In this document: piece by piece, positions 1 to 64,000 of the stretch | How the letters are laid out: each line of letters opens with the position of its first letter | Numbering within the stretch: position 1 is the first letter of the stretch | Assembly: GCF_020905335.1 (NCBI RefSeq) | Contig: NZ_JAJJMN010000001.1 | Location: forward strand, 1,860,001-1,924,000 | Origin: Flavobacterium lipolyticum | GTDB taxonomy: Bacteria > Bacteroidota > Bacteroidia > Flavobacteriales > Flavobacteriaceae | DNA: 64,000 bases | Direction of reading: 5' to 3' | The notes under the pieces: model-generated | The model's database searches: none | Told to the model about the DNA's origin: nothing | What the model saw: the letters and a program-made list of their open reading frames with translations, nothing else | Made by a program: the position numbers and the translations under genes

Positions 1-611
1 CTTCCACTGAAAAAAGTATATGAAAATCTTTCCTTGTTATCCGCAAAAACAATGGGAACGATCGGAATTTGGTGCTCAATCGCCAGACGAAAAGCACCGT
101 CCTTAAACTCATCCAGTAAAATAGATTCATCGTCAGGAACTCCGCCTTCAGGAAAAATACAAATACTAAGCCCTTGATTTAACCTGTTTTGCGCTCTTTT
201 AAAAACCTCATTTTTACTTTTCGAAGAAGTTCGATCAACCAAAATACAGGTTCTTTTGTAGAAAAACCCAAACAAAGGAATCTTTGAAAGCTCTTTCTTT
301 CCCACAAAAACAAACGGATTTTTAACGAGAGCCAGCATTAGCATAATATCGGTCATCGAAGTATGATTGGCTACGATCATATAGCTCTTATTTCGAACCA
401 GCTTCTCTTCACGTTCGACTTTATAATAAAAACCCATCCCGAAAAGGATAAATTTAGCCCAAATGCGGGCCATTTTAAAAAAATAGGGGTAACCCTTCTC
501 TGACGCTATAGAAACTAGCAAAAACGGCAGCATAATCAATATCGGAATGGCCATTAAAATATAAAACCATATACGCCATAAAACCCAAAAAACAACTTTT
601 AATCCTTTCAT
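1..611 (-). CDS. plsC: 1-acyl-sn-glycerol-3-phosphate acyltransferase (PlsC family), C-terminus cut by window edge
   Basis: The reverse strand reads about 203 codons from an ATG at 611 to the left edge with no stop. A hydrophobic N-terminal segment (about residues 8-35) would anchor it in the inner membrane. The acyltransferase block NHTSMTD (residues 81-87, an H-x4-D catalytic pair) is followed by a second family block with FPEGGVPD. That pairing is the PlsC/AGPAT signature: acyl transfer to lysophosphatidic acid to make phosphatidic acid. Related families (lyso-ornithine lipid acyltransferases) share these blocks, so substrate is inferred. The C-terminus is missing only because the window ends. 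Confidence 0.85.
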   Translation of the reverse strand, partial: MKGLKVVFWVLWRIWFYILMAIPILIMLPFLLVSIASEKGYPYFFKMARIWAKFILFGMGFYYKVEREEKLVRNKSYMIVANHTSMTDIMLMLALVKNPFVFVGKKELSKIPLFGFFYKRTCILVDRTSSKSKNEVFKRAQNRLNQGLSICIFPEGGVPDDESILLDEFKDGAFRLAIEHQIPIVPIVFADNKERFSYTFFSG

Positions 612-844
612 GGTTTCAAATGTAATAAATCAGAAATGAATTCTACAAAAAGAATTTACGCTCGTGTTTTTTACCACAGAGAACACAAAGTCTTTCACAG
701 AGTTTACAGAGTTTTTTAAATAGAAAAGCTTTTTCTAAGTTAACAGATTTTAAGTTAAATTTTTTTAGATCTAACTTCCCTTTCTCTACGAAAAACTTTC
801 TATCTCTATGGTTAAAATTTAATTAATTATAAGGAAATAAGTAT

Positions 845-852
845 TAAATTTG
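845..852 (+). promoter_or_regulatory. Predicted -7 box of the GxxExxY gene
   Basis: TAAATTTG fits the Bacteroidota -7 consensus TAnnTTTG. Its final G is only 6 nt before the ATG at 858, so the transcript would have almost no leader. Confidence 0.45.
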
Positions 853-857
853 ATATT

Positions 858-1232
858 ATGACAGAGAATGAAATATCTACAATTGTAATCGGACTAGCAA
901 TTCAGGTTCACAAAGCACTCGGTCCTGGTTTACTTGAAAATGCATATAAAGAATGTTTATTTTATAAAATTAAACAACATGGTCTTTCTGTAGAAAAAGA
1001 AAAAGCGATGCCTCTAATTTTTGAAGAAGTAAAACTAGATTGCGGTTATCGTGTTGATTTATTGGTGGAGAAAAAATTTGTAGTCGAAATAAAAAGTGTA
1101 GAATCATTAACCACAATTCATTTAGCCCAAACTTTAACATACTTAAAACTTGGAAAATACAAACTAGGCTTACTTATAAACTTCAATGAAATTCTTCTAA
1201 AAAATGGTATACGAAGGGTTATTAACGATTAA
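858..1232 (+). CDS. GxxExxY family protein (PD-(D/E)XK nuclease-like fold)
   Basis: A complete 124-aa protein with the family name motif GLLENAY at residues 24-30. A D-x(n)-E-x-K pattern follows (VDLLVEKKFVVEIKS, about residues 66-80), as in the PD-(D/E)XK nuclease superfamily. The molecular role of GxxExxY proteins is unknown to me; the nuclease link is by motif only. It is a single-gene unit between trpS and plsC, enclosed by a near-perfect inverted repeat, which suggests acquisition as a unit. There is no partner gene or toxin-antitoxin pair beside it. Confidence 0.85.
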   Translation: MTENEISTIVIGLAIQVHKALGPGLLENAYKECLFYKIKQHGLSVEKEKAMPLIFEEVKLDCGYRVDLLVEKKFVVEIKSVESLTTIHLAQTLTYLKLGKYKLGLLINFNEILLKNGIRRVIND

Positions 1233-1410
1233 TACATACCCATTCCCTTTGTGAACTTCAAAAAATTTAACATTCATTAAAGTTAAATCCTTCGCAAACT
1301 CTGTGAAAAACTTTGTGTTCTCTGTGGTTAAAATAATTAGAAACTAAAAAAAATTACACACTTTGCTCTAAAAAAACGAACTTTGCATTTAGTAATAAGA
1401 AAAAACGAGA

Positions 1411-2385
1411 ATGGCAAAAATACTGACCGGTGTTCAGAGTACTGGAACGCCACACTTAGGCAATTTATTGGGAGCAATTATTCCTGCAATCGAATTATCA
1501 AACAATCCGGCAAATGAATCCTTTTTATTTATTGCTGATTTACATTCGATTACACAAATTAAAGACGGTAAAACTCTTAGAGAAAACACTTACAGCACTG
1601 CTGCCGCCTGGCTAGCCTGTGGTTTAAATCCTGATAAAGTAACCTTTTACAGACAATCTGATGTGGTACAAACGACAGAATTAACCTGGTATTTAAGCTG
1701 CTTTTTTCCTTTTCAGCGTCTGACTCTCGCACATTCGTTTAAAGATAAAGCGGATCGTTTAGACGATGTTAACGCCGGACTTTTTACGTATCCGATGTTA
1801 ATGGCCGCCGATATTTTATTGTATGATGCCGAATTTGTACCGGTTGGTAAAGATCAATTACAGCATTTAGAAATCACTCGTGATGTCGCTTCACGTTTCA
1901 ACCACCAAATGGGAGAAACCTTTGTGATTCCAGAGGCAAAAATCCAGGAAGACGGCAAACTGATTCCGGGAACAAACGGTGGAAAAATGAGTAAATCAGC
2001 TAACAATCTGATCAATATTTTCCTTGACGATAAAACAATTCGCAAGCAGGTGATGAGTATTGAAACCGATAGTACACCACTTGAAGAACCTAAAAACCCG
2101 GACACTTGTAATGCTTTCGCCATTTATTCCCTGCTGGGAACTGAAGCGCAAATCGCCGAAATGAGAGCCAACTATTTAGGAGGAAACTATGGTTACGGTC
2201 ACGCCAAACAAGCTTTGTTTGAACTGATTATAGAAAAGTTTAAAACCGAAAGAGAAAAATATACTTACTACATGAACAACCTTGATGAAGTAGATAACCT
2301 ACTGAAAAAAGGCGCTTCAAAAGCTTCCGTACTTGCTGATGGTGTTTTAGCCAAAGTAAGAGAAGTTCTGGGATTTAGTAAATAA
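1411..2385 (+). CDS. trpS: Tryptophan--tRNA ligase
   Basis: A 324-aa class I aminoacyl-tRNA synthetase that charges tRNA-Trp in the cytoplasm. The N-terminus holds the HIGH-type motif (TPHLGNLLG, residues 13-21). The KMSKS loop (GGKMSKSANN) lies near residue 195. Length matches the bacterial TrpRS family (about 320-335 aa). It is monocistronic and ends at a hairpin terminator shared with the convergent dprA gene. Confidence 0.97.
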   Translation: MAKILTGVQSTGTPHLGNLLGAIIPAIELSNNPANESFLFIADLHSITQIKDGKTLRENTYSTAAAWLACGLNPDKVTFYRQSDVVQTTELTWYLSCFFPFQRLTLAHSFKDKADRLDDVNAGLFTYPMLMAADILLYDAEFVPVGKDQLQHLEITRDVASRFNHQMGETFVIPEAKIQEDGKLIPGTNGGKMSKSANNLINIFLDDKTIRKQVMSIETDSTPLEEPKNPDTCNAFAIYSLLGTEAQIAEMRANYLGGNYGYGHAKQALFELIIEKFKTEREKYTYYMNNLDEVDNLLKKGASKASVLADGVLAKVREVLGFSK

Positions 2386-2390
2386 ACATC

Positions 2391-2426
2391 TAAACCTGAC
2401 GGGTTTTAAAAACCTGTCAGGTTTAA
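2391..2426. terminator. Bidirectional terminator between trpS and dprA
   Basis: AAACCTGACGGGTTTT pairs with AAAACCTGTCAGGTTT as a long stem with A/T-rich ends on both sides, between two convergent genes. Confidence 0.8.
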
Positions 2427-2432
2427 TCCAAA

Positions 2433-3533
2433 TTAAACGGCCTCAAACAATTTTCCCGGCAAGGGTCGAATGACTCCTTTCAGTTCCATATTTAAGAGAA
2501 TTCCCGAAATTTTATATATAGGAAAATCACACTGCAGCGCAATAATATCCAACAATTCTTTACCGTTTTTTAGCAAAAAATCATACACCTTTTGTTCCTC
2601 CGTTTCCAAATGAATAAAGAGCTGTTTTTGAACCGGTTTTGCCTTTGTTTCCACATTCCAGTTCAGCATATAAACTAAATCTGCGGCACTTGTTAATACA
2701 TTGGCACGTTGTGTTTTAATGAGATTATTGCAACCCTGACTGTATTTGTCTGTCACACGTCCGGGAACGGCAAAAACATCACGATTGTAATCATTAGCAA
2801 GATTGGCGGTAATCAGCGACCCTCCTTTTTCAGCAGATTCTATTACAATTGTTGCTTCAGTCATACCCGCCACAATACGGTTTCTACGAACAAAATTTTC
2901 TTTATCGGGATTTGATGTACTCCAAAACTCGGTTATAAAACCACCATTTTCTTCCATTGGAACCATATACTTCTTATGCGATTTTGGGTAAATCTGATTG
3001 AGACCATGTGCCAGAACTCCAATAGTTTGCAGGTTAAAATCCATCGCCCGCTGATGTGCTACGATATCTACACCATAGGCAAAACCGCTTACGATTACCG
3101 GATCGAGAGGTGCCAGTTCTTCTATTAAATTTCGGCAAAACTCCGTTCCATAAGAGGTAATCTGGCGCGTTCCCACAATACTAATTATTCGTTTATTTGC
3201 TAAATTTATATTTCCAGAGGTAAAAATCAGCACAGGAGAATCAATACAATGTTTTAAGCGTTCCGGATAGCCATCCTCTTTAAAAAAAGACACTTTAACG
3301 CCACCAGATTTCATAAATTCCATTTCCTGATTCGCTTTTTCGAAAACCGATTTATCCTTAAAATTCTGTAACAAAACCGATCCAACACCATCAATAGCAG
3401 CCATTTGACTTCCCTTACTTTTAAAAACAGCTTCTGCACTGCCAAAATAATTAAGCAGCTTTTTAGCCATTATATCTCCAACTCCATCGACTTTTAATAA
3501 GGCTAATAAATAGAATAAATCCTGATCCGGCAT
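2433..3533 (-). CDS. dprA: DNA-processing protein DprA
   Basis: A 366-aa DprA/Smf protein, which loads RecA on incoming single-stranded DNA during natural transformation. An N-terminal helix-hairpin-helix-like segment (about residues 8-60) precedes the Rossmann-like core. Core motifs are IVGTRQITSYG (about 115), SGFAYGVDIVAHQ (about 150), GVLAHGLNQIYP (about 172) and SAEKGGSLITANLA (about 238). The C-terminal 70 residues fit the DprA winged-helix domain. It is convergent with trpS and shares its terminator. Confidence 0.95.
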   Translation of the reverse strand: MPDQDLFYLLALLKVDGVGDIMAKKLLNYFGSAEAVFKSKGSQMAAIDGVGSVLLQNFKDKSVFEKANQEMEFMKSGGVKVSFFKEDGYPERLKHCIDSPVLIFTSGNINLANKRIISIVGTRQITSYGTEFCRNLIEELAPLDPVIVSGFAYGVDIVAHQRAMDFNLQTIGVLAHGLNQIYPKSHKKYMVPMEENGGFITEFWSTSNPDKENFVRRNRIVAGMTEATIVIESAEKGGSLITANLANDYNRDVFAVPGRVTDKYSQGCNNLIKTQRANVLTSAADLVYMLNWNVETKAKPVQKQLFIHLETEEQKVYDFLLKNGKELLDIIALQCDFPIYKISGILLNMELKGVIRPLPGKLFEAV

Positions 3534-3758
3534 CCGTGTAAAATATTATGTAAAATAAGAAAGAATAAAACCTCAAATACGAAACACAAATATCATAAAA
3601 AGAAAGTCTAATCCTGTTAAATTTAAATATAAATATTGTTTCAAATCCTACACGACTTAAACACTACCTATTAACTATTTGAAAAAGAATTGTCTATAAA
3701 AATAAAGCAATTGTTAATAAAAATTGTGAATAACATTTTGATAAGTATTCTGTAGTTG

Positions 3759-3766
3759 TAACTTTG
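3759..3766 (+). promoter_or_regulatory. Predicted -7 box of the HU/SPOR gene
   Basis: TAACTTTG matches TAnnTTTG. A TTG at 3738-3740 sits about 18 bp upstream as the -33 element. The ATG at 3772 starts 6 nt after the box, so the mRNA would be nearly leaderless. Confidence 0.6.
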
Positions 3767-3771
3767 TTACT

Positions 3772-4737
3772 ATGAAAATCGAAAATTACATAGCACAGTT
3801 ACTGTATCGTTATCAGTGTGTAACGGTTCCAGGGTTTGGAGCATTTTTAACAGAAATTCAATCGGCAAAGCTGAATGAAAGCACAAATTCTTTCTTTCCA
3901 CCGACAAAAATGATCTCTTTCAATGGTTATCTAAAAAACAATGATGGATTGTTGGCAAATCATATCGCACAGGCTGAAAAAACTTCTTACGGTTTTGCAG
4001 TAAGCGCCATTGCTTTTGAAGTCGTGAGCTGGAAAAAAACACTAGAAGAAAATGGTGTTGTAGCACTTAAAAATATTGGTGAAATTCGATATAATGCTGA
4101 TCAGAAAATGGTATTCACTCCTAATGATCAAACTAATTTCCTTACAAGTTCTTTTGGACTAAGTCCATTTGTTTCCCCACTAGTAAAAAAAGAGAATTTC
4201 GAGCGAAAAATAGAGGAAATTTCGGAAGGAGATGCAATTTCATTATACGAAAATGAAGAAGGAAGAACAACAAATCCACTTTTGAAATATGCTGCGATAC
4301 TAGTCTTAGGACTTGGAATTACAGGAAGTATCGGATATCCTTTATATCAAAATCAAATCGCCGCCAAAACACTTGTTGTAGAAAGCAGTGTACAGAAAAA
4401 AGTAGAAAACAAAATTCAGGAAGCGACTTTCTTTATCCAGAACCCTATGCCTGCTGTAACTCTCTCAGTAGATACAACAAATGTAGAAACAGCTGCTGAA
4501 AAAACAATGCCTTACCACATTATGGCCGGTGCATACAGAAGCGAAAAAAATGCCAGAAAAGCTTATAATCAATTAGTAAAAGATGGTTACGAAGCCAGAA
4601 TGCTAGGCGAAAACAAACACGGATTATTCCCTGTTCTCTACGGCAGCTATGCTACAATGGCCGAAGCCGAAAAAGCACAGAAAGAAATACAAAAAGGAGA
4701 AAATCCGGATGCCTGGATTCTCGTACAACCTTTATAA
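3772..4737 (+). CDS. HU-CCDC81/SPOR domain membrane protein
   Basis: A 321-aa protein in three parts. The N-terminal 125 residues look like the two HU-CCDC81 domains typical of Bacteroidota (VTVPGFGAFLTE, then NIGEIRYNADQKMVFTP). One membrane span follows at about 172-190 (YAAILVLGLGITGSIGYPL). A C-terminal SPOR domain (about 247-321) begins at MPYHIMAGAYRSEKNARKA. SPOR domains bind denuded septal peptidoglycan, so the protein probably links a cytoplasmic HU-like module to the cell wall at division sites. That role is inferred from the domains. It is a single gene with its own promoter and terminator. Confidence 0.88.
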   Translation: MKIENYIAQLLYRYQCVTVPGFGAFLTEIQSAKLNESTNSFFPPTKMISFNGYLKNNDGLLANHIAQAEKTSYGFAVSAIAFEVVSWKKTLEENGVVALKNIGEIRYNADQKMVFTPNDQTNFLTSSFGLSPFVSPLVKKENFERKIEEISEGDAISLYENEEGRTTNPLLKYAAILVLGLGITGSIGYPLYQNQIAAKTLVVESSVQKKVENKIQEATFFIQNPMPAVTLSVDTTNVETAAEKTMPYHIMAGAYRSEKNARKAYNQLVKDGYEARMLGENKHGLFPVLYGSYATMAEAEKAQKEIQKGENPDAWILVQPL

Positions 4738-4741
4738 AACT

Positions 4742-4774
4742 AAAAAAAGCCTGTTCTTCGGAATGGGCTTTTTT
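4742..4774. terminator. Terminator with TTCG loop
   Basis: Stem AGCCTGTTC / GAATGGGCT closed by a TTCG loop, with A and T runs on either side, between convergent genes. It can serve both strands. Confidence 0.8.
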
Positions 4775-5534
4775 AGTTCGCTATTATTTCTGCATCCTGC
4801 GAAAGAATTACTTTCTTCCCTTTATATATTTTCAGTCTTGCCGGAGGAGAATTCTTTTCGCCCAAAACGATAATGGCACACTCATAAACATCCCCATCCT
4901 TTTTAAATTCATACTGGTGATTACCGCCAATACCTTCAACGACTAAAACGCCACCATTAATAACTAAATCAGGCTTTTCAGTCATTTCCTTTTGAATGGA
5001 CCATGATGCATATCGATAGTTATTAAAACCTAAATGATCGATTCTAATTTTAAACTTAGAAGTTTCCAGAATACAAACCGGATCCTGAAAAAAAGCAATA
5101 CTAGGATCCAGGTTTTTCTTTTGCGACGCAATTAGTTTGTTTTTAAGTTCTATTTCGGCTTTCGATTGATAATTCACGGCCGTTAAACGTCCTTCAGTAT
5201 CAAGCCAAATGTTGCCCTGAATTAACATAATTCCGCGCAAACCCATATCTGTCCAGCCCTTTTCTGGCGTCGATTTTATAATTTCGTTTTTTAACGGAGT
5301 ATCAAAAATTTCAGAATATCGTTTTATAAAATCTGCCTTATTTGCAATATCGGGTATAGGATATACTCGCTCTAACGGATAAACCACCGCATCAGCAATC
5401 GCTTCTTTCTTATCATTTTTGACATTTTCAATGAACTTTTTAACCAATTTCTGATAATCGATTTTCGAATCCTGGGCAACTATAAACCCACTGCAAAAAA
5501 ATAATACTACTAAAAATATGTTGCTTCTTTTCAT
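4773..5534 (-). CDS. Secreted protein of unknown function, intact paralogue
   Basis: A 253-aa protein with a signal peptide (MKRSNIFLVVLFFCSGFIVAQ, cleavage probably after residue 20). I do not recognise the family. The N-terminal half (about 25-150) has the alternating pattern of NTF2-like proteins (NVKNDKKEAIADAVVYPLER, KRYSEIFDTPLKNEI). The C-terminal 70 residues appear beta-rich (NGGVLVVEGIGGNHQYEF). It is a tandem paralogue of the broken gene at 5663-6421, with similarity along its whole length, so the pair came from a local duplication. It is probably periplasmic. Confidence 0.75.
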   Translation of the reverse strand: MKRSNIFLVVLFFCSGFIVAQDSKIDYQKLVKKFIENVKNDKKEAIADAVVYPLERVYPIPDIANKADFIKRYSEIFDTPLKNEIIKSTPEKGWTDMGLRGIMLIQGNIWLDTEGRLTAVNYQSKAEIELKNKLIASQKKNLDPSIAFFQDPVCILETSKFKIRIDHLGFNNYRYASWSIQKEMTEKPDLVINGGVLVVEGIGGNHQYEFKKDGDVYECAIIVLGEKNSPPARLKIYKGKKVILSQDAEIIAN

Positions 5535-5575
5535 CTTAAATATTTTTAATTAATTATTAATCCGACAATTACGAT

Positions 5576-5583
5576 CAAATATA
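5576..5583 (-). promoter_or_regulatory. Predicted -7 box of the secreted protein gene
   Basis: The reverse strand reads TATATTTG, a match to TAnnTTTG, 42 nt before the ATG at 5534. Confidence 0.5.
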
Positions 5584-5630
5584 ACTAATTTAAAATAGTT
5601 GTAATCGAATTGAAATGGGGTAATAAAACA

Positions 5631-5657
5631 AAAAATCCCATTCTTTCGAAATAGGAT
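5631..5657 (-). terminator. Terminator after the broken paralogue
   Basis: On the reverse strand ATCCTATT / AATGGGAT form a stem followed by a T run, just downstream of the stop at 5663. Confidence 0.6.
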
Positions 5658-5662
5658 AATGT

Positions 5663-6421
5663 TTAACGTGGAACAATTTTAGCATCCTGATTAAGGATTT
5701 CTTTTCCGTTTTGATAAATGGTTAAATTAGCTGGTGCTGAATCTTTTGTACCTAAAACTGTAATATAACACTGGTACAAATAATTTCCTTTTTTAAAATC
5801 GTAATGGTTGTTACCTCCTGTTCCATCGTGAAACCATTTTCCGTTGGTAATGATTAAATCCGGTTTTTCGCTCATCGATTGATTTATTGACCATCAAGCA
5901 TATCTGTAAGTATCATTTCCTAAGTCATCAATTCGAACTCTAAATTTAGATGTTTCTATGATAATTTGTGGCTCTTTAAACTTTGCAATCGATGGGTGAA
6001 GTTTACTTTTCTCAGAAGCTATCAATTTGTTTTTGAGATCACTTTCCACTTTTGACTGATAATTTATTGAGAAAACTTTTCCGTCAGTATCCATCCACAA
6101 AGTTCCCTGATTTAGCATTATGCCACGCCAGCCCACTTCTGACCAATCTTTTGTCGCATCCGATTGTGAAATTTCGGCTTTCAGTTCAGTATCAAAAATT
6201 TCAGCATATCTTTTTACAAGCTCTGCTTTATTCTTGATAGACGGAATTGGATTATCTCTTCTTAAAGGGTATTTAATAGCTTCGGCTACAGCCTCTTTTC
6301 TATCATTTTTTACATTATCAATAAATTTTTTAACAAACTTCTGATATTCGGGTTTCAGGTCCTGACCTGACGTATTTTGAATAGCAATGCCTATGAAGAG
6401 AATGTAAAGTAACTTTTTCAT
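5663..6421 (-). pseudogene. Paralogue of the 4773-5534 gene, interrupted by one in-frame TGA
   Basis: The reading frame runs from an ATG at 6421 (MKKLLYILFIGIAIQ, a signal peptide) to 5894, meets TGA at 5891-5893, and continues in the same frame to 5663. The intact paralogue reads YRYASWSIQKEMTEKPDL; here the matching stretch is YRYA-stop-WSINQSMSEKPDL. The stop therefore replaces one serine codon (probably TCA to TGA), and there is no frameshift. The remaining 70 codons are still well conserved, so the lesion is recent, or a truncated product of about 175 aa is made. An in-frame start at 6487 is possible but lies before the signal peptide. Confidence 0.85.
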
Positions 6422-6486
6422 ATTTTCTATTTTACATAATGTTTTTATAGTAGATTCCAAAATTTCATCAGAACCTCCAAATTCCA

Positions 6487-6673
6487 CAATCTAACAATCT
6501 AACAATCTAACAATCTAACAATCTAACAATCTAACAATCTAACAATCTAACAATCTAACAATCTAACAATCTAACAATCTAACAATCTAACAATCTAACA
6601 ATCTAACAATCTAACAATCTAACAATCTAACAATCTAACAATCTAACAATCTAACAATCTAAAAATCTAAAAA
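6487..6673. repeat. Tandem 8-bp repeat, about 23 copies
   Basis: The unit AATCTAAC (on the + strand) repeats without error for about 174 bp. Two degenerate units (C to A) follow next to the helicase stop codon. The array fills the gap between the helicase stop at 6674 and the 5' region of the broken secreted-protein gene at 6421. Perfect short repeats of this kind change copy number by slipped-strand replication. Confidence 0.97.
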
Positions 6674-8953
6674 TCAGTTAATGCTTGCTTTAAACATCTT
6701 CAACTCATCCCACGTAAATTCATCACCATATTTCTCCTTTAGCGGACTTAAGGATTCTTCGCTATAAAACTCGAAAGCTTCACGCAAGGCCAGAATTTTA
6801 TCATACGGTAAAACATCGGATATCTCCACTTTTTTAGCCTGAATTAGTTTAACCAAATGCATTTCAACTGTTTGCACAGTAAGTTTACGAATTCGGGCAA
6901 TATCCTGAACCGAATTTTTCTCCAGCCATAAATCATGGGTTTCTTCGATGGTTGTTTTCTTCTCGGCCTTTGGTGTGCTTTTATCTAATTTGCGTGCTGT
7001 ATAACGCACTGTAGGTTCTTCAGATTTAAAAATATCAGTGTTCGACATATTAAATTCCTCGCGGATCTTTGCAACCTTGTCAAATTTGTAGTTTTTAATC
7101 GCTGTAGACGACAATTTCTCTTTACAGATGGTTTCACCTGTCACGACAATTTCGATGAGTAATTTGGCCTTCATTAAGCGCAAAACAGCTTTTGTTTGCA
7201 AATCATCCAAAAAAGCGAGCTCTTCGTAGAACTCTTTTACTTTTTTAAATTTCTGAATTTCGGCCATTTTATTCAAAAGATCCGTAACCAGTTTGTCCAT
7301 TGGTTTAAAAAAATAATCATAAGCTGCCACTACCCTTTCCTGTACAAAAAAGAGATCGACAGTTTCTTTATTGAAAATTTTATTAAGCTGATTAACGAAT
7401 TTTTGTGCAGGATCTGCTAACGAATCTATTATTTCTAAACGCTTATGTGCCCAAGCAGCATGCTTTGATTTTTCAGAAGCAACTGCATTTTCGTTATAAC
7501 TAAAACGGTGATTGCGCCATTCCTGAGCCAAATCAGCCCAATTAAAACTACTAATCAAATAGTTATGAATAAAATTTTTAGTTTCAAAATGCAAGGAGTT
7601 TTTCAAAACTTCTTCGCTTGCTTTGTTCAAAGCATAATCCATCACATCCTGATCGTTCGAAATACCATTCATTTGCAGCGGAGACAACAAAATAAGCCCG
7701 TTTAAGGACGTTAAACGCGATAATGCTACATAGGCTTGTCCGGGTAAGAAAACTTGCGATACATCGAGCGCAGCTTTCTCAAAAGTTAACCCCTGGCTTT
7801 TATGCACCGTAATTGCCCATGCCAGCTTAAGTGGATAATGTGCAAATGTGCCCAAAACTTCTTCTTCAACTTCTTTGGTGAGATCGTTTACTTTGTATCG
7901 GATATTTTTCCATTCGTACTTTTCAACTTCAATGGTTTTATCCTCCTCAGGAAAATGTATGAATATTTCTTCGGCCGAAAGTGACTTTACAACGCCCATT
8001 TTTCCGTTGAAATAACGTTTTTCAAAAGACAAATCATTTTTGACAAACATAACCTGAGCACCCACTTTAAGCTTTAGATTTTCCTCAACCGGAAAAATTT
8101 TCTCCGGAAAATCCCCCACAATAAACGGCTGATAAGCGAATTCATTTCCGGCTAAATCGCCAATTGCCTGCTCATTAATCGAATCGGCTTTGGCATTATG
8201 CGTGGTAAGTGTAATATATCCGGGATTATTCTTTAAGTCAAAATCAGGTTTCACATATTCATTTAAAACCTGAATATCCTGAGGTGTAATCTGATTGTTT
8301 CGAAGATTATTCAAAACCGAAATAAAAGTATCATCTGACTGACGATAAATCTTTGATAATTCAATATATAACGGCGGATATTGCTGAATTACATGCGAAT
8401 GAAAAAAGAATTTTCCTTTGTAATAATTGCGCAAAGTTCGCCATTCTTCATCTCTGATAACCGGCGGAAGCTGTAACAAATCGCCAATAAAAAGTACCTG
8501 AACACCACCAAAAGCACGGGTACTTTTGCGTACGGTCTGCATCATAAAATCAATGGCATCCAACAGATCAGCGCGTAACATACTGACTTCATCGATAATC
8601 AAAAGCTCCATATTCCTGATTACGTTACGCTTCACATTATTCATTTTAAAGTGTCGACGTAAAGTTTCCTTATTCTCAAACTTCACTGTTTCAGTAAACT
8701 GAGAAGCCTCTTCGTATGATGGAATAAAGGCTGAAAATGGTAACTGAAACATCGAGTGAATCGTAACACCTCCGGCATTCAGCGCCGCAATTCCGGTTGG
8801 AGCCACAACCACAGTATTTTTATGCGTAGTGGCAATAATTTCACGCAAAAGTGTAGTCTTCCCGGTCCCCGCTTTACCGGTCAGGAAAATAGATTTTTGC
8901 GTTTGATTGATGAATTGTAAAGTATAAGCTGCTGCTTCTGAAACGTTTTGCAT
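6674..8953 (-). CDS. Pif1/RecD-like SF1 helicase with C-terminal helix-turn-helix domain
   Basis: A 759-aa protein. The SF1B helicase core has Walker A (GKAGTGKTTLL, about residue 25), Walker B (LLIIDEVSML), the GDLLQLPPV motif and a C-terminal motif with VHKSQGLTFE and YVALSRLTS (about 385-420). About 270 further residues end in a helix-turn-helix region (SVQDIARIRKLTVQTVEMHL, about residue 705), which resembles the HTH domain found at the end of RecQ- and Pif1-like helicases. It probably unwinds 5'-tailed DNA, G-quadruplexes or recombination intermediates. Its stop codon directly abuts the 8-bp tandem array. Confidence 0.9.
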   Translation of the reverse strand: MQNVSEAAAYTLQFINQTQKSIFLTGKAGTGKTTLLREIIATTHKNTVVVAPTGIAALNAGGVTIHSMFQLPFSAFIPSYEEASQFTETVKFENKETLRRHFKMNNVKRNVIRNMELLIIDEVSMLRADLLDAIDFMMQTVRKSTRAFGGVQVLFIGDLLQLPPVIRDEEWRTLRNYYKGKFFFHSHVIQQYPPLYIELSKIYRQSDDTFISVLNNLRNNQITPQDIQVLNEYVKPDFDLKNNPGYITLTTHNAKADSINEQAIGDLAGNEFAYQPFIVGDFPEKIFPVEENLKLKVGAQVMFVKNDLSFEKRYFNGKMGVVKSLSAEEIFIHFPEEDKTIEVEKYEWKNIRYKVNDLTKEVEEEVLGTFAHYPLKLAWAITVHKSQGLTFEKAALDVSQVFLPGQAYVALSRLTSLNGLILLSPLQMNGISNDQDVMDYALNKASEEVLKNSLHFETKNFIHNYLISSFNWADLAQEWRNHRFSYNENAVASEKSKHAAWAHKRLEIIDSLADPAQKFVNQLNKIFNKETVDLFFVQERVVAAYDYFFKPMDKLVTDLLNKMAEIQKFKKVKEFYEELAFLDDLQTKAVLRLMKAKLLIEIVVTGETICKEKLSSTAIKNYKFDKVAKIREEFNMSNTDIFKSEEPTVRYTARKLDKSTPKAEKKTTIEETHDLWLEKNSVQDIARIRKLTVQTVEMHLVKLIQAKKVEISDVLPYDKILALREAFEFYSEESLSPLKEKYGDEFTWDELKMFKASIN

Positions 8954-8993
8954 TAGGCGTAAATTGAGAGCTAAAAGTATCGTATTTTTATAA

Positions 8994-9033
8994 AAGAAAA
9001 AACCTAAATCTTGACAGATTTAGGTTTTTAAAT
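8994..9033. terminator. Terminator downstream of the OmpH-like gene
   Basis: AACCTAAATCT / AGATTTAGGTT stem with a T run on both strands, between the OmpH-like stop at 9053 and the helicase start at 8953. Confidence 0.75.
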
Positions 9034-9052
9034 TTAGTTAGTTAGTTTGGTA

Positions 9053-9631
9053 TTATTTTTTAGCTTCCTCTTTTACAGCTGGTTTTTCTTCTGTTTTTGG
9101 AGTCGCTTTATATTTGTCATTCAAAGCTTTAACGATATCTTTTGTGATATCGAATTTCTCTTCAGCATACAAAATTGAAGCAGCATCTCCAGTACCATAG
9201 ATATAAGAATAACCGTTTTTCTTACCGTAATCTTTGATGAATTTCTTCACTCCACTTACCAAAGAATCCATTTCAACACCGCTTTCCTGTTGTAATTGTT
9301 GAGACAAAGCTTGTTGTGCATAACCCAATTGTTGTTCTCTTTTTTGCAATTCAGCACCTCTTTGTTGTGCCCACGCCTGACCGTTTGCTTGTGCCTGACT
9401 TTGAAAATTAGCAGCGTCTTGTTTAAAACGTGTAATCTCAGCTTGTAGTTGTCTTCCTTTTTCTTCTGCCTGAGCTTTGTATTTAGCTTCAAGGTCTTTT
9501 GCTTCAGTGTATTCTTTCATTAAAACTGAAGTATCTACGTAAGCTGTTTTTACTTCCTTAACTTCCGCAGTTTTGTCACTACATGAAACAGCGAAAATTG
9601 AAAGTGCGATAATTACTAATGCTTTTTTCAT
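9053..9631 (-). CDS. OmpH/Skp family lipoprotein
   Basis: A 192-aa protein. A lipobox-like end to the signal peptide (LSIFAVSC, Cys17) suggests a lipid anchor. The middle (about 45-130) is a charged, Gln- and Ala-rich coiled coil (KYKAQAEEKGRQLQAEITRF), as in Skp/OmpH periplasmic chaperones. The C-terminus is Lys/Glu/Pro-rich. Skp-type proteins hold unfolded outer-membrane proteins in the periplasm. A lipidated form is a variant, so whether this one acts as a chaperone is uncertain. It is a single gene; a TATTTTTG box lies at 9672-9679 on the reverse strand. Confidence 0.82.
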   Translation of the reverse strand: MKKALVIIALSIFAVSCSDKTAEVKEVKTAYVDTSVLMKEYTEAKDLEAKYKAQAEEKGRQLQAEITRFKQDAANFQSQAQANGQAWAQQRGAELQKREQQLGYAQQALSQQLQQESGVEMDSLVSGVKKFIKDYGKKNGYSYIYGTGDAASILYAEEKFDITKDIVKALNDKYKATPKTEEKPAVKEEAKK

Positions 9632-9743
9632 TTTTTTAAATCTCTATTTTTTTTATTGTATTGAATGAAGACAAAAATATAAAAAAATAAATAGCATCAA
9701 CATAAAGTTTAAAAAATGCTATAATTTTATGATATTAGTTTTA

Positions 9744-10060
9744 TTTATTGAGTAGATTTTTACCATAAAATATCATTATTAAAAATGACTTTCACAGCCT
9801 TTTTTTAAGACGTTTTCTCAGAAACAACAACACAAATACTCACCTATCATCAGAAAACCCCTTAAACAAGCTTATTTCAAGTTTTAGGGTGATTGAAAGC
9901 GTAAATCCGTTAAGAATTGTTCTTTTTTTACCGTTGCGCTTCATCTGATCGCAAACCCATAAAATTAATCCAGTCAAAAAAATATTTATTATTTTTTACA
10001 TTCACGAAACAAAACTTAGCAAAAAAAAGAAGCACTTTTCTAAAAACTCGAATTTCTAAA
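9744..10060 (-). pseudogene. Eroded duplicate of the methyltransferase 3' end and its downstream DNA
   Basis: The gap 9632-10253 has no intact gene. 9744-10060 is an imperfect direct copy of about 10114-10430. Anchor matches lie 370-371 bp apart: ATTAAAAATGACTTTCA at 9778 with its counterpart at 10148, CTTAAAC/T at 9861 and 10231, and GATCGCAAAC at 9947 and 10318. Similarity continues less exactly to the GAAGCACTTTT motif. The second copy includes the last ~180 nt of the methyltransferase gene. The first copy therefore contains a remnant of that 3' end, with stops (GLRS, then TAA after five codons). Confidence 0.6.
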
Positions 10061-10253
10061 AAGAAATACCAAAATTTCTAAAAAAATGCTCCATTTTTAC
10101 TGCATTATTTTTATTTATGGACTGGCATTTTACCATAAAATCTCACTATTAAAAGTGGCTTTCATAGCTTTTATTTAAGGCGATTTCTTAAAAAAGACGA
10201 CACAAACCCTCATATTCCCTTAGAAAACGCCTTAAATGCGCTTATTTTACGTT

Positions 10254-11102
10254 TTAGCTGTTTTTTAAGACATAAATGTGTGATGAATACTCTTTTGTTC
10301 CCGATGCTTTTAAATTTGATCGCAAACCAATAAAAAAGGCCTTAACGAAATTCATTTTTCCCGTTTTGTATTTTTCCGATAAAAGACTAACGTAAAATGA
10401 ATCGAATTTCATCGGAAGCACTTTTTCTAATTTCATATCTACTTTTCCAAAAAGAGACTGAATAGCTTTTTTCGAGAAATGCCAAAAGTGAATTGGCACG
10501 TCATAAGCTGCCCAAAATTCATTGTAATATTTTGCATCAAACGATTTGAAATTTGGAACCGCCACAATTAAAGTTCCAGTTGGTTTTAATAATCTTTTCA
10601 ATTCCCGAATTTGCAATTCCAAATTTGGTACATGTTCTAAAACGTGCCACATGGTAATGACATCAAAAGAATTATTTTCAAGAGCATCAATTCCGTTTAC
10701 AAAAGAAATTCCTTTTTCTATCGCAATATTTTTTGCTCTCTCGCTTGGTTCCACTCCAACTGTTTCCCAACCATCATTTTTTGCTGTCAATAAAAAATCT
10801 CCGGTTCCGGCACCAATATCTAAAATTCTGCCTTTTTGAGATTGTTCACCATTAATCAAATTCAGTTTATTTTTTAAAGCAATACTTTTTACAAAGTGAT
10901 AGGCTTTTTCAAACAAAGATCTTTTATTGTCGGTATGAGAAATATAATCTTCGCTTTCGTAATATCTTCCGAGATTTTCTAAATCGGGTTGTGGAGAAGT
11001 AATTAACATATCTAAAGTTTCATCGTAATACAGATCAAAAATTTCTTTAGATACAGAATGGTCTTTTACAGAAAGAAAATGTTTTTTGTTTAAAACGTTC
11101 AT
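10254..11102 (-). CDS. Class I SAM-dependent methyltransferase
   Basis: A 282-aa protein. The SAM-binding motif I is ILDIGAGTGDFLLTAKNDGW (about residues 94-113). The next acidic strand reads GVEPSERAKNIA, and the post-motif WHVLEHVPNLELQIREL is typical of the Methyltransf_11/23 group. The N-terminal 75 residues resemble the extra domain seen in methyltransferases of surface-glycan and lipid pathways. Substrate unknown. It stands alone between mnmG and the OmpH-like gene. Its last ~180 nt are duplicated downstream as a decayed copy. Confidence 0.85.
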   Translation of the reverse strand: MNVLNKKHFLSVKDHSVSKEIFDLYYDETLDMLITSPQPDLENLGRYYESEDYISHTDNKRSLFEKAYHFVKSIALKNKLNLINGEQSQKGRILDIGAGTGDFLLTAKNDGWETVGVEPSERAKNIAIEKGISFVNGIDALENNSFDVITMWHVLEHVPNLELQIRELKRLLKPTGTLIVAVPNFKSFDAKYYNEFWAAYDVPIHFWHFSKKAIQSLFGKVDMKLEKVLPMKFDSFYVSLLSEKYKTGKMNFVKAFFIGLRSNLKASGTKEYSSHIYVLKNS

Positions 11103-11264
11103 TTTTAATTATAGGTTTTTAATAGAATTTGGCAACGCAAATGTTACATCAAAAATACTAATGCAACAAGTATTAATTAATTTGAAATGCTTTACTACGC
11201 ATCTCACAGATTTTTTTAAAATAGTTTTACGATTTTCTTCAAGTTTAGCAAGACTTATCAAAGT

Positions 11265-11280
11265 AGTTTCACGTGGAACA
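11265..11280. other. parS: parS-like site 1 (outlier, 3' side of mnmG)
   Basis: AGTTTCACGTGGAACA matches 15 of 16 positions of a combined TGTTYCACGTGRAACA pattern. It lies between the methyltransferase and mnmG, about 2.2 kb from the main cluster. Confidence 0.7.
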
Positions 11281-11339
11281 TTTATTTATTTCAGGTCACT
11301 TTTTCTTAAAACAATCCAACGTAATAAAATTCAAATCCC

Positions 11340-11477
11340 AAACTCAAAACCTGAAACCTGAAACCTGAAACATGAAACATGAAACTCAAAACTCAAAACT
11401 TGAAACCTCAAACTTGAAACCTCAAACTTGAAACTTGAAACTCAAAACTTGAAACTTGAAACTCAAAACTTGAAACA
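11340..11477. repeat. Degenerate CTGAAAC / CTTGAAAC minisatellite
   Basis: About 18 units of 7-8 bp (variants CTGAAAC, CATGAAAC, CTTGAAAC, CTCAAAA) fill most of the 11103-11526 gap. A shorter array of the complementary units sits at 13490-13529 on the other side of mnmG. Confidence 0.85.
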
Positions 11478-11494
11478 AAGAAAATCAAAACAAA

Positions 11495-11528
11495 TAAAGA
11501 CGCACCTATTGGCACGTCTCTTTTTTTT
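11495..11528. terminator. Terminator downstream of mnmG
   Basis: Stem AGACG / CGTCT (with a partly paired GCACC / GGCAC interior) beside the mnmG stop. The + strand copy is followed by eight T, the reverse strand by TTTATTTG, so it may act in both directions. Confidence 0.6.
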
Positions 11529-13398
11529 ATCTTCCCATGTAAATTAACAAAACAGAAATATCACTTGGAGAAACTCCGCTTATTCTTGAAGCCTGAGAAA
11601 TAGTTACAGGACGAATCTTGCTTAACTTTTGTTTGGCTTCAATCGACATTGATTTAATTTTATCGTAATCGAAATTCTCCGGTATTTTCACTTCTTCCAA
11701 ACGAGTTAGTTTATCCGCATTATTTCTTTCCTTTTCGATATAACCGGAATACTTCACCTGAATTTCTGCCTGCTCCAAAATTTCCTGATCCAGATTATTT
11801 TCTTCCACATACGCTTTCACTTTTTCAAACTTAAGCATATCGACTAAATCAATTTGCGGACGAGAGAAAACTTTAAACATTTTATCTCCCTGTGAAATTG
11901 GAGCGGTTTCTTTAGCTTCTAAAATAGGATTTGTTTCTGCAACAGAAACACTGGTCTCTCTAAAAAAGGCCACCATCTTTTCAGACTCGCTTAATTTCTT
12001 TTCCATTCGGCGTAAACGCTTTTCAGAAGCAAGACCAATTTCGTGCGACATTGGCGTCAATCTAAAATCGGCATTATCCTGACGCAACAAAGTTCTATAC
12101 TCTGCTCTTGAAGTAAACATACGATAAGGTTCTTCTGTTCCTTTCGTAATCAAATCATCAATCAATACTCCGATATAAGCTTCATCACGTTTCAAAATCA
12201 ACGGCGCTTTTTCATGTACTTTCAAATGTGCATTTATTCCCGCCATCAAACCTTGAGAAGCGGCTTCTTCATATCCGGTAGTTCCATTGATCTGTCCGGC
12301 GAAATACAATCCTTCCACTAATTTTGTTTCCAACGTATGTTTCAATTGTGTCGGTGGGAAATAGTCATACTCGATCGCATAACCCGGACGAAAGAATTTC
12401 ACATTCTCAAAACCGGCTACAGAACGCAATGCTTTAAACTGAATATCTTCCGGAAGTGAAGTTGAAAATCCATTCACATACACTTCGCAAGTATTCCACC
12501 CTTCCGGTTCCACAAATAATTGATGACGCTCTTTATCGGCGAAACGATTAATTTTATCTTCTATCGAAGGACAGTATCTTGGACCAAGACTTTTGATCCT
12601 TCCGTTAAACATTGGCGAACGATCAAAACCATCTCTCAAAATATCGTGAACATCCAATGACGTATACGTCATGTAACAAGAACGCTGATGTGTTAACGGT
12701 GAAGTCAAATCAGAATAAGAAAACTTATCCGGCTTTGCATCACCTTTCTCTTCGTTCATTTTAGAATAATCCAAAGAACGTCCATCCACTCGTGGTGGCG
12801 TTCCCGTTTTCATTCTTCCAGCTTCGAAACCGGCACGAACTAAATCCTCAGTAATTCCTGTTGCGGCACTTTCTCCTGCTCGTCCTCCTCCAAACTGTTT
12901 TTCTCCAATATGAATTAAACCATTCAAAAAAGTTCCGTTTGTCAAAACAACAGACTTAGAACGAATCTCAACTCCCAACGAAGTTTTGATTCCTTTTATC
13001 TTCCCATCCTCAATAATCAAACCTTTGACCATCTCTTGGTAGAAATCCAAATTTGGAGTTCCCTCCAACATCATTCTCCATTCTTCAGCAAAACGCATTC
13101 GATCACTTTGAACTCTTGGCGACCACATTGCCGGTCCTTTCGATTTATTCAACATCTTAAATTGAATAGCCGTTCGGTCAGAAACAATTCCTGAGTATCC
13201 ACCCAACGCATCAATCTCTCGCACGATCTGTCCTTTTGCAATTCCTCCCATCGCAGGATTACAAGACATCTGTGCGATGTTCTGCAAACTCATTGTAACC
13301 AATAAAGTTTTGGATCCCAAATTTGCTGCCGCTGCCGCGGCCTCAGATCCTGCATGACCAGCACCAACTACAATAACATCGTATTCTTCTAAAAACAT
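11527..13398 (-). CDS. mnmG: tRNA uridine-5-carboxymethylaminomethyl modification enzyme MnmG
   Basis: A 623-aa FAD protein (GidA) that, with MnmE, installs the cmnm5 group on wobble uridine 34 of certain tRNAs. FAD binding motif VIVVGAGHAGSEAAAAAANLG spans residues 9-29. Family blocks follow: SCNPAMGGIAKGQIVREIDALGG (about 45) and GGRAGESAATGI with KTGTPPRVDGRSLD (about 175-210). The C-terminal helical region is complete. Length is normal (about 620-630). gidA is often near oriC in bacteria. Here it is flanked by parS-like sites and by inverted TGAAAC-rich minisatellites. MnmE is not in the window. Confidence 0.97.
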   Translation of the reverse strand: MFLEEYDVIVVGAGHAGSEAAAAAANLGSKTLLVTMSLQNIAQMSCNPAMGGIAKGQIVREIDALGGYSGIVSDRTAIQFKMLNKSKGPAMWSPRVQSDRMRFAEEWRMMLEGTPNLDFYQEMVKGLIIEDGKIKGIKTSLGVEIRSKSVVLTNGTFLNGLIHIGEKQFGGGRAGESAATGITEDLVRAGFEAGRMKTGTPPRVDGRSLDYSKMNEEKGDAKPDKFSYSDLTSPLTHQRSCYMTYTSLDVHDILRDGFDRSPMFNGRIKSLGPRYCPSIEDKINRFADKERHQLFVEPEGWNTCEVYVNGFSTSLPEDIQFKALRSVAGFENVKFFRPGYAIEYDYFPPTQLKHTLETKLVEGLYFAGQINGTTGYEEAASQGLMAGINAHLKVHEKAPLILKRDEAYIGVLIDDLITKGTEEPYRMFTSRAEYRTLLRQDNADFRLTPMSHEIGLASEKRLRRMEKKLSESEKMVAFFRETSVSVAETNPILEAKETAPISQGDKMFKVFSRPQIDLVDMLKFEKVKAYVEENNLDQEILEQAEIQVKYSGYIEKERNNADKLTRLEEVKIPENFDYDKIKSMSIEAKQKLSKIRPVTISQASRISGVSPSDISVLLIYMGR

Positions 13399-13460
13399 TT
13401 TGTTTTATTATTCTCTTCAAACCGTTTAAGGCGGTTCTCAGAATTAATTTTCTTTTCTTT

Positions 13461-13476
13461 TGTTCCACGTGGAACG
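13461..13476. other. parS: parS-like site 2
   Basis: TGTTCCACGTGGAACG, one mismatch (last base) to a perfect 16-bp palindrome. Confidence 0.8.
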
Positions 13477-13489
13477 TGGTTCTTCTTTT

Positions 13490-13529
13490 TCAAGTTTCAA
13501 GTTTCAAGTTTCAGGTTTCAGGTTTCACG
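13490..13529. repeat. CAAGTTT / CAGGTTT minisatellite, inverted relative to the one at 11340
   Basis: Five tandem 7-bp units (TTTCAAG x3, TTTCAGG x2) in the gap between mnmG and ybeY. They are the reverse complement of the CTTGAAA/CCTGAAA units on the far side of mnmG. Confidence 0.8.
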
Positions 13530-13622
13530 TTAGAAGCTTTCTGTTTCAAAACTCGAACTAGGAACTCTCTTCAATTCTAAAAACTTTCCCCATACTAAAT
13601 CCCTATAATTCTCAAAAAATAT

Positions 13623-13638
13623 TGTTTCACGTGAAACA
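13623..13638. other. parS: parS site 3 (perfect consensus)
   Basis: TGTTTCACGTGAAACA is identical to the widely conserved chromosomal parS consensus bound by ParB. The palindrome extends to 20 bp (13621-13640). Confidence 0.92.
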
Positions 13639-13669
13639 ATCTAAAACCTTTCTTTATCAAAAAAACAAT

Positions 13670-13685
13670 CGTTCCACGTGGAACA
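13670..13685. other. parS: parS-like site 4
   Basis: CGTTCCACGTGGAACA: first base differs from the 16-bp palindrome. Confidence 0.8.
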
Positions 13686-13722
13686 TCCGGTTCTTTTAAA
13701 CACAGAAATAAACTTTTTTTCA

Positions 13723-13738
13723 TGTTCCACGTGAAACA
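13723..13738. other. parS: parS-like site 5
   Basis: TGTTCCACGTGAAACA fits the degenerate parS consensus TGTTNCACGTGAAACA exactly. Confidence 0.9.
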
Positions 13739-13770
13739 CTTTAATTTAATCACCCTCTTCTACTCTATTA

Positions 13771-13786
13771 TGTTTCACGTGGAACA
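13771..13786. other. parS: parS-like site 6
   Basis: TGTTTCACGTGGAACA, the reverse complement of site 5, so it fits the consensus on the other strand. Confidence 0.9.
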
Positions 13787-13817
13787 CGTAAAACTGAATT
13801 AAAAAAAGGTAATTTAT

Positions 13818-14237
13818 CTACTGTTCCACGTGAAACATCGTAATCTTTTCATCTTCTTTAGATCGCATTAACTCCGCTTCAGCATCACTTTTATCTTTAT
13901 ATCCACAGTAATGTAATATGCCGTGTGCTAAAACTCTCTTCAATTCTTCAGTAAAAGAAACATTAAAATCTTTAGCATTGTCTTCAACTCTTTCAACAGA
14001 AACAAAAATATCTCCGTTGAGTTCGTTACCAACTGTATAATCAAAACTGATTATATCTGTTAACGTATCATGATTTAGATACTCTACATTAATCTTATGA
14101 AGATACTCATCATCACAGAAAATGTAATTTATCTCTCCTTCGTTTTTGTTTTCAGAAACGATAACAGCACTTAACCAGTCAGAAAAAGCTTGTTCGTTGT
14201 CTAAAGTAAATTCGGTTTCGTAATTAAAATTGATCAT
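13818..14237 (-). CDS. ybeY: Endoribonuclease YbeY (rRNA maturation factor)
   Basis: A 139-aa zinc-dependent RNase of 16S rRNA 3'-end maturation and ribosome quality control. The metal motif reads HGILHYCGYKDKSD (about residues 109-122). The first two His ligands are present; the third, His in E. coli YbeY, is Asp here. I recall Asp at this place in Bacteroidota homologues, so I do not call it inactive. Its ATG overlaps the upstream DUF4175-type gene by 4 bp (ATGA), which indicates translational coupling. The last codons (MFHVEQ-stop) are written across parS-like site 7. Confidence 0.93.
   Translation of the reverse strand: MINFNYETEFTLDNEQAFSDWLSAVIVSENKNEGEINYIFCDDEYLHKINVEYLNHDTLTDIISFDYTVGNELNGDIFVSVERVEDNAKDFNVSFTEELKRVLAHGILHYCGYKDKSDAEAELMRSKEDEKITMFHVEQ
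13822..13837. other. parS: parS-like site 7, inside the 3' end of ybeY
   Basis: TGTTCCACGTGAAACA lies within the coding sequence and specifies the C-terminal residues MFHVEQ of YbeY. Confidence 0.88.
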
Positions 14238-17200
14238 TTTGTATTAAAATATTCTTGAACTTTTTGATTAAAATTCGAGCGCAAAGGTAGTGATTGTCTG
14301 TTTAATATCTCCACACTGTTTAAATATTCCAGTAATGAACTCGGCAACGCGTTTGTTCTGTTAGGAAATTCAGTCTTATTGGTTTCAGATTGACGCTTCG
14401 TATCTTGTCCTTGTTGCTGAACTGCGTTGTTTAACTTTAGTAATTCTTGCTGAATATTAAGGATACGTTGCAAGTTCTCATTCTTAAAACCTTTATTCAA
14501 AATTTGCTTTTCGGAAGCTTTCATCTGATCGATTACAGATTTACCCTCAGAGTCTAATCCTTTTTTAGCAAGTTCTTTTTGCAAGGCTTCACGTAATTTT
14601 ACTTGTTCTTTATAAATTTCCATGATTGCTTCAGCATCTCCTTCCCCATCATTATCCTTCATCTGCCCATTACTTTGACCTCCAATTTTATTTCCCTGAC
14701 CGGTTTTACCATCACCATTTTTACCTTTACCATCCTTTCCATTACTTTCTTTGCCTTCACCACTTTTTCCATCGCCCGGTTTATCACCCATTTTTTCACC
14801 GGATTTATCCCCAGGTTTATCTCCCGGTTTACTGCCAGACTTCATACCTTCTTTCATCTTATCTCCTAAACCTTTTTGTTTTTGGATAATATCCGGTAAT
14901 TGCATTCCTTGTCCATCACCCGGTTTTGGTTTTCCAGATCCCGGTTTCGACATAGACATCTGCATATTATTTAATAAATCACTCAAAAAATCTGCCAACT
15001 TATTTGCAGAAGAAACTGCATATTGCTGATGCGATACTCCTTTTGGAACCTGAACATCACTTAAACTTTCAATAGCTTTATCAATATTGTACTGTACATT
15101 TCCAATTTCTTTGGTTACATCTTCCGCAACTTTTGGATTACGAAGTGATAAAGCAAACAAACTGTCATCCACATATCTGAACTGTTGTTTCAAATTTTGC
15201 TGAATTTTAATGTTCTTCGTGTACGCTGACGAACCCAATTTCATTGTTCTAAATTGTTTCATCACATCTTCCTGCGACAAAGAATAAGCTAAAAGATTAT
15301 CCAGAATCTGACGAAGCATTGCTACATCTTCTTCCATTTGTTCTTGTTCGCCACCTTCCATACCGGCATCCATTTGTTCTGCCATACTTTTCATTTTTTT
15401 AGCAGCACTCTTTTGTTTTGGTTTAGCTGACGAAGAATTCTTTTTACTCAATTCTTCTGAAGCTTTCTGCAAATCATTCTTCACGTCTTTCTCCTTCGAA
15501 GCATCATTCGGAATGTCTAGTGGAGCTTTTAATGTTTTGTTTTCTTCTTTCAGATTCTTCAAATCTTCCTGAATTTTATCAAAATCTTTATTGATATCTT
15601 CTTGTTTGTCCTGCGTGTTTTCTTTGTCTTTATTTGAAAGCTGCTCTTGTTTGTCTGCAAGCTTGTTTAACTTTTCAGCAACTTGCTCTGCTTTCTTGGA
15701 TACATAAAAACGCTTGGTCAATTCAACCAATTGTTCTAAATTACGGGATTGGTTTTTACTAATCTGTTTGAATTTTTCCATCTTATCAAACAGATCTTCG
15801 CTATTCAATTTATCATTTAGATTCTTCAATTCCTCCATTAACTTCTGGTTTTTCTCCAGATCCTTTTCAGCATTGTCTAATCTCTTTTGCAAATCTTCAG
15901 CTGTTTTATCTTTCTTATCCGATTGAAACTTGTCCAGATTTTTATTCATCTTCTCTGTAAATTGTTTCATCAACTCGTCTTGTTGTTTCTGACGCTTGAT
16001 AAAATCATTTACTTTTTGCTGATCTTTAAACTCTAAATTCTCTTTCTCTTTACCGGCTTTCTGAATCTTGTCCATCTCAGAAAACTGTTTGGTTTGATTC
16101 TTTAAAGACTTCTCTAAACTATTAATGTTCTCATTCTGCTGTTGCAATTCCTTATCATGAATTTCATCAGTGGTAGCAACACGATCAGAAAACACAGAAG
16201 ACTTTGTACTTTTAAAACCATGTGGTGCATCGTTATCAAAAACTTCAAAATAGTATTCATAAGATACTCCCTCCTGCACTGCCAGATTGCTTGGAAAGTT
16301 AAAAACAAACTGATCAAATACTCCTGACTTCACAGGTATTGTTCCACGCTTGGCAGTGTTGGGTTTGTTTCTTTCATAATAAACAACCTGTAATTTAGAC
16401 AAACCATAATCATCGCCTAACCTACCCAGAACATAATTTTTATCTAACTTCAAACTATCCGGAGCTGGTGCTACATGAATTGATGGGTGCTGATCTTTGA
16501 TCACTGAGAGCTGATAATCCAGTTTTTCGTAGTTTTTGACCTTATTATTCGAGGTAAGAATTTGATATTCTGTATTTTGACTTATGTTTTTAGCCAATTT
16601 AAACTCATTTTGGTCTCTATTAAACTTAAAAAATGAATTTTCGCCCTTCCAAACGATCTCCTGAGTAGATTGTGTTTTCATTTTCCAGGTTACCAAAGTT
16701 CCTTCAGGTAGGATTGCATTACCTGTTCCCTGAATAATTTCAGCTTTCTTTTTTAAGTAAGATGGAAAATTAAGTACCATCTCAAAGTTCGCAATTGATG
16801 GAACTGTGATCACTTTCAATTCGTATTCTTCTGATGAAACTGTATTACCTTCAAAAGAGAAAGAAACATTTTCAACTGGCTTTTCAACTTTGAATTCAAA
16901 CTTTCCCGGTTGAGAAGATTCCATAAAATAACTTTCATTCCCTACATGAATCATAACATTTTCAGGAACGATCTTCCCAACAGATTCCATCTTGATAACA
17001 AAATCTTTGTTTTGTTCGGTTTGTAAATTCTGATTTAGAACAACAAATTTAAAAGGTGCCGGAGGCAAAAAGGTAGCATTAAAATGCACTACTCTATTTA
17101 AACTTTGTGAAATAATAGTACTGTTTCCTGAAATATAAAACACGGCAAAAAGCAAAACCGGAACGATTGCTAATGGCAAATACTTTTTATTATTGTTAAA

Positions 17201-17644
17201 ATTGATCGCATTTCCAAATGGAATCGGCTGTAAAGAATTGGCTTTTTGTTCTATTGAAGCCAGCATTAATTCCGAACTTTCGGCTGTATTGCCTGAAGCC
17301 GATAATTGCAAAAAGTTAGTCAGCTTATCACTTACCTCCGTAAAATGGTTTCCAATAATAGCCGAAGCCTGATTGTAATCTATTCCTTTTTGAAGTTTGA
17401 ATAACTTAAAAACGGGGAATAAAATAAATCGAAACAAAAGAAAAACTTCTACTCCAATAAATAACCAAAACAATACGGTTCTTCCAAATGGTTTCAACCA
17501 TAGAAAATACTCAATAAAAAGTGTCAAAAGAAAATACAATAATCCAAAACCCATAAAAAGAAGTCCTCCTTTTATCAATTCATTCGTATAATATTTTTTT
17601 ATAAACGCTTCTAATTTTTGATATATGGCAGATGTTGTTTTCAA
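14234..17644 (-). CDS. Large DUF4175-type membrane protein with coiled coil
   Basis: A 1136-aa protein. Two N-terminal membrane spans (about 25-47 and 54-77) and a third at about 155-172 precede an extracytoplasmic region to about residue 490. A long charged coiled coil (about 500-760) and further helices follow. A low-complexity stretch of G, K, D, P and S (about 915-1000, units such as GDKPGDK) lies before the C-terminus. I assign it to the DUF4175 group of Bacteroidota by this architecture; the function is not known. It is the first gene of an operon with ybeY (4-bp overlap). It may be an envelope scaffold, but that is a guess. Confidence 0.82.
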   Translation of the reverse strand: MKTTSAIYQKLEAFIKKYYTNELIKGGLLFMGFGLLYFLLTLFIEYFLWLKPFGRTVLFWLFIGVEVFLLFRFILFPVFKLFKLQKGIDYNQASAIIGNHFTEVSDKLTNFLQLSASGNTAESSELMLASIEQKANSLQPIPFGNAINFNNNKKYLPLAIVPVLLFAVFYISGNSTIISQSLNRVVHFNATFLPPAPFKFVVLNQNLQTEQNKDFVIKMESVGKIVPENVMIHVGNESYFMESSQPGKFEFKVEKPVENVSFSFEGNTVSSEEYELKVITVPSIANFEMVLNFPSYLKKKAEIIQGTGNAILPEGTLVTWKMKTQSTQEIVWKGENSFFKFNRDQNEFKLAKNISQNTEYQILTSNNKVKNYEKLDYQLSVIKDQHPSIHVAPAPDSLKLDKNYVLGRLGDDYGLSKLQVVYYERNKPNTAKRGTIPVKSGVFDQFVFNFPSNLAVQEGVSYEYYFEVFDNDAPHGFKSTKSSVFSDRVATTDEIHDKELQQQNENINSLEKSLKNQTKQFSEMDKIQKAGKEKENLEFKDQQKVNDFIKRQKQQDELMKQFTEKMNKNLDKFQSDKKDKTAEDLQKRLDNAEKDLEKNQKLMEELKNLNDKLNSEDLFDKMEKFKQISKNQSRNLEQLVELTKRFYVSKKAEQVAEKLNKLADKQEQLSNKDKENTQDKQEDINKDFDKIQEDLKNLKEENKTLKAPLDIPNDASKEKDVKNDLQKASEELSKKNSSSAKPKQKSAAKKMKSMAEQMDAGMEGGEQEQMEEDVAMLRQILDNLLAYSLSQEDVMKQFRTMKLGSSAYTKNIKIQQNLKQQFRYVDDSLFALSLRNPKVAEDVTKEIGNVQYNIDKAIESLSDVQVPKGVSHQQYAVSSANKLADFLSDLLNNMQMSMSKPGSGKPKPGDGQGMQLPDIIQKQKGLGDKMKEGMKSGSKPGDKPGDKSGEKMGDKPGDGKSGEGKESNGKDGKGKNGDGKTGQGNKIGGQSNGQMKDNDGEGDAEAIMEIYKEQVKLREALQKELAKKGLDSEGKSVIDQMKASEKQILNKGFKNENLQRILNIQQELLKLNNAVQQQGQDTKRQSETNKTEFPNRTNALPSSLLEYLNSVEILNRQSLPLRSNFNQKVQEYFNTK

Positions 17645-17781
17645 AATGAATCTCTTTTATTTATAACCTATAAAAGTAGTAATTTTAATAATACCTTTTA
17701 AGATTCTAAGTTACTAAGGCGCTAAGCTTTCAGGAGGCAAAAATCTAAAATCGACATTCTTAAATCTAAAATCATAAACCG

Positions 17782-17789
17782 TATCTTTG
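17782..17789 (+). promoter_or_regulatory. Predicted -7 box of gltX
   Basis: TATCTTTG, 17 nt before the gltX ATG. Confidence 0.6.
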
Positions 17790-17806
17790 CATCAAAATTT
17801 AAACAA

Positions 17807-19333
17807 ATGTCAAAGCAAGTTCGTGTGCGTTTTGCACCAAGTCCAACTGGACCATTACATATTGGCGGTGTTCGTACTGCTCTATTTAATTATTTATTTG
17901 CAAAAAAACATAACGGTGTTTTTTATCTGAGAATTGAAGATACAGATCAGACTCGTTTTGTTCCAGGTGCTGAAGCTTATATTATGGAAGCGCTGGAATG
18001 GTTAGGAATTGCTCCTGAAGAAACGGTTGGAAAAAATGAAAAATTTGGTCCGTACAGACAGAGTGATCGTAAAGAAATATACCAAAAATATGCCGATCAA
18101 TTGATCCAATCTGGCTGGGCATACTATGCATTTGATACTCCGGAAGCACTGGATGCACACAGAAAGCAACACGAAGCTGAAGGAAAAACGTTTATATACA
18201 ATCATCATAACCGTGAAAAGTTGGATACTTCTTTGGTAATTTCTGCAGATGAAGCTGCTGCAAGAATTGCCAATGGCGAACATTATGTCATTCGTTTTAA
18301 AACTCCGGTTGATGAAACTTTACATTTAAAAGATATTATTCGTGGTGATGTAAAATTTGAAACCAATTTATTGGATGATAAAGTATTATTCAAAAGCGAC
18401 GGAATGCCAACGTATCACTTAGCCAATATTGTAGATGATCATTTAATGGAAACTTCACATGTAATTCGTGGTGAAGAATGGTTACCTTCTATGCCTCTTC
18501 ACGTTTTATTGTACAGAGCTTTTGGCTGGGATGCTCCTGAATTTGCGCACTTACCTTTGATTTTAAAACCGGTTGGAAACGGAAAATTATCTAAAAGAGA
18601 CGGTGACAAATTAGGATTTCCTGTGTTTCCGTTGGAATGGAAAACGGAAGAAAGCATTTCATCCGGCTACAGAGAAAAAGGATTTTTCCCGGAAGCAGTT
18701 GTAAACTTCCTGGCTTTGTTAGGATGGAACGACGGAACGGACAAGGAAATATTTTCTCTAGAAGAATTAGTAGCCTCTTTTGATTTGAACAGAGTTCATA
18801 AAGCGGGAGCAAAATTCGATCCTGAGAAAAACAAATGGTTCAATCACCAGCATCTTATCCAACAAAATGATGCCGATTTAGCAAAAAGTTTCTCTTCTAT
18901 TTTAGAAGAAAAAGGCTTCTCTTCCTTCGTCTCCGCTCAGGAAGACATTGCAAAGCTTACAAGAATTGTTTCACTGATTAAAGAACGAGCTAATTTTGTT
19001 TCAGAATTTTGGGATTTAACGGATTTCTTTTTTCAGGCACCTATGTCTTATGATGAAAAAGCAAGTAAAAACTGGAAGGAAGAGACACCAGCTTTAATGC
19101 AAGAATTAATTTCGGTTGTAGAAAATATTGAAGATTTTACTTCAGCCAATATTGAAACCATTGTAAAAGACTGGCTGACTAAAAATGAAATTGGTATGGG
19201 GAAAGTCATGCAGCCTTTCAGACTTAGTTTGGTTGGAGCACTAAAAGGTCCTCACCTATTTGACATTGTTGAAATCATTGGAAAAGAAGAAACTATTTCG
19301 AGAATTCAAAAAGCCATTTCAATATTGAAATAA
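17807..19333 (+). CDS. gltX: Glutamate--tRNA ligase
   Basis: A 508-aa class I synthetase that charges tRNA-Glu. HIGH motif PSPTGPLHIGGVRTALFNYL begins at residue 12; the KMSKS counterpart is KLSKRDGDKLGFPV (about 262). The C-terminal anticodon-binding helical domain is complete. The genome also encodes glnS (23461-25578), so Gln-tRNA does not need transamidation and GltX is expected to be discriminating. It is monocistronic with its own promoter and a terminator at 19475. Confidence 0.97.
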   Translation: MSKQVRVRFAPSPTGPLHIGGVRTALFNYLFAKKHNGVFYLRIEDTDQTRFVPGAEAYIMEALEWLGIAPEETVGKNEKFGPYRQSDRKEIYQKYADQLIQSGWAYYAFDTPEALDAHRKQHEAEGKTFIYNHHNREKLDTSLVISADEAAARIANGEHYVIRFKTPVDETLHLKDIIRGDVKFETNLLDDKVLFKSDGMPTYHLANIVDDHLMETSHVIRGEEWLPSMPLHVLLYRAFGWDAPEFAHLPLILKPVGNGKLSKRDGDKLGFPVFPLEWKTEESISSGYREKGFFPEAVVNFLALLGWNDGTDKEIFSLEELVASFDLNRVHKAGAKFDPEKNKWFNHQHLIQQNDADLAKSFSSILEEKGFSSFVSAQEDIAKLTRIVSLIKERANFVSEFWDLTDFFFQAPMSYDEKASKNWKEETPALMQELISVVENIEDFTSANIETIVKDWLTKNEIGMGKVMQPFRLSLVGALKGPHLFDIVEIIGKEETISRIQKAISILK

Positions 19334-19339
19334 TTATTC

Positions 19340-19465
19340 TACCATTAAGATATTAAGTTAATTAAGTTTCTTTGCCAATAAAAATTGATAACTTTCTAAG
19401 TTCATAAAGCTTAACTTAATTCTCTTGAAAAAGTTTGACTTAACTCTCTTAATATCTTAATGGTA
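19340..19465. repeat. 126-bp MITE-like inverted repeat element
   Basis: An 18-bp perfect terminal inverted repeat (TACCATTAAGATATTAAG at 19340-19357 and its complement at 19448-19465) encloses about 90 bp with no coding potential. It lies between the gltX stop and its terminator, so it would be transcribed as a long hairpin in the 3' UTR. Confidence 0.7.
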
Positions 19466-19474
19466 AAAAAAACA

Positions 19475-19515
19475 AACGCTAAGTAACATCAAACAAATGT
19501 TCTTAGCGTTTTTTT
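19475..19515 (+). terminator. gltX terminator
   Basis: AACGCTAAG / CTTAGCGTT stem followed by seven T. Confidence 0.8.
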
Positions 19516-19584
19516 AATGTTTTAAAAATTTAAATTGGAAGAATATTCGTAATTTACAACATCAAAAACTAAATCATTATCACC

Positions 19585-20568
19585 ATGAGTACAGCATTTA
19601 TTATCATTTTAGTCCTGGCATTTTTTATACTAATGTCCTCCTTCTTTACCGTGAAACAACAATCGTCGGTAATTATAGAAAGATTTGGAAAATTTTTAAG
19701 CGTAAGAAATTCAGGATTGCAATTAAAAATTCCTTTGGTTGACCGATTGGCCGGACGTGTTAATCTTAAAATACAACAGTTAGATGTTATTATTGAAACC
19801 AAAACCAGAGACAACGTTTTCATAAAAATGAAAGTTTCGGTACAATTTAAAGTTATTCAGGAAAAAGTATATGATGCTTTTTATAAGTTAGAATATCCAC
19901 ACGATCAGATTACTGCTTATGTATTTGATGTGGTTCGTGCCGAAGTTCCTAAACTAAAACTGGATGACGTTTTTGAAAGAAAAGATGACATTGCTATTGC
20001 CGTAAAAAGAGAATTGAATGAAGCGATGACTACTTATGGTTATGATATCATCAATACTTTGGTGACTGATATTGATCCTGACATTCAGGTAAAAAATGCC
20101 ATGAACAGAATTAATGCTGCTGACAGAGAAAAAACTGCTGCTGAATTTGAAGCCGAAAGTTCCAGAATCAGAATCGTTGCAAAAGCAAAAGCCGAAGCCG
20201 AAAGTAAACGTTTACAAGGTCAAGGTATTGCAGATCAGCGTCGTGAAATTGCCAGAGGTCTTGTAGAAAGTGTTGAAGTTTTAAACAATGTAGGTATCAA
20301 TTCTCAGGAAGCTTCTGCCCTAATTGTAGTTACACAACATTATGATACCTTACAGGCAATTGGTGCTGATGCCAATTCGAACCTAATCTTGTTACCAAAT
20401 TCTCCACAAGCCGGAAGTGATATGCTCAACAATATGGTTGCTTCTTTTACAGCTTCTAACCAGGTTGGTGAAATGATGAAAAAAACGAACAAAAAAATTG
20501 AGAAAATAAAACCAATCGAACCACAACAGTCTGGTTATGAAGATGACATTCAACCAGAAATAAAATAA
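19585..20568 (+). CDS. SPFH/Band 7 (stomatin-like) membrane protein
   Basis: A 327-aa protein. An N-terminal membrane span (about 4-20) is followed by the SPFH domain (about 22-190; VKQQSSVIIERFGKF, LKIPLVDRL). A helical region rich in Ala and Glu (about 178-225, AKAKAEAESKRLQGQGIADQRR) completes the stomatin/QmcA pattern. Such proteins form membrane-microdomain oligomers and often regulate FtsH-type proteases. No NfeD partner lies next to it. It is convergent with the operon at 20589-21648 and shares its terminator. Confidence 0.92.
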   Translation: MSTAFIIILVLAFFILMSSFFTVKQQSSVIIERFGKFLSVRNSGLQLKIPLVDRLAGRVNLKIQQLDVIIETKTRDNVFIKMKVSVQFKVIQEKVYDAFYKLEYPHDQITAYVFDVVRAEVPKLKLDDVFERKDDIAIAVKRELNEAMTTYGYDIINTLVTDIDPDIQVKNAMNRINAADREKTAAEFEAESSRIRIVAKAKAEAESKRLQGQGIADQRREIARGLVESVEVLNNVGINSQEASALIVVTQHYDTLQAIGADANSNLILLPNSPQAGSDMLNNMVASFTASNQVGEMMKKTNKKIEKIKPIEPQQSGYEDDIQPEIK

Positions 20569-20573
20569 TTAAC

Positions 20574-20610
20574 AAAAGAAAAAGAGGCTTATTTGCCTCT
20601 TTTTCTTTTT
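20574..20610. terminator. Bidirectional terminator
   Basis: AAAAGAAAAAGAGGC / GCCTCTTTTTCTTTT, an almost perfect 15-bp stem between convergent genes. Confidence 0.88.
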
Positions 20611-20843
20611 ATAAACCAATTGATAATATAGGGTAAAATGGATTGTAAAATTTGTGGATACGAATTGAAGAAATACTCTTTATAAGAAGAAAATACTCCG
20701 TTAATTACATTTTGTGGTGTTATAGACTCCTTAGTTTTTTGAAAACTTAATACTAATTTTTGGTAATTAATATCTTTCTCCAATTTCAGAATTTCTAAAT
20801 CTCTCTCGATTTCAGCGTATGATGAATATTTTTTTGTTTCCAT
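20589..20843 (-). CDS. Small protein, DUF6327-like
   Basis: An 84-aa protein with a charged helical N-terminus (MAETKK-type opening, YAEIERDLEILKLEKDI) and an amphipathic or hydrophobic C-terminus (ILQSILPYIINWFIKRKRGK). It resembles the DUF6327 family of Flavobacteriia from memory; function unknown. It is the last gene of a three-gene operon (YtxH protein, holin-like protein, this protein) and starts 2 nt after the previous stop. The operon context suggests an envelope or stress role. Confidence 0.65.
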   Translation of the reverse strand: METKKYSSYAEIERDLEILKLEKDINYQKLVLSFQKTKESITPQNVINGVFSSYKEYFFNSYPQILQSILPYIINWFIKRKRGK

Positions 20844-20845
20844 AA

Positions 20846-21196
20846 TTAATCATTAAAAAATATTTCTGAAAATTTCTCCAAAATTGGTCCTTCTACAAAC
20901 TTATCTTTTACAAAGAAAAGTAGTATTGTGGCCAAAAGATAGATCCCTCCTACTGCTAGAAATCCTAAAGTGTAACTTCCAAACCAATTGCTAAAAGCGA
21001 ATGCTGCTGCAACAGATCCAAAAAGTAATACCATTCCAACACACAATAAAATCAAAGTAAACTTAAAAATCAGAGTGGTCGATTTCATTGCGACCTTAAA
21101 ACCCCAAAGTTTATAGTAGGCCAAATGACTGTCGAGATAAATTTTAGCCTGATCCTGAATATTTTCAGTATTCTCTTTTAATTCTTCAAAAGCCAT
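20846..21196 (-). CDS. Phage-holin-like membrane protein (Holin-X type)
   Basis: A 116-aa protein from the ATG at 21196 (MAFEELKENTENIQDQ). An upstream in-frame ATG at 21226 is possible but adds an atypical tail. Two membrane spans (about 50-75 and 82-102) follow an amphipathic N-terminal helix. This is the pattern of the putative Actinobacterial Holin-X/phage_holin_3_6 family, which is common in Bacteroidota chromosomes and not evidence of a prophage. It is the middle gene of the operon with the YtxH protein. Confidence 0.75.
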   Translation of the reverse strand: MAFEELKENTENIQDQAKIYLDSHLAYYKLWGFKVAMKSTTLIFKFTLILLCVGMVLLFGSVAAAFAFSNWFGSYTLGFLAVGGIYLLATILLFFVKDKFVEGPILEKFSEIFFND

Positions 21197-21321
21197 AGTT
21201 GTAGTTTTGGTTAAAAAAAGAAGCACAAAACTTATGATTCAAAATTGGCATTTGATTATTCTAAGAATAAAATAACCGAAACAATCCAACAAATCATTCT
21301 AAGCTTTGTGCTTCCGGATTA

Positions 21322-21648
21322 TTATTTCTGAAGTTTAGCGTTTTGTGCTTTTAAATCAGCCAGTTTAGCTTCTAAAAAACTAATTACTTCTTCTGTTTTA
21401 TAACTCATATTGGAAAGCAGCTCTCCATAAGTTCCATCTAAATTTTCTTTTGCATGCGTAAACTTTTCACGCAGTACTTCAGAACTTGCTGAAAGTGAAT
21501 CTTTTAAATTATGAGCTGCATCATCTAAACCTTCTTTAAGTTTAGCACGGGTTTTAGATCCTTTATCGGGAGCAAATAAAATTCCAATCGCTGCACCAGC
21601 GGCCGCAGCACCTATGATTGCTGCTACAGTATTTAGATTCTTTGACAT
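21322..21648 (-). CDS. YtxH domain protein
   Basis: A 108-aa protein. A Gly/Ala-rich membrane segment (VAAIIGAAAAGAAIGILFAP, residues 8-27) is followed at once by DKGSKTRAKLKEG, the YtxH signature, and then by a helical tail. YtxH proteins are linked to general stress in Firmicutes; in Bacteroidota the role is unknown. First gene of the three-gene operon. Confidence 0.85.
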   Translation of the reverse strand: MSKNLNTVAAIIGAAAAGAAIGILFAPDKGSKTRAKLKEGLDDAAHNLKDSLSASSEVLREKFTHAKENLDGTYGELLSNMSYKTEEVISFLEAKLADLKAQNAKLQK

Positions 21649-21738
21649 AATATTTAATTTAAGTGATCAATAAAGGTACTCTTTTTTTAAACTATAAAAT
21701 ATTGACTTGATGATATTTAATAAAAGTTAACACAAAAT

Positions 21739-22218
21739 TTAATACGCATAAGCTACTGCTTCATACTTTCCATCTGCTTTTTCAACAATGCTCACAAATG
21801 GGTATCCGTTTGAAGCCGATTTTGTTTTTATTCTCATCGCAGTTTGTTTCTGATTTGCAAGTGGAGACTCTCCTTTTGTCTTAGTGGAGACTCCCGAAAA
21901 ATTAGCCACCTGTTTCAAACCGGCTGTTTTCTCCTGAGACAAAACTGTCACCAATTTGTAATCTGATTTAGAATCAACCAGAACTTTATCACTAATTTTT
22001 TTAGTTTCTTTTGTTTCTTTATTGGTCAATTGTGAAACTGCGTACTTGCTAATTTTCTGTTCTTCTCTACTCCTATCTAATGAATAATAAATTAAATCAT
22101 TTTCCTGTTTGATAAAATTAACATCCAATTGTTCTCCATTGTGTTTTGTAATTTGGTGCGTCTGACCAATTGCAAGATTTGCAAATAAAAACGACAGTGT
22201 AATAATAATATTTTTCAT
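21739..22218 (-). CDS. Secreted protein of unknown function
   Basis: A 159-aa protein with a signal peptide (MKNIIITLSFLFANLAIGQ, cleavage about residue 18). I do not recognise it. The mature part begins with a short beta pattern (HNGEQLDVNFIKQENDLIYYSLD) seen in small Bacteroidota periplasmic proteins. The C-terminus ends in YPFVSIVEKADGKYEAVAYAY. Monocistronic; its upstream side is the long gene-free stretch. Confidence 0.65.
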   Translation of the reverse strand: MKNIIITLSFLFANLAIGQTHQITKHNGEQLDVNFIKQENDLIYYSLDRSREEQKISKYAVSQLTNKETKETKKISDKVLVDSKSDYKLVTVLSQEKTAGLKQVANFSGVSTKTKGESPLANQKQTAMRIKTKSASNGYPFVSIVEKADGKYEAVAYAY

Positions 22219-23413
22219 AACTAAATAAATTTAAATTGTTTGCAGCCAAAAATTGAAAATAAAAATTTGAAACTATACAGTATGAATAATTCTATGATTT
22301 TTAACATTATGAAACTACTTTGAAAAAATACTTATCTACTAAAGTATTATCAAAATGAGATCACAATGAAAATTAGAATATAAAACGATTGGCAAGAATT
22401 CATTTCTAGAATTAAAACTAAAGTAAAAATGAATCATTTTTAAACTTTACCCCAACTCCCTTTTCGATTCTCAACTTTCGTTTTAAATTATCGAAAAACC
22501 ATTTTCAATTTGACATTTGTATAAAAATACAAACTTTATAAACAATTGTGTGTTAATAACCCGTTAAACTGAGAAAAATAACATTAAAAACTAAAATAAA
22601 GACCTTAAATCAACGATTATTCAATAAATGAATTAGGAGATGGAAGAAATAAAAAATCACCATAAAACTACTCTATTAAAGTCATTTTTAATCTACAACA
22701 TCTATAATTTTTAATAATAAAATAGTTTTTATAAATAATAGATAAAAACATGATAAAATAAAAAATTAATAATTAAAATAAATAACAAGCTAACTGGTCA
22801 AAATTCCCATTTAAATCTGTCTTTTCAACCAAATTATTCTTGCGATTTATAAAAATTAGGTAACTCCGAATTTTGCGAGCAAAAATGAGTCCTCAATCTA
22901 AAAAATATACCCAAAAAATAGCTAAAATTAATATTAGCTTAAATTTTGAATCATTTTTTAAAAGATGATAAATAACTCCACTGATTTTTTATTATCTCTT
23001 AAATTTAATTTATGAAAGTCATTTTTAATCTATAAAAACTATAAAATTAAAAAAATAAATAAATTGTATAAATAATAAGTAAAAACTTAATTTTAATAAA
23101 AATAATAGATAAAACTAATTATTATACTTTTCACTTTTCATTTTGCTTCAAAAGTGATACGACTGAATAAATTCTTTGGAAAATTTGCAAAATCGGTCGA
23201 ATTCTTAACTTTTTACAGAATGTAATGCTCAAAAGCAGTAAATCGGACTAAAATAAAAGCTAAAATTAAAATAAAGCTAAATTTTTAACTGTTTTTATAA
23301 AGATGATAAATGAATCGAAAGAAGTTTTTTTTTAGCTTAAAATCAACTTATGAAGGTTGTTTTTAATCTAAAAAAATTATGAATTTTAAAAAATTAATAG
23401 AAAACATAAATAA
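22219..23413. repeat. Gene-free 1.2-kb stretch with three diverged 338-bp tandem repeats
   Basis: I see no credible gene here. From about 22660 the sequence repeats with a period of 337-338 bp. The core AAAGTCATTTTTAATCT occurs at 22678 and 23015, and AAGGTTGTTTTTAATCT at 23353. GCTAAAATTA recurs at 22921 and 23259, and AAAGATGATA at 22961 and 23299. The copies are diverged and the third is partial. The complement of the core also occurs in the duplicated pair at 9778 and 10148, so this may be a dispersed family. 22219-22660 is AT-rich with nothing I can name. Confidence 0.7.
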
Positions 23414-23442
23414 TAAAAAAAGCGCTTATAAAAAGCGCTTTT
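23414..23442 (-). terminator. glnS terminator
   Basis: AAAAGCGCTT / AAGCGCTTTT stem followed on the reverse strand by a T run, about 20 nt after the glnS stop. Confidence 0.8.
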
Positions 23443-23460
23443 CAATAGATTATTTTGATA

Positions 23461-25578
23461 TTATTTTTGAATCATTTCAGAAAGAATCTCAATTTCTCTC
23501 TCCGAAGCATTTTTTGGAGGATTTGAATGTAACTTCAAAATATCTTCTTCAAATTGCTTTCTTAAACTTTCATTTTCTAAATCTCTTAAATTTAAAAGTG
23601 CTTTAGATCTCACATAAGTAGATTCACTTCTAAGAGACATGGTGTATAATTTTTTAATATCGTCTTCTTCAAAATCAGGAGATTTTAAACTTGAATATTT
23701 TAGAATAAACTGAGCAAACAACAATGATCCTTTATTATTGTTAATATTCTTCTTTAAAGAATTTTGCAACAACGAAAAGCTAGAAACATTTTTAATGCTC
23801 TCCCCTATTGCACTTTCAATGGCAATACGTTCTGCTTTTGTCTCCACTTTGAAATATTTATTGATATCCTTCAAAGAATTGTTGATACTATTTTCTTCTT
23901 TTTTCCCCTTCTCTTCCCAGGCATCTTTTAGTCCAACCGTTTTGTTAAATACTAATTTTGAAGGAGTTGCATCTTTATCCACTGTAAAATAACCCAGACG
24001 TTGAAACTGAAATTTATCTTCATTTTGAGCTGTAGCTAAACTTGGTTCCACAAATCCAGTAATTATTTCCAACGAATTTGGGTTTACAAAATCTAAGAAG
24101 TTTTTCTCTTTATAACTGTCCGGAGCTTCATCTGTAAACAAACGATCGTACATGCGAACTTCTGCTTCAACTGCATGCTGAATGGAAACCCAATGTAAGG
24201 TTCCGGATACTTTTCTCTGACTTGCTTCTGTCCCGCTTCCACTTAAAGAATCAGTGTCATAACTTACATGAATCTCTGTAATATTACCTTCTGAATCTTT
24301 TATAACAGCTTCTCCTTTAATGATATAAGCATTTTTTAGACGTACTTCTTTTCCTAAAGTAAGACGGAAAAATTTAGCAGGCGCTTCTTCTAAAAAGTCT
24401 TCCCTTTCGATATACAATTCTCTTGAAAAAGGTACTTTTCTGAAACCTGCATTTTCATCTTCCTGATTATTTTCGGCTTCCAACCACTCCTCTTTTCCTT
24501 CAGGATAATTTGTAATTACCAATTTTACCGGATCTAAAACGGCCATTACACGTGGTGCAATTTTGTTCAAATCTTCACGGATACAGAATTCTAAAACCGA
24601 TACACTGATCAGGTTATCACGTTTTGCAATACCAATTGTATTAGCAAAATTACGCAAAGATGCAGCAGTATAACCTCTTCTTCTTAGTCCGGAAATGGTT
24701 GACATTCTGGGATCATCCCAACCGTTAACATGCTTTTCCTTAACTAGTTGCTGTAATTTTCTTTTGCTTACAACTGTATGCGAAAGATTACGTCTGGCAA
24801 ATTCTCTCTGCTTCGGACGTAGTTTATTATCTTCAAAAATTTGGTCTAAAAACCAATCGTATAATTCACGGTGAGGTAAAAATTCCAGTGTACAAAAGGA
24901 GTGTGAAATTTGCTCTAAATAATCACTTTGTCCATGTGCCCAATCGTACATTGGGTAGATTTTCCAGTTATCCCCTGTTCTATGATGATGTTTATGCAAA
25001 ATTCTGTACATGATAGGATCACGCATCAACATATTGGTTGATTTCATGTCTATTTTGGCACGAAGAATATGAGTACCAGCCTCAAATTCACCATTTTTCA
25101 TTCTTTCGAACAGCTCTAAATTCTCTTCTACTGAACGATTTCTGTACGGACTATCAGTTCCTGTCGTTGACGGAGTTCCTTTTTGAATCGCCATTTCTTC
25201 TGAAGACTGACTGTCTACATAAGCTTTATCTTTCTTAATTAACAGAACTGCCCAATCGTATAATTGTTGAAAATAATCTGAAGCATAACGTTCTTCTGAC
25301 CAGGTATAGCCCAGCCATTCTACATCTTTTTTTATAGCATCAACAAATTCCTGCTCTTCTTTTTCGGGATTTGTATCGTCAAAACGTAAATTCACAGGTG
25401 ACTGATAATCAAGTCCTAAACCAAAATTTAATGCAATAGAACTTGCATGCCCAATGTGCAAATACCCATTTGGTTCTGGTGGAAAACGAAAATGAAGCTT
25501 GGTTTTAGAAAGACCTGATTTTAAATCTTCTTCTATGATTTGTTCAATAAAATTGAGTGATTTCTCTTCTGATGCCAT
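23461..25578 (-). CDS. glnS: Glutamine--tRNA ligase with C-terminal extension
   Basis: A 705-aa protein. Residues 1 to about 555 are GlnRS: HIGH motif PPEPNGYLHIGHASSIALNF (about 33) and the KMSKS-like VVSKRKLQQLV (about 270), then the anticodon-binding barrels. E. coli GlnRS is about 554 aa, so roughly 150 residues are extra. The tail (about 560-705) is helical and Lys/Glu/Asn-rich. Annotators often name such genes GlnRS/YqeY fusions, but I could not see a clear YqeY pattern; parts look like HEAT-type helical pairs (STYVRSKALLNLRDLENESLR). A TATCTTTG promoter lies at 25598-25605. Confidence 0.95.
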   Translation of the reverse strand: MASEEKSLNFIEQIIEEDLKSGLSKTKLHFRFPPEPNGYLHIGHASSIALNFGLGLDYQSPVNLRFDDTNPEKEEQEFVDAIKKDVEWLGYTWSEERYASDYFQQLYDWAVLLIKKDKAYVDSQSSEEMAIQKGTPSTTGTDSPYRNRSVEENLELFERMKNGEFEAGTHILRAKIDMKSTNMLMRDPIMYRILHKHHHRTGDNWKIYPMYDWAHGQSDYLEQISHSFCTLEFLPHRELYDWFLDQIFEDNKLRPKQREFARRNLSHTVVSKRKLQQLVKEKHVNGWDDPRMSTISGLRRRGYTAASLRNFANTIGIAKRDNLISVSVLEFCIREDLNKIAPRVMAVLDPVKLVITNYPEGKEEWLEAENNQEDENAGFRKVPFSRELYIEREDFLEEAPAKFFRLTLGKEVRLKNAYIIKGEAVIKDSEGNITEIHVSYDTDSLSGSGTEASQRKVSGTLHWVSIQHAVEAEVRMYDRLFTDEAPDSYKEKNFLDFVNPNSLEIITGFVEPSLATAQNEDKFQFQRLGYFTVDKDATPSKLVFNKTVGLKDAWEEKGKKEENSINNSLKDINKYFKVETKAERIAIESAIGESIKNVSSFSLLQNSLKKNINNNKGSLLFAQFILKYSSLKSPDFEEDDIKKLYTMSLRSESTYVRSKALLNLRDLENESLRKQFEEDILKLHSNPPKNASEREIEILSEMIQK

Positions 25579-25597
25579 TATTTTATAGTAATTTTAG

Positions 25598-25605
25598 CAA
25601 AGATA
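25598..25605 (-). promoter_or_regulatory. Predicted -7 box of glnS
   Basis: The reverse strand reads TATCTTTG, 20 nt before the ATG at 25578. Confidence 0.6.
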
Positions 25606-25704
25606 AAAAAGTTTACAGTTTTCGGTTTACAGTTTACGGTTTTCTTTAGAAACTTCTCAGTAAACGTGTAACTTGGAACATAAAACCTGAAACTAAAATT
25701 AAAA

Positions 25705-26064
25705 ATGGGAGTTATAAAATTAAAAAACATCCGTACTTTTTCCTACCATGGGTGTTTAATTGAAGAAGGAAAAATTGGATCTGATTACACAGTCGATCTA
25801 AAAATCAAAACTAATTTACAAAAATCAGCACAAACAGATCATTTGTTAGATACTGTTGATTACGTTCATTTGAACAAAATTGTAACCGAAGAAATGGCAA
25901 TTCGCTCTCATTTATTAGAGCATGTAGCCAAAAGAATCAATAATCGTGTACTTTCGGAGATTGAAATGATAGAAAAAACTACTGTTTGGGTTTCTAAGAT
26001 AAATCCTCCCATTGGTGGTGATGTTGAAACAGTTACTATAAAAATGACGGAAACTAGAAAATAA
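25705..26064 (+). CDS. folB: Dihydroneopterin aldolase
   Basis: A 119-aa protein of the FolB family, which converts 7,8-dihydroneopterin to 6-hydroxymethyl-dihydropterin and glycolaldehyde in folate synthesis. Family features: FSYHGCLIEEGKIGSDYTVDL (about 12-32), the conserved Glu and DTVDYVHLNKIV (about 52-63), and a C-terminal VSKINPPIGGDVETVTI strand (about 93-109). Length is normal (about 118-122). It lies upstream of tRNA-Cys, which has its own promoter. Confidence 0.93.
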   Translation: MGVIKLKNIRTFSYHGCLIEEGKIGSDYTVDLKIKTNLQKSAQTDHLLDTVDYVHLNKIVTEEMAIRSHLLEHVAKRINNRVLSEIEMIEKTTVWVSKINPPIGGDVETVTIKMTETRK

Positions 26065-26133
26065 ATTTTTCTTTAAAAATGCTATTTTTTTAAAATAGTT
26101 ACTTTGAAACTTTTGAAATTTAAAGATTTTAGT

Positions 26134-26141
26134 TACTTTTG
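26134..26141 (+). promoter_or_regulatory. Predicted -7 box of tRNA-Cys
   Basis: TACTTTTG, 18 nt before the first base of the tRNA. Confidence 0.6.
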
Positions 26142-26158
26142 CCATCCGTTCAAGTAAT

Positions 26159-26229
26159 GGCGTCGTGGCCGAGCGGCTAGGCTGGGCTCTGCAAAAGCTC
26201 CTACTCCGGTTCGAATCCGGACGATGCCT
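26159..26229 (+). tRNA. tRNA-Cys (GCA)
   Basis: A full 71-nt cloverleaf. Acceptor GGCGTCG pairs with CGATGCC (one G-T). The D stem is GCC/GGC. The anticodon stem GGGCT/AGCTC encloses the loop CTGCAAA with anticodon GCA. The T stem TCCGG/CCGGA encloses TTCGAAT. The discriminator base is T, as expected for Cys. CCA is not encoded. Followed directly by a terminator and by four partial copies of its own 3' end. Confidence 0.96.
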
Positions 26230-26232
26230 CTA

Positions 26233-26263
26233 AAACCTCTAAAGAAATTTAGAGGTTTTTTTT
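26233..26263 (+). terminator. tRNA-Cys terminator
   Basis: AAACCTCT / AGAGGTTT stem followed by T8. Confidence 0.88.
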
Positions 26264-26264
26264 A

Positions 26265-26625
26265 TGTTTAATTTTTAGAAAAAATTAAATAAAGATTTAT
26301 GTTCGAATCCAAACGATACCTCAAAAAGAGATACAGAAATGTGTCTCTTTTTTTTATGTCAATTTTTAGAAAAAATTAGATAAAGATTTATGTTCGAATC
26401 CAAACGATGCCTCTAAAAGAGATACAGAAATGTGTCTCTTTTTTTTATGTCAATTTTTAGAAAAAATTAGATAAAGATTTATGTTCGAATCCGGACGATA
26501 CCTCTAAAAGAGATACAGAAATGTGTCTCTTTTTTTTATGGTAATTTTTAGAAAAAATTAAATAAAGATTTATGTTCGAATCCGAATGATATCTTAAAAC
26601 CTTTAAAGAAATTTAGAGTTTTTTG
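26265..26625 (+). repeat. Array of four 91-bp units, each a tRNA-Cys 3' tail plus hairpin
   Basis: The T-loop string GTTCGAATCC of the real tRNA (26209) recurs at 26301, 26392, 26483 and 26574, offsets of 92, 91, 91 and 91. Each copy carries on through most of the acceptor 3' strand (ACGATRCC with drift) and a hairpin. Three units use AGAGATACAGAAATGTGTCTCT plus T8. The last reverts to a decayed form of the original AAACCTCT hairpin. No copy has the 5' half of the tRNA. A 35-nt spacer with AATTTTTAGAAAAAATT links the units. Confidence 0.95.
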
Positions 26626-26649
26626 AGGCATTAAATTATACACAATCTT

Positions 26650-26926
26650 GTCATTTCGAGGAACGAGAAATCACACCAAATAATCGACAAAGATTGTCGA
26701 CTAAGTTTGCGGAGTTACTAATGTGATTTCTCCCTTATGTCGAAATGACAAACTTTACGCAAAATAACGTTGTCAACAATAACAAACCCGACAGGTAAAT
26801 CACACCAAATAATCGACAAAGATTGTCGACTAAGTTTGCGGAGTTTCTAATGTGATTTCTCCCTTATGTCGAAATGACAAACTTTACGCAAAATAACGTT
26901 GTCAACAATAACAAACCCGACAGGTA
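26650..26926. repeat. 129-bp hairpin repeat in two near-identical copies
   Basis: Unit A (26668-26797) and unit B (26797-26926) differ at one visible base (GTTACTAAT versus GTTTCTAAT). Unit A is preceded by GTCATTTCGAGGAACGAG. That string pairs with the later TCTCCCTTATGTCGAAATGAC to make a large imperfect hairpin around AAATCACA / TGTGATTT. It resembles the REP-like GTCATTTCGA repeats common between Bacteroidota genes. No coding potential. Confidence 0.9.
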
Positions 26927-26975
26927 TTAGAAACCTATTGAGTTTAGTTGAATAAACTGAGACTTATAAACACAA

Positions 26976-27002
26976 AAAAACCTCTGATATACAGAGGTTT
27001 AA
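26976..27002 (-). terminator. Terminator of the rnr-GIN-lysE operon
   Basis: AAACCTCTG / CAGAGGTTT stem; the reverse strand continues with a run of T. Confidence 0.85.
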
Positions 27003-27028
27003 TTTTATAATTTGGAGTTATTAACAAC

Positions 27029-27706
27029 TTACTTTTCAATCTTTTCGAAAGCGTTTTTAACCATTTCTTTTTCTTTAGGAAACCAACCCTGAATCATTAA
27101 AACTACACCAAAAACCATCAAGACAATACTAATACCTTTTTTAATTTTCAAGATATTCGTCGGTGTCATTTTAGATTTTAATTGTTTGGCTAATAATATT
27201 TTAAGACAATCAACTACTAAATAAGTAATGATAACCGAAGTAAAAAAAGTAAACATTCTTGAATTTTGCATTTCTAATTTTGGTCCTACAGAAATAATAA
27301 CCGCTAACCAGAAACCAAGTACTCCAATGTTAATAACGTTCAGTAAAAAGCCTTTTACAAATAAACTACCGTAGTTTCTTTTAATAATATCACGATCGAT
27401 TTCTTCGTCGTTTATTTTTGCTTCTTTCTTTAGTCTTACGAAAGAAATTATACCGTACGCCAGCATAATAATTCCGCCAAAAATAAAAAGAGCCGGTTTG
27501 TCTTTTAAACTCTGAATCAGTCTGTAACTTCCCAAATAAGCAATTGCGATAAAGAAAATATCACCTAATACAACACCAAGATCAAAAACTAATGCAGCTC
27601 TAAATCCTTTAGTAATACTGGTTTCCAATAGTATAAAAAATACCGGACCTACCATAAAACTTAAAAAAAGTCCCCATGGCAGTCCAGCCAAAATATCATT
27701 TATCAT
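27029..27706 (-). CDS. LysE family translocator
   Basis: A 225-aa inner-membrane protein with about six spans. The N-terminus (LPWGLFLSFMVGPVFFILLETSITKGFRAALVFDLGVVLGD) has the LysE/RhtB pattern of a GP motif in helix 1 and a conserved acidic helix 2 end. These exporters remove amino acids or similar compounds; the substrate cannot be told here. It is the last gene of an operon with the GIN-domain protein (14-nt gap) and rnr. Confidence 0.85.
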   Translation of the reverse strand: MINDILAGLPWGLFLSFMVGPVFFILLETSITKGFRAALVFDLGVVLGDIFFIAIAYLGSYRLIQSLKDKPALFIFGGIIMLAYGIISFVRLKKEAKINDEEIDRDIIKRNYGSLFVKGFLLNVINIGVLGFWLAVIISVGPKLEMQNSRMFTFFTSVIITYLVVDCLKILLAKQLKSKMTPTNILKIKKGISIVLMVFGVVLMIQGWFPKEKEMVKNAFEKIEK

Positions 27707-27720
27707 TCAAATACAATTTC

Positions 27721-28389
27721 TTATTTTACTTCTTCGATTTTACCTCCAAAAACCGTTTTTTGATTGATTTGCTTCGGTTTTCCATAAATGTAAATAGAGC
27801 CTCCTGCGCTCACTTTTGCATCCACAAGGGTTGAAGCATTCACATCTGCTTTTCCTCCCGCAGAAACGCTTACTTTCGTTTGTGAGGTCTTTAATTTACT
27901 TGCCAGCAAATAACCACCGGCTCCAAGACCTGCATCTAGATTATCGGCTTTACCACTTAAAGTAATTGAACCACCGGAAACGGAGCTAACATTGAGTTTA
28001 TCAACATTTAATTCAACATTAATTGTTCCGCCTTCTTGTGCACTTACTTTAAATACTGTTGCTTTTATAACATCTTTACTACTAACGCTGGCTCCTTCAT
28101 TAACATCTATAAGCTCTAAACGTTTGTAATATACAGTAATATCCAAATCATTTCCTGATAATAACTTAGGAAAAGGCATTCTTAATTTTAATAAACCTTT
28201 CTTGTTAACAACTTCGACTTCTGATTCTCTTGCTCCTTTAATTACAATCTTATTTTCTGAAGACTGAACTAATTTTACACTTAACTTATCAAATACTTTA
28301 ACGGAATCAAAATCACCTAACTCCTTAGTAACCTGACCAAAAGACATCTGAACCAATAAAATTGCAGCTACTATAATTAACTTTTTCAT
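27721..28389 (-). CDS. Secreted head-GIN domain (DUF2807) protein
   Basis: A 222-aa protein with a signal peptide (MKKLIIVAAILLVQMSFG). The rest is a right-handed beta-helix-like repeat of the GIN/DUF2807 family: FDSVKVFDKLSVKLVQSSENKI near the start, then runs such as VSSVSGGSITLSGKADNLD and ADVNASTLVDAKVSAGGS. This suggests an auto-transported-like or adhesive surface protein; the function is unknown. Middle gene of the rnr operon. Confidence 0.85.
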   Translation of the reverse strand: MKKLIIVAAILLVQMSFGQVTKELGDFDSVKVFDKLSVKLVQSSENKIVIKGARESEVEVVNKKGLLKLRMPFPKLLSGNDLDITVYYKRLELIDVNEGASVSSKDVIKATVFKVSAQEGGTINVELNVDKLNVSSVSGGSITLSGKADNLDAGLGAGGYLLASKLKTSQTKVSVSAGGKADVNASTLVDAKVSAGGSIYIYGKPKQINQKTVFGGKIEEVK

Positions 28390-28414
28390 ACTTCTATTCT
28401 TTTAAATTAAACTT

Positions 28415-30595
28415 CTATTCTGCTCTTCTTAAAAAATGAAAATCCAACTGTTTTTTAACTAAATCGGCATTTTTAACTTTTACATAAATTTCGTCTCCTA
28501 ATTGTAAAATGCTGTTTGAAGTGGCTCCAACCAATGCATATTGTTTTTCATCGAAAGTATAATAATCATCTTTTATCTCTCTGATTCTTACCATTCCTTC
28601 GCATTTGTTGGAAACAATCTCCACATAGATTCCCCATTCTGTAACACCGGAAATAACACCAAGGAATTCCTCATCCTGGTGATCCTGCATGTATTTCACC
28701 TGCATGTATTTGATACTATCCCGCTCAGCATTAGTAGCTAAACTTTCCATATTAGAACAATGTAAACATTTTGTTTCGTAGGCTTCTTCATCTACAGAAG
28801 CTCCATTGTCTAAATAATACTGCAGCAAGCGGTGTACCATAACATCCGGATAACGACGAATTGGTGATGTAAAATGGCTGTAATAATCAAAAGCTAAACC
28901 ATAATGACCAATATTCTCTGTCGAATATTTGGCTTTACTCATACTTCTGATCGCCAGAGTATCAATTAAATTCTGCTCCTTTTTACCATTTACTTCTTCC
29001 ATCAAAGCATTCAATGATTTCGAAATATCTCCCTTGTTTCTAAAATCTATTTTGTAACCAAACTTAGCAATTACGGTTTGCATCGCAATTAATTTGTCTT
29101 CGTTAGGTTCATCATGGATTCTGTAAACGAATGTTTTCTTTTGTTTACCAATGTATTCTGCTACTTTTCTGTTGGCCAAAAGCATAAATTCTTCGATCAG
29201 ATGATTGGCATCTTTTGAAATTTTGAAATACACTCCTTCCGGTTCTCCTTCTTCATCCAGGTTGAATTTTACTTCGACTTTATCAAAAGAGATGGCTCCA
29301 TTGGCCATTCTTTTCTTTCTCAAAATCTTTGCTAACTCATCTAATTTTAAAGTGGCTTCCATAATTTCATCAGAAACTGTATACGATTCTCCGGTAATTG
29401 AGATATCAACAGGAATGGTATTGTCTTTTGTTTCAATTATATACTGTGCTTCTTCGTAGGCAAATCGCTGATCAGAATAAATCACAGTTCTTCCAAACCA
29501 TTGGTTAATAACCTGTGCAGTTGGAGAAACTTCAAAAATTGCTGAGAAAGTATATTTCTCTTCATTTGGACGTAATGAACAGGCAAAATTAGACAATACT
29601 TCCGGAAGCATTGGTACTACTCTATCCACCAAATAAACCGAAGTGGCACGTTGATAGGCTTCATCATCTAAGATTGTTCCTTCTTCCAGATAATAGGAAA
29701 CGTCGGCAATATGAATTCCAATTTCATAATTTCCGTTCTCTAACTTTTTGAAAGATAAGGCATCATCAAAATCTTTAGCATCTTTTGGATCTATCGTAAA
29801 CGTAAGTGTATCACGCATATCACGACGTTTTGCAATCTCAGCTTCCTGAATTGAGGTATCAATTTTTTGAGCATAAACCTCCACTTCTACCGGAAAATCT
29901 GCCGGTAAACCGTATTCAGCCAAAATAGCATGAATCTCAGTATTGTGTTCTCCGGGTTTTCCTAAAACTCTTAATACAGATCCAAACGGACTATCGGCTC
30001 TTTTTGGCCAATCTTCAATGGTAACTAAAACAACATCACCATTTTCTGCCTCTCCTATTTTATCTTTTGGAATAAAAATATCCGTATACATCTTAGGGTT
30101 TGCAGTGGATACAAAAGCAAAGTTGGCCTGAATATCTATTACTCCAACAAATTCTGTTTTATTTCTTTCTATAACACTAATTACCTCACCTTCAGGTCTT
30201 TTACCTTTTCTTCGGTTGTACACATAAACTTTAACTTTGTCTTTGTCTAATGCCCTGTTTAAATTATTAGTTGGAATAAATACATCTTCGCTAAACTCAT
30301 CACAAATAAAATAGGCCGTTTTTCGGCTGGTCATATCAATTGTTCCTTCGTAATAATCCTGACTTTCGGCTTTTACTAAATATTTACCCGGTTCTGATTC
30401 AATAATTTTCTTTGAAGCGGCTAAGATTTTTAAATCCTTTATAATCTGATTTCTGCTTTTAGTATCGTCAAGTTCAAGTTTTGCTGCTATTTGTTTGTAG
30501 TTGAATCCTTTATTAGGGCTTTGCGATAAAATTTTTACTATTTTACTGGAGAAATCTTTCTCTTTTTTTATCGGCTTTCTAATTTTCTTACTCAT
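28415..30595 (-). CDS. rnr: Ribonuclease R
   Basis: A 726-aa 3'-5' exoribonuclease of the RNB family. An N-terminal winged helix (about 10-70) and two cold-shock domains precede the RNB catalytic block with DPKDAKDFDDALSF (about 272), where the clustered Asp residues bind metal. A C-terminal S1 domain (about 640-720; GVISGVTEWGIYVEIVSNKCEG) completes it. Length and order match RNase R rather than RNase II. It degrades structured RNA and takes part in rRNA quality control. First gene of an operon of three. Confidence 0.96.
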   Translation of the reverse strand: MSKKIRKPIKKEKDFSSKIVKILSQSPNKGFNYKQIAAKLELDDTKSRNQIIKDLKILAASKKIIESEPGKYLVKAESQDYYEGTIDMTSRKTAYFICDEFSEDVFIPTNNLNRALDKDKVKVYVYNRRKGKRPEGEVISVIERNKTEFVGVIDIQANFAFVSTANPKMYTDIFIPKDKIGEAENGDVVLVTIEDWPKRADSPFGSVLRVLGKPGEHNTEIHAILAEYGLPADFPVEVEVYAQKIDTSIQEAEIAKRRDMRDTLTFTIDPKDAKDFDDALSFKKLENGNYEIGIHIADVSYYLEEGTILDDEAYQRATSVYLVDRVVPMLPEVLSNFACSLRPNEEKYTFSAIFEVSPTAQVINQWFGRTVIYSDQRFAYEEAQYIIETKDNTIPVDISITGESYTVSDEIMEATLKLDELAKILRKKRMANGAISFDKVEVKFNLDEEGEPEGVYFKISKDANHLIEEFMLLANRKVAEYIGKQKKTFVYRIHDEPNEDKLIAMQTVIAKFGYKIDFRNKGDISKSLNALMEEVNGKKEQNLIDTLAIRSMSKAKYSTENIGHYGLAFDYYSHFTSPIRRYPDVMVHRLLQYYLDNGASVDEEAYETKCLHCSNMESLATNAERDSIKYMQVKYMQDHQDEEFLGVISGVTEWGIYVEIVSNKCEGMVRIREIKDDYYTFDEKQYALVGATSNSILQLGDEIYVKVKNADLVKKQLDFHFLRRAE

Positions 30596-30768
30596 ATATC
30601 TTTTCTTAAAAGTTTAAAATTACAAATAAGATATCAGATTATATATTTTAACAAATAAATTATTAAAAATATAACTTTCTGGAAGCCGTTGCAATTCGTC
30701 TATTCAAATTAGTACTAAGAACAAATTTTAGTACTATTCATTTGAGTATCTTTACAAAAAGACCTGAT

Positions 30769-31002
30769 ATGGAAAGCTTTAAAACCATTGCTGTATTCAA
30801 TTATTTACACGAAACCGTGGTTCTGAAACACTTATTAGAACAGGAAGGTATTCCTTATTTTTTTGAAAACGAAATGACACTGTCTGTCGTTCCCTTGTAC
30901 AGCACTGCGCTGGGTGGAATCAAACTCAAAGTTCATCCGAACGATTTCGAAGAAGTTCAGCAAATTCTGGACAATCTGAACAATCCTCTGAAAATCGTTT
31001 GA
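30769..31002 (+). CDS. DUF2007 (putative signal-transducing) protein
   Basis: A 77-aa cytoplasmic protein beginning MESFKTIAVFNYLHE. I chose the ATG at 30769 over the in-frame ATG at 30742 because a TATCTTTA box lies inside the longer version and DUF2007 proteins are about 70 aa. The fold pattern (one helix-strand pair and LKVHPNDFEEVQQIL) fits DUF2007, related to the PII-like ferredoxin-fold group. It is the gene nearest the left side of the candidate origin. Confidence 0.75.
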   Translation: MESFKTIAVFNYLHETVVLKHLLEQEGIPYFFENEMTLSVVPLYSTALGGIKLKVHPNDFEEVQQILDNLNNPLKIV

Positions 31003-31791
31003 ATCCTTCTATTTTTTCAATTTCAAAAAATATTTTTCTTTTTCAATTTTCAAAGTTGTCAACATATATTAAATACAACAAAAAAGAATTTTAAAAATTT
31101 AAAAAAATTTGGTTGTTATTATAGCTTGTTAATATGTGCTATAAATTTATTTTTAAAAGCATTGAAATGAAGTTTCTCTTAGTTATCTTGAGTTATCAAC
31201 ATACTTATATTTTGTTAAAGGATTAATTTCTAAGAGTTTTTGTATTTTAATTAACAACGGTTGACAACCTGAAATAGATTCATTTTGTAGATAAGTTCAT
31301 ATGTTGATATTTGTTGAAAATGGCATTTTTGATATTGATAACTTTTCCAAAAATTCCTCAAACTTTATTAGGTTATTTCATTTGCGTTTTGGATTAGGTT
31401 TTTTTTCGACACAACCAAAAAAAACTTCTTATTTTCTATTCTAACTTATTAACAAATAATGTTAACTTAAAGTTAATTGAATATCAACGAATTACGAATT
31501 GCTATTAACACTTCAAAATTTTAACAAATATTATGATTATTCTTTATTGGTAATGAGATAGTTACAGAGTTGTTAATAATGTTAATAACTGTTAAGATTT
31601 TGATAGTATGATAGTTACAAAATTTGTTTTTTTCGACTGATTTTACGAATGTGTATCAATTATAATTGAGATGATTTATGGAATGTTTATAAGTGAGCAG
31701 AAAAAAGAAATTCGTGAAAATTCATGTAATTCGTGGCAAACATTTATTAATTGAGTAAATTTGTACCACACAACTTAATAGTATAGAAAAA
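31003..31791. other. oriC: Candidate replication origin (oriC)
   Basis: A gene-free, very AT-rich 789 bp. Nine-mers within two mismatches of the DnaA box TTATCCACA cluster here: TTATCAACA (31193-31201, one mismatch), TTATTAACA (31446-31454, and reversed at 31571-31579 and 31580-31588), reversed ATATCAACA (31302-31310), TTGTCAACA (31056-31064) and reversed TTATCAATA (31333-31341). Genes left of it run mostly leftward and genes right of it mostly rightward, as expected when transcription follows replication. The parS cluster lies 17-20 kb to the left. No dnaA gene is near. The assignment is an inference. Confidence 0.5.
31756..31763 (+). promoter_or_regulatory. Predicted -7 box of rpiB
   Basis: TAAATTTG, 28 nt before the ATG at 31792. 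Confidence 0.55.
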
Positions 31792-32223
31792 ATGAAAATT
31801 TCGATAGGAAATGACCACGCAGGACCGGATTACAAAAAAGCAATTGTTGCAATGCTGCAGTCAAAAGGATATGAAGTAACCAATTATGGGACTGATACAG
31901 AGGCTTCTGTAGATTATCCTGATTTTGGCCACCCGGTTGCAAGTGATGTATCTGAAGGTAAAGCTGATTTTGGAATTGTAATCTGCGGCAGCGGAAACGG
32001 AATTGCAATGACGGCTAACAAACATCCAAAAGTGAGAGCTGGTTTATGCTGGACTAAAGAAATTGCTTATTTAACACGTTTACACAACGATGCTAATATT
32101 GTAAGTATTCCGGCTCGTTTTACCTCTATTCCTCAGGCAGTTGAGATTGTTGAAACCTTTTTAACAACTGAATTTGAAGGCGGAAGACATCAAAACAGAG
32201 TGAATAAAATTGCTTGTCAGTAA
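31792..32223 (+). CDS. rpiB: Ribose 5-phosphate isomerase B
   Basis: A 143-aa RpiB/LacAB family enzyme that interconverts ribulose 5-phosphate and ribose 5-phosphate in the pentose phosphate pathway. Motifs: GNDHAG (residues 5-10, the phosphate-binding and His region), SVDYPDFGHPVA (about 43), and VICGSGNGIAMTANKHPKVRAG (about 64-85) with the Cys that acts as base. Length is normal. It has its own promoter and terminator. Confidence 0.96.
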   Translation: MKISIGNDHAGPDYKKAIVAMLQSKGYEVTNYGTDTEASVDYPDFGHPVASDVSEGKADFGIVICGSGNGIAMTANKHPKVRAGLCWTKEIAYLTRLHNDANIVSIPARFTSIPQAVEIVETFLTTEFEGGRHQNRVNKIACQ

Positions 32224-32239
32224 AAAGCCAAAAAAATTC

Positions 32240-32303
32240 GGTGCTTCGCACCAATACTAAATATATAAGCCGGGTGGATTTTTAAAATCCATCCGGCTTT
32301 TTG
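32240..32303 (+). terminator. rpiB terminator
   Basis: A small GGTGC-TTC-GCACC hairpin (about 32240-32252) is followed by a stronger one, AAGCCGGGTGGATTTT / AAAATCCATCCGGCTT (32267-32302), and a T run. Confidence 0.85.
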
Positions 32304-32324
32304 TTGATTACATAGTTATATATT

Positions 32325-32410
32325 TAATTTACTGACTGAATTTACGTTAATTAGGTAAACTTACTAACTGAATTTACATTAATTTAGTCAATTAACTGAC
32401 TGAATTAATG
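32325..32410. repeat. Three ACTGAATTTA repeats upstream of the AAA ATPase gene
   Basis: CTGACTGAATTTACGTTAAT (about 32331), CTAACTGAATTTACATTAAT (about 32365) and CTGACTGAATTAATG (about 32397) recur about every 33 bp, just upstream of the promoter at 32418. They could be operator sites; this is inferred from spacing. Confidence 0.6.
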
Positions 32411-32417
32411 TTTTTTT

Positions 32418-32425
32418 TATATTTG
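32418..32425 (+). promoter_or_regulatory. Predicted -7 box of the AAA ATPase gene
   Basis: TATATTTG, 25 nt before the ATG at 32450. Its position inside the longer reading frame from 32408 argues for the later start. Confidence 0.6.
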
Positions 32426-32449
32426 TATCCTAATTATAAGTCAATTAGA

Positions 32450-33592
32450 ATGAAAACGTATTTAAAAAGAGCGCTTGTGAACGAGTTTAAGAAAAAGGTA
32501 CTACCTAATAAGGTTTTAATTTTGCTTGGAGCCCGTCGTGTTGGCAAGACAGAGTTGATCAAAAGTTATTTGGAAGAAATTTCATCTGATACTTATTTGC
32601 AGCTTAATGGAGAAGATATTAATGATGTAGCTTTATTAAAAGAACGTTCTGTTAATAATTATAAAAGATTATTGTCGGGTATTGATTTACTGGTTATTGA
32701 TGAAGCACAAAATGTTCCGGAAATTGGAATGATTCTTAAATTGATTGTGGATACAATTGAAGGAATTAAAATTATAACTACAGGATCTTCAATGTTTGAT
32801 TTAAGTAATAAGTTAGGCGAACCTCTGGTAGGAAGAAAAAATACAATTTACTTATTTCCATTAGCGCAAATAGAATTCTCTGAAAGGGAAAACTATAAAC
32901 AAATTCGTGAAAATTTAGAAGAAAGATTACTTTTTGGTGGTTATCCAGAATTGATTCAATATGATAACTGGGAGGATAAAAAGGACTATCTTTTTGAAAT
33001 TATCAACTCATATTTATTGAAAGATATTTTAGTTTTTGAAGGGATTAAACATGCTGATAAAATTTATGATTTACTTCGTTTGGTTGCTTATCAGGTTGGT
33101 AAAGAAGTTTCTATACAAGAATTGGCTAATCAGTTACAGTTGTCAAAAAATACGGTTGCGAATTATTTAGATTTACTTTCTAAAGTGTTTGTTCTTTTTA
33201 AAGTAGAAGGATTTAGCAGAAATTTACGCAAAGAAATTGTAAAGTCAAGTCGTTGGTATTTTTATGATAATGGTATTCGAAATGCTGTTATTAACAATTT
33301 TAATACTCTAGCTCTAAGAAATGATGTTGGTGGTTTATGGGAGAACTATTTAGCTTATGAACGAATTAAAAAACAGCAATATCTTAAAATTAAAACCAAA
33401 AATTATTTCTGGAGAACTTATGACCAGCAAGAATTAGATTGGTTAGAAGAAAAAGGAGAAAAGCTGGAGGGATTTGAATTTAAATGGAGTGAAAGTAAAA
33501 AAGTAAAAATTCCAACAGCTTTTGCAAAAGCGTATCCTGATGCTGCTTTTGAAGTGATTAACAAGAGTAATTATTTAGATTTTATTAGTTAA
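32450..33592 (+). CDS. AAA ATPase with DUF4143 domain
   Basis: A 380-aa protein. Walker A GARRVGKTEL (about residue 27), Walker B LLVIDEAQN (about 82), a sensor-type TTGSS (about 112), then a DUF4143 region (about 200-375) with a winged-helix part and a final FEFKWSESKKVKIPTAFA segment. ATPases of this group are frequent in bacteria and archaea with no settled role; many are horizontally exchanged. The upstream repeats and its isolated position agree with an accessory gene. Its 3' end overlaps the convergent gene at 33575 by 18 bp. Confidence 0.88.
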   Translation: MKTYLKRALVNEFKKKVLPNKVLILLGARRVGKTELIKSYLEEISSDTYLQLNGEDINDVALLKERSVNNYKRLLSGIDLLVIDEAQNVPEIGMILKLIVDTIEGIKIITTGSSMFDLSNKLGEPLVGRKNTIYLFPLAQIEFSERENYKQIRENLEERLLFGGYPELIQYDNWEDKKDYLFEIINSYLLKDILVFEGIKHADKIYDLLRLVAYQVGKEVSIQELANQLQLSKNTVANYLDLLSKVFVLFKVEGFSRNLRKEIVKSSRWYFYDNGIRNAVINNFNTLALRNDVGGLWENYLAYERIKKQQYLKIKTKNYFWRTYDQQELDWLEEKGEKLEGFEFKWSESKKVKIPTAFAKAYPDAAFEVINKSNYLDFIS

Positions 33593-33844
33593 TTTTAGAT
33601 AAACCAATACAATCTGAATGAAAAAAATAAACGAGAATTTTATAATAAAAGAAGATTTACTCGTTTTATGTCTAAAGAATAACATGGCTAAGAACAATCC
33701 AACTGTGCCGCCAATGGCTTCCAGAAAAAACAAGGTGTTTTCCGGGATTCTTCGTTTGTTTTTCCGGGCTTGATATTTATCATATCCCGCGAGAATAAAA
33801 ACGGTGATATTTACAACTAAAAAATACGTTAATAAAACTTCCAT
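33575..33844 (-). CDS. DUF1294 membrane protein
   Basis: An 89-aa protein with three hydrophobic segments (about 5-20, 44-60, 69-85). The stretch AGYDKYQARKNKRRIPENTLFFLEAIGGTVG matches the DUF1294 consensus (DKxxAxxxxxRIPExxL). Function unknown. Convergent with the AAA ATPase gene, ends overlapping. Confidence 0.85.
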   Translation of the reverse strand: MEVLLTYFLVVNITVFILAGYDKYQARKNKRRIPENTLFFLEAIGGTVGLFLAMLFFRHKTSKSSFIIKFSFIFFIQIVLVYLKLTNKI

Positions 33845-33960
33845 TGGCTAAAAATTAAAAACAAAGATATTATTTTAGCGGAGTGATTGATTAATCTAAT
33901 GTCGATTTTGAAAGACAGATTATCTCATTTTCTAATCCAGAAATTATTTCATTATAAAGT

Positions 33961-36084
33961 ATGACTAATATTCAATTTATTGCCAAGTCTGTTCCAACAG
34001 CAGCAATTAACATTCAAAACACGGTAAAATTACTAGAGGAAGATTGTACAGTTCCGTTTATTTCCCGTTACCGAAAAGATACAACCGGAAATCTGGACGA
34101 AGTTCAAATTGAGCAAATTGCGAAACTTCAAAAGGAATATGAAACGATTGTAAAACGCAAAGAAGCGGTTTTGAAATCTATTGAAGAACAAAAATCGCTT
34201 ACGCCGGAATTGAAACAGAAAATTGAACAAAGTTTTGATTTACAGGAGATAGAAGATTTTTATTTGCCTTTTAAAAAGAAGAAAAAAACAAAAGCAGATG
34301 TTGCCCGTGAATTTGGTTTAGAGCCATTGGCAAAAATCATTATGTCAGAGAATGATGTTGATGTTGATTTTATTTCAACACAATACCTGAACGAAAATGT
34401 GATTAATGAAGAAGCTGCCATGCAGGGTGCACGAGATATTATTGCAGAATGGATAAACGAAAATATTTATGTTCGTAAACAATTGCGAAGATTGTATCAA
34501 CGCAAAGCAGTGATAGCAACTAAAGTTGTAAAAAAGAAGAGTGAAGAAGAAGGGGCTCAAAAGTTCAGTCAGTATTTTGAGTGGGAAGAGCCATTGACAA
34601 AAGCGCCTTCACATCGTTTATTAGCAATGCTTCGTGCTGAAAATGAAGGTTTTGTAAAAATGAAAGTGGATGTCGATTTAGATGAAGCTTATGATATTAT
34701 TGATGAAATCATCATTAAAAAACAAAACAGTACCACCGCACATTTACAGTTAGCGATTGAAGACAGTTACAAACGACTGCTAAATCCTGCTATTGGAAAT
34801 GAGACTCTACAGGAGGCAAAAGCAAAAGCAGATGCTAATTCAATCCAGGTTTTTGCAAACAATTTAGGACAGTTATTATTAGCGCCGCCTTTGGGTGAAA
34901 AACGTATTTTGGCTATAGATCCCGGATTTAGAAGCGGCTGTAAAGTGGCTTGTTTGGACGAAAAAGGAGATCTGTTGTATAATGAAACGATTTATCCTCA
35001 TGCGCCTCAAAATGAGGAAACCATGGCAATCAAGAAGATACGTTCTATGGTAAATGCGTATCAGATTGATGCTATTTCTATTGGAAATGGAACTGCATCG
35101 CGTGAAACAGAGTTTTTCATTAAAAAAATAGCGTTCGACAAACCGTTACAGGTTTTTATTGTTTCTGAAGCAGGAGCGTCGGTATATTCGGCATCAAAAA
35201 TTGCGAGGGAAGAATTTCCAAATTATGACGTTACGGTTCGTGGATCGGTTTCTATTGGAAGACGACTTTCAGATCCGCTGGCCGAATTGGTAAAGATTGA
35301 TCCAAAAGCAATTGGAGTTGGACAATATCAACACGATGTGGATCAGACGAAATTAAAAGAAGAACTAGACAATACGGTAATTCGTTGCGTAAACTCGGTT
35401 GGAATCAATATCAACACGGCGAGTAAACATTTATTGAGTTATGTGAGTGGAATAGGAGAGAAGCTGGCTGAAAATATCGTTCAGTATCGTTCCGAAAATG
35501 GTCCTTTTGAGGACAGAAAACAACTGAAAAAAGTGCCTCGTTTAGGAGATAAGGCTTATCAGCAGGGAGCTGCTTTTATTAGAATTACAAATGCCAAAAA
35601 TCCGCTGGATAATTCGGCTGTACACCCGGAAGCATATCCAGTTGTTGAAAAGATGGCAAAAGATCTAAAACTTTCGGTAAATGAATTAATTGCTAATAAA
35701 GAGAAAACAGCCCTTATTAAGGCCGAAAATTATATTACTCCTCAAATTGGGTTATTAACTTTAAAAGATATCATAAAAGAACTTGAAAAGCCTGGATTAG
35801 ACCCGAGAAAGTCGGCTAAGGTTTTTGAGTTTGATGCCAATGTAAAATCGATCAAAGATTTGAAAACCGGAATGATTTTACCTGGAATTGTGAATAACAT
35901 AACCAACTTTGGCTGTTTTGTTGATATTGGAATTAAAGAAAGTGGCTTGGTTCACATTTCTCAGCTAAAAGCCGGTTTTGTGAGTGATGTAAACGAAGTG
36001 GTAAAACTACATCAGCATGTTGAGGTTAAGGTTACCGAAGTTGATGAAGACAGGAAGAGAATTCAGCTGACGATGGTTTTGTAA
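33961..36084 (+). CDS. tex: Tex family RNA-binding transcription accessory protein
   Basis: A 707-aa protein in Tex order: N-terminal helical Tex domain (1 to about 300), a YqgF RNase-H-like domain (about 312-440, AIDPGFRSGCKVACLDEKG), tandem helix-hairpin-helix motifs (about 485-560, GIGEKLAENIVQYR and PRLGDKAYQQGAAF) and a C-terminal S1 domain (about 635-705, GIVNNITNFGCFVDIG). Tex binds nucleic acid and modulates transcription and RNA turnover. Length is close to the family (about 700-780). Confidence 0.95.
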   Translation: MTNIQFIAKSVPTAAINIQNTVKLLEEDCTVPFISRYRKDTTGNLDEVQIEQIAKLQKEYETIVKRKEAVLKSIEEQKSLTPELKQKIEQSFDLQEIEDFYLPFKKKKKTKADVAREFGLEPLAKIIMSENDVDVDFISTQYLNENVINEEAAMQGARDIIAEWINENIYVRKQLRRLYQRKAVIATKVVKKKSEEEGAQKFSQYFEWEEPLTKAPSHRLLAMLRAENEGFVKMKVDVDLDEAYDIIDEIIIKKQNSTTAHLQLAIEDSYKRLLNPAIGNETLQEAKAKADANSIQVFANNLGQLLLAPPLGEKRILAIDPGFRSGCKVACLDEKGDLLYNETIYPHAPQNEETMAIKKIRSMVNAYQIDAISIGNGTASRETEFFIKKIAFDKPLQVFIVSEAGASVYSASKIAREEFPNYDVTVRGSVSIGRRLSDPLAELVKIDPKAIGVGQYQHDVDQTKLKEELDNTVIRCVNSVGININTASKHLLSYVSGIGEKLAENIVQYRSENGPFEDRKQLKKVPRLGDKAYQQGAAFIRITNAKNPLDNSAVHPEAYPVVEKMAKDLKLSVNELIANKEKTALIKAENYITPQIGLLTLKDIIKELEKPGLDPRKSAKVFEFDANVKSIKDLKTGMILPGIVNNITNFGCFVDIGIKESGLVHISQLKAGFVSDVNEVVKLHQHVEVKVTEVDEDRKRIQLTMVL

Positions 36085-36150
36085 AAAATCCAATAAAGAA
36101 ATTCCAAATTTCAAGATGGTATTCAAATTAAGGAGGTATCATAAAAATTA

Positions 36151-36179
36151 AAAAAGTCCCGAAATTTCGGGACTTTTTT
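36151..36179. terminator. Bidirectional terminator
   Basis: AAAAGTCCCGAAA / TTTCGGGACTTTT, a perfect palindrome with T/A runs, between tex and the convergent surface-protein gene. Confidence 0.92.
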
Positions 36180-36193
36180 ATGCATTTTAACAA

Positions 36194-39100
36194 TTATCTT
36201 TTGATTACTTTTTTGACTGATTTTCCAATTTCATTTGAAATTTCAAACATATAAACTCCAGCTGCTAAATGCGAAATATTTACAGTGGTAGATAACGTTT
36301 TCAATTCTTTAGAAAGAATGAATTGACCATTAAGAGTGAAAATTTTTAAATAATTGTTATTTGATGAATTCATTTCAATTGTAACAAAATCTTTGGTTGG
36401 ATTTGGGTATAATTTCAAAGATGTCTGAGTTTCAAAATCTTCTGTTCCAAGTGTTCTAACTTCAGTACAAGTACTTGTTGAGGTACAGCCATTTTTGGTT
36501 ATTTCGACAGCATAACTGCCATTTTTTATTGGCTTAAATGTAGAATTTGTTTCATTTGAAATAACGGTATAATTACCATTATCACAAATTAACCATTTGT
36601 AAATAGCGCCAGTTTCAGCAACTGATAGGATTCCGTTATTATTTGTAACGGTCAAATTAAGACTTTTTACTGTTACAATTTGCGTTGCTGTTGCGGTATT
36701 GTTATTGGCGTCTGTTACTGTCCATGTTACAATTGTATTCCCAATAGGAAAAGCTGTGGGCGCATTATTCGTTACCAATGCAACAGTGCAATTATCAGAG
36801 GTTACAGGTGTTCCCAGTAAAACATTTGTTGCAGTACAATTTGAAGTTGTATTTACGATTACATTTGAAGGTGCAGTAATGATTGGAAGCGTTACATCTT
36901 TTACCGTTACAATTTGCGTTGCCGTTGCGATATTGTTGCTTGCATCTTTTACTGTCCAGGTTACGGTAGTATTCCCAACCGGAAAAACAGTTGGCGCATT
37001 ATTAGTTACTGAAGCGACCGTGCAATTATCAGAGGTTACAGGTGTTCCCAGTAAAACATTTGTTGCAGTACAATTTGTATTAGTATTGACTGTTATTGAT
37101 GCTGGAGCTTTTATTGTTGGCAAAGTGACATCTTTTATCGTTACAATTTGTGTAGCAGTTGCAGTATTATTATTGGAGTCTTTTACTGTCCATATTACAG
37201 TAGTATTGCCAATTGAAAAAGCGGTTGGCGCATTATTAGTAACCGAATCAACAGCACAATTATCGGAAGTTATTGGATTTCCTAAAAGAACTCCAGTTGC
37301 AGTGCATCCGGAACTTAGATTTACAGAGATATTTACAGGAGCTACAATTGTTGGACTTTCCAAATCTGGGATTAAATTTATTTTGAAGGTTTTTGTTACC
37401 GTTGTTAAATCGGCATCTGTAACGGTGCATGAATAATCTCCAGCAGTCAACTCAGTAATTTTGGATGTTTTTTCTCCGTTAGACCAAAGATAGGTGTATG
37501 GGCTTCTTCCTCCATAAACCGCTATTGTTGCAGAACCTGTAGAACCTGCACAAGTGATGTGAGTTGGCGTAATCTCCGAGGTTAGTGGTGTAGGAGTGTA
37601 AGTTCCTTTTAGTCGAATTAAAGAAGCAGAATTAGTATTTCCTCTGTAAGCAGTAAAATCTCCGCCTATTGTTATTTTACCATCGGATTGCAGATTTATA
37701 GAATTAACAGAAGTAGAAGAAGAACTATTAAATTCTGATGCTCTAGTGTCTATGCTTCCATCAGCATTTAAACGAATTAAGTGTACAGATTGGTATCCTT
37801 GGTAGCTATAAAAACTACCGCCAACTATTATTTTTCCGTCTTTTGGCAAGGCTATAGATAAAACAGAATTGCCAAATCCAGATCCAATTTTAAAGGAGTT
37901 GTCTTTGCTCCCATCAGCATTTAAACGAATTATATAATTTTGATTCGCCCCTTGAAAGTAACTAAATTTACCACCCACAATTATTTTACCATCAGTTTGT
38001 ACAACGATAGAATGAACATCGCCTATTGTATAAAGGCTACCAAACCCAGTTCCAATATTAAAAGAACTGTCCTTACTCCCATCAGCATTTAAACGAACCA
38101 AATAGTTTTGGCTAACCCCTTGGTAGTTTTTAAATTTACCACCAACAATCAGTTTACCATCACTTTGCAGAGCTACAGATAAAACAGGAGCATCAAATCC
38201 AGTTCCAATATTGAAGGAGGTATCTACAGTTCCATTAGTATTTAAACGAATTAGATATCTAGAAACAACCTTTTGATATTCAGTTATATCACTTCCTATA
38301 ATTATTTTTCCATCAGGTTGAACTACAATTGAATTAACACTGTCTGAGTCATCATAAGCACGGATGAAACCACTTCCTGTGCTAAAAGAGTTGTCTTTGC
38401 TTCCATCAGCATTTAAACGAATCAAGTTTTTTTGAGGAATACCTTGATAAGCATTAAAGTAACCACCCACCATTATTTTTCCATCTGTTTGAATAGCTAT
38501 AGATTTAATGATACCTTGAGTACCATTATAAGAATAAAAAAAACCGGAGCCAATGTTGAAAGATGTATCAATGGAGTTGTCCGTATTAAAACGTATAAGA
38601 TTACTTTGAAGAGTTTGTTGATAATTAGTAAATTTACCACCAACTATTGTTTTTCCGTCGGTTTGTTGCGCAATTGCATAAACAGTACTGTTAAATCCAT
38701 CTCCTGTTTCAAAAGTAGTATCTCTGCTTCCATCACTATTTATAGATAAAATATTATTTACAGTAATACCTTGGTAATCATCAAAATATCCTCCTGTAAA
38801 TATTTTTCCATTTTGCTGCACAACAATAAAATTAATACGATCTGTTTGTCCGATTCCATAACCAGTTCCTATATCAAAAGAAGTATCTTTGGTTCCGTTA
38901 GAATTTAGACGAATCAAATGATTTTGAGAAATTCCTTTATAGTAAAGAAATGCACCCCCAACTATTATTTTACCATCAGGTTGTAAACCTAAAGCCGTTA
39001 CAGACGGAGCAAATCCAAACCCTGTCAATATATCAAAAGTTTTGTCTCTTGAACCATCAGGATTTAATCGCACTATCCCATTTTGAGTATCATTAACATA

Positions 39101-39925
39101 TCTCATAAAATAACCACCTGCTACAATTTTTCCATCAGGTTGTAATACAATACTATTTACTGTATCATCAAATCCTGAAGATACGTTAAAGGAAGCATCT
39201 TTACTTCCATCTGTATTCAAACGAATTAGATGGTTTTGAGATACTCCCTGAAATTGAGTAAATTCTCCACCGACAATTATTTTTCCATCATTTTGTAAAA
39301 CTATAGTTTTTACAGTAGAATTAAAACCAGTTCCAATATCAAATGAAGTATCTTTAGTTCCATCAGCATTAAGACGTATCAAATATTTAGTAGCGATTCC
39401 CTGATAACCTAAAAATCCTCCTCCAACTAATATTTTACCATCTTTTTGTTTTACCATGGCAAGTACGGTAGAAATGCCATTTGGATTATCCATAAAACCA
39501 GTTCCGCAATTAAATGTAGCATCTTTGCTTCCGTCTGAATTTAAACGAATTATATAATTTTGAGGGAATCCTTGAAATTTTGTAAAAACACCTCCCAGAA
39601 TCATTTTTCCATCATCTTGCAGAATAATTGAAGATATATAATTAGAATACATCGAGTTACTAAAACCAGCACCAATATTAAAACTTGTATCTTTTGTACC
39701 GTCTGGATTCAAACGAATTATATTATTAGAAGAATTGTCTCCTCTATAGGAGCTAAAGGCACCCCCTATTAATATTTTTCCGTCTGGTTGTGTAGCTGTA
39801 CATAAAACACTGCCATTTGAGAATCCCTGATATGATCCATATTCATGTTCAACATCAATTGAATTTTGGGCATCAATTGTTAAGAATTGTAAAAAGAAAA
39901 GTAATAAGAGTAAAGGTTTTTTCAT
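36194..39925 (-). CDS. Large T9SS-secreted protein: delta-60 repeats, SprB, HYR and sorting domains
   Basis: A 1243-aa protein from the ATG at 39925 (MKKPLLLLLFFLQFLTIDAQ, signal peptide). Next come 14 delta-60-type repeats of about 50-60 aa, each with DGK-I-x-GG and NxLIRLNxDGSxDxSF. A SprB-like repeat (about 840-900; SATIAVYGGRSPYTYLWSNGEK) and three HYR domains follow. The C-terminal sorting domain has KLYPNPTKDFVTIEM and ends GKSVKKVIKR. Such sorting domains direct export through the type IX system and surface display or release. The HYR units repeat at DNA level with a 234-bp period (36672, 36906, 37140). TATATTTG lies at 39941-39948. Confidence 0.93.
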   Translation of the reverse strand: MKKPLLLLLFFLQFLTIDAQNSIDVEHEYGSYQGFSNGSVLCTATQPDGKILIGGAFSSYRGDNSSNNIIRLNPDGTKDTSFNIGAGFSNSMYSNYISSIILQDDGKMILGGVFTKFQGFPQNYIIRLNSDGSKDATFNCGTGFMDNPNGISTVLAMVKQKDGKILVGGGFLGYQGIATKYLIRLNADGTKDTSFDIGTGFNSTVKTIVLQNDGKIIVGGEFTQFQGVSQNHLIRLNTDGSKDASFNVSSGFDDTVNSIVLQPDGKIVAGGYFMRYVNDTQNGIVRLNPDGSRDKTFDILTGFGFAPSVTALGLQPDGKIIVGGAFLYYKGISQNHLIRLNSNGTKDTSFDIGTGYGIGQTDRINFIVVQQNGKIFTGGYFDDYQGITVNNILSINSDGSRDTTFETGDGFNSTVYAIAQQTDGKTIVGGKFTNYQQTLQSNLIRFNTDNSIDTSFNIGSGFFYSYNGTQGIIKSIAIQTDGKIMVGGYFNAYQGIPQKNLIRLNADGSKDNSFSTGSGFIRAYDDSDSVNSIVVQPDGKIIIGSDITEYQKVVSRYLIRLNTNGTVDTSFNIGTGFDAPVLSVALQSDGKLIVGGKFKNYQGVSQNYLVRLNADGSKDSSFNIGTGFGSLYTIGDVHSIVVQTDGKIIVGGKFSYFQGANQNYIIRLNADGSKDNSFKIGSGFGNSVLSIALPKDGKIIVGGSFYSYQGYQSVHLIRLNADGSIDTRASEFNSSSSTSVNSINLQSDGKITIGGDFTAYRGNTNSASLIRLKGTYTPTPLTSEITPTHITCAGSTGSATIAVYGGRSPYTYLWSNGEKTSKITELTAGDYSCTVTDADLTTVTKTFKINLIPDLESPTIVAPVNISVNLSSGCTATGVLLGNPITSDNCAVDSVTNNAPTAFSIGNTTVIWTVKDSNNNTATATQIVTIKDVTLPTIKAPASITVNTNTNCTATNVLLGTPVTSDNCTVASVTNNAPTVFPVGNTTVTWTVKDASNNIATATQIVTVKDVTLPIITAPSNVIVNTTSNCTATNVLLGTPVTSDNCTVALVTNNAPTAFPIGNTIVTWTVTDANNNTATATQIVTVKSLNLTVTNNNGILSVAETGAIYKWLICDNGNYTVISNETNSTFKPIKNGSYAVEITKNGCTSTSTCTEVRTLGTEDFETQTSLKLYPNPTKDFVTIEMNSSNNNYLKIFTLNGQFILSKELKTLSTTVNISHLAAGVYMFEISNEIGKSVKKVIKR

Positions 39926-39995
39926 ATAAAATAGTTTTTCCAAATATAAAGATATTTACATACAACTTTTCTTATATAGAAAAGTCTATCACAAA

Positions 39996-40028
39996 AAAAT
40001 CCCAAGCTACACTGTAACTTGGGATTTT
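39996..40028 (-). terminator. tatA terminator
   Basis: AAAATCCCAAG / CTTGGGATTTT stem, about 20 nt after the tatA stop. Confidence 0.85.
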
Positions 40029-40049
40029 AAAATTTTATAAAGCAGTAAA

Positions 40050-40232
40050 TTATTTTACTTCTTCCTCTTCTTTTTTAGCAGCAGGAGCAGATTGATCGTC
40101 CTTAGCAGCATTTTTGAATTCTTTAATTCCGCTTCCTAAACCTTTCATTAATTCCGGAATTTTTTTACCTCCAAAAAGTAATATCACGATACCTACTATT
40201 ACAAGGATTTCTGTAAGACCTAATCTTCCCAT
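40050..40232 (-). CDS. tatA: Twin-arginine translocase subunit TatA
   Basis: A 60-aa protein of the TatA/E family: a short N-terminal membrane helix ([17 protein letters not shown], residues 6-22), the hinge [16 protein letters not shown] and an amphipathic helix (IKEFKNAA), then a charged tail. It forms the pore of the Tat exporter for folded proteins. tatC is not in the window. A TACCTTTG promoter lies at 40279-40286. Confidence 0.93.
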
Positions 40233-40278
40233 GATTGTTATATTTAATGCCGAAGCAAATTGTTTTCTAAATTTTAAG

Positions 40279-40286
40279 CAAAGGTA
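40279..40286 (-). promoter_or_regulatory. Predicted -7 box of tatA
   Basis: The reverse strand reads TACCTTTG, 47 nt before the ATG. Confidence 0.5.
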
Positions 40287-40417
40287 TATAGAAATATACG
40301 AACAAGAAGTCTTTTTAGATTAAAATATTTGTTTCAGGCAGCGTTAAATATTTTATAAAATAGTAAAATAAGTGTATTCGTTCATTTTTGTCCCGCAGCA
40401 ACTAGACGATTAATTGT

Positions 40418-40425
40418 TATATTTG
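40418..40425 (+). promoter_or_regulatory. Predicted -7 box for the 40446 gene and the GH3 gene
   Basis: TATATTTG, 21 nt before the ATG at 40446. Confidence 0.55.
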
Positions 40426-40445
40426 CTCGTAATAAATAACCATAA

Positions 40446-40946
40446 ATGACCAGGAAAAAGTTCAATTTCAGGAAAAGTTTATTCATTAAGAACCGATTGG
40501 TAATTTTGAATGAGGATACTTTTGAAGAAATTTTTTCGTTCAAACTTAATTTAATGAACGTTTTTGTGACGTTTACTTTGGGTGGAATTTTTTTGATTTT
40601 AATTACTACTTTCATCATTGCTTTTACACCTTTGCGCGAGTTTATCCCGGGGTATTCTTCCTCTGAATTAAAAAAGAATGCGACAGAATTAGCCATAAAA
40701 TCAGATTCACTTGAAACTGCTTTAAAGAAAAATGAGGCCTATATAAAAGGGATTCAGAAAGTTTTAAGAGGAGAACTGGAATATGCAAAATTCAATAAAG
40801 ATTCTATTTTAGCAGAAACAGCTGAGCCTTCGGAGGTGGATATGAAAGCTTCGGAAGAAGAAATTAAATTAAGAGAAGAAGTAGCCAAAATGGAGAAGGA
40901 GTCGGGTGAAAAATCCCGAAATAAAAAGAAAAGTGACAAGAATTAA
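40446..40946 (+). CDS. Membrane protein resembling an M23 peptidase without its catalytic domain
   Basis: A 166-aa protein. A basic N-terminus (FKLNLMNVFVTFTLGGIFLILITTF) leads into one membrane span (about 37-60), followed by a charged coiled coil to the end (SDSLETALKKNEAYIKGIQKVL). This looks like the N-terminal half of Bacteroidota M23 peptidases, but the LAS/M23 metallopeptidase domain (HxH, HxxxD motifs) is absent. The stop is followed by 11 nt and then the GH3-type gene, so they are probably co-transcribed. It may be a scaffold or partner; the function is unknown. Confidence 0.7.
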   Translation: MTRKKFNFRKSLFIKNRLVILNEDTFEEIFSFKLNLMNVFVTFTLGGIFLILITTFIIAFTPLREFIPGYSSSELKKNATELAIKSDSLETALKKNEAYIKGIQKVLRGELEYAKFNKDSILAETAEPSEVDMKASEEEIKLREEVAKMEKESGEKSRNKKKSDKN

Positions 40947-40957
40947 TACCTCAAACA

Positions 40958-42451
40958 ATGTCTATTAAGTCAGTAGCAGCAAAATTATTTGCCAGCACCA
41001 TATATTATCAAACTAAGGCTTGGGCCAATAAACCGGTCGAAACCCAACAAGTTGTATTTAAGAGTTTAATACACAGTGCCAAAGAAACTCAGTTTGGAAA
41101 AGATCATCATTTTGATAAGATAAAAACAGTTCATGATTTTAGAAAACGCGTGCCTGTTCGGGATTATGAAGATTTAAAGCCCTACATCGATAAGGTGAGA
41201 ATGGGGGAAAAAAACATTCTTTGGAAAGGAAAACCGCTTTATTTTGCTAAAACTTCCGGGACAACTTCCGGAGCCAAATACATTCCGCTTACCAAAGAGT
41301 CAATGCCTTTTCATATTGAAGCATCCAGAAATGCGATTCTGCATTACATTTATGAAACTGGAAATGCTGATTTTGTTGATGGTAAAATGATTTTCCTTCA
41401 GGGAAGTCCTATTTTAATTGAAAAATACGGAATCAAATTTGGAAGATTGTCAGGCATAGGGGCACATTTTGTACCAAAATATCTTCAAAAAAACCGAATG
41501 CCATCCTGGGAAACCAATTGTATTGAAGACTGGGAAACTAAGATTGACGCCATTGTTGAGGAAACGATTGAACAGGATATGACTATTATTTCGGGAATTC
41601 CGTCATGGGTCCAGATGTATTTTGAGCGTTTACAGGAAAAAAGTGGCGGTAAGAAAATCACGGATTTGTTTAAAAACTTTCAATTGTTTATTTATGGAGG
41701 TGTAAATTACGAGCCGTATCGTGCCAAGTTTGAAAATCTGATGGGAAGAAAGGTAGATAGTATTGAACTGTTTCCCGCTTCAGAAGGCTTTTTCGCGTAT
41801 CAGGATTCTCAAAAAGAAAAAGGGATGCTGCTGTTGCTGAACTCGGGAATTTTTTACGAATTTATCAAAGCAGATGAATTTTTTGAACCAAATCCAAAAA
41901 GTCTGACCATTGGAGAAGTAGAGACAGGTGTTAACTATGCTTTGATTATTTCGACAAATGCGGGGCTCTGGCGTTATAATATTGGAGATACAGTACAGTT
42001 TACTTCCTTATTTCCACACAAAGTTATTGTTTCGGGTCGAATCAAACACTTTATTTCAGCTTTTGGAGAACATGTGATTGCAAACGAGGTCGAAAATGCG
42101 ATGAAAGAAGCCACGCAAGGAACCAAAGTTGTAATTAATGAGTTTACAGTTGCCCCTCAAATAAACCCTTCAAATGGATTACCGTACCATGAATGGCTGA
42201 TTGAATTTGAAACAGAACCCGAAAATATGGACGCTTTTGCAGAAGCAATTGACAGTTCGATGCGAAAACAAAATATTTATTACGATGATTTGATTACAGG
42301 AAATGTTTTGCGTAAAGTTGTGGTAAGTAAAGTTTCCAAAAACGGATTTCAGGACTATATGAAGTCACAAGGAAAATTAGGAGGACAGAATAAAATCCCA
42401 AGATTATCAAATAATAGAGATATTGCTGATAATTTAAAAGTAAAAATATAA
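40958..42451 (+). CDS. GH3 family acyl-adenylate synthetase-like protein
   Basis: A 497-aa protein of the GH3 (auxin-responsive promoter) family. The ATP/AMP motif is TSGTTSGAKYIPLTKESM (about 102-119), and the C-terminal part has RYNIGDTVQF and SGRIKHFISAFGEHV. In plants GH3 enzymes conjugate amino acids to hormone acids; the role of the bacterial branch is unknown. Acyl activation by adenylation is what the motifs support. Second gene of the operon starting at 40446. Confidence 0.88.
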   Translation: MSIKSVAAKLFASTIYYQTKAWANKPVETQQVVFKSLIHSAKETQFGKDHHFDKIKTVHDFRKRVPVRDYEDLKPYIDKVRMGEKNILWKGKPLYFAKTSGTTSGAKYIPLTKESMPFHIEASRNAILHYIYETGNADFVDGKMIFLQGSPILIEKYGIKFGRLSGIGAHFVPKYLQKNRMPSWETNCIEDWETKIDAIVEETIEQDMTIISGIPSWVQMYFERLQEKSGGKKITDLFKNFQLFIYGGVNYEPYRAKFENLMGRKVDSIELFPASEGFFAYQDSQKEKGMLLLLNSGIFYEFIKADEFFEPNPKSLTIGEVETGVNYALIISTNAGLWRYNIGDTVQFTSLFPHKVIVSGRIKHFISAFGEHVIANEVENAMKEATQGTKVVINEFTVAPQINPSNGLPYHEWLIEFETEPENMDAFAEAIDSSMRKQNIYYDDLITGNVLRKVVVSKVSKNGFQDYMKSQGKLGGQNKIPRLSNNRDIADNLKVKI

Positions 42452-42571
42452 TGAAACAACAGTTTAGTAACACTGATGTTTTATGAAAGTATAGGTTTTA
42501 ATTACTACTTTCGTTGATTGAAGAATACAAATTAAATCTTCTTCCTAAGAAGATTTTAAAATAAAATAAGC

Positions 42572-44251
42572 ATGAAAGAAACCAAACATATATCAAGATC
42601 AAGAGCACAGGAATCGTCTGCCGCTATAGAAAAAATGTATATTACGATGCGTCACTTATTCAACCGTGGTTTTTATAAACCAATGGGAGTTTCAGGAGAT
42701 AGCTTACGTGAATCATTACTGGCATTACGTCCGGAGATATACGGAAATATAGGGGAAGAAAAAGTAGAACTTAATGGTCTTTTATACGTAATAGAACGTC
42801 TTCCGATAGGAATCGAGCAATGTCGTTTCATTAATTTAACTTCAGACGAAGGATATTCTAAATCACATTTTCAACCTATTGTTCCTCCAAAAAGAAGAAG
42901 AAACTGTTATCGTATTGATGAGGAGCAAATGAATGTTGAAATCACTCGCGGGCGATCAGACATTTATGATATTCTGACGCATTTGACTTTTATTTTCATC
43001 GAATCACATAAAATTAAAAACAGAGTTTTATTAGATGATGGAGGAGAGGTTTCCCGCGATTGGATGAAATTAGAACAAGCCGTATTGCAAACCAAGAAGC
43101 TTTCTCAAATAGAGAAAGAAAAAGCAATTTCGCATGTTGCTAATATTCTGGCAAGAACTTTTGAAGAAGTTTTAGACATTTATGACGCTTTTGGATCAGA
43201 GAATGCTCCAGATCGTTTCCTTCACGTTATTTACTGGTTAGGAAAACTGGCGATTGAAGAAGTGATTGACAATAATAAACGTACTATTACTTTTAGTCCA
43301 GTTTTAAGAGAACGTTTAGGGCACCATATTCACGGTGAAATCTGGGCAACGAACATCAAGGAAGTTCTTAAGGCAAACAATCTGTTAAAACGTCCAATTC
43401 ATGTGATTAGTGCAAATATGCACAGTGTGATGAATTCAATTTTTGCAACACCGTTGTTGAAAACAAAATTCAAGGAGAAGTCTGATTTTTATATTTATGA
43501 AGAGTTAAGTAAATCAGGTGCCAAAGAAATTAGAGGAGTTGTAGAAGAGCTGGCGTTAAAAAACGGAATGATTTCGCTGCCGGATAGCTCTGGAACGAAT
43601 ATCGATGTTCAGATTTTTGATACGGCTAAAATTGACTGGGGAAAAACAGCCTTCCCAAAAGCAAAATTAGAAGAAGAAAAACCGGTTATTATTGTAATGG
43701 ATTATGCATTTGGAGAACAGGCGTATGAAACGATTGATGAACTTTTGAAACCGTATAAAAAAGATACCTTATTGAACGTAAAATCGGTTTCGATAATGGG
43801 TAAAGCCGGAATTCTGGAAGGTGGAAAAGGAGATATTATGATTCCTACTGCACACATAAATGAAGGAACTGCGGATAATTATTTCTTTGAAAATGAATTA
43901 ACAGGAGCCATGTTTGAAGGAAATGATATTGCTGTTTTTGAAGGAGCTATGGTTACTGTTTTAGGAACATCATTGCAGAACAGAGATTTGTTGAAATTTT
44001 TCCACGAATCTACCTGGGGTGTAATTGGTCTTGAAATGGAAGGTTCTTATTATCAGAAAGCGATTCAGTCTGCTTCAAAAATCAGAAAAAGTGTGCCACA
44101 TGATATTAAAGTTCGCTATGCTTATTATGCATCAGATAACCCATTGGAAACAGGTAGCACATTAGCTTCAGGTGGATTAGGTACAACCGGTGTAAAACCA
44201 ACGTATTTGATTACCATTAAAATTTTAGAGCAGATTTTCAACGTAAAATAA
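42572..44251 (+). CDS. DUF6909-like protein with phosphorylase-like C-terminus
   Basis: A 559-aa soluble protein. The N-terminal 300 residues are all-helical and match nothing I know (MRHLFNRGFYKPMGVSGDSL). The C-terminal part has features of nucleoside phosphorylases: SIMGKAGILEGGKGDIMIP (about 412), NEGTADNYFFENEL, and GVIGLEMEGSYYQKA (about 485), the last like the LEMEG/DMES ribose-site motif. I recall it as DUF6909 in Flavobacteriia. It may process nucleosides or nucleotides; that is inferred. It sits at the head of the polysaccharide locus with only 9 nt to the Wzz-like gene. Confidence 0.72.
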   Translation: MKETKHISRSRAQESSAAIEKMYITMRHLFNRGFYKPMGVSGDSLRESLLALRPEIYGNIGEEKVELNGLLYVIERLPIGIEQCRFINLTSDEGYSKSHFQPIVPPKRRRNCYRIDEEQMNVEITRGRSDIYDILTHLTFIFIESHKIKNRVLLDDGGEVSRDWMKLEQAVLQTKKLSQIEKEKAISHVANILARTFEEVLDIYDAFGSENAPDRFLHVIYWLGKLAIEEVIDNNKRTITFSPVLRERLGHHIHGEIWATNIKEVLKANNLLKRPIHVISANMHSVMNSIFATPLLKTKFKEKSDFYIYEELSKSGAKEIRGVVEELALKNGMISLPDSSGTNIDVQIFDTAKIDWGKTAFPKAKLEEEKPVIIVMDYAFGEQAYETIDELLKPYKKDTLLNVKSVSIMGKAGILEGGKGDIMIPTAHINEGTADNYFFENELTGAMFEGNDIAVFEGAMVTVLGTSLQNRDLLKFFHESTWGVIGLEMEGSYYQKAIQSASKIRKSVPHDIKVRYAYYASDNPLETGSTLASGGLGTTGVKPTYLITIKILEQIFNVK

Positions 44252-44260
44252 AACTTATAA

Positions 44261-45241
44261 ATGAGTACAAAAGTATCCCAAAATCAAGAGGATCAGGAGA
44301 TTGACTTAGCCTTAATTTCAAAAAAAGTAAACCATTTTTTTCAGAGAATTGATACCTCTATTTTTAGGGCTATTCAGTTTTTTATTCGAAACTGGATTTT
44401 GGCAGCAGTACTCATTTTGTTAGGTTTTTTGGCGGGATGGTATTTTGATGCCAATCGAGAATCGTATGATAATAAAATTATAGTTGCACCAAATTTTGGA
44501 AGTGTAGATTATTTATATGCAAAAATTGACTTAATTGATGCAAAGATTGCTTCCGGAGATACTGTTTTCTTAAAAAATATTGTTGGAATCTCAAAGCCAA
44601 AAATAATTTCAAAAATTGAAATTAAACCAATCTCGGATGCTTTTAAATTTGTAGAAGATAAAGAACAAAATTTTGATCTTATAAAATTAATGGCCGAAGA
44701 TGGTGATATCAATAAAGTATTAGTAGACAACGTTACAAGTAAAAACTATACTTTTCATACGATTTCATTTATTTCTAAAGAATTAGTAGATGATAAAGAA
44801 GTTATAGAGCCGTTATTAAAATACTTAAATAATTCGGAATATTTTAGTTCGATTCAAAAAATAGGATTCAAGAATTTAGAACAGCAAATTGCTCAAAATG
44901 ATACCATTATTGCTCAGATAGACCATGTTTTGAAAGGGTTCTCCAGCACAGTAAAAAATACTGGCAGAAATGATAAATTGGTATATTATAATGAGAATAC
45001 ACAATTAAATGATATTATTAAAACAAAACAGTATTTGGTTATTGAACAGGGAAAAAATAGGCTAAAATTAGTAAGTTCTGATAAAACGATTAAAGACATT
45101 AACGCTACTCTAAATATAAAAAATACAAAATCTGTCTTCGGAAAGTTAAAATTTATACTTCCCGTTTTATTTATTTTAATCTTCGTTTTTATTTATCTTT
45201 TTAAGGCATTTTATAAAAAACAGTTTCAAAAAAGCCTTTAG
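44261..45241 (+). CDS. Wzz-like polysaccharide chain-length protein
   Basis: A 326-aa protein. One membrane span near the N-terminus (NWILAAVLILLGFLAGWYF, about 44-62) and one near the C-terminus (ILPVLFILIFVFIYLF, about 299-315) enclose a 235-aa periplasmic region. This is the Wzz/polysaccharide co-polymerase shape, which sets O-antigen or capsule length. No clear PxxP motif was seen at the second span, so the family label is tentative. First gene of the AT-rich polysaccharide block. Confidence 0.72.
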   Translation: MSTKVSQNQEDQEIDLALISKKVNHFFQRIDTSIFRAIQFFIRNWILAAVLILLGFLAGWYFDANRESYDNKIIVAPNFGSVDYLYAKIDLIDAKIASGDTVFLKNIVGISKPKIISKIEIKPISDAFKFVEDKEQNFDLIKLMAEDGDINKVLVDNVTSKNYTFHTISFISKELVDDKEVIEPLLKYLNNSEYFSSIQKIGFKNLEQQIAQNDTIIAQIDHVLKGFSSTVKNTGRNDKLVYYNENTQLNDIIKTKQYLVIEQGKNRLKLVSSDKTIKDINATLNIKNTKSVFGKLKFILPVLFILIFVFIYLFKAFYKKQFQKSL

Positions 45242-45257
45242 AATCAACACTAAAAAA

Positions 45258-46544
45258 ATGGTTAAAAGTAAATTTTCGGAAACTATTGTTGCAAATAAAA
45301 GGCATATCAATTCTTCCTTTTTTTTGTTTTCGATTAATTTCGTCAATTTTATTTATCCATTGTTGATTTCTCCCATAATTATTAAAAAATGTGGGCTCGA
45401 AGGTTTTGGATTAGTCATTTTATTTCAGTCTATTTTTATTTTTATTGCTTCAATTACAGATTACGGTTTTAACATTAATGCGACAAGGGAAATTACATTA
45501 AATGAGAGAAATAAAGAATTTGTAAACAGACATTTTTTTACCATAGGTTATACCAAAGTAATTCTATTTATAGTAGCTGTCTTATTTTCACTCGTTATAT
45601 ACACCTTTTTACCGAAGGCAAATGAGTATTCATTTTTATATTTTTCTTCATTTTTAATATTGATCGGTAGGGCTTTTAATCCATTGTGGATTCTCAGGGC
45701 GTTGCATAAAATGAAATATTTTTTCTATTTTTTTATACTCTTCAAACTAATAAGTTTTTTAATCATTTACTTTTTTCTCAATGATATAAACAATTTGTTT
45801 TTAATAAATTTAACTATTGGACTATCTGATTTTTTAACTTGTTTTTTTTCAGTTATTGTTCTGTTTTCTAAAATGAAATGGCATTTTTATAAACCAAATG
45901 TTTTGGTCGTTAAAAATGAAATCACAGCAGGTTTTGCAATTTTTATTCAAGTAATTTCTATAAATGCAAATGCTTATTTGAACCCTATGATTTTGGGGCT
46001 ATTTGTAAATGAATATGCATTAGGAATTTACTGTGTAGTTGAAAAAATTATATTATTGGTTAAATTTTGTGGTTCTTTTGTAATTCAAAGTATTTTTCCA
46101 AAAGCTTGTGAATTAGCAGCCAAAAGTCTCTTAGATTATAAATTATTAGCTCAGAAGTTATTTTTATTCTTACTAATTTCAATGATTATTGCTGGGGTAT
46201 TTTTAACTGGTTTTTCAGATCTGATTGTTTCCTATTTTTTAAAAACCAACAGATTGCCGTGTAGTAAATTTTTAATTTACAGTGCCTGGATTCCTTTTGT
46301 AGTGGCTATAAATATGGTTCCGTATATGACATTTATGGTTTTTAATAAACAAAAAAAAGTAACATTTATTATGATATTTTCTGTATTATTGAATGTTGTA
46401 GTCAATGGAATATTATCAAAAAAGTTCGGAATCTATGGTATGGCTACTGGAATTTACATTACGGAGATGTTTATTTCAATATCTTTATGGATAATTTTAG
46501 TATTTCAATTCCCAAAACTTAATTTTTTTAAAAATGATAAATAA
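45258..46544 (+). CDS. Oligosaccharide flippase (Wzx-type, MOP superfamily)
   Basis: A 428-aa protein with about 12 membrane spans. The N-terminus (FLFSINFVNFIYPLLISPIIIKKCGLEGFGLVIL) and a mid-protein AGFAIFIQVISINANAYLNPMIL segment are typical of Wzx flippases, which move lipid-linked sugar repeats across the inner membrane. Overlaps the next gene by 11 bp. Confidence 0.88.
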   Translation: MVKSKFSETIVANKRHINSSFFLFSINFVNFIYPLLISPIIIKKCGLEGFGLVILFQSIFIFIASITDYGFNINATREITLNERNKEFVNRHFFTIGYTKVILFIVAVLFSLVIYTFLPKANEYSFLYFSSFLILIGRAFNPLWILRALHKMKYFFYFFILFKLISFLIIYFFLNDINNLFLINLTIGLSDFLTCFFSVIVLFSKMKWHFYKPNVLVVKNEITAGFAIFIQVISINANAYLNPMILGLFVNEYALGIYCVVEKIILLVKFCGSFVIQSIFPKACELAAKSLLDYKLLAQKLFLFLLISMIIAGVFLTGFSDLIVSYFLKTNRLPCSKFLIYSAWIPFVVAINMVPYMTFMVFNKQKKVTFIMIFSVLLNVVVNGILSKKFGIYGMATGIYITEMFISISLWIILVFQFPKLNFFKNDK

Positions 46545-47067
46545 GCTCAATATTGGTTGTGGAAATGATATTAAAAAAGGATTCGTTAATTTAGATATTT
46601 CGCAATTACCCGGTGTTGATGTAGTTTGTGATATCGAAAATAATAAACTTCCGTTTGAAGATAATTTTTTTGAATATATTTTATGTAATGATGTTTTAGA
46701 ACATGTAGAGTATATAAAGGTTTTAAAAGAAATTCATCGAATTTTAAAGCCAGGAGGAATTGTAGAAATTAGAGTTCCCCATTTTACATCCAGTAACAAT
46801 TTTATAGATCCTACGCATAAAAAAATGTTTTCATTTAGAACCTTTAGTTTTTTTATTGATAACATTCGATATGAACGTAATTATTATTTTGATTTTAAGT
46901 TTAGCGAAATGTTGTATTCAAAAATAACGTTTATGCGCAAAAACCCTTTAAATTGGCCTTTTTTTATTTGGGTGAATATCAACGATACAACTAGAAAAAT
47001 ATATGAAGAAACATTCTTTCGTAATTTAGCGCCAGCTTATAATGTTGAGGTTAAACTTAAAAAGTAA
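46534..47067 (+). CDS. SAM-dependent methyltransferase in the polysaccharide locus
   Basis: A 177-aa class I methyltransferase. Motif I is KLNIGCGNDIKKGFVNLDI (about 4-22), followed by CDIENNKLPFEDNFFEYILCNDVLEHV and LKPGGIVEIRVPHF. Probably decorates a sugar or lipid-linked intermediate of the pathway; the substrate is not known. It overlaps the flippase gene and precedes the first polymerase-like gene. Confidence 0.85.
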   Translation: MINKLNIGCGNDIKKGFVNLDISQLPGVDVVCDIENNKLPFEDNFFEYILCNDVLEHVEYIKVLKEIHRILKPGGIVEIRVPHFTSSNNFIDPTHKKMFSFRTFSFFIDNIRYERNYYFDFKFSEMLYSKITFMRKNPLNWPFFIWVNINDTTRKIYEETFFRNLAPAYNVEVKLKK

Positions 47068-47107
47068 AAAAATAGATATTCAATTTATAAATCGATTTTA
47101 GTAGAAA

Positions 47108-48349
47108 GTGAAAATAAACAAAAACAATCTTAGACTGATTTTAACAGTTTGTTTGATTACGTTTTGTATTCAGACACCAGATGTTAAATTAGGATTTGTA
47201 AAATTTTCTGAACTTTTATTGTTATTAGTAGCTCCATTTCTTTTAAAAAAACCTATTAATAAGTTTATATTTTACTTTTTTGTTTTTTTTACTATTGAGG
47301 CGATATTAGGGCTTATAATTACTTCAACACATCATTTTGATGTCCTTGGACCATCGAAATTTAAAGCACCTTATGTTATTACGATTGCACGATATCTTGA
47401 ATTAGTATCATGTATTAGTTTGTCCATTATTACATTTCGATTGTTTAAAAATAATGAAGATCAATCTAAAAAAATAATTGATTATTTAGTGAATTGGAAT
47501 ATTCTAATTACTGCTTTCTTTTTTTTTCTTTATATATTAGTCAAAATAGGGGTACTACCCATATATAGTAGTATTGTCATTTATGATAATGATAGGTTGA
47601 GAGGTCTTTACAACGAAGGAGGGCCTTTTGGATTAATGCTTTCTTTTATTTTTATACTTTCTTTTTTTCAGAAAAAGTCCAGGTATCGGTTTTTTAAGCA
47701 GTTTTTTTTATTTATAATTATTGCCTTTTTTGCCAGATCTAAGGCGGGAATTTTATTTTCTGTTATTTGGATTGCCTTATTTAATTTTGAGATTTTAAAA
47801 AACAAATTAAGATTGGTTATTTTTCCATTAATATTTGTTTTTTTAGCAGGATTCTATTTTTTGTTTATGAATGTAAGCTCTATGTATGTTACAGAATTAA
47901 ACAGGGTAAAGCAATCGATTAAAGAACGGCCGAAAGATATTAATTTAATTTTAGGAAGGATTTCAGGTGTTTATATTGTTCCAAATATGGTAGAACAAAA
48001 TGCAGTTTTTGGAATAGGACTTGGAAATTATCCATTATTAAGAAATAATGCAGAGTACCGAACTTTTTTTCCGAAACCTCCTAAGAAATCTATAGATATT
48101 GATGCGCATGGATTTGGAGGAATTGTTGATATTATTGTAGAGATGGGAATTTTGGGTTTTTTCATTTTTATATTTATTGTTTATGGTATTTATTACGAAA
48201 TAAAAAGGATGAATAAGGGAATAGTTCTTGTAATAGGGTTTCTTCTTATTTATTGTTTTGGAGTACAGATTTATTTTTTATATCCATGGGTACTGTTGGC
48301 TATTATTTTAGCCTATCAAAATAATTATATAGATGAAATTAGTAATTGA
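47108..48349 (+). CDS. O-antigen polymerase/ligase-like membrane protein 1
   Basis: A 413-aa protein starting at GTG (47108). About ten to eleven membrane spans enclose a large periplasmic loop (about 285-345, PNMVEQNAVFGIGLGNYPLL). This loop pattern fits the Wzy/WaaL group, either polymerase or ligase. Overlaps the next GT gene by 17 bp. Confidence 0.78.
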   Translation: MKINKNNLRLILTVCLITFCIQTPDVKLGFVKFSELLLLLVAPFLLKKPINKFIFYFFVFFTIEAILGLIITSTHHFDVLGPSKFKAPYVITIARYLELVSCISLSIITFRLFKNNEDQSKKIIDYLVNWNILITAFFFFLYILVKIGVLPIYSSIVIYDNDRLRGLYNEGGPFGLMLSFIFILSFFQKKSRYRFFKQFFLFIIIAFFARSKAGILFSVIWIALFNFEILKNKLRLVIFPLIFVFLAGFYFLFMNVSSMYVTELNRVKQSIKERPKDINLILGRISGVYIVPNMVEQNAVFGIGLGNYPLLRNNAEYRTFFPKPPKKSIDIDAHGFGGIVDIIVEMGILGFFIFIFIVYGIYYEIKRMNKGIVLVIGFLLIYCFGVQIYFLYPWVLLAIILAYQNNYIDEISN

Positions 48350-49418
48350 TATTCGTTTAATAAATGCTTCTGGCATTGGAACGTATTTAAAGAACGTAAT
48401 CCCTGGAATTTTACAGAACTTTGATGAGGTTTTAGTTTTGGGTAATACCAAAGAAATTGAATATTTTGAGTGGAGTAAAAAGATAAAAATAATCGAATTT
48501 AATGCTAAAGTTTATTCTCTTAAAGAACAGTTTCAATACCCAAAAATAATTCCGAGTTGCGATGTTTTATGGTGTCCACATTTTAATACGCCGCTTTTAC
48601 CAGTAAAAGCTCAAAAAACAGTAACAACAATTCATGATGTATATCATTTAACAAGTGAAGCTTCAATTTCACAGTTGAAGAGAAAATATGCGAGGATTTT
48701 ATTTCAAAATGCAGTTAAAAAAGCAAGTTTAATTTTTACAGTTTCAGAGTTTTCAAAAACCGAAATTTTGAAATATACCAAAGCTGATTCTCAAAAAATA
48801 GATGTGGTATATTGTGGTGTAAATAAACTATTATTCGAAAATTCAGAAGCAAAGCATGATTTTAAACTTCCAGACAATTATATTCTATATGTTGGAAATA
48901 TAAAACCACATAAAAATTTAATTGTTTTATTAAAAGCTTATAACGCTTTATCAGAAGAGTTTAGATTAAAGTATAAATTGGTTTTTATAGGTAAGAAAGA
49001 TGGATTTTTGACTCAAGATAATGATATTCATAGTTTTATAAAGAATAATAATCTACAAAAAGATATTACATTTACGGGTTATGTAAATGATTCTGAGATT
49101 CCGCATATCTATCATAATGCAAATCTATTTGTATTTCCTTCACTCTATGAAGGTTTTGGGTTACCCATTCTTGAGGCACTTGCAACTGGAACAAAAGTGT
49201 TAAGTTCAAATGCAGCAAGTTTACCGGAAATAGGTGGAGAAGCGGTCGTTTATTTTGATCCAAAGGACGATGTTGGATTGGGAAAATTGATACAGGATAC
49301 TATTGTAGACTCATCAAAAGGTAAATTTTTGTCCGCTGAGGCACATAAACAGTTAGAGAAATTTACGTGGGAAAAATCGATTAAAAAGCATCTAAATGCT
49401 TTCAAAAAGTTAGAATGA
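48333..49418 (+). CDS. Glycosyltransferase family 4
   Basis: A 361-aa GT-B fold enzyme. The C-terminal half holds the family pattern: YVGNIKPHKNL (about 187), GYVNDSEIPHIYHNANLFVFPSLYEGFGLPILEALATG (about 248-285) with the E-x7-E donor-binding motif. It adds a sugar from a nucleotide donor on the cytoplasmic face. Overlaps both neighbours, a translationally coupled position. Confidence 0.92.
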   Translation: MKLVIDIRLINASGIGTYLKNVIPGILQNFDEVLVLGNTKEIEYFEWSKKIKIIEFNAKVYSLKEQFQYPKIIPSCDVLWCPHFNTPLLPVKAQKTVTTIHDVYHLTSEASISQLKRKYARILFQNAVKKASLIFTVSEFSKTEILKYTKADSQKIDVVYCGVNKLLFENSEAKHDFKLPDNYILYVGNIKPHKNLIVLLKAYNALSEEFRLKYKLVFIGKKDGFLTQDNDIHSFIKNNNLQKDITFTGYVNDSEIPHIYHNANLFVFPSLYEGFGLPILEALATGTKVLSSNAASLPEIGGEAVVYFDPKDDVGLGKLIQDTIVDSSKGKFLSAEAHKQLEKFTWEKSIKKHLNAFKKLE

Positions 49419-50671
49419 AGCAGTTAATTTTACAATATAACAAATCGGTCGTCTATTTTTTTTTAATAGCAGTAGCACTCTTTCCTATTTTACCAAAAGG
49501 AGTGGAAAGCATTTTAATGTTTGGTGGATTTTTATTTTCATTGTCTTATTTTATTTTCGAAGGAAAAAAATTCTGGAGCAAAGAAAAAACAATAGAGCTT
49601 TTATTATTCTCCTCTCTATTTCTAATTTTTGTTTTTTCATTGTTTTATACCATTGATATTAAGACAGGGACTAAATTTATAATACGACTTTTACCTTCTG
49701 TTTTATTTCCTGCAATTTTCCTGTTTAATAATACAGATCTTTTGAATGCTAAGAAATTTCAAGTAATTACAAATGTTTATTGCTTGGCTGTGGGCTTAAT
49801 TTTGTTTTTCTTGCATATAACGTTGTTTCATGAATTATACAATTCAAGTTTAAAGTTTTGGGATTTTAGACAACTTATCGAAAGCAAAATAGAAGTACAT
49901 GGAACTTATTTGGCAATGTGGATTGGTTTTGCGATAATTATTTTAGTGTATAAAATTAGAATTGAATCAAAAAAGTATTTTATCATTTTCATATTTTTAT
50001 TTATGGTAGGATATTTTTTCTATTGGCAATACATCATCGGATCCAGAATGCCTTTTGTGGCAACCATTATAGTTTGCTTTTTTTGTTTGTTTAAGAACGT
50101 AATACAAGTTACAATTGCCAGTGTCTTGTTAATTAGTTTGACGTTTATTTTAGTCTTTAAAGTAGATCGAATAGGAGAAAGATTTGAAAAACTAAAAAAT
50201 TACAAACTCTCTTTTCCAGAAGGGAAATATGAAGACAATTATCCTAATATTAGTAATGAACAGATTAGAAACGGAATTTATTTTTGTGGTTATGAAATCT
50301 CAAAAGCAGAACCAATTGTAGGTTATGGAGTAGGAGATGTTGATGCCAAATTGCAATCTTGTTATGATGAAAAATATAGAAATACAGATACTTATAAAGT
50401 TACCAGCTATAATTCGCACAATGAATATTTAAACATAATTTTGTCTTCGGGAATTTTAGGGCTTGTTTTATTTTTATTTTCACAGTATCTTCTTTTAAAA
50501 CGAGCATTTCATCATAAATTAGGGATTTATATTTCATTTGTATTTTTTATTTTCCTTAATTTTTCTTTTGAGAATATTTTAAGCAGACACGATGGAGTTA
50601 TCTTTTTTGGATTTTTTAATTCTTTATTATTTTTTCAAAAGAACAATTTAAATGAAAAAAGCATTAATTAG
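49415..50671 (+). CDS. O-antigen ligase-like membrane protein 2
   Basis: A 418-aa protein with about ten to twelve spans and a large periplasmic loop near 290-335 (ISKAEPIVGYGVGDVDAKL and YNSHNEYLNIILSSG). The H-N-E motif in the loop is a feature of the Wzy_C/WaaL family. A second gene of this type at 47108 suggests one polymerase and one ligase, but I cannot tell which is which. Overlaps the next gene by 20 bp. Confidence 0.82.
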   Translation: MKQLILQYNKSVVYFFLIAVALFPILPKGVESILMFGGFLFSLSYFIFEGKKFWSKEKTIELLLFSSLFLIFVFSLFYTIDIKTGTKFIIRLLPSVLFPAIFLFNNTDLLNAKKFQVITNVYCLAVGLILFFLHITLFHELYNSSLKFWDFRQLIESKIEVHGTYLAMWIGFAIIILVYKIRIESKKYFIIFIFLFMVGYFFYWQYIIGSRMPFVATIIVCFFCLFKNVIQVTIASVLLISLTFILVFKVDRIGERFEKLKNYKLSFPEGKYEDNYPNISNEQIRNGIYFCGYEISKAEPIVGYGVGDVDAKLQSCYDEKYRNTDTYKVTSYNSHNEYLNIILSSGILGLVLFLFSQYLLLKRAFHHKLGIYISFVFFIFLNFSFENILSRHDGVIFFGFFNSLLFFQKNNLNEKSIN

Positions 50672-51758
50672 CGATTGGTATTATGTAAATGGAGGTGCTG
50701 AAAAAGTAATACATTCCATAAATTCAATTTGGGATGATTTTGATCACTTCGCACTGATTGATTTTTTAAAGGATGAAGACCGAAAGTTTATTTTGAATGG
50801 AAAAAAAGTGAAAACCAGTTTTATTCAAAAATTACCAACGGTAAAGAAAAACCATCGTAAATTTTTACAGTTATTTCCAATAGCCATAGAGCGGTTTGAT
50901 TTGAGTGATTACGACTTAATAATTAGTTCTTCATCAGCTGTAGCGAAAGGAGTTCGGACCCGAAAAGATCAGCTTCATATTTGTTATTGTCATTCGCCTA
51001 TGCGATATGCATGGGATTTGCAGGATCAGTACTTAAAAGATTCAGGCTTAGATAAAGGTTTAAAGGGATTTTACGCAAAATATGTTTTGCAGAAAATAAG
51101 AAAATGGGATGTCTCAAACTCTGAAAATGTCGATTATTTTATTGCCAATTCTAACTATATAGCAGAAAGAATAAAGAAAATTTACAACCGTGAATCAACA
51201 GTCATTTATCCTCCCGTCGATGTTGAATTTTTTAGTTTAGAAGAACAGAAGGATAATTATTATTTTACAGCTTCGCGTTTAGTTTCTTATAAAAAAACAC
51301 AATTAATAGTAGAAGCTTTTAATGAATTACCACATCTAAAATTAATTGTTGCCGGGGACGGACCGGAATTTCAAAAACTTCAGACAATTGCTAAAAGTAA
51401 TATTGAGTTTGTTGGATTTGTAGAAGCCAATAGTTTAAAAAACTACATGCAAAAGGCAAAAGCGTTTGTTTTTGCCGCCGAAGAAGATTTTGGAATTATT
51501 CCGGTTGAAGCACAGGCCTGTGGTACTCCGGTTATCGCTTTAGCAAAAGGCGGCACTTTAGAAACAGTTGTTGAAAATAGGACAGGAGTTTTTTTTCAGG
51601 AACAATCATCACAAAGTATAAAAGAAGCTGTGATTGACTTTGAAAAGATAGAATTTAACCCGAAAGTAATCCGTGAACATGCGATGAAGTTCTCGAAGCA
51701 ACGTTTTGAAAGTGAAATGAGAGCTTTTGGTAAGGAGAAGCTAGCAGAAAAATTTTAA
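50652..51758 (+). CDS. Glycosyltransferase family 4 (WbaZ-like)
   Basis: A 368-aa GT-B enzyme. N-terminal DWYYVNGGAEKVIHSI and HICYCHSPMRYAWDL (about 107-121) are seen in WbaZ-type mannosyl/rhamnosyl transferases. The C-terminal donor site has AEEDFGIIPVEAQACGTPVIALAKGG (about 275-300). Last gene of the coupled series that began with the flippase. Confidence 0.9.
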   Translation: MKKALISDWYYVNGGAEKVIHSINSIWDDFDHFALIDFLKDEDRKFILNGKKVKTSFIQKLPTVKKNHRKFLQLFPIAIERFDLSDYDLIISSSSAVAKGVRTRKDQLHICYCHSPMRYAWDLQDQYLKDSGLDKGLKGFYAKYVLQKIRKWDVSNSENVDYFIANSNYIAERIKKIYNRESTVIYPPVDVEFFSLEEQKDNYYFTASRLVSYKKTQLIVEAFNELPHLKLIVAGDGPEFQKLQTIAKSNIEFVGFVEANSLKNYMQKAKAFVFAAEEDFGIIPVEAQACGTPVIALAKGGTLETVVENRTGVFFQEQSSQSIKEAVIDFEKIEFNPKVIREHAMKFSKQRFESEMRAFGKEKLAEKF

Positions 51759-51843
51759 TGGTTTGAAAAGAAATTTTACTTCCTATTTTTATAAAACATA
51801 GCAGATTAATCTTAGGTACTTTTTTTAAGAATGCTAAATCAGT

Positions 51844-51851
51844 TACATTTG
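51844..51851 (+). promoter_or_regulatory. Predicted -7 box of the UDP-glucuronate decarboxylase-like gene
   Basis: TACATTTG, 20 nt before the ATG at 51871; the gene is therefore transcribed apart from the block upstream. Confidence 0.6.
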
Positions 51852-51870
51852 CGAGGTATAAATAATTACT

Positions 51871-52854
51871 ATGAAAAGAATACTTATTACAGGAGCGGCG
51901 GGATTTCTGGGATCGCATTTATGTGATCGTTTTATCAAAGAAGGATATTATGTTATCGGAATGGATAATTTGATTACCGGAGATCTTAAAAACATAGAGC
52001 ATTTATTCAAGTTAGAACATTTCGAATTTTACCACCACGATATCACCAAGTTTGTGCACATTCCAGGTGATTTAGATTATATACTACATTTTGCCTCGCC
52101 GGCAAGTCCGATTGATTATTTAAAAATTCCGATTCAGACCTTAAAAGTTGGATCTCTTGGGACACATAATTTATTGGGATTAGCTCGTGTGAAAAAAGCA
52201 AGAATTTTAATTGCATCAACATCCGAAGTTTACGGAGATCCTCTGGTTCACCCACAAACCGAAGAGTACTATGGAAACGTAAACACCATTGGACCGCGTG
52301 GAGTTTATGATGAAGCCAAACGCTTTCAGGAATCGATTACTATGGCCTACCATACTTTTCATGGGGTAGAAACCAGAATCGTGCGTATTTTTAACACCTA
52401 TGGTCCAAGAATGCGTCTGAACGACGGGCGTGTAATTCCGGCCTTTATCGGACAGGCATTGCGCGGGGAAGATTTAACCATTTTTGGAGACGGAATGCAA
52501 ACGCGTTCTTTCTGCTATGTAGACGATCAGGTCGAAGGTATTTTCAGACTTTTGCATTCAGATTATGTATATCCCGTAAATATTGGAAATCCGGATGAAA
52601 TTACAATTAAGGATTTTGCAGAAGAGATCATTAAATTAACAGGAACGAATCAAAAGGTAGTCTACCATCCATTACCTATAAATGATCCGTTACAACGCCA
52701 GCCAGACACCACAAAAGCGAAAGAGTTATTGGGTTGGGAAGCAAAAGTAAGCCGTTCTGAAGGAATGAAAATTACGTATGACTATTTCAGATCACTTTCA
52801 AAAGAAGAGCTTTCAAAGGAAGAACACAAAGATTTTTCGAACTATATCAAATAA
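51871..52854 (+). CDS. UDP-glucuronate decarboxylase-like SDR (UDP-xylose synthase)
   Basis: A 327-aa extended short-chain dehydrogenase. NAD-binding [18 protein letters not shown] (residues 4-21); catalytic Tyr-x3-Lys in YDEAKRFQE (about 147-155); then [19 protein letters not shown] and [19 protein letters not shown]. The sequence fits the UXS group, which converts UDP-glucuronate to UDP-xylose. Related dehydratases and epimerases share the fold, but the blocks here favour UXS. Its codons look less AT-rich than the block before it. Confidence 0.88.
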
Positions 52855-52862
52855 GAAAATTT

Positions 52863-52902
52863 AAACGGGCAATTATTTCCAGAATAATTGCCCGTTTTTT
52901 AT
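52863..52902. terminator. Bidirectional terminator
   Basis: AAACGGGCAATTATT / AATAATTGCCCGTTT stem and T run between convergent genes. Confidence 0.9.
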
Positions 52903-52910
52903 TAAGTTAC

Positions 52911-54098
52911 TTAAAAAGCATTCTTTTCGATGAGTTCCTTCATTTGCTGGTCCAAATTAAAATGACTTTTGGCATGAAGAAAAATAGCCTTTTTCATCTT
53001 CTGTATTTCTGCTTTACCTAGTGTCGAGATTGTTCCTAAAGTTGTATTTAATTGTTGGAAATCTTCAACAGGGACTACCCAACCAAGGGTATTCTCTTCT
53101 ACAATATTTTCACCTTCGCCACCTCCATAGTAAAGTATAGGAAATCCTAAAGCACTATATTCAAATATTTTGGACGGAACAGATCCGTAGATTCTTGTCT
53201 TGAGCGGAACAAGGGCAATATCTAAATTTTTCAAAGTTTCATGCAAAACGTTTCGTTCTAACATTCCGTGAAAAACAATTTTTTTAGTTGGATTTTGGTT
53301 GAGGTAATTCACAATTTGAGTTTTCTCGGCACCATCACCAAAAATATGCAGTTCGATGTTGTCATTTTCTAAATTCAATTGCTGAATAAGTTCAAAAACC
53401 CCTTGAGCAACACCTAGTAATCCGGCGTAGAATAGTTTAATAGGTTCACTTGAATTGTCTTTTTCTTCGAGGAGATCTTCCACAAAATGATCCGGATAAT
53501 TACGATATAGAAAACATTTTTTTTCGGGAAAGACGGAATGAATATGGGTAATGATTTCATTAGATTGCCCAAAAATATGCGTTGCTTTTTGGTAAATAAA
53601 ACGTTCAATAAAAAGCAAAATCCGGTGTGAAATACTGTTTTTCTTTAATACTTGCAGTTCGATAGCGGCAGTTGGCCAAAGATCTGAAACATTCAAAAGG
53701 ATTGTTTTACTCTTAATCCAAAGCACAAAAACAGAAACAAACGAAAGTAATAGTGGAGGAGATTGTACAATTACTTTTTTAGGTGTTTTGGCAAACAATA
53801 AATAAAAAAACAAAGTGCTGGAAAACGACAATGTCGAGACAATTCGTTTAAAGATGTTCGAACTATTACTCGGATAGATCCAAAGTCGTTTTAAGGTAAT
53901 ATTCTGGATTTTTTCGGTAACAGAAAACCGGCCTTTGTATTCCGGAAATAATTCGCCTTTTGGATAATTTGGAAGAGGAGAAATTACCGAAACTTCATAA
54001 CCATTTTGATCCAATTTTAAAGCCAGTTGTTCTATTCTATTGGCCGCTGCACCTTTTTCGGGTGGATAATAGTTTGATATGATTAGAATATCCTTCAT
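52911..54098 (-). CDS. Glycosyltransferase family 4 (WbuB-like)
   Basis: A 395-aa GT-B enzyme. N-terminal ISNYYPPEKGAAANRIEQLA (about 6-25) and the acceptor-side region ILLNVSDLWPTAAIEL (about 133) fit the WbuB family of fucosamine/GlcNAc-type transferases. The donor site is SVPSKIFEYSALGFPILYYGGGEG (about 305-328). Its ATG overlaps the stop of wecB by one base (TAATG), so the two are coupled. Confidence 0.88.
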   Translation of the reverse strand: MKDILIISNYYPPEKGAAANRIEQLALKLDQNGYEVSVISPLPNYPKGELFPEYKGRFSVTEKIQNITLKRLWIYPSNSSNIFKRIVSTLSFSSTLFFYLLFAKTPKKVIVQSPPLLLSFVSVFVLWIKSKTILLNVSDLWPTAAIELQVLKKNSISHRILLFIERFIYQKATHIFGQSNEIITHIHSVFPEKKCFLYRNYPDHFVEDLLEEKDNSSEPIKLFYAGLLGVAQGVFELIQQLNLENDNIELHIFGDGAEKTQIVNYLNQNPTKKIVFHGMLERNVLHETLKNLDIALVPLKTRIYGSVPSKIFEYSALGFPILYYGGGEGENIVEENTLGWVVPVEDFQQLNTTLGTISTLGKAEIQKMKKAIFLHAKSHFNLDQQMKELIEKNAF

Positions 54099-55186
54099 TA
54101 TTTTTTAGCCAATAAAATTGAAATAATTCGTTCAGATGCTTTTCCATCCCATAAATCCGGAACACCACTTTTCTTGGGACCATTTTTTAAAAATGAACCG
54201 TATACTTTTTGTAAATTTTCTAATGACGTTCCAACAATAGTATTTGAACCAATGGTCTCGGTTTCAGGACGCTCAGTATTATTTCGCATGGTAAAACAAG
54301 GAATTCCCATTACAGTTGTTTCCTCAGAAATACCACCGCTATCCGTAATAACGGCAAAACTGTTTTGTATTAAATACATGAAATTCAGGTAGCTTTGTGG
54401 AGCAACAAAGAGGATATTTTTAAACTTAGCTGAGCTTTCACTTAAGATAGCCTGTGTTCTGGGATGAATAGGAAACAATATTTTTTTGTTATTTGCCAAA
54501 TCATCAATTCCATGTAGTAAAGCAATAAGAGAAGAAACTTCATCTACATTTCCCGGACGATGTAAGGTTAGAACAATGTAGTTTTTTTCACTAAGCTGAT
54601 GTTCTTCCCAAAAATCCGGAGCCGAAATTCTATTGATGTTTTGGTATAAAGTATCGATCATAACATTTCCTACAAAATGCACGTTTTCAGGATTTGATCC
54701 TAGTTTTAATAAATTTTCTGAGGCGGATTTGGAGGTCGTAAAAAAGTAATCCGTAATGCTGTCTGTCAGCATTCTATTGATTTCTTCCGGCATTGTTAAA
54801 TCTCCGGAACGAATTCCCGCTTCAACGTGTGCTACTCTTGTATGACATTTTTTAGCCACAATCGAACAAGCCATCGTCGAGTTTACGTCGCCAACAACCA
54901 AAACTAAATCAGTTGGATTTTGAAGTAATTCTTTCTCAAAAGCAATCATAATTGCGGCAGTTTGTTCGGCCTGAGAGCCGCTTTTTACTTCCAGATTTAC
55001 ATTTGGTTTTGGAATATTTAATTCTTCGAAAAAGGTATCACTTAAGTTTTTATCGTAATGCTGCCCTGTGTGAACCAAACGAAAGGAAACATCAAAACCT
55101 TGATTTTGCTTGTCTTTTATAGCATTAATAAGGGGTGCTATTTTTATAAAATTAGGTCTTGCACCTGCGATTAGGGTGATTTTCAT
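54098..55186 (-). CDS. wecB: UDP-N-acetylglucosamine 2-epimerase (non-hydrolysing)
   Basis: A 362-aa enzyme that makes UDP-ManNAc for surface polysaccharides. Motifs: AGARPNFIKIAPLI (about 6-19), VVGDVNSTMACSIVA (about 97), HVEAGIRSGD (about 119), and SGGISEETTVMGIPCFTMRNNTERPE (about 285-310). Length is normal (about 360-380). A ManNAc dehydrogenase (wecC) is not in the window. TACTTTTG on the reverse strand lies at 55225-55232. Confidence 0.95.
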   Translation of the reverse strand: MKITLIAGARPNFIKIAPLINAIKDKQNQGFDVSFRLVHTGQHYDKNLSDTFFEELNIPKPNVNLEVKSGSQAEQTAAIMIAFEKELLQNPTDLVLVVGDVNSTMACSIVAKKCHTRVAHVEAGIRSGDLTMPEEINRMLTDSITDYFFTTSKSASENLLKLGSNPENVHFVGNVMIDTLYQNINRISAPDFWEEHQLSEKNYIVLTLHRPGNVDEVSSLIALLHGIDDLANNKKILFPIHPRTQAILSESSAKFKNILFVAPQSYLNFMYLIQNSFAVITDSGGISEETTVMGIPCFTMRNNTERPETETIGSNTIVGTSLENLQKVYGSFLKNGPKKSGVPDLWDGKASERIISILLAKK

Positions 55187-55224
55187 GGGACTATTAGATT
55201 CTTTCTAAAAACATTCTTTCGGCA

Positions 55225-55232
55225 AAAGTAAA
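55225..55232 (-). promoter_or_regulatory. Predicted -7 box of wecB
   Basis: The reverse strand reads TACTTTTG, 39 nt before the ATG. Confidence 0.5.
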
Positions 55233-55292
55233 GTTTAAATTGGAATTTAATCAGAATGGAATAATTTCTTAAATAATGAACTGTGAATTTGC

Positions 55293-55814
55293 TTATTTTT
55301 TATAACTAATTTTCACTCTTTCATTTCCGTCTTCTTTTTTCTCCGTTAATTCATCTAAATAGGAAAAAACCAATTCGATATTTTTATCCTGATTTTCTAA
55401 CTTCTTTTGAATCTGAAGAATATCCACTTTAATTTCAGCTGTATCCAGCAGCATTTCTCTCACTTTGGTGAAAATGCGCATGATCTGAATATTGGTTTGA
55501 ATGGCTTTATCGCTTTTTAGAACGCTAGATAACATCATTACCCCATGTTCAGTGAAAACAAAAGGTAATTTTCTGCTTCCGCCCCAACTTGAAGTCGCAA
55601 TTTGCGACTTCAAGTTTTCAAATTCGTTTTCAGTAAGTTGAAACATGAAATCTTTAGGAAAGCGAGATAAATTTCTTTTTACCTGTTCATTTAATCTTTT
55701 TGTTTCCACATCATAAAGTAGCGCCAAATCACTATCCAACATCACTTTTTGATTGCGGATATAATATATTTTGTTAGAAATAGTTTCTTCAGAAAGTAAA
55801 GATTGATCTTCCAT
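55293..55814 (-). CDS. ORF6N domain protein
   Basis: A 173-aa protein. The N-terminal half (ISNKIYYIRNQKVMLDSDLALLYDVETKRLNEQVKRN) is an ORF6N domain, DNA-binding in phage antirepressors. The C-terminus is a charged coiled coil (AEIKVDILQIQKKLENQDKNIEL). Such genes are frequent in Bacteroidota chromosomes and are often of phage origin. It sits inside the leftward sugar genes with its own promoter (TACATTTG, 55835-55842), so it is probably an insertion into the locus. Confidence 0.87.
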   Translation of the reverse strand: MEDQSLLSEETISNKIYYIRNQKVMLDSDLALLYDVETKRLNEQVKRNLSRFPKDFMFQLTENEFENLKSQIATSSWGGSRKLPFVFTEHGVMMLSSVLKSDKAIQTNIQIMRIFTKVREMLLDTAEIKVDILQIQKKLENQDKNIELVFSYLDELTEKKEDGNERVKISYKK

Positions 55815-55834
55815 AAGTTTACATTAAAAAAAAA

Positions 55835-55842
55835 CAAATGTA
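55835..55842 (-). promoter_or_regulatory. Predicted -7 box of the ORF6N gene
   Basis: The reverse strand reads TACATTTG, 21 nt before the ATG at 55814. Confidence 0.55.
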
Positions 55843-55857
55843 AGATTTTATTTATAT

Positions 55858-57168
55858 TTAAAGGTAAGATTTGAATTGTTTTAATTTTCCACTTTTACTT
55901 CTGTTTAAAACTGTTTTTCGGGTAAAGCTGAAAGTTAGATTAGGTTCTAAATATACCGTAATTGCCTTTTCTATTTTTTCAATTTGAGATGCATTTAATT
56001 CAATATCACTTACATACTCGATTTCAAAAGAATCTAATTGCATTTGTTTGATGATAAATTCTTTAACGTTTCCATCGTCTTCAATAATGCTTTTGGTTAC
56101 ATAATAAAAGGTTAAGCCCGGTGCTTTTTTTCCGCTTGGTAAGAGAGCAATATCATTGGTCCTTCCAATAAGTTTTTTTAGAATGGGTTTCTGCGGAGTA
56201 CTTTTTTCATCCAGAATTCCGATATCGCCAATATCATATCTGATAAAGGGATGTGCCTTATTGAACAAAGATGTAATCACAATCCTGCCTTCTTTTCCAT
56301 AGGGAAGAATCTGATTGTTTTCATCTAAAATTTCTACAAAAAGTGTTTCTGAATTGACCTGCCATTCGCCTTTTAAGTTTTCAAAAGCAATCAAATCGAG
56401 TTCTGAAGCGCCGTATTCATTGATAACTGGAATTCCGAATTGTTTTTCTAAAAGTTTTTTATCGGATTCGAAAAGCATTTCCGAAGTAACAAAACAAGCT
56501 TTTAAAGAGGGACAAACTTCTTTTAAGATAAGATTTTTTTGCTCTAAATACTTAGCAAATAAAACAATCGAACTCGTGTAACCGTTGATATAATCAAATT
56601 TTTTAGTTTTGAATTTTTGCAAAAACTTTTCCAGAACGCCATCAGATAGATCGAAAACCGGAAATCGGAAACGATGAGTCAGAAAATCTTTAATTCGTTC
56701 TTTATAATATCCGGTAAAATTCATCGGAATACCATAGAATCGAGCCTGATACGAGCGATTAAAATCGATATCGTACCAGCCAAAACGCATAAAAATGGAA
56801 GTCCAGGTCAGGGAATGGCAATGTTTATCTTTGGCAAAAACAAAAGGAGTTCCACTGGATCCGGAAGTTTTGTTGAGGTACACATTTTTTAAGGTGTAGC
56901 CTTTTGAAAGCCTTTCTTCCAGTGGTTTTTGTAAATTTTGTTTGTTAAGGATGGGTAAATTTTCCCATTCCAATTTAGTATTGCCTCCAGCCAATTCCTG
57001 ATAGAAAGAATTGTTTTTCAAATGAAAAGCTACGATTTCTTCTTTTCTGTTCTGAAGAAAATGTGTATACTGTTCTTCCGATAAATTTCGGATTTCATCC
57101 AATTGCGTTTTGGCTTTCTTTATCGGAAAACCATTTAATTGCAGCGAAATATCGAAAAGAGAAATCAT
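55858..57168 (-). CDS. CapK/PaaK-like adenylate-forming enzyme
   Basis: A 436-aa protein of the phenylacetate-CoA ligase-like branch. AMP-binding motif LNKTSGSSGTPFVFAKD (about 98-114), then INEYGASELD (about 243) and RYDIGDIG (about 300). CapK homologues occur in capsule clusters, where they are thought to activate an acid that is then attached to the glycan. The precise substrate is unknown. Promoter TATTTTTG on the reverse strand at 57188-57195. Confidence 0.88.
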   Translation of the reverse strand: MISLFDISLQLNGFPIKKAKTQLDEIRNLSEEQYTHFLQNRKEEIVAFHLKNNSFYQELAGGNTKLEWENLPILNKQNLQKPLEERLSKGYTLKNVYLNKTSGSSGTPFVFAKDKHCHSLTWTSIFMRFGWYDIDFNRSYQARFYGIPMNFTGYYKERIKDFLTHRFRFPVFDLSDGVLEKFLQKFKTKKFDYINGYTSSIVLFAKYLEQKNLILKEVCPSLKACFVTSEMLFESDKKLLEKQFGIPVINEYGASELDLIAFENLKGEWQVNSETLFVEILDENNQILPYGKEGRIVITSLFNKAHPFIRYDIGDIGILDEKSTPQKPILKKLIGRTNDIALLPSGKKAPGLTFYYVTKSIIEDDGNVKEFIIKQMQLDSFEIEYVSDIELNASQIEKIEKAITVYLEPNLTFSFTRKTVLNRSKSGKLKQFKSYL

Positions 57169-57187
57169 TTGAAGAGCTAATTTTCGT

Positions 57188-57195
57188 CAAAAATA
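57188..57195 (-). promoter_or_regulatory. Predicted -7 box of the CapK-like gene
   Basis: The reverse strand reads TATTTTTG, 20 nt before the ATG at 57168. Confidence 0.55.
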
Positions 57196-57269
57196 ATACT
57201 ATCAAATTACTAACAGAGAACAATCAATAACTTTTTAAGATTTAATTATTTTTTACGTGTAAAAGCAAT

Positions 57270-57277
57270 TATTTTTG
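57270..57277 (+). promoter_or_regulatory. Predicted -7 box of purD
   Basis: TATTTTTG, 26 nt before the ATG at 57303. Confidence 0.6.
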
Positions 57278-57302
57278 CACCACAACTAAATACAACTACA
57301 CC

Positions 57303-58577
57303 ATGACAATTTTACTATTGGGATCGGGCGGAAGAGAACATGCTTTTGCCTGGAAAATGACTCAGAGTCCGCTTTGCGAAAAACTTTTTGTTGCACCTGG
57401 AAATGCTGGAACGTCGGCAATTGCTACAAATGTTGCAATGTCTCCAACAGATTTTGATGCAATCAAAGCATTTGTAATTCAGGAGAATGTAAAAATGGTA
57501 GTCGTAGGCCCGGAAGATCCTTTGGTTAAAGGGATTTACGATTATTTTAAAAACGATGAGAGCTTACAACATATTCCGGTTATTGGGCCATCAAAATTGG
57601 GAGCTCAGTTAGAAGGAAGTAAAGAGTTTGCTAAAGAGTTTTTAATGAAACATAATATTCCAACTGCTGCTTACGACAGTTTTACGGCTGAAACGGTAGA
57701 GAACGGATGTGCTTTTTTAGAAACATTACAACCTCCATACGTTTTAAAGGCTGATGGTTTGGCTGCAGGAAAGGGAGTTTTGATTATTCAGGATTTAGAA
57801 GAAGCTAAAACAGAATTGAGAAACATGCTGGTTCACGAAAAATTCGGAGCAGCGAGTTCAAAAGTGGTAATCGAAGAATTTTTGGACGGAATTGAATTAA
57901 GCTGTTTTGTTTTGACTGATGGGAAAAGCTATAAAATCCTTCCAACAGCAAAAGATTACAAACGTATTGGTGAAGGCGATACAGGTTTAAATACAGGTGG
58001 AATGGGAGCTGTTTCTCCGGTTCCTTATGTTGACGCTGTTTTGATGGAAAAAATTGAAACACGTATCGTAAAACCAACTATCGAAGGATTTCAGAAGGAT
58101 GGAATTGAGTATAAAGGATTCGTATTTATTGGTTTGATCAATGTAAAAAATGAACCGATTGTAATTGAGTACAACGTAAGAATGGGAGATCCTGAGACTG
58201 AAGTGGTAGTACCGAGATTAGAATCTGATTTAGTGGAATTGTTTCTTTCGGTAGCCAATCAAAAATTAGATACATTCGAATTAAAAGTTGATCCAAGAAG
58301 TGCAACTACCATTATGGTGGTTTCTGGTGGATATCCTGAAGAATTTGAAAAAGGAAAAGTAATTAGCGGTTTAGAAAATATTGAAGATTCTATTGTTTTT
58401 CATGCAGGTACAAAATTAGAAAACGATAGTATCGTGAGTAATGGAGGACGAGTATTAACGGTAACTTCTTATGGAGACGATTTCCAACAGGCCATAAAAA
58501 AATCTTATCAAAACATAGATAAACTAAGCTTTGATAAGATGTATTTTAGAAAAGATATCGGCTTCGACTTACTTTAA
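57303..58577 (+). CDS. purD: Phosphoribosylamine--glycine ligase
   Basis: A 424-aa ATP-grasp enzyme that joins glycine to phosphoribosylamine in purine synthesis. Motifs: LLLGSGGREHAFAWKM (residues 4-19), VVGPEDPLVKGIYD (about 63), LKADGLAAGKGV (about 145), LNTGGMGAVSPVPY (about 222) and YNVRMGDPETEVVVPRL (about 287). Length is normal. Its 3' end overlaps the convergent gene at 58569 by 9 bp. Confidence 0.97.
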   Translation: MTILLLGSGGREHAFAWKMTQSPLCEKLFVAPGNAGTSAIATNVAMSPTDFDAIKAFVIQENVKMVVVGPEDPLVKGIYDYFKNDESLQHIPVIGPSKLGAQLEGSKEFAKEFLMKHNIPTAAYDSFTAETVENGCAFLETLQPPYVLKADGLAAGKGVLIIQDLEEAKTELRNMLVHEKFGAASSKVVIEEFLDGIELSCFVLTDGKSYKILPTAKDYKRIGEGDTGLNTGGMGAVSPVPYVDAVLMEKIETRIVKPTIEGFQKDGIEYKGFVFIGLINVKNEPIVIEYNVRMGDPETEVVVPRLESDLVELFLSVANQKLDTFELKVDPRSATTIMVVSGGYPEEFEKGKVISGLENIEDSIVFHAGTKLENDSIVSNGGRVLTVTSYGDDFQQAIKKSYQNIDKLSFDKMYFRKDIGFDLL

Positions 58578-58799
58578 AAAAGAGTGAGCCGTAGTATCTT
58601 GGTTTTCTGTTCCGGCATCATCAAAAATGCGTAATTGTTTAATCCAATAAACGATTGCGCATGAACAGATGATCATAAAAATCCAGTTGATAGTATTAGC
58701 ACCAAACCATGTAACAAGTTCCAAACGACGTAAAAAATCAAGCGGTGCGAATAAAATGTTAACGAATAAGTACTGTATTCCTTCAAAAAAAGCTGTCAT
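58569..58799 (-). CDS. Small membrane protein, DUF6341-like
   Basis: A 76-aa protein with one membrane span (about 35-53, INWIFMIICSCAIVYWI). It ends in GTENQDTTAHSFLK, a tail I remember in the DUF6341 family of Flavobacteriia. Function unknown. Opposite in strand to the DUF6427-like gene at 58941 with a shared divergent gap. Confidence 0.7.
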   Translation of the reverse strand: MTAFFEGIQYLFVNILFAPLDFLRRLELVTWFGANTINWIFMIICSCAIVYWIKQLRIFDDAGTENQDTTAHSFLK

Positions 58800-58940
58800 A
58801 ATTTTATAAAATTATATGTTATTTATTGTTGTGTAACGCATTGAAACCAGAAGTCTGTTAGCAGAATCTTTTTTCAACTTGTTGGTTTTCCTTTTTAAAC
58901 AAGTATTATATTTACAATCACAAAAGTATAAAATATCCTT

Positions 58941-59870
58941 ATGATAACAAGTGTTTTTAAAAAATCTACACCATTAAATTATTCATTGGTCGTAATTTTA
59001 ATACTGGTTTTCTTTTTTTTGTTTCAAATTCAGGAACCTTCCTGGATAACATCTTATTTTTTGGCATTCCAAAAAGTGAGCTTGTTGTGCTTTATTTTGG
59101 CCTCATTTTTCCTGATAAATTTTATCGTAAAAAAGAACGGACTCAGTAAAGACAATGGATACGCGATATTTTTTTACTTATTGTTTCTATTGTTTTTCCC
59201 CACAATATTCAACAATTCCAATGTAATATATGGTAACTTTTTTATACTTCTGGCACTTCGAAGATTGATTTCGCTACAGTCGTTGAAAGCTTCTAAAGAA
59301 AAAATATTTGATGCATCATTTTGGATTTTAATAGCTTCTTTGTTTCAATTTTGGTGTATTCTTTTCCTGATTTTAGTTTTTATCTCGATAGTTTTCCATG
59401 TTTCCAGAGATTATAGAAACTGGATTTTACCTTTTATAGCACTTGTGGCAGTGTCCATAATCTTTTTATTGGTCTCTTTAATTTTCCATATCGACATCAC
59501 AGATTTTTTTCAGGAACGTGCCGTAATCGATTTTAATATTGATTATTTTAAGAGCAATTATGAAAATGGAGCACTTTCAATCTATGTGGCCGTAGCCTTA
59601 TTTTTTGTAGTTTCGATGCTGACCACATTATCAAATCGACCACAAATAGTGCATTCTTCATACAAAAAAGTAGTAGCTTGTTTCTTTATTGCAGCCTTTG
59701 TTTATATTCTATCGCCGGATAAAAGTAACGATTTGCTCTTTTTTAGTGTTGCGCCTTTGACGATCATGGCAGCAAGTCATGTAGAGTATATGCAGCAAAA
59801 ACTCAATAACGAAATTGTTTTTTATGTATTGATTTTGTGCAGTTTATTTACATTTTTTTCTCAATTATAA
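58941..59870 (+). CDS. Multispanning membrane protein, DUF6427-like
   Basis: A 309-aa protein with about ten membrane segments and few charged loops. It resembles the DUF6427 family of Flavobacteriia; function unknown. Its 3' end overlaps the convergent upp gene by 6 bp. Confidence 0.7.
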   Translation: MITSVFKKSTPLNYSLVVILILVFFFLFQIQEPSWITSYFLAFQKVSLLCFILASFFLINFIVKKNGLSKDNGYAIFFYLLFLLFFPTIFNNSNVIYGNFFILLALRRLISLQSLKASKEKIFDASFWILIASLFQFWCILFLILVFISIVFHVSRDYRNWILPFIALVAVSIIFLLVSLIFHIDITDFFQERAVIDFNIDYFKSNYENGALSIYVAVALFFVVSMLTTLSNRPQIVHSSYKKVVACFFIAAFVYILSPDKSNDLLFFSVAPLTIMAASHVEYMQQKLNNEIVFYVLILCSLFTFFSQL

Positions 59871-60518
59871 TTTACTTCCATAAGCAAGATCTCCGGCATC
59901 GCCAAGACCCGGAACGATATAATTTTTTTCATTTAGCTTTTCGTCTAAAGAAGCGACCCATAAATGACAGTTTTCCGGAAGATTTTCTTCCAGAAAAGCA
60001 ACACCTTCTGGCGCAGCAATAACTACAACAATATGAATCTCTTTTGGAGTGGCATTTTGAATTAGCTTTTCGTGAACAGCAACAATCGACTGACCCGTTG
60101 CCAACATTGGATCAAGAAGTAAAACAGTCTTGTCGTTTATGTTTGAAACAGCTTGGTATTCAACCCGAATTTCGAATTCGGCATCGTTATTTGGATGGTA
60201 TCGGCAAGCCGAAACAAAACTATTCTCCGCATGGTCAAAGTAATTTAAAAAACCGTTATGCAACGGTAAACCAGCTCTTAAAATGGAACATAAAACTAAA
60301 TCACTCTCTATTTCAGTCGTATTTTTAATGCCAAGCGGAGTTTGAATTTCAACATTTTTATAAGCCAGATCCTTACTCAGTTCATAAGCCATAATTTCGC
60401 CAATTCGTTCAATATTTCTTCGGAAACGCATGCTGTCGTTCTGAACATTAACATTTCTGATTTGGCCTAAAAAGTGATTTAATACGCTGTTATTTTTGGA
60501 GATATAATGAATTTTCAT
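59865..60518 (-). CDS. upp: Uracil phosphoribosyltransferase
   Basis: A 217-aa type I PRTase that makes UMP from uracil and PRPP for pyrimidine salvage. The PRPP-binding motif is VLLLDPMLATGQSIV (about 131-145), and the start of the core has SILRAGLPLHNGFL (about 79). The C-terminal GLGDAGDLAYG is the uracil-binding region. Length is slightly over the usual 208-212 aa. Confidence 0.95.
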   Translation of the reverse strand: MKIHYISKNNSVLNHFLGQIRNVNVQNDSMRFRRNIERIGEIMAYELSKDLAYKNVEIQTPLGIKNTTEIESDLVLCSILRAGLPLHNGFLNYFDHAENSFVSACRYHPNNDAEFEIRVEYQAVSNINDKTVLLLDPMLATGQSIVAVHEKLIQNATPKEIHIVVVIAAPEGVAFLEENLPENCHLWVASLDEKLNEKNYIVPGLGDAGDLAYGSKL

Positions 60519-60601
60519 ACTGAATTTTTAGAATTATGGATAGATTGTAGTGCAATAACGAAAAATTAATCGTTTTCTTCACACCATAAAAGTATAAAAA
60601 G

Positions 60602-60609
60602 TATCTTTG
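60602..60609 (+). promoter_or_regulatory. Predicted -7 box of the DUF4254 gene
   Basis: TATCTTTG, 20 nt before the ATG at 60630. The longer frame would start at a GTG beginning at the last base of this box, so I reject that start. Confidence 0.6.
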
Positions 60610-60629
60610 TGTCTCTAATAAATAAAGAC

Positions 60630-61235
60630 ATGTTTTCAAAATTAGCATATTCTGTTTTCGAACAAAGCATCAAAGATTATCACCAATTTGATAATGTTGA
60701 TCAACCTATAAACAATCCTTACCCAAAGGATAAGTTTGAGCATTTATTGTATTTAAAAAACTGGATTGACACTGTTCAATGGCATTTTGAGGATATTATC
60801 CGTGATCCGCAAATTGATCCGGTAGCGGCTTTGACTCTGAAAAGAAGAATTGATGCCTCAAACCAGGAACGTACAGATATGGTGGAATACATTGACAGCT
60901 ACTTTTTGCAAAAATACAGCGATGTAAAAGTAAAAGATGGTGCAAAAATCAATTCCGAAAGTCCTGCTTGGGCTTTTGATAGATTGTCTATTTTAGCGTT
61001 AAAAATTTATCACATGCATGAAGAAGCTACTCGTGCTGAAGCTTCACAAGAGCACAGAGATAAATGTCAGGAGAAATTAAATGTACTTTTAGAACAAAGA
61101 AGTGACTTATCGACTGCAATTGATGATTTATTGACTGACATTGAAAATGGAGATAAATTCATGAAAGTGTACAAACAAATGAAAATGTACAATGACGATG
61201 AATTGAATCCTGTTTTATATCAAAATAAAAAATAA
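60630..61235 (+). CDS. DUF4254 protein
   Basis: A 201-aa soluble, mostly helical protein from the ATG at 60630 (MFSKLAYSVFEQSI). Conserved segments include HLLYLKNWIDTVQWHFEDIIRDP, LKRRIDASNQERTDMVEYID and FDRLSILALKIYHMHEEATR, which fit DUF4254. Function unknown; homologues are often next to glycosyltransferase family 9 genes as here, with 1 nt between the two genes. Confidence 0.82.
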   Translation: MFSKLAYSVFEQSIKDYHQFDNVDQPINNPYPKDKFEHLLYLKNWIDTVQWHFEDIIRDPQIDPVAALTLKRRIDASNQERTDMVEYIDSYFLQKYSDVKVKDGAKINSESPAWAFDRLSILALKIYHMHEEATRAEASQEHRDKCQEKLNVLLEQRSDLSTAIDDLLTDIENGDKFMKVYKQMKMYNDDELNPVLYQNKK

Positions 61236-61236
61236 T

Positions 61237-62283
61237 TTGGCAGAGTTGTCCAATACAATAAAGCATATAGCCGTCATGAGACTATCCGCAATGGGAGATG
61301 TAGCCATGACGGTTCCTGTTTTACGCACTTTTGTGAAGCAGTATCCAACGGTTAAAATCACCGTTATTTCACGACCGTTTTTTAAACCATTTTTTGAAGG
61401 AATCCCGAATCTTGAGTTTTTTGCTTTTGATGAAAAGCAGCGTCACAAAGGATTTGCAGGGCTACTTAGATTATACAGTGATGTAAAAAAACTCAAAATC
61501 GATGCTTTTGCAGACCTTCATAATGTTCTGAGATCCAAAATTGTAAGTCTCCTTTTTGCTTTAAGCGGAAAAAAAAGAGCCACAGTGGACAAAGGACGTG
61601 AAGGTAAAAAAGAATTAACCCGTGCCGAGAATAAAATTTTTGCACAATTGCCAACCATGTTTGAAAGGCATGCAAAAGTATTTGAAAAACTTGGTTTTCC
61701 TTTAGACATATCAAATCCTGAATTCCCGCAAAAAGCAAAATTAAGCCCGGATATTTTAGAAATTATTGGCGATCAAAACCAAAAATTAATTGGGATTGCA
61801 CCCTTCGCACAATACAATTCCAAAGTATATCCACAAGATTTAATGCAGGAAGTAATTGCAAAATTGGCGGAAAATAAAACGTATACCATTTTACTTTTTG
61901 GTGGAGGAAAGAAAGAAATTGAAATCCTGGATTCGTTTGCACAATCCTTTGAAAATGTAGTTAATGTGGCTGGAAAAATTAAATTTCAACAGGAATTACA
62001 ACTCATTAGTAATTTAGACGTAATGCTTTCTATGGATTCCGGAAATGCACATATTGCGGCAATGCTGGGAGTAAAAGTCATTACACTTTGGGGTGCTACA
62101 CATCCGTATGCGGGATTTTTACCATTCGGACAAACAATGGAAAATGCTTTGATTTCAGACAGAAATCAATATCCTAAATTACCAACATCTGTTTATGGAA
62201 ACAAAATCGTTGAAGGTTATGAAGACGCTATGAGATCGATTTCGCCCAAAGATATAGTCAAGAAGATTCAATTAAGCATATAA
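61237..62283 (+). CDS. Glycosyltransferase family 9 (heptosyltransferase-like)
   Basis: A 348-aa enzyme starting at TTG (61237). The next ATG (61276) would cut into the conserved first strand (KHIAVMRLSAMGDVAM), so TTG is preferred. Donor-site features of the ADP-heptose:LPS heptosyltransferase family: SMDSGNAHIAAMLGVKVITLWGATHP (about 266-291). It acts in LPS or lipooligosaccharide core synthesis on the cytoplasmic face. Coupled to the DUF4254 gene. Confidence 0.88.
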   Translation: MAELSNTIKHIAVMRLSAMGDVAMTVPVLRTFVKQYPTVKITVISRPFFKPFFEGIPNLEFFAFDEKQRHKGFAGLLRLYSDVKKLKIDAFADLHNVLRSKIVSLLFALSGKKRATVDKGREGKKELTRAENKIFAQLPTMFERHAKVFEKLGFPLDISNPEFPQKAKLSPDILEIIGDQNQKLIGIAPFAQYNSKVYPQDLMQEVIAKLAENKTYTILLFGGGKKEIEILDSFAQSFENVVNVAGKIKFQQELQLISNLDVMLSMDSGNAHIAAMLGVKVITLWGATHPYAGFLPFGQTMENALISDRNQYPKLPTSVYGNKIVEGYEDAMRSISPKDIVKKIQLSI

Positions 62284-62685
62284 TCCATTTAAATCATAAA
62301 GAAAGTAGCCAACTGTTTTCTTTTTGTTTTTATTAGCAACGATTACAACAAAATGATTTTCTTTTTCTGTAGACAATAAAATGTGCTCAAAATCTTCCGT
62401 TGAATTTCTGTAGATTTTGTGCACCAATTGTGACTCTTTAATTTTATTCGATAGTATTTTAGCCGCTTTTAATTTGCTTATGTAGGGCCAGATATTAAAA
62501 GTATTCTTCTCAGAAACATTTATTTCAGTCATTTTACCAATCATTGTTGCACTATATTTTTCTTTGGTAAGCAATTTGGGACCTTTTTTATTTTGTTGTT
62601 TCTTAATTATAAAGTAGATACAAAAAAGAGCTGTTATTACAAAAAGTGCTATAAATGATAAACGAAGTAAGTGATGTATTGTCAT
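62272..62685 (-). CDS. Small membrane-anchored protein of unknown function
   Basis: A 137-aa protein with an N-terminal membrane span (LLRLSFIALFVITALFCIYFII, about 6-27) and a 105-aa mixed soluble part (EKYSATMIGKMTEINVSEKN). I do not recognise it. Its 3' end overlaps the GT9 gene by 12 bp, tail to tail. Confidence 0.6.
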   Translation of the reverse strand: MTIHHLLRLSFIALFVITALFCIYFIIKKQQNKKGPKLLTKEKYSATMIGKMTEINVSEKNTFNIWPYISKLKAAKILSNKIKESQLVHKIYRNSTEDFEHILLSTEKENHFVVIVANKNKKKTVGYFLYDLNGLYA

Positions 62686-62836
62686 AATATTTAAGATTTA
62701 AACGTGTTGACAAATTCGATTTAGCCCTACATATCTACACAAAAACATATGAGATTGTGATTGCTATAATTTTACCTCTAATATAATAAAAATTCAGCAA
62801 TATTTTATCGAAAAAATGCTTTTATTGTAATTGTAA

Positions 62837-63145
62837 TTAGAGCCAAATTTTTTCATCCCGGCATCTGCTATAAATATAACTTTTTAGATTCGAAATTGTG
62901 ACTTGATAATTTGGTGCTTCATAACCAAATCGTTCATGTTCCATTTGTTCTTTTTCGACAGCATCGCAGCCTTTTATAACTTCTTTAAGCATATCCAGCA
63001 TGGCGAGTTCTTTATTGTTTGTCTTCTGAAATTTAAATTCTATAAGTTCATCCTGAAGTTCTTCACAATATTCCACAAGTTTTTCAACTTCAGGTTCTTC
63101 TAGAAGATATTCTTTATTTTTAAAAATTTCCTGTACAGATTTCAT
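62837..63145 (-). CDS. Small helical protein of unknown function
   Basis: A 102-aa protein starting at MKSVQEIFKN (ATG at 63145; a further in-frame ATG at 63172 exists). Highly charged and helical, with YCEELQDELIEFKFQK and a C-terminal RCRDEKIWL. No recognised domain. It stands alone. Confidence 0.6.
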   Translation of the reverse strand: MKSVQEIFKNKEYLLEEPEVEKLVEYCEELQDELIEFKFQKTNNKELAMLDMLKEVIKGCDAVEKEQMEHERFGYEAPNYQVTISNLKSYIYSRCRDEKIWL

Positions 63146-63204
63146 AACGTAAATTTTAAGTTCCAAATTCAAATTTTACAAAGATTGCTAATAATTATAA
63201 AACA

Positions 63205-63250
63205 AAAAAAATTCCAAATCCCAATTGTAAGTTTGGGATTTGGAATTTGA
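63205..63250. terminator. Strong hairpin terminator
   Basis: AAATTCCAAATCCCAA / TTTGGGATTTGGAATTT, a 16-bp stem with A/T runs, downstream of the reductase gene. It may also be a dispersed palindrome. Confidence 0.75.
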
Positions 63251-63270
63251 ATATTTTGAGATTTTAACGA

Positions 63271-64000
63271 TTAAACATCATCATAATCTACATAAATAGA
63301 CTCTGAAGTAGGATGTGCCTGGCAGGTTAAAATTAAACCTTCAGCAATTTCGCTATCCGTTAAAATCGAGTTTTTAGTCATTTCAGCACTTCCGGAAGTT
63401 ACACGAGCCAGACAGCTGCTGCAAATTCCTCCCTGACAAGAGTATGGCGCGTCGATTCCTTGTTTTAAAGCGGCATCAAGGATGGTTTGCTTTTGAGACA
63501 TTTCGAATGTAACTTCGTCATCATCAACCAAAACCGTAATTTTTGTATGCCCTTCTAAGGAAGTATTGATTTTATTTTCCTGAGTAGAAGAAGTAAAAAG
63601 TTCAAATTTAATTGCGGATTCTTTTACATTCTTTTCCTTTAAAATTGCCGAAACCGTATCGATCATTTCTTCAGGACCACACAAGAAAAATTTGTCAAAT
63701 TGTAATTCTTTGTGTTTGTTATTCAGTACAAAATTTACTGCCGATTTATCAATTCTTCCAAACAAAGCATTTTCAGCCTTAGCCTGACTAAAAACATAAT
63801 GGATGAAAAAACGGCCTACATACTGTAATTGTAAATCGTGTAGTTCCTGATGGAAAATAGTATCTTCAGGAGTTTTGTTTCCATAAACCAATACAAATGA
63901 ACTTTTTGGCTCACTTTTTAAAACCGATTTAATAATAGAAAGTACCGGAGTAATTCCGCTTCCGGCCACAAAAGCCGCATAGTTTTTTTGTCTTTCAGCA
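63271..64000 (-). CDS. Flavin/2Fe-2S reductase (PaaE-like), N-terminus cut by window edge
   Basis: The reverse-strand frame is open from the right edge to 63271, about 243 residues. It contains the NAD-binding block (AGSGITPVLSIIKSVL, then FFLCGPEEMIDTV) and a C-terminal plant-type 2Fe-2S ferredoxin domain with SCQGGICSSCLARV and LTCQA (four Cys ligands). This order (FNR-like then ferredoxin) is that of PaaE/PaaK-type oxygenase reductases. The FAD-binding domain is outside the window. The partner oxygenase is not seen. Confidence 0.88.
   Translation of the reverse strand, partial: AERQKNYAAFVAGSGITPVLSIIKSVLKSEPKSSFVLVYGNKTPEDTIFHQELHDLQLQYVGRFFIHYVFSQAKAENALFGRIDKSAVNFVLNNKHKELQFDKFFLCGPEEMIDTVSAILKEKNVKESAIKFELFTSSTQENKINTSLEGHTKITVLVDDDEVTFEMSQKQTILDAALKQGIDAPYSCQGGICSSCLARVTSGSAEMTKNSILTDSEIAEGLILTCQAHPTSESIYVDYDDV

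Follow-up and report, generated by a model that had tools for sequence, protein, structure and literature searches.

By form, the closest known system to the repeats described here is RtT of Escherichia coli (Rfam RF00391, at tyrT/tyrV), whose tandem units start by repeating the 3′ end of the tRNA, lie directly downstream of the gene and vary in number between strains. At the E. coli RtT locus, Tandem Repeats Finder (TRF) gives a period of 178 with 3.1 copies and Rfam gives four RF00391 matches. Of 5,426 E. coli genomes, 4,687 contain an RtT stretch, at 12,044 places in all, with a median of 2 and a maximum of 14 per matching genome. Integrative elements that target tRNA genes (prophages, ICEs and genomic islands) insert at the gene end, regenerate the gene and leave a partial copy at the far side; it is well known that full-size elements, once integrated, leave tRNA fragments behind (PMC9897764). 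Non-autonomous repeats of the MITE and REP type are short, gene-less and palindromic, and they would need an enzyme supplied in trans. The arrays found in Flavobacterium resemble each of these systems and depart from each. Their units are 66–115 bp long, compared with 178 bp in RtT, and the window, the whole 64,000-nt stretch of DNA analyzed here, has no RtT match. Unlike the tRNA-targeted integrative elements, the Flavobacterium element is about 55–90 bp long, gene-less and stacked in tandem, and one motif, which we call E, is found across several target genes. Unlike MITE- and REP-type repeats, it is nearly confined to the ends of stable-RNA genes, stands in tandem and comes with a copy of its target's end. 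We file the array under neither RtT nor the integrative elements because the test with the RtT model failed and the unit has no integrase; in its workings, it is most like a miniature integrative element. A full-text literature search found no account of such arrays, and PINSR, the repeat treated in PMC4755523, is a different one. The observations suggest a mobile element of very small size and of a kind not described before.

The window contains a single tRNA called by ARAGORN, tRNA-Cys(GCA), and the copied part is its final 22 nt (26209–26230). A preliminary description of this DNA had proposed an array of tRNA-Cys tails, each with a hairpin. The array is real and was correctly placed, as judged by ARAGORN, TRF and the letters themselves: the tail within the gene begins at 26209, four extra copies start at 26301, 26392, 26483 and 26574, and the start-to-start spacings are 92, 91, 91 and 91. 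TRF reports a period of 91 over 26256–26599 (3.8 copies, 93% matches, score 581) and also lists a period-182 row over 26209–26624. In the first four units, the order is gene end, A/T-run hairpin (H1), E, about 6 nt and the next gene end, with the following features:

26159–26230, forward strand: tRNA-Cys(GCA) gene (ARAGORN; Rfam RF00005, 50.6 bits; letters)
26232–26259, forward strand: terminator-like hairpin H1 of unit 1, CCTCTAAA type (letters; hairpin table)
26270–26294, forward strand: palindromic element E, copy 1 (motif search)
26301–26322, forward strand: tail copy 1 (letters)
26323–26352, forward strand: hairpin H1 of unit 2, GAGATACA type (letters; folding test)
26361–26385, forward strand: E, copy 2 (motif search)
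26392–26413, forward strand: tail copy 2 (letters)
26415–26442, forward strand: hairpin H1 of unit 3, GAGATACA type (letters)
26452–26476, forward strand: E, copy 3 (motif search)
26483–26504, forward strand: tail copy 3 (letters)
26506–26533, forward strand: hairpin H1 of unit 4, GAGATACA type (letters)
26543–26567, forward strand: E, copy 4 (motif search)
26574–26595, forward strand: tail copy 4, the most diverged of the four (letters)
26596–26622, forward strand: decayed hairpin after the final tail copy, with no E behind it (letters; motif search)

A change of hairpin type in the middle units had also been described, and we find the same: units 2–4 carry GAGATACA-GAAA-TGTGTCTC, the gene-proximal hairpin is CCTCTAAA-GAAA-TTTAGAGG, and the last hairpin is a decayed form of the latter. 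One window unit folds better than 200 of 200 shuffles (z −4.2). Between 25600 and 27100, at expectation values up to 1, Rfam placed tRNA alone above its gathering score; ten other matches fell below theirs, and RF00391 gave no match. Directly downstream of the array, a 129-bp sequence is present twice (26668–26926, 99% alike by TRF), and a genome of the same species (G397) has a single copy of it in the stretch compared. Elsewhere in the window, TRF lists an 8-bp repeat at 6486–6675 (ACAATCTA, 23.8 copies, 99% matches), about 18 copies of a 7-bp AAACTTG unit at 11340–11491, and 234-bp repeats at 36665–37355 within a long minus-strand open reading frame (36194–39943).

The constant part shared across genes and species is E, rather than the tail or the hairpin. 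E is a palindromic stretch of about 25 nt, AATTTTTAGAAAAAATTARDTAAAG, ahead of each tail copy in the window array; it consists of a short A/T palindrome with an 8-bp stem and a 3-nt loop, followed by ANTAAA[G/T]. With up to three mismatches allowed, E occurs four times in this genome, all four inside the tRNA-Cys array. The series is not due to chance, because the 25-nt motif at the same threshold occurs a mean of 0.01 times in 100 dinucleotide shuffles of the window, none of which reaches the observed four. Across the 79 distinct rows from tRNA-Cys arrays, E is nearly invariant; a C-G pair replaces A-T at one position of the stem in three rows, which weakly supports the predicted base pairing.

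Among 61 Flavobacterium genomes, we found 55 copies of E in 23 genomes with up to two mismatches, and the reversed control found 0. In a hand tally based on fetched loci, with places lacking a locus assigned from neighbors in the same cluster, 54 of the 55 lie at gene ends and one elsewhere: 35 at tRNA-Cys, 8 at tRNA-Ser, 7 at the 5′ end of tRNA-Leu, 2 at tRNA-Ala and 2 at putative 5S-like genes. Automatic gene-family labels were left out of these counts (364 of 684 rows were unassigned, and others mislabeled). The 5S-like class is our reading of truncated pieces on which Rfam made no call; the Flavo-1 sRNA (RF01705) maps no more than about 1 kb away from these arrays (L195, L064 and L213). 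The single place elsewhere (G073, C92:7891, locus L189) is the sole E-like match in the 61 genomes without an adjoining stable-RNA gene; it has two mismatches and is possibly a chance match. Unrelated genes carry the same E, including at the positions left free by the search pattern. All seven copies in G001 belong to a 66-bp array at tRNA-Ser(GGA), and two of the four in G026 lie beside tRNA-Leu(TAA) and one at tRNA-Cys (three of the four were assigned). An early notion that every unit has a fixed length of about 66 bp was abandoned, as the tRNA-Ala array has a period of 94. Another array occupies the 3′ end of a protein gene, presumably trxB-like from a peptide motif (L090 and L110, both one contig region).

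A tandem-E pattern is present in 48 of 398 genus genomes (control 0 among the matches listed), a count that is too low because the pattern's gap range misses this genome's own array, and in none of 199 genomes sampled across the family, a set that includes two members of the genus. A scan of named bacterial and archaeal genomes returned 65 stretches, 48 of them labeled Flavobacterium, Flavobacteriaceae or Flavobacteriia; the others include genus contigs under MAG labels and chance or unrelated repeats. Three scans of viral contigs gave 0 matches each. A search of phages with the window array returned two Campylobacter phage records, matching 39 AT-rich bases (87%, expectation value 1e-3) that span a hairpin arm, the T run and the palindrome; we take these for chance. 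The corresponding plasmid search returned one Pedobacter record, which matched the tRNA part alone.

At tRNA-Leu and tRNA-Ser, orthologous loci that lack E serve as empty sites. The loci fetched were the 30 best-scoring for each gene out of 114 and 117 matching genomes, which is not a random sample. For tRNA-Leu(CAA), 28 of 30 fetched loci have neither E nor a gene-end copy in the 150 nt at the 5′ end, and L249 and L250 carry inserts; for tRNA-Ser(GGA), E is absent in 27 of 30 fetched loci and present in 3. A tRNA-Leu locus with two inserts (L106, from the tandem-E scan) has TTAGCAGACAGAAATAACA after the outermost of its 11-nt gene-end copies, and a near-identical counterpart of this sequence directly adjoins the tRNA-Leu gene in L265 and L270. 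Similarly, the last gene-end copy at tRNA-Ser in G091 runs into nearly the same sequence that adjoins the gene in L227. Both genes thus show the gene end as a direct repeat on either border, together with empty sites in relatives, from which it follows that the spacer and E were inserted, the gene end duplicated and the gene left whole. Plain slippage does not account for this outcome; an event like that of an integrative element does. At tRNA-Cys itself, the insertion step would be the same by analogy with tRNA-Leu and tRNA-Ser.

Once in place, the units turn over. Copy number is not fixed among relatives, so that the fixed number which the preliminary description had named as part of its own refutation does not hold: G397 has two copies of E compared with four in the present genome (G000), and the flanks of the two arrays are 98.3% and 98.7% identical. 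The number probably changes by recombination, and recombination between units would suffice for this difference, with no need for an insertion enzyme. The sets of occupied genes also differ between related species. Over the tRNA-Ser stretch, G071 and G063 share 93% and 94% identity with G091, and E lies at tRNA-Cys and tRNA-Ser in G071 and at tRNA-Cys and tRNA-Ala in G063.

We surveyed the tRNA-Cys locus in 37 genus genomes, 36 of which yielded it (G031 did not). By the script's threshold, 19 of the 36 have at least one tail copy; a small palindrome interrupts the copy in L014, and including this locus raises the number to 20. E stands alone, with no tail copy scored, in 4 of 36 (3 if L014 is taken as tail-bearing), and 13 of 36 have neither. 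The highest count is 11 (G280). In L002, L013, L014 and L214, a 16-bp palindrome, TCCCGAAGCTTCGGGA, or variants of it, lies inside tail copies, and the units of L061 (G021) are longer, at 114–115 bp, with the extra stretch inside the terminator-like hairpin. Hairpin types are mixed in 29 of 44 arrays with at least two units (by a crude script, with the one genome that supplies both L052 and L215 counted twice); therefore, a change of hairpin within an array is common. In the six E-bearing genomes with an uncommon tRNA-Cys tail, 11 copies are nearer to their own tRNA, one is a tie and none is nearer to the common form. Where the genome has the common tail, 133 tail copies fit their own tRNA equally well or better and 14 are closer to another variant. 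Units of the tRNA-Leu type may also contain a tail-spacer hairpin: over 33 distinct units, the mean longest stem is 3.82 versus 3.02 when shuffled, with 8 of 33 units at p<0.05 and 0 of 1000 set shuffles as high. Several of these units have no hairpin, units share ancestry and one (L263) comes from a locus without an array, and we treat the tail-spacer hairpin as a lead only.

Two matches outside the genus, L159 and L170, are tRNA-tail arrays in Nanoarchaeia and Nanoarchaeota. In the genome of L170 (G618), the insert has two hairpins: a bulged-C hairpin, then CACTTTTTA, then an A/T-cored palindrome. It sits after tRNA-Ala(CGC), tRNA-Leu(CAG) (twice in tandem), tRNA-Arg(CCT), tRNA-Pro(CGG), tRNA-Pro(TGG) and a UPF0047 gene; six tRNA genes and one protein gene of this Nanoarchaeota genome show the same architecture. 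At L320, the insert lies in the opposite orientation, with its palindrome directly against the 3′ end of tRNA-Leu(TAA). In G618, the pattern gave nine matches (seven without a mismatch, one with one, and an overlapping one with three) and a control of 0. Within this one genome, the hairpins of seven distinct rows pair in 98.6% of cells, compared with 32–51% when the partners are slid, and both sides change in 10 of 20 pairs. The gene-end copies match their own tRNA partially, with at least 14 exact letters. At the UPF0047 locus, 19 of 54 nt distinguish one gene end from the other, with 14 codons changed synonymously and 2 not; one of the ends was probably brought from elsewhere, because both look like ends used in living genes. 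No phage match was found for the archaeal element. A model of the archaeal element gives weak scores on both strands of Flavobacterium loci (best expectation value 0.0045, under a short calibration), and the likeness is partly built in, as the search pattern demanded an A/T palindrome. The Nanoarchaeota arrays may be a relative of the Flavobacterium element or a case of convergence.

We consider it reasonably probable that the array is a stack of non-autonomous, gene-less micro-elements inserted at gene ends by an enzyme that acts in trans. Each unit runs from a gene-end copy through H1 (in tRNA-Cys arrays), E and 3–6 nt to the next gene-end copy. The enzyme, which could be a tyrosine recombinase or a protein that reads folded single-stranded DNA, would recognize E together with the gene end, and perhaps H1 as well, so that E would serve as the recognized end of the element and the unit would be inserted as integrative elements use tRNA tails. 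Adjacent copies would then change in number and mix their hairpin types by ordinary recombination or slippage. We favor this reading because E is confined to arrays in this genome and to gene ends in all but one of the places tallied, because the same E lies at several unrelated genes whose set differs between related species, because of the empty sites and the presence of two to four copies of E within one species, and because of the archaeal parallel with its covarying hairpins and foreign-looking gene end. Several results count against it: with up to three mismatches, this genome holds no donor copy of E outside arrays; the start of the gene-end copy differs between lineages; and tail divergence shows no steady gradient away from the gene. 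Neither a cargo-bearing relative nor an enzyme was found.

Plain slippage or unequal crossing-over, in which native downstream DNA was duplicated in tandem and E is merely part of it, is an unlikely origin. The head-to-tail units, the homogeneous middle units, the different numbers in G000 and G397, whose flanking DNA is almost identical, and the left arm of E that also stands behind the last copy at the trxB-like locus would all fit it. Yet the spacer and E are absent from the insert-free tRNA-Leu and tRNA-Ser loci, and unrelated genes bear the same E; slippage, which the preliminary description had listed as an option, can explain later changes in number, as can recombination, and not the origin of the insert. 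That description had put forward a ladder of attachment sites left by the serial integration and loss of larger elements. Its logic holds in part: the tails do behave like attachment-site copies, with empty sites and a regenerated gene end. As scars of larger integrations, however, they are quite improbable. The residue between copies is one short unit, and it is this inserted unit that recurs, at tRNA-Cys, tRNA-Ser, tRNA-Ala, the 5S-like genes, the trxB-like gene and tRNA-Leu. The units hold no gene and hence no integrase of their own, and between tRNA-Cys copies we found no integrase or cargo apart from two insertion-sequence-like interruptions (L214 and L011/L060, which we take to be IS3-like and IS21-like). 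Both folB and a LysE-type gene, with short flanks, are present in 52 of the 65 fetched tRNA-Cys loci (L052 and L215 being one genome). E was not found in viral contigs, and it adjoins a TTCRANYCCC tail in 9 of 398 genomes, solely in short arrays.

It is also improbable that the array is kept for a role at the RNA level, as tandem terminators or as a source of tail-like small RNAs of the kind proposed for RtT in E. coli. Each tRNA-Cys unit does have a terminator-like hairpin, the unit noted above out-folds all of its shuffles, and RtT is an annotated RNA. Against this, the tRNA-Leu units lie upstream of the gene, at its 5′ end, with E antisense to it, which favors selection on E at the DNA level over the RNA level; more than a third of the surveyed genomes lack E at tRNA-Cys; and insertion at several genes would be left unexplained. 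Mobilization of E as a REP-like hairpin by a Y1/REP-type transposase (RAYT) is very unlikely. E is indeed a short hairpin, and Y1_Tnp (PF01797) matches are present in 18 of the 22 genomes tested, but the sequences nearest to E in 15 stretches surrounding Y1 genes have 4 to 7 mismatches over 21 scored positions, compared with 0 to 2 in six array loci, and the palindromes beside some Y1 genes differ from E. The palindrome scan beside these genes required stems of at least 9, and a scan for similarity to E was added because its stem is 8 bp. G029 has an array without a Y1 match, and G022 has eight Y1 matches without an array at tRNA-Cys. No cognate transposase was found among the Y1 genes of the 22 genomes or their 15 flanking stretches, and a Y1 or RAYT enzyme is not supported as the mover. 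L308 and L309 contain longer-type Y1-transposase genes with distinct palindromes of their own nearby, such as AAAACTACATC..GATGTAGTTTT. A CRISPR-like array was also considered and set aside, as both parts of the unit repeat within the array and there are no differing spacers.

More tentatively, and at somewhat short of an even chance, we propose that the insertion of micro-elements extends to a class of gene-less units of about 55–90 bp whose precise insertion sites are the ends of tRNA genes, of 5S-like genes and now and then of a protein gene. The class would exist in Flavobacterium and also in Nanoarchaeota, there either as a relative or through convergence. Such a unit would supply a functional gene end, in many cases together with a terminator-like hairpin, would leave the old end behind and could carry a foreign gene end between species. 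If true, the unit would be among insertions a very small one that is specific for gene ends, and recurring fragments of tRNA tails would be explained without lost prophages. The RtT repeats of E. coli may merit a second look in the same light. The arrays are easily typed between strains, which makes their rate and mechanism directly testable. Insertion of this kind would bear on the evolution of tRNA genes, as it would change the end and the terminator of essential genes and may carry in foreign ends.
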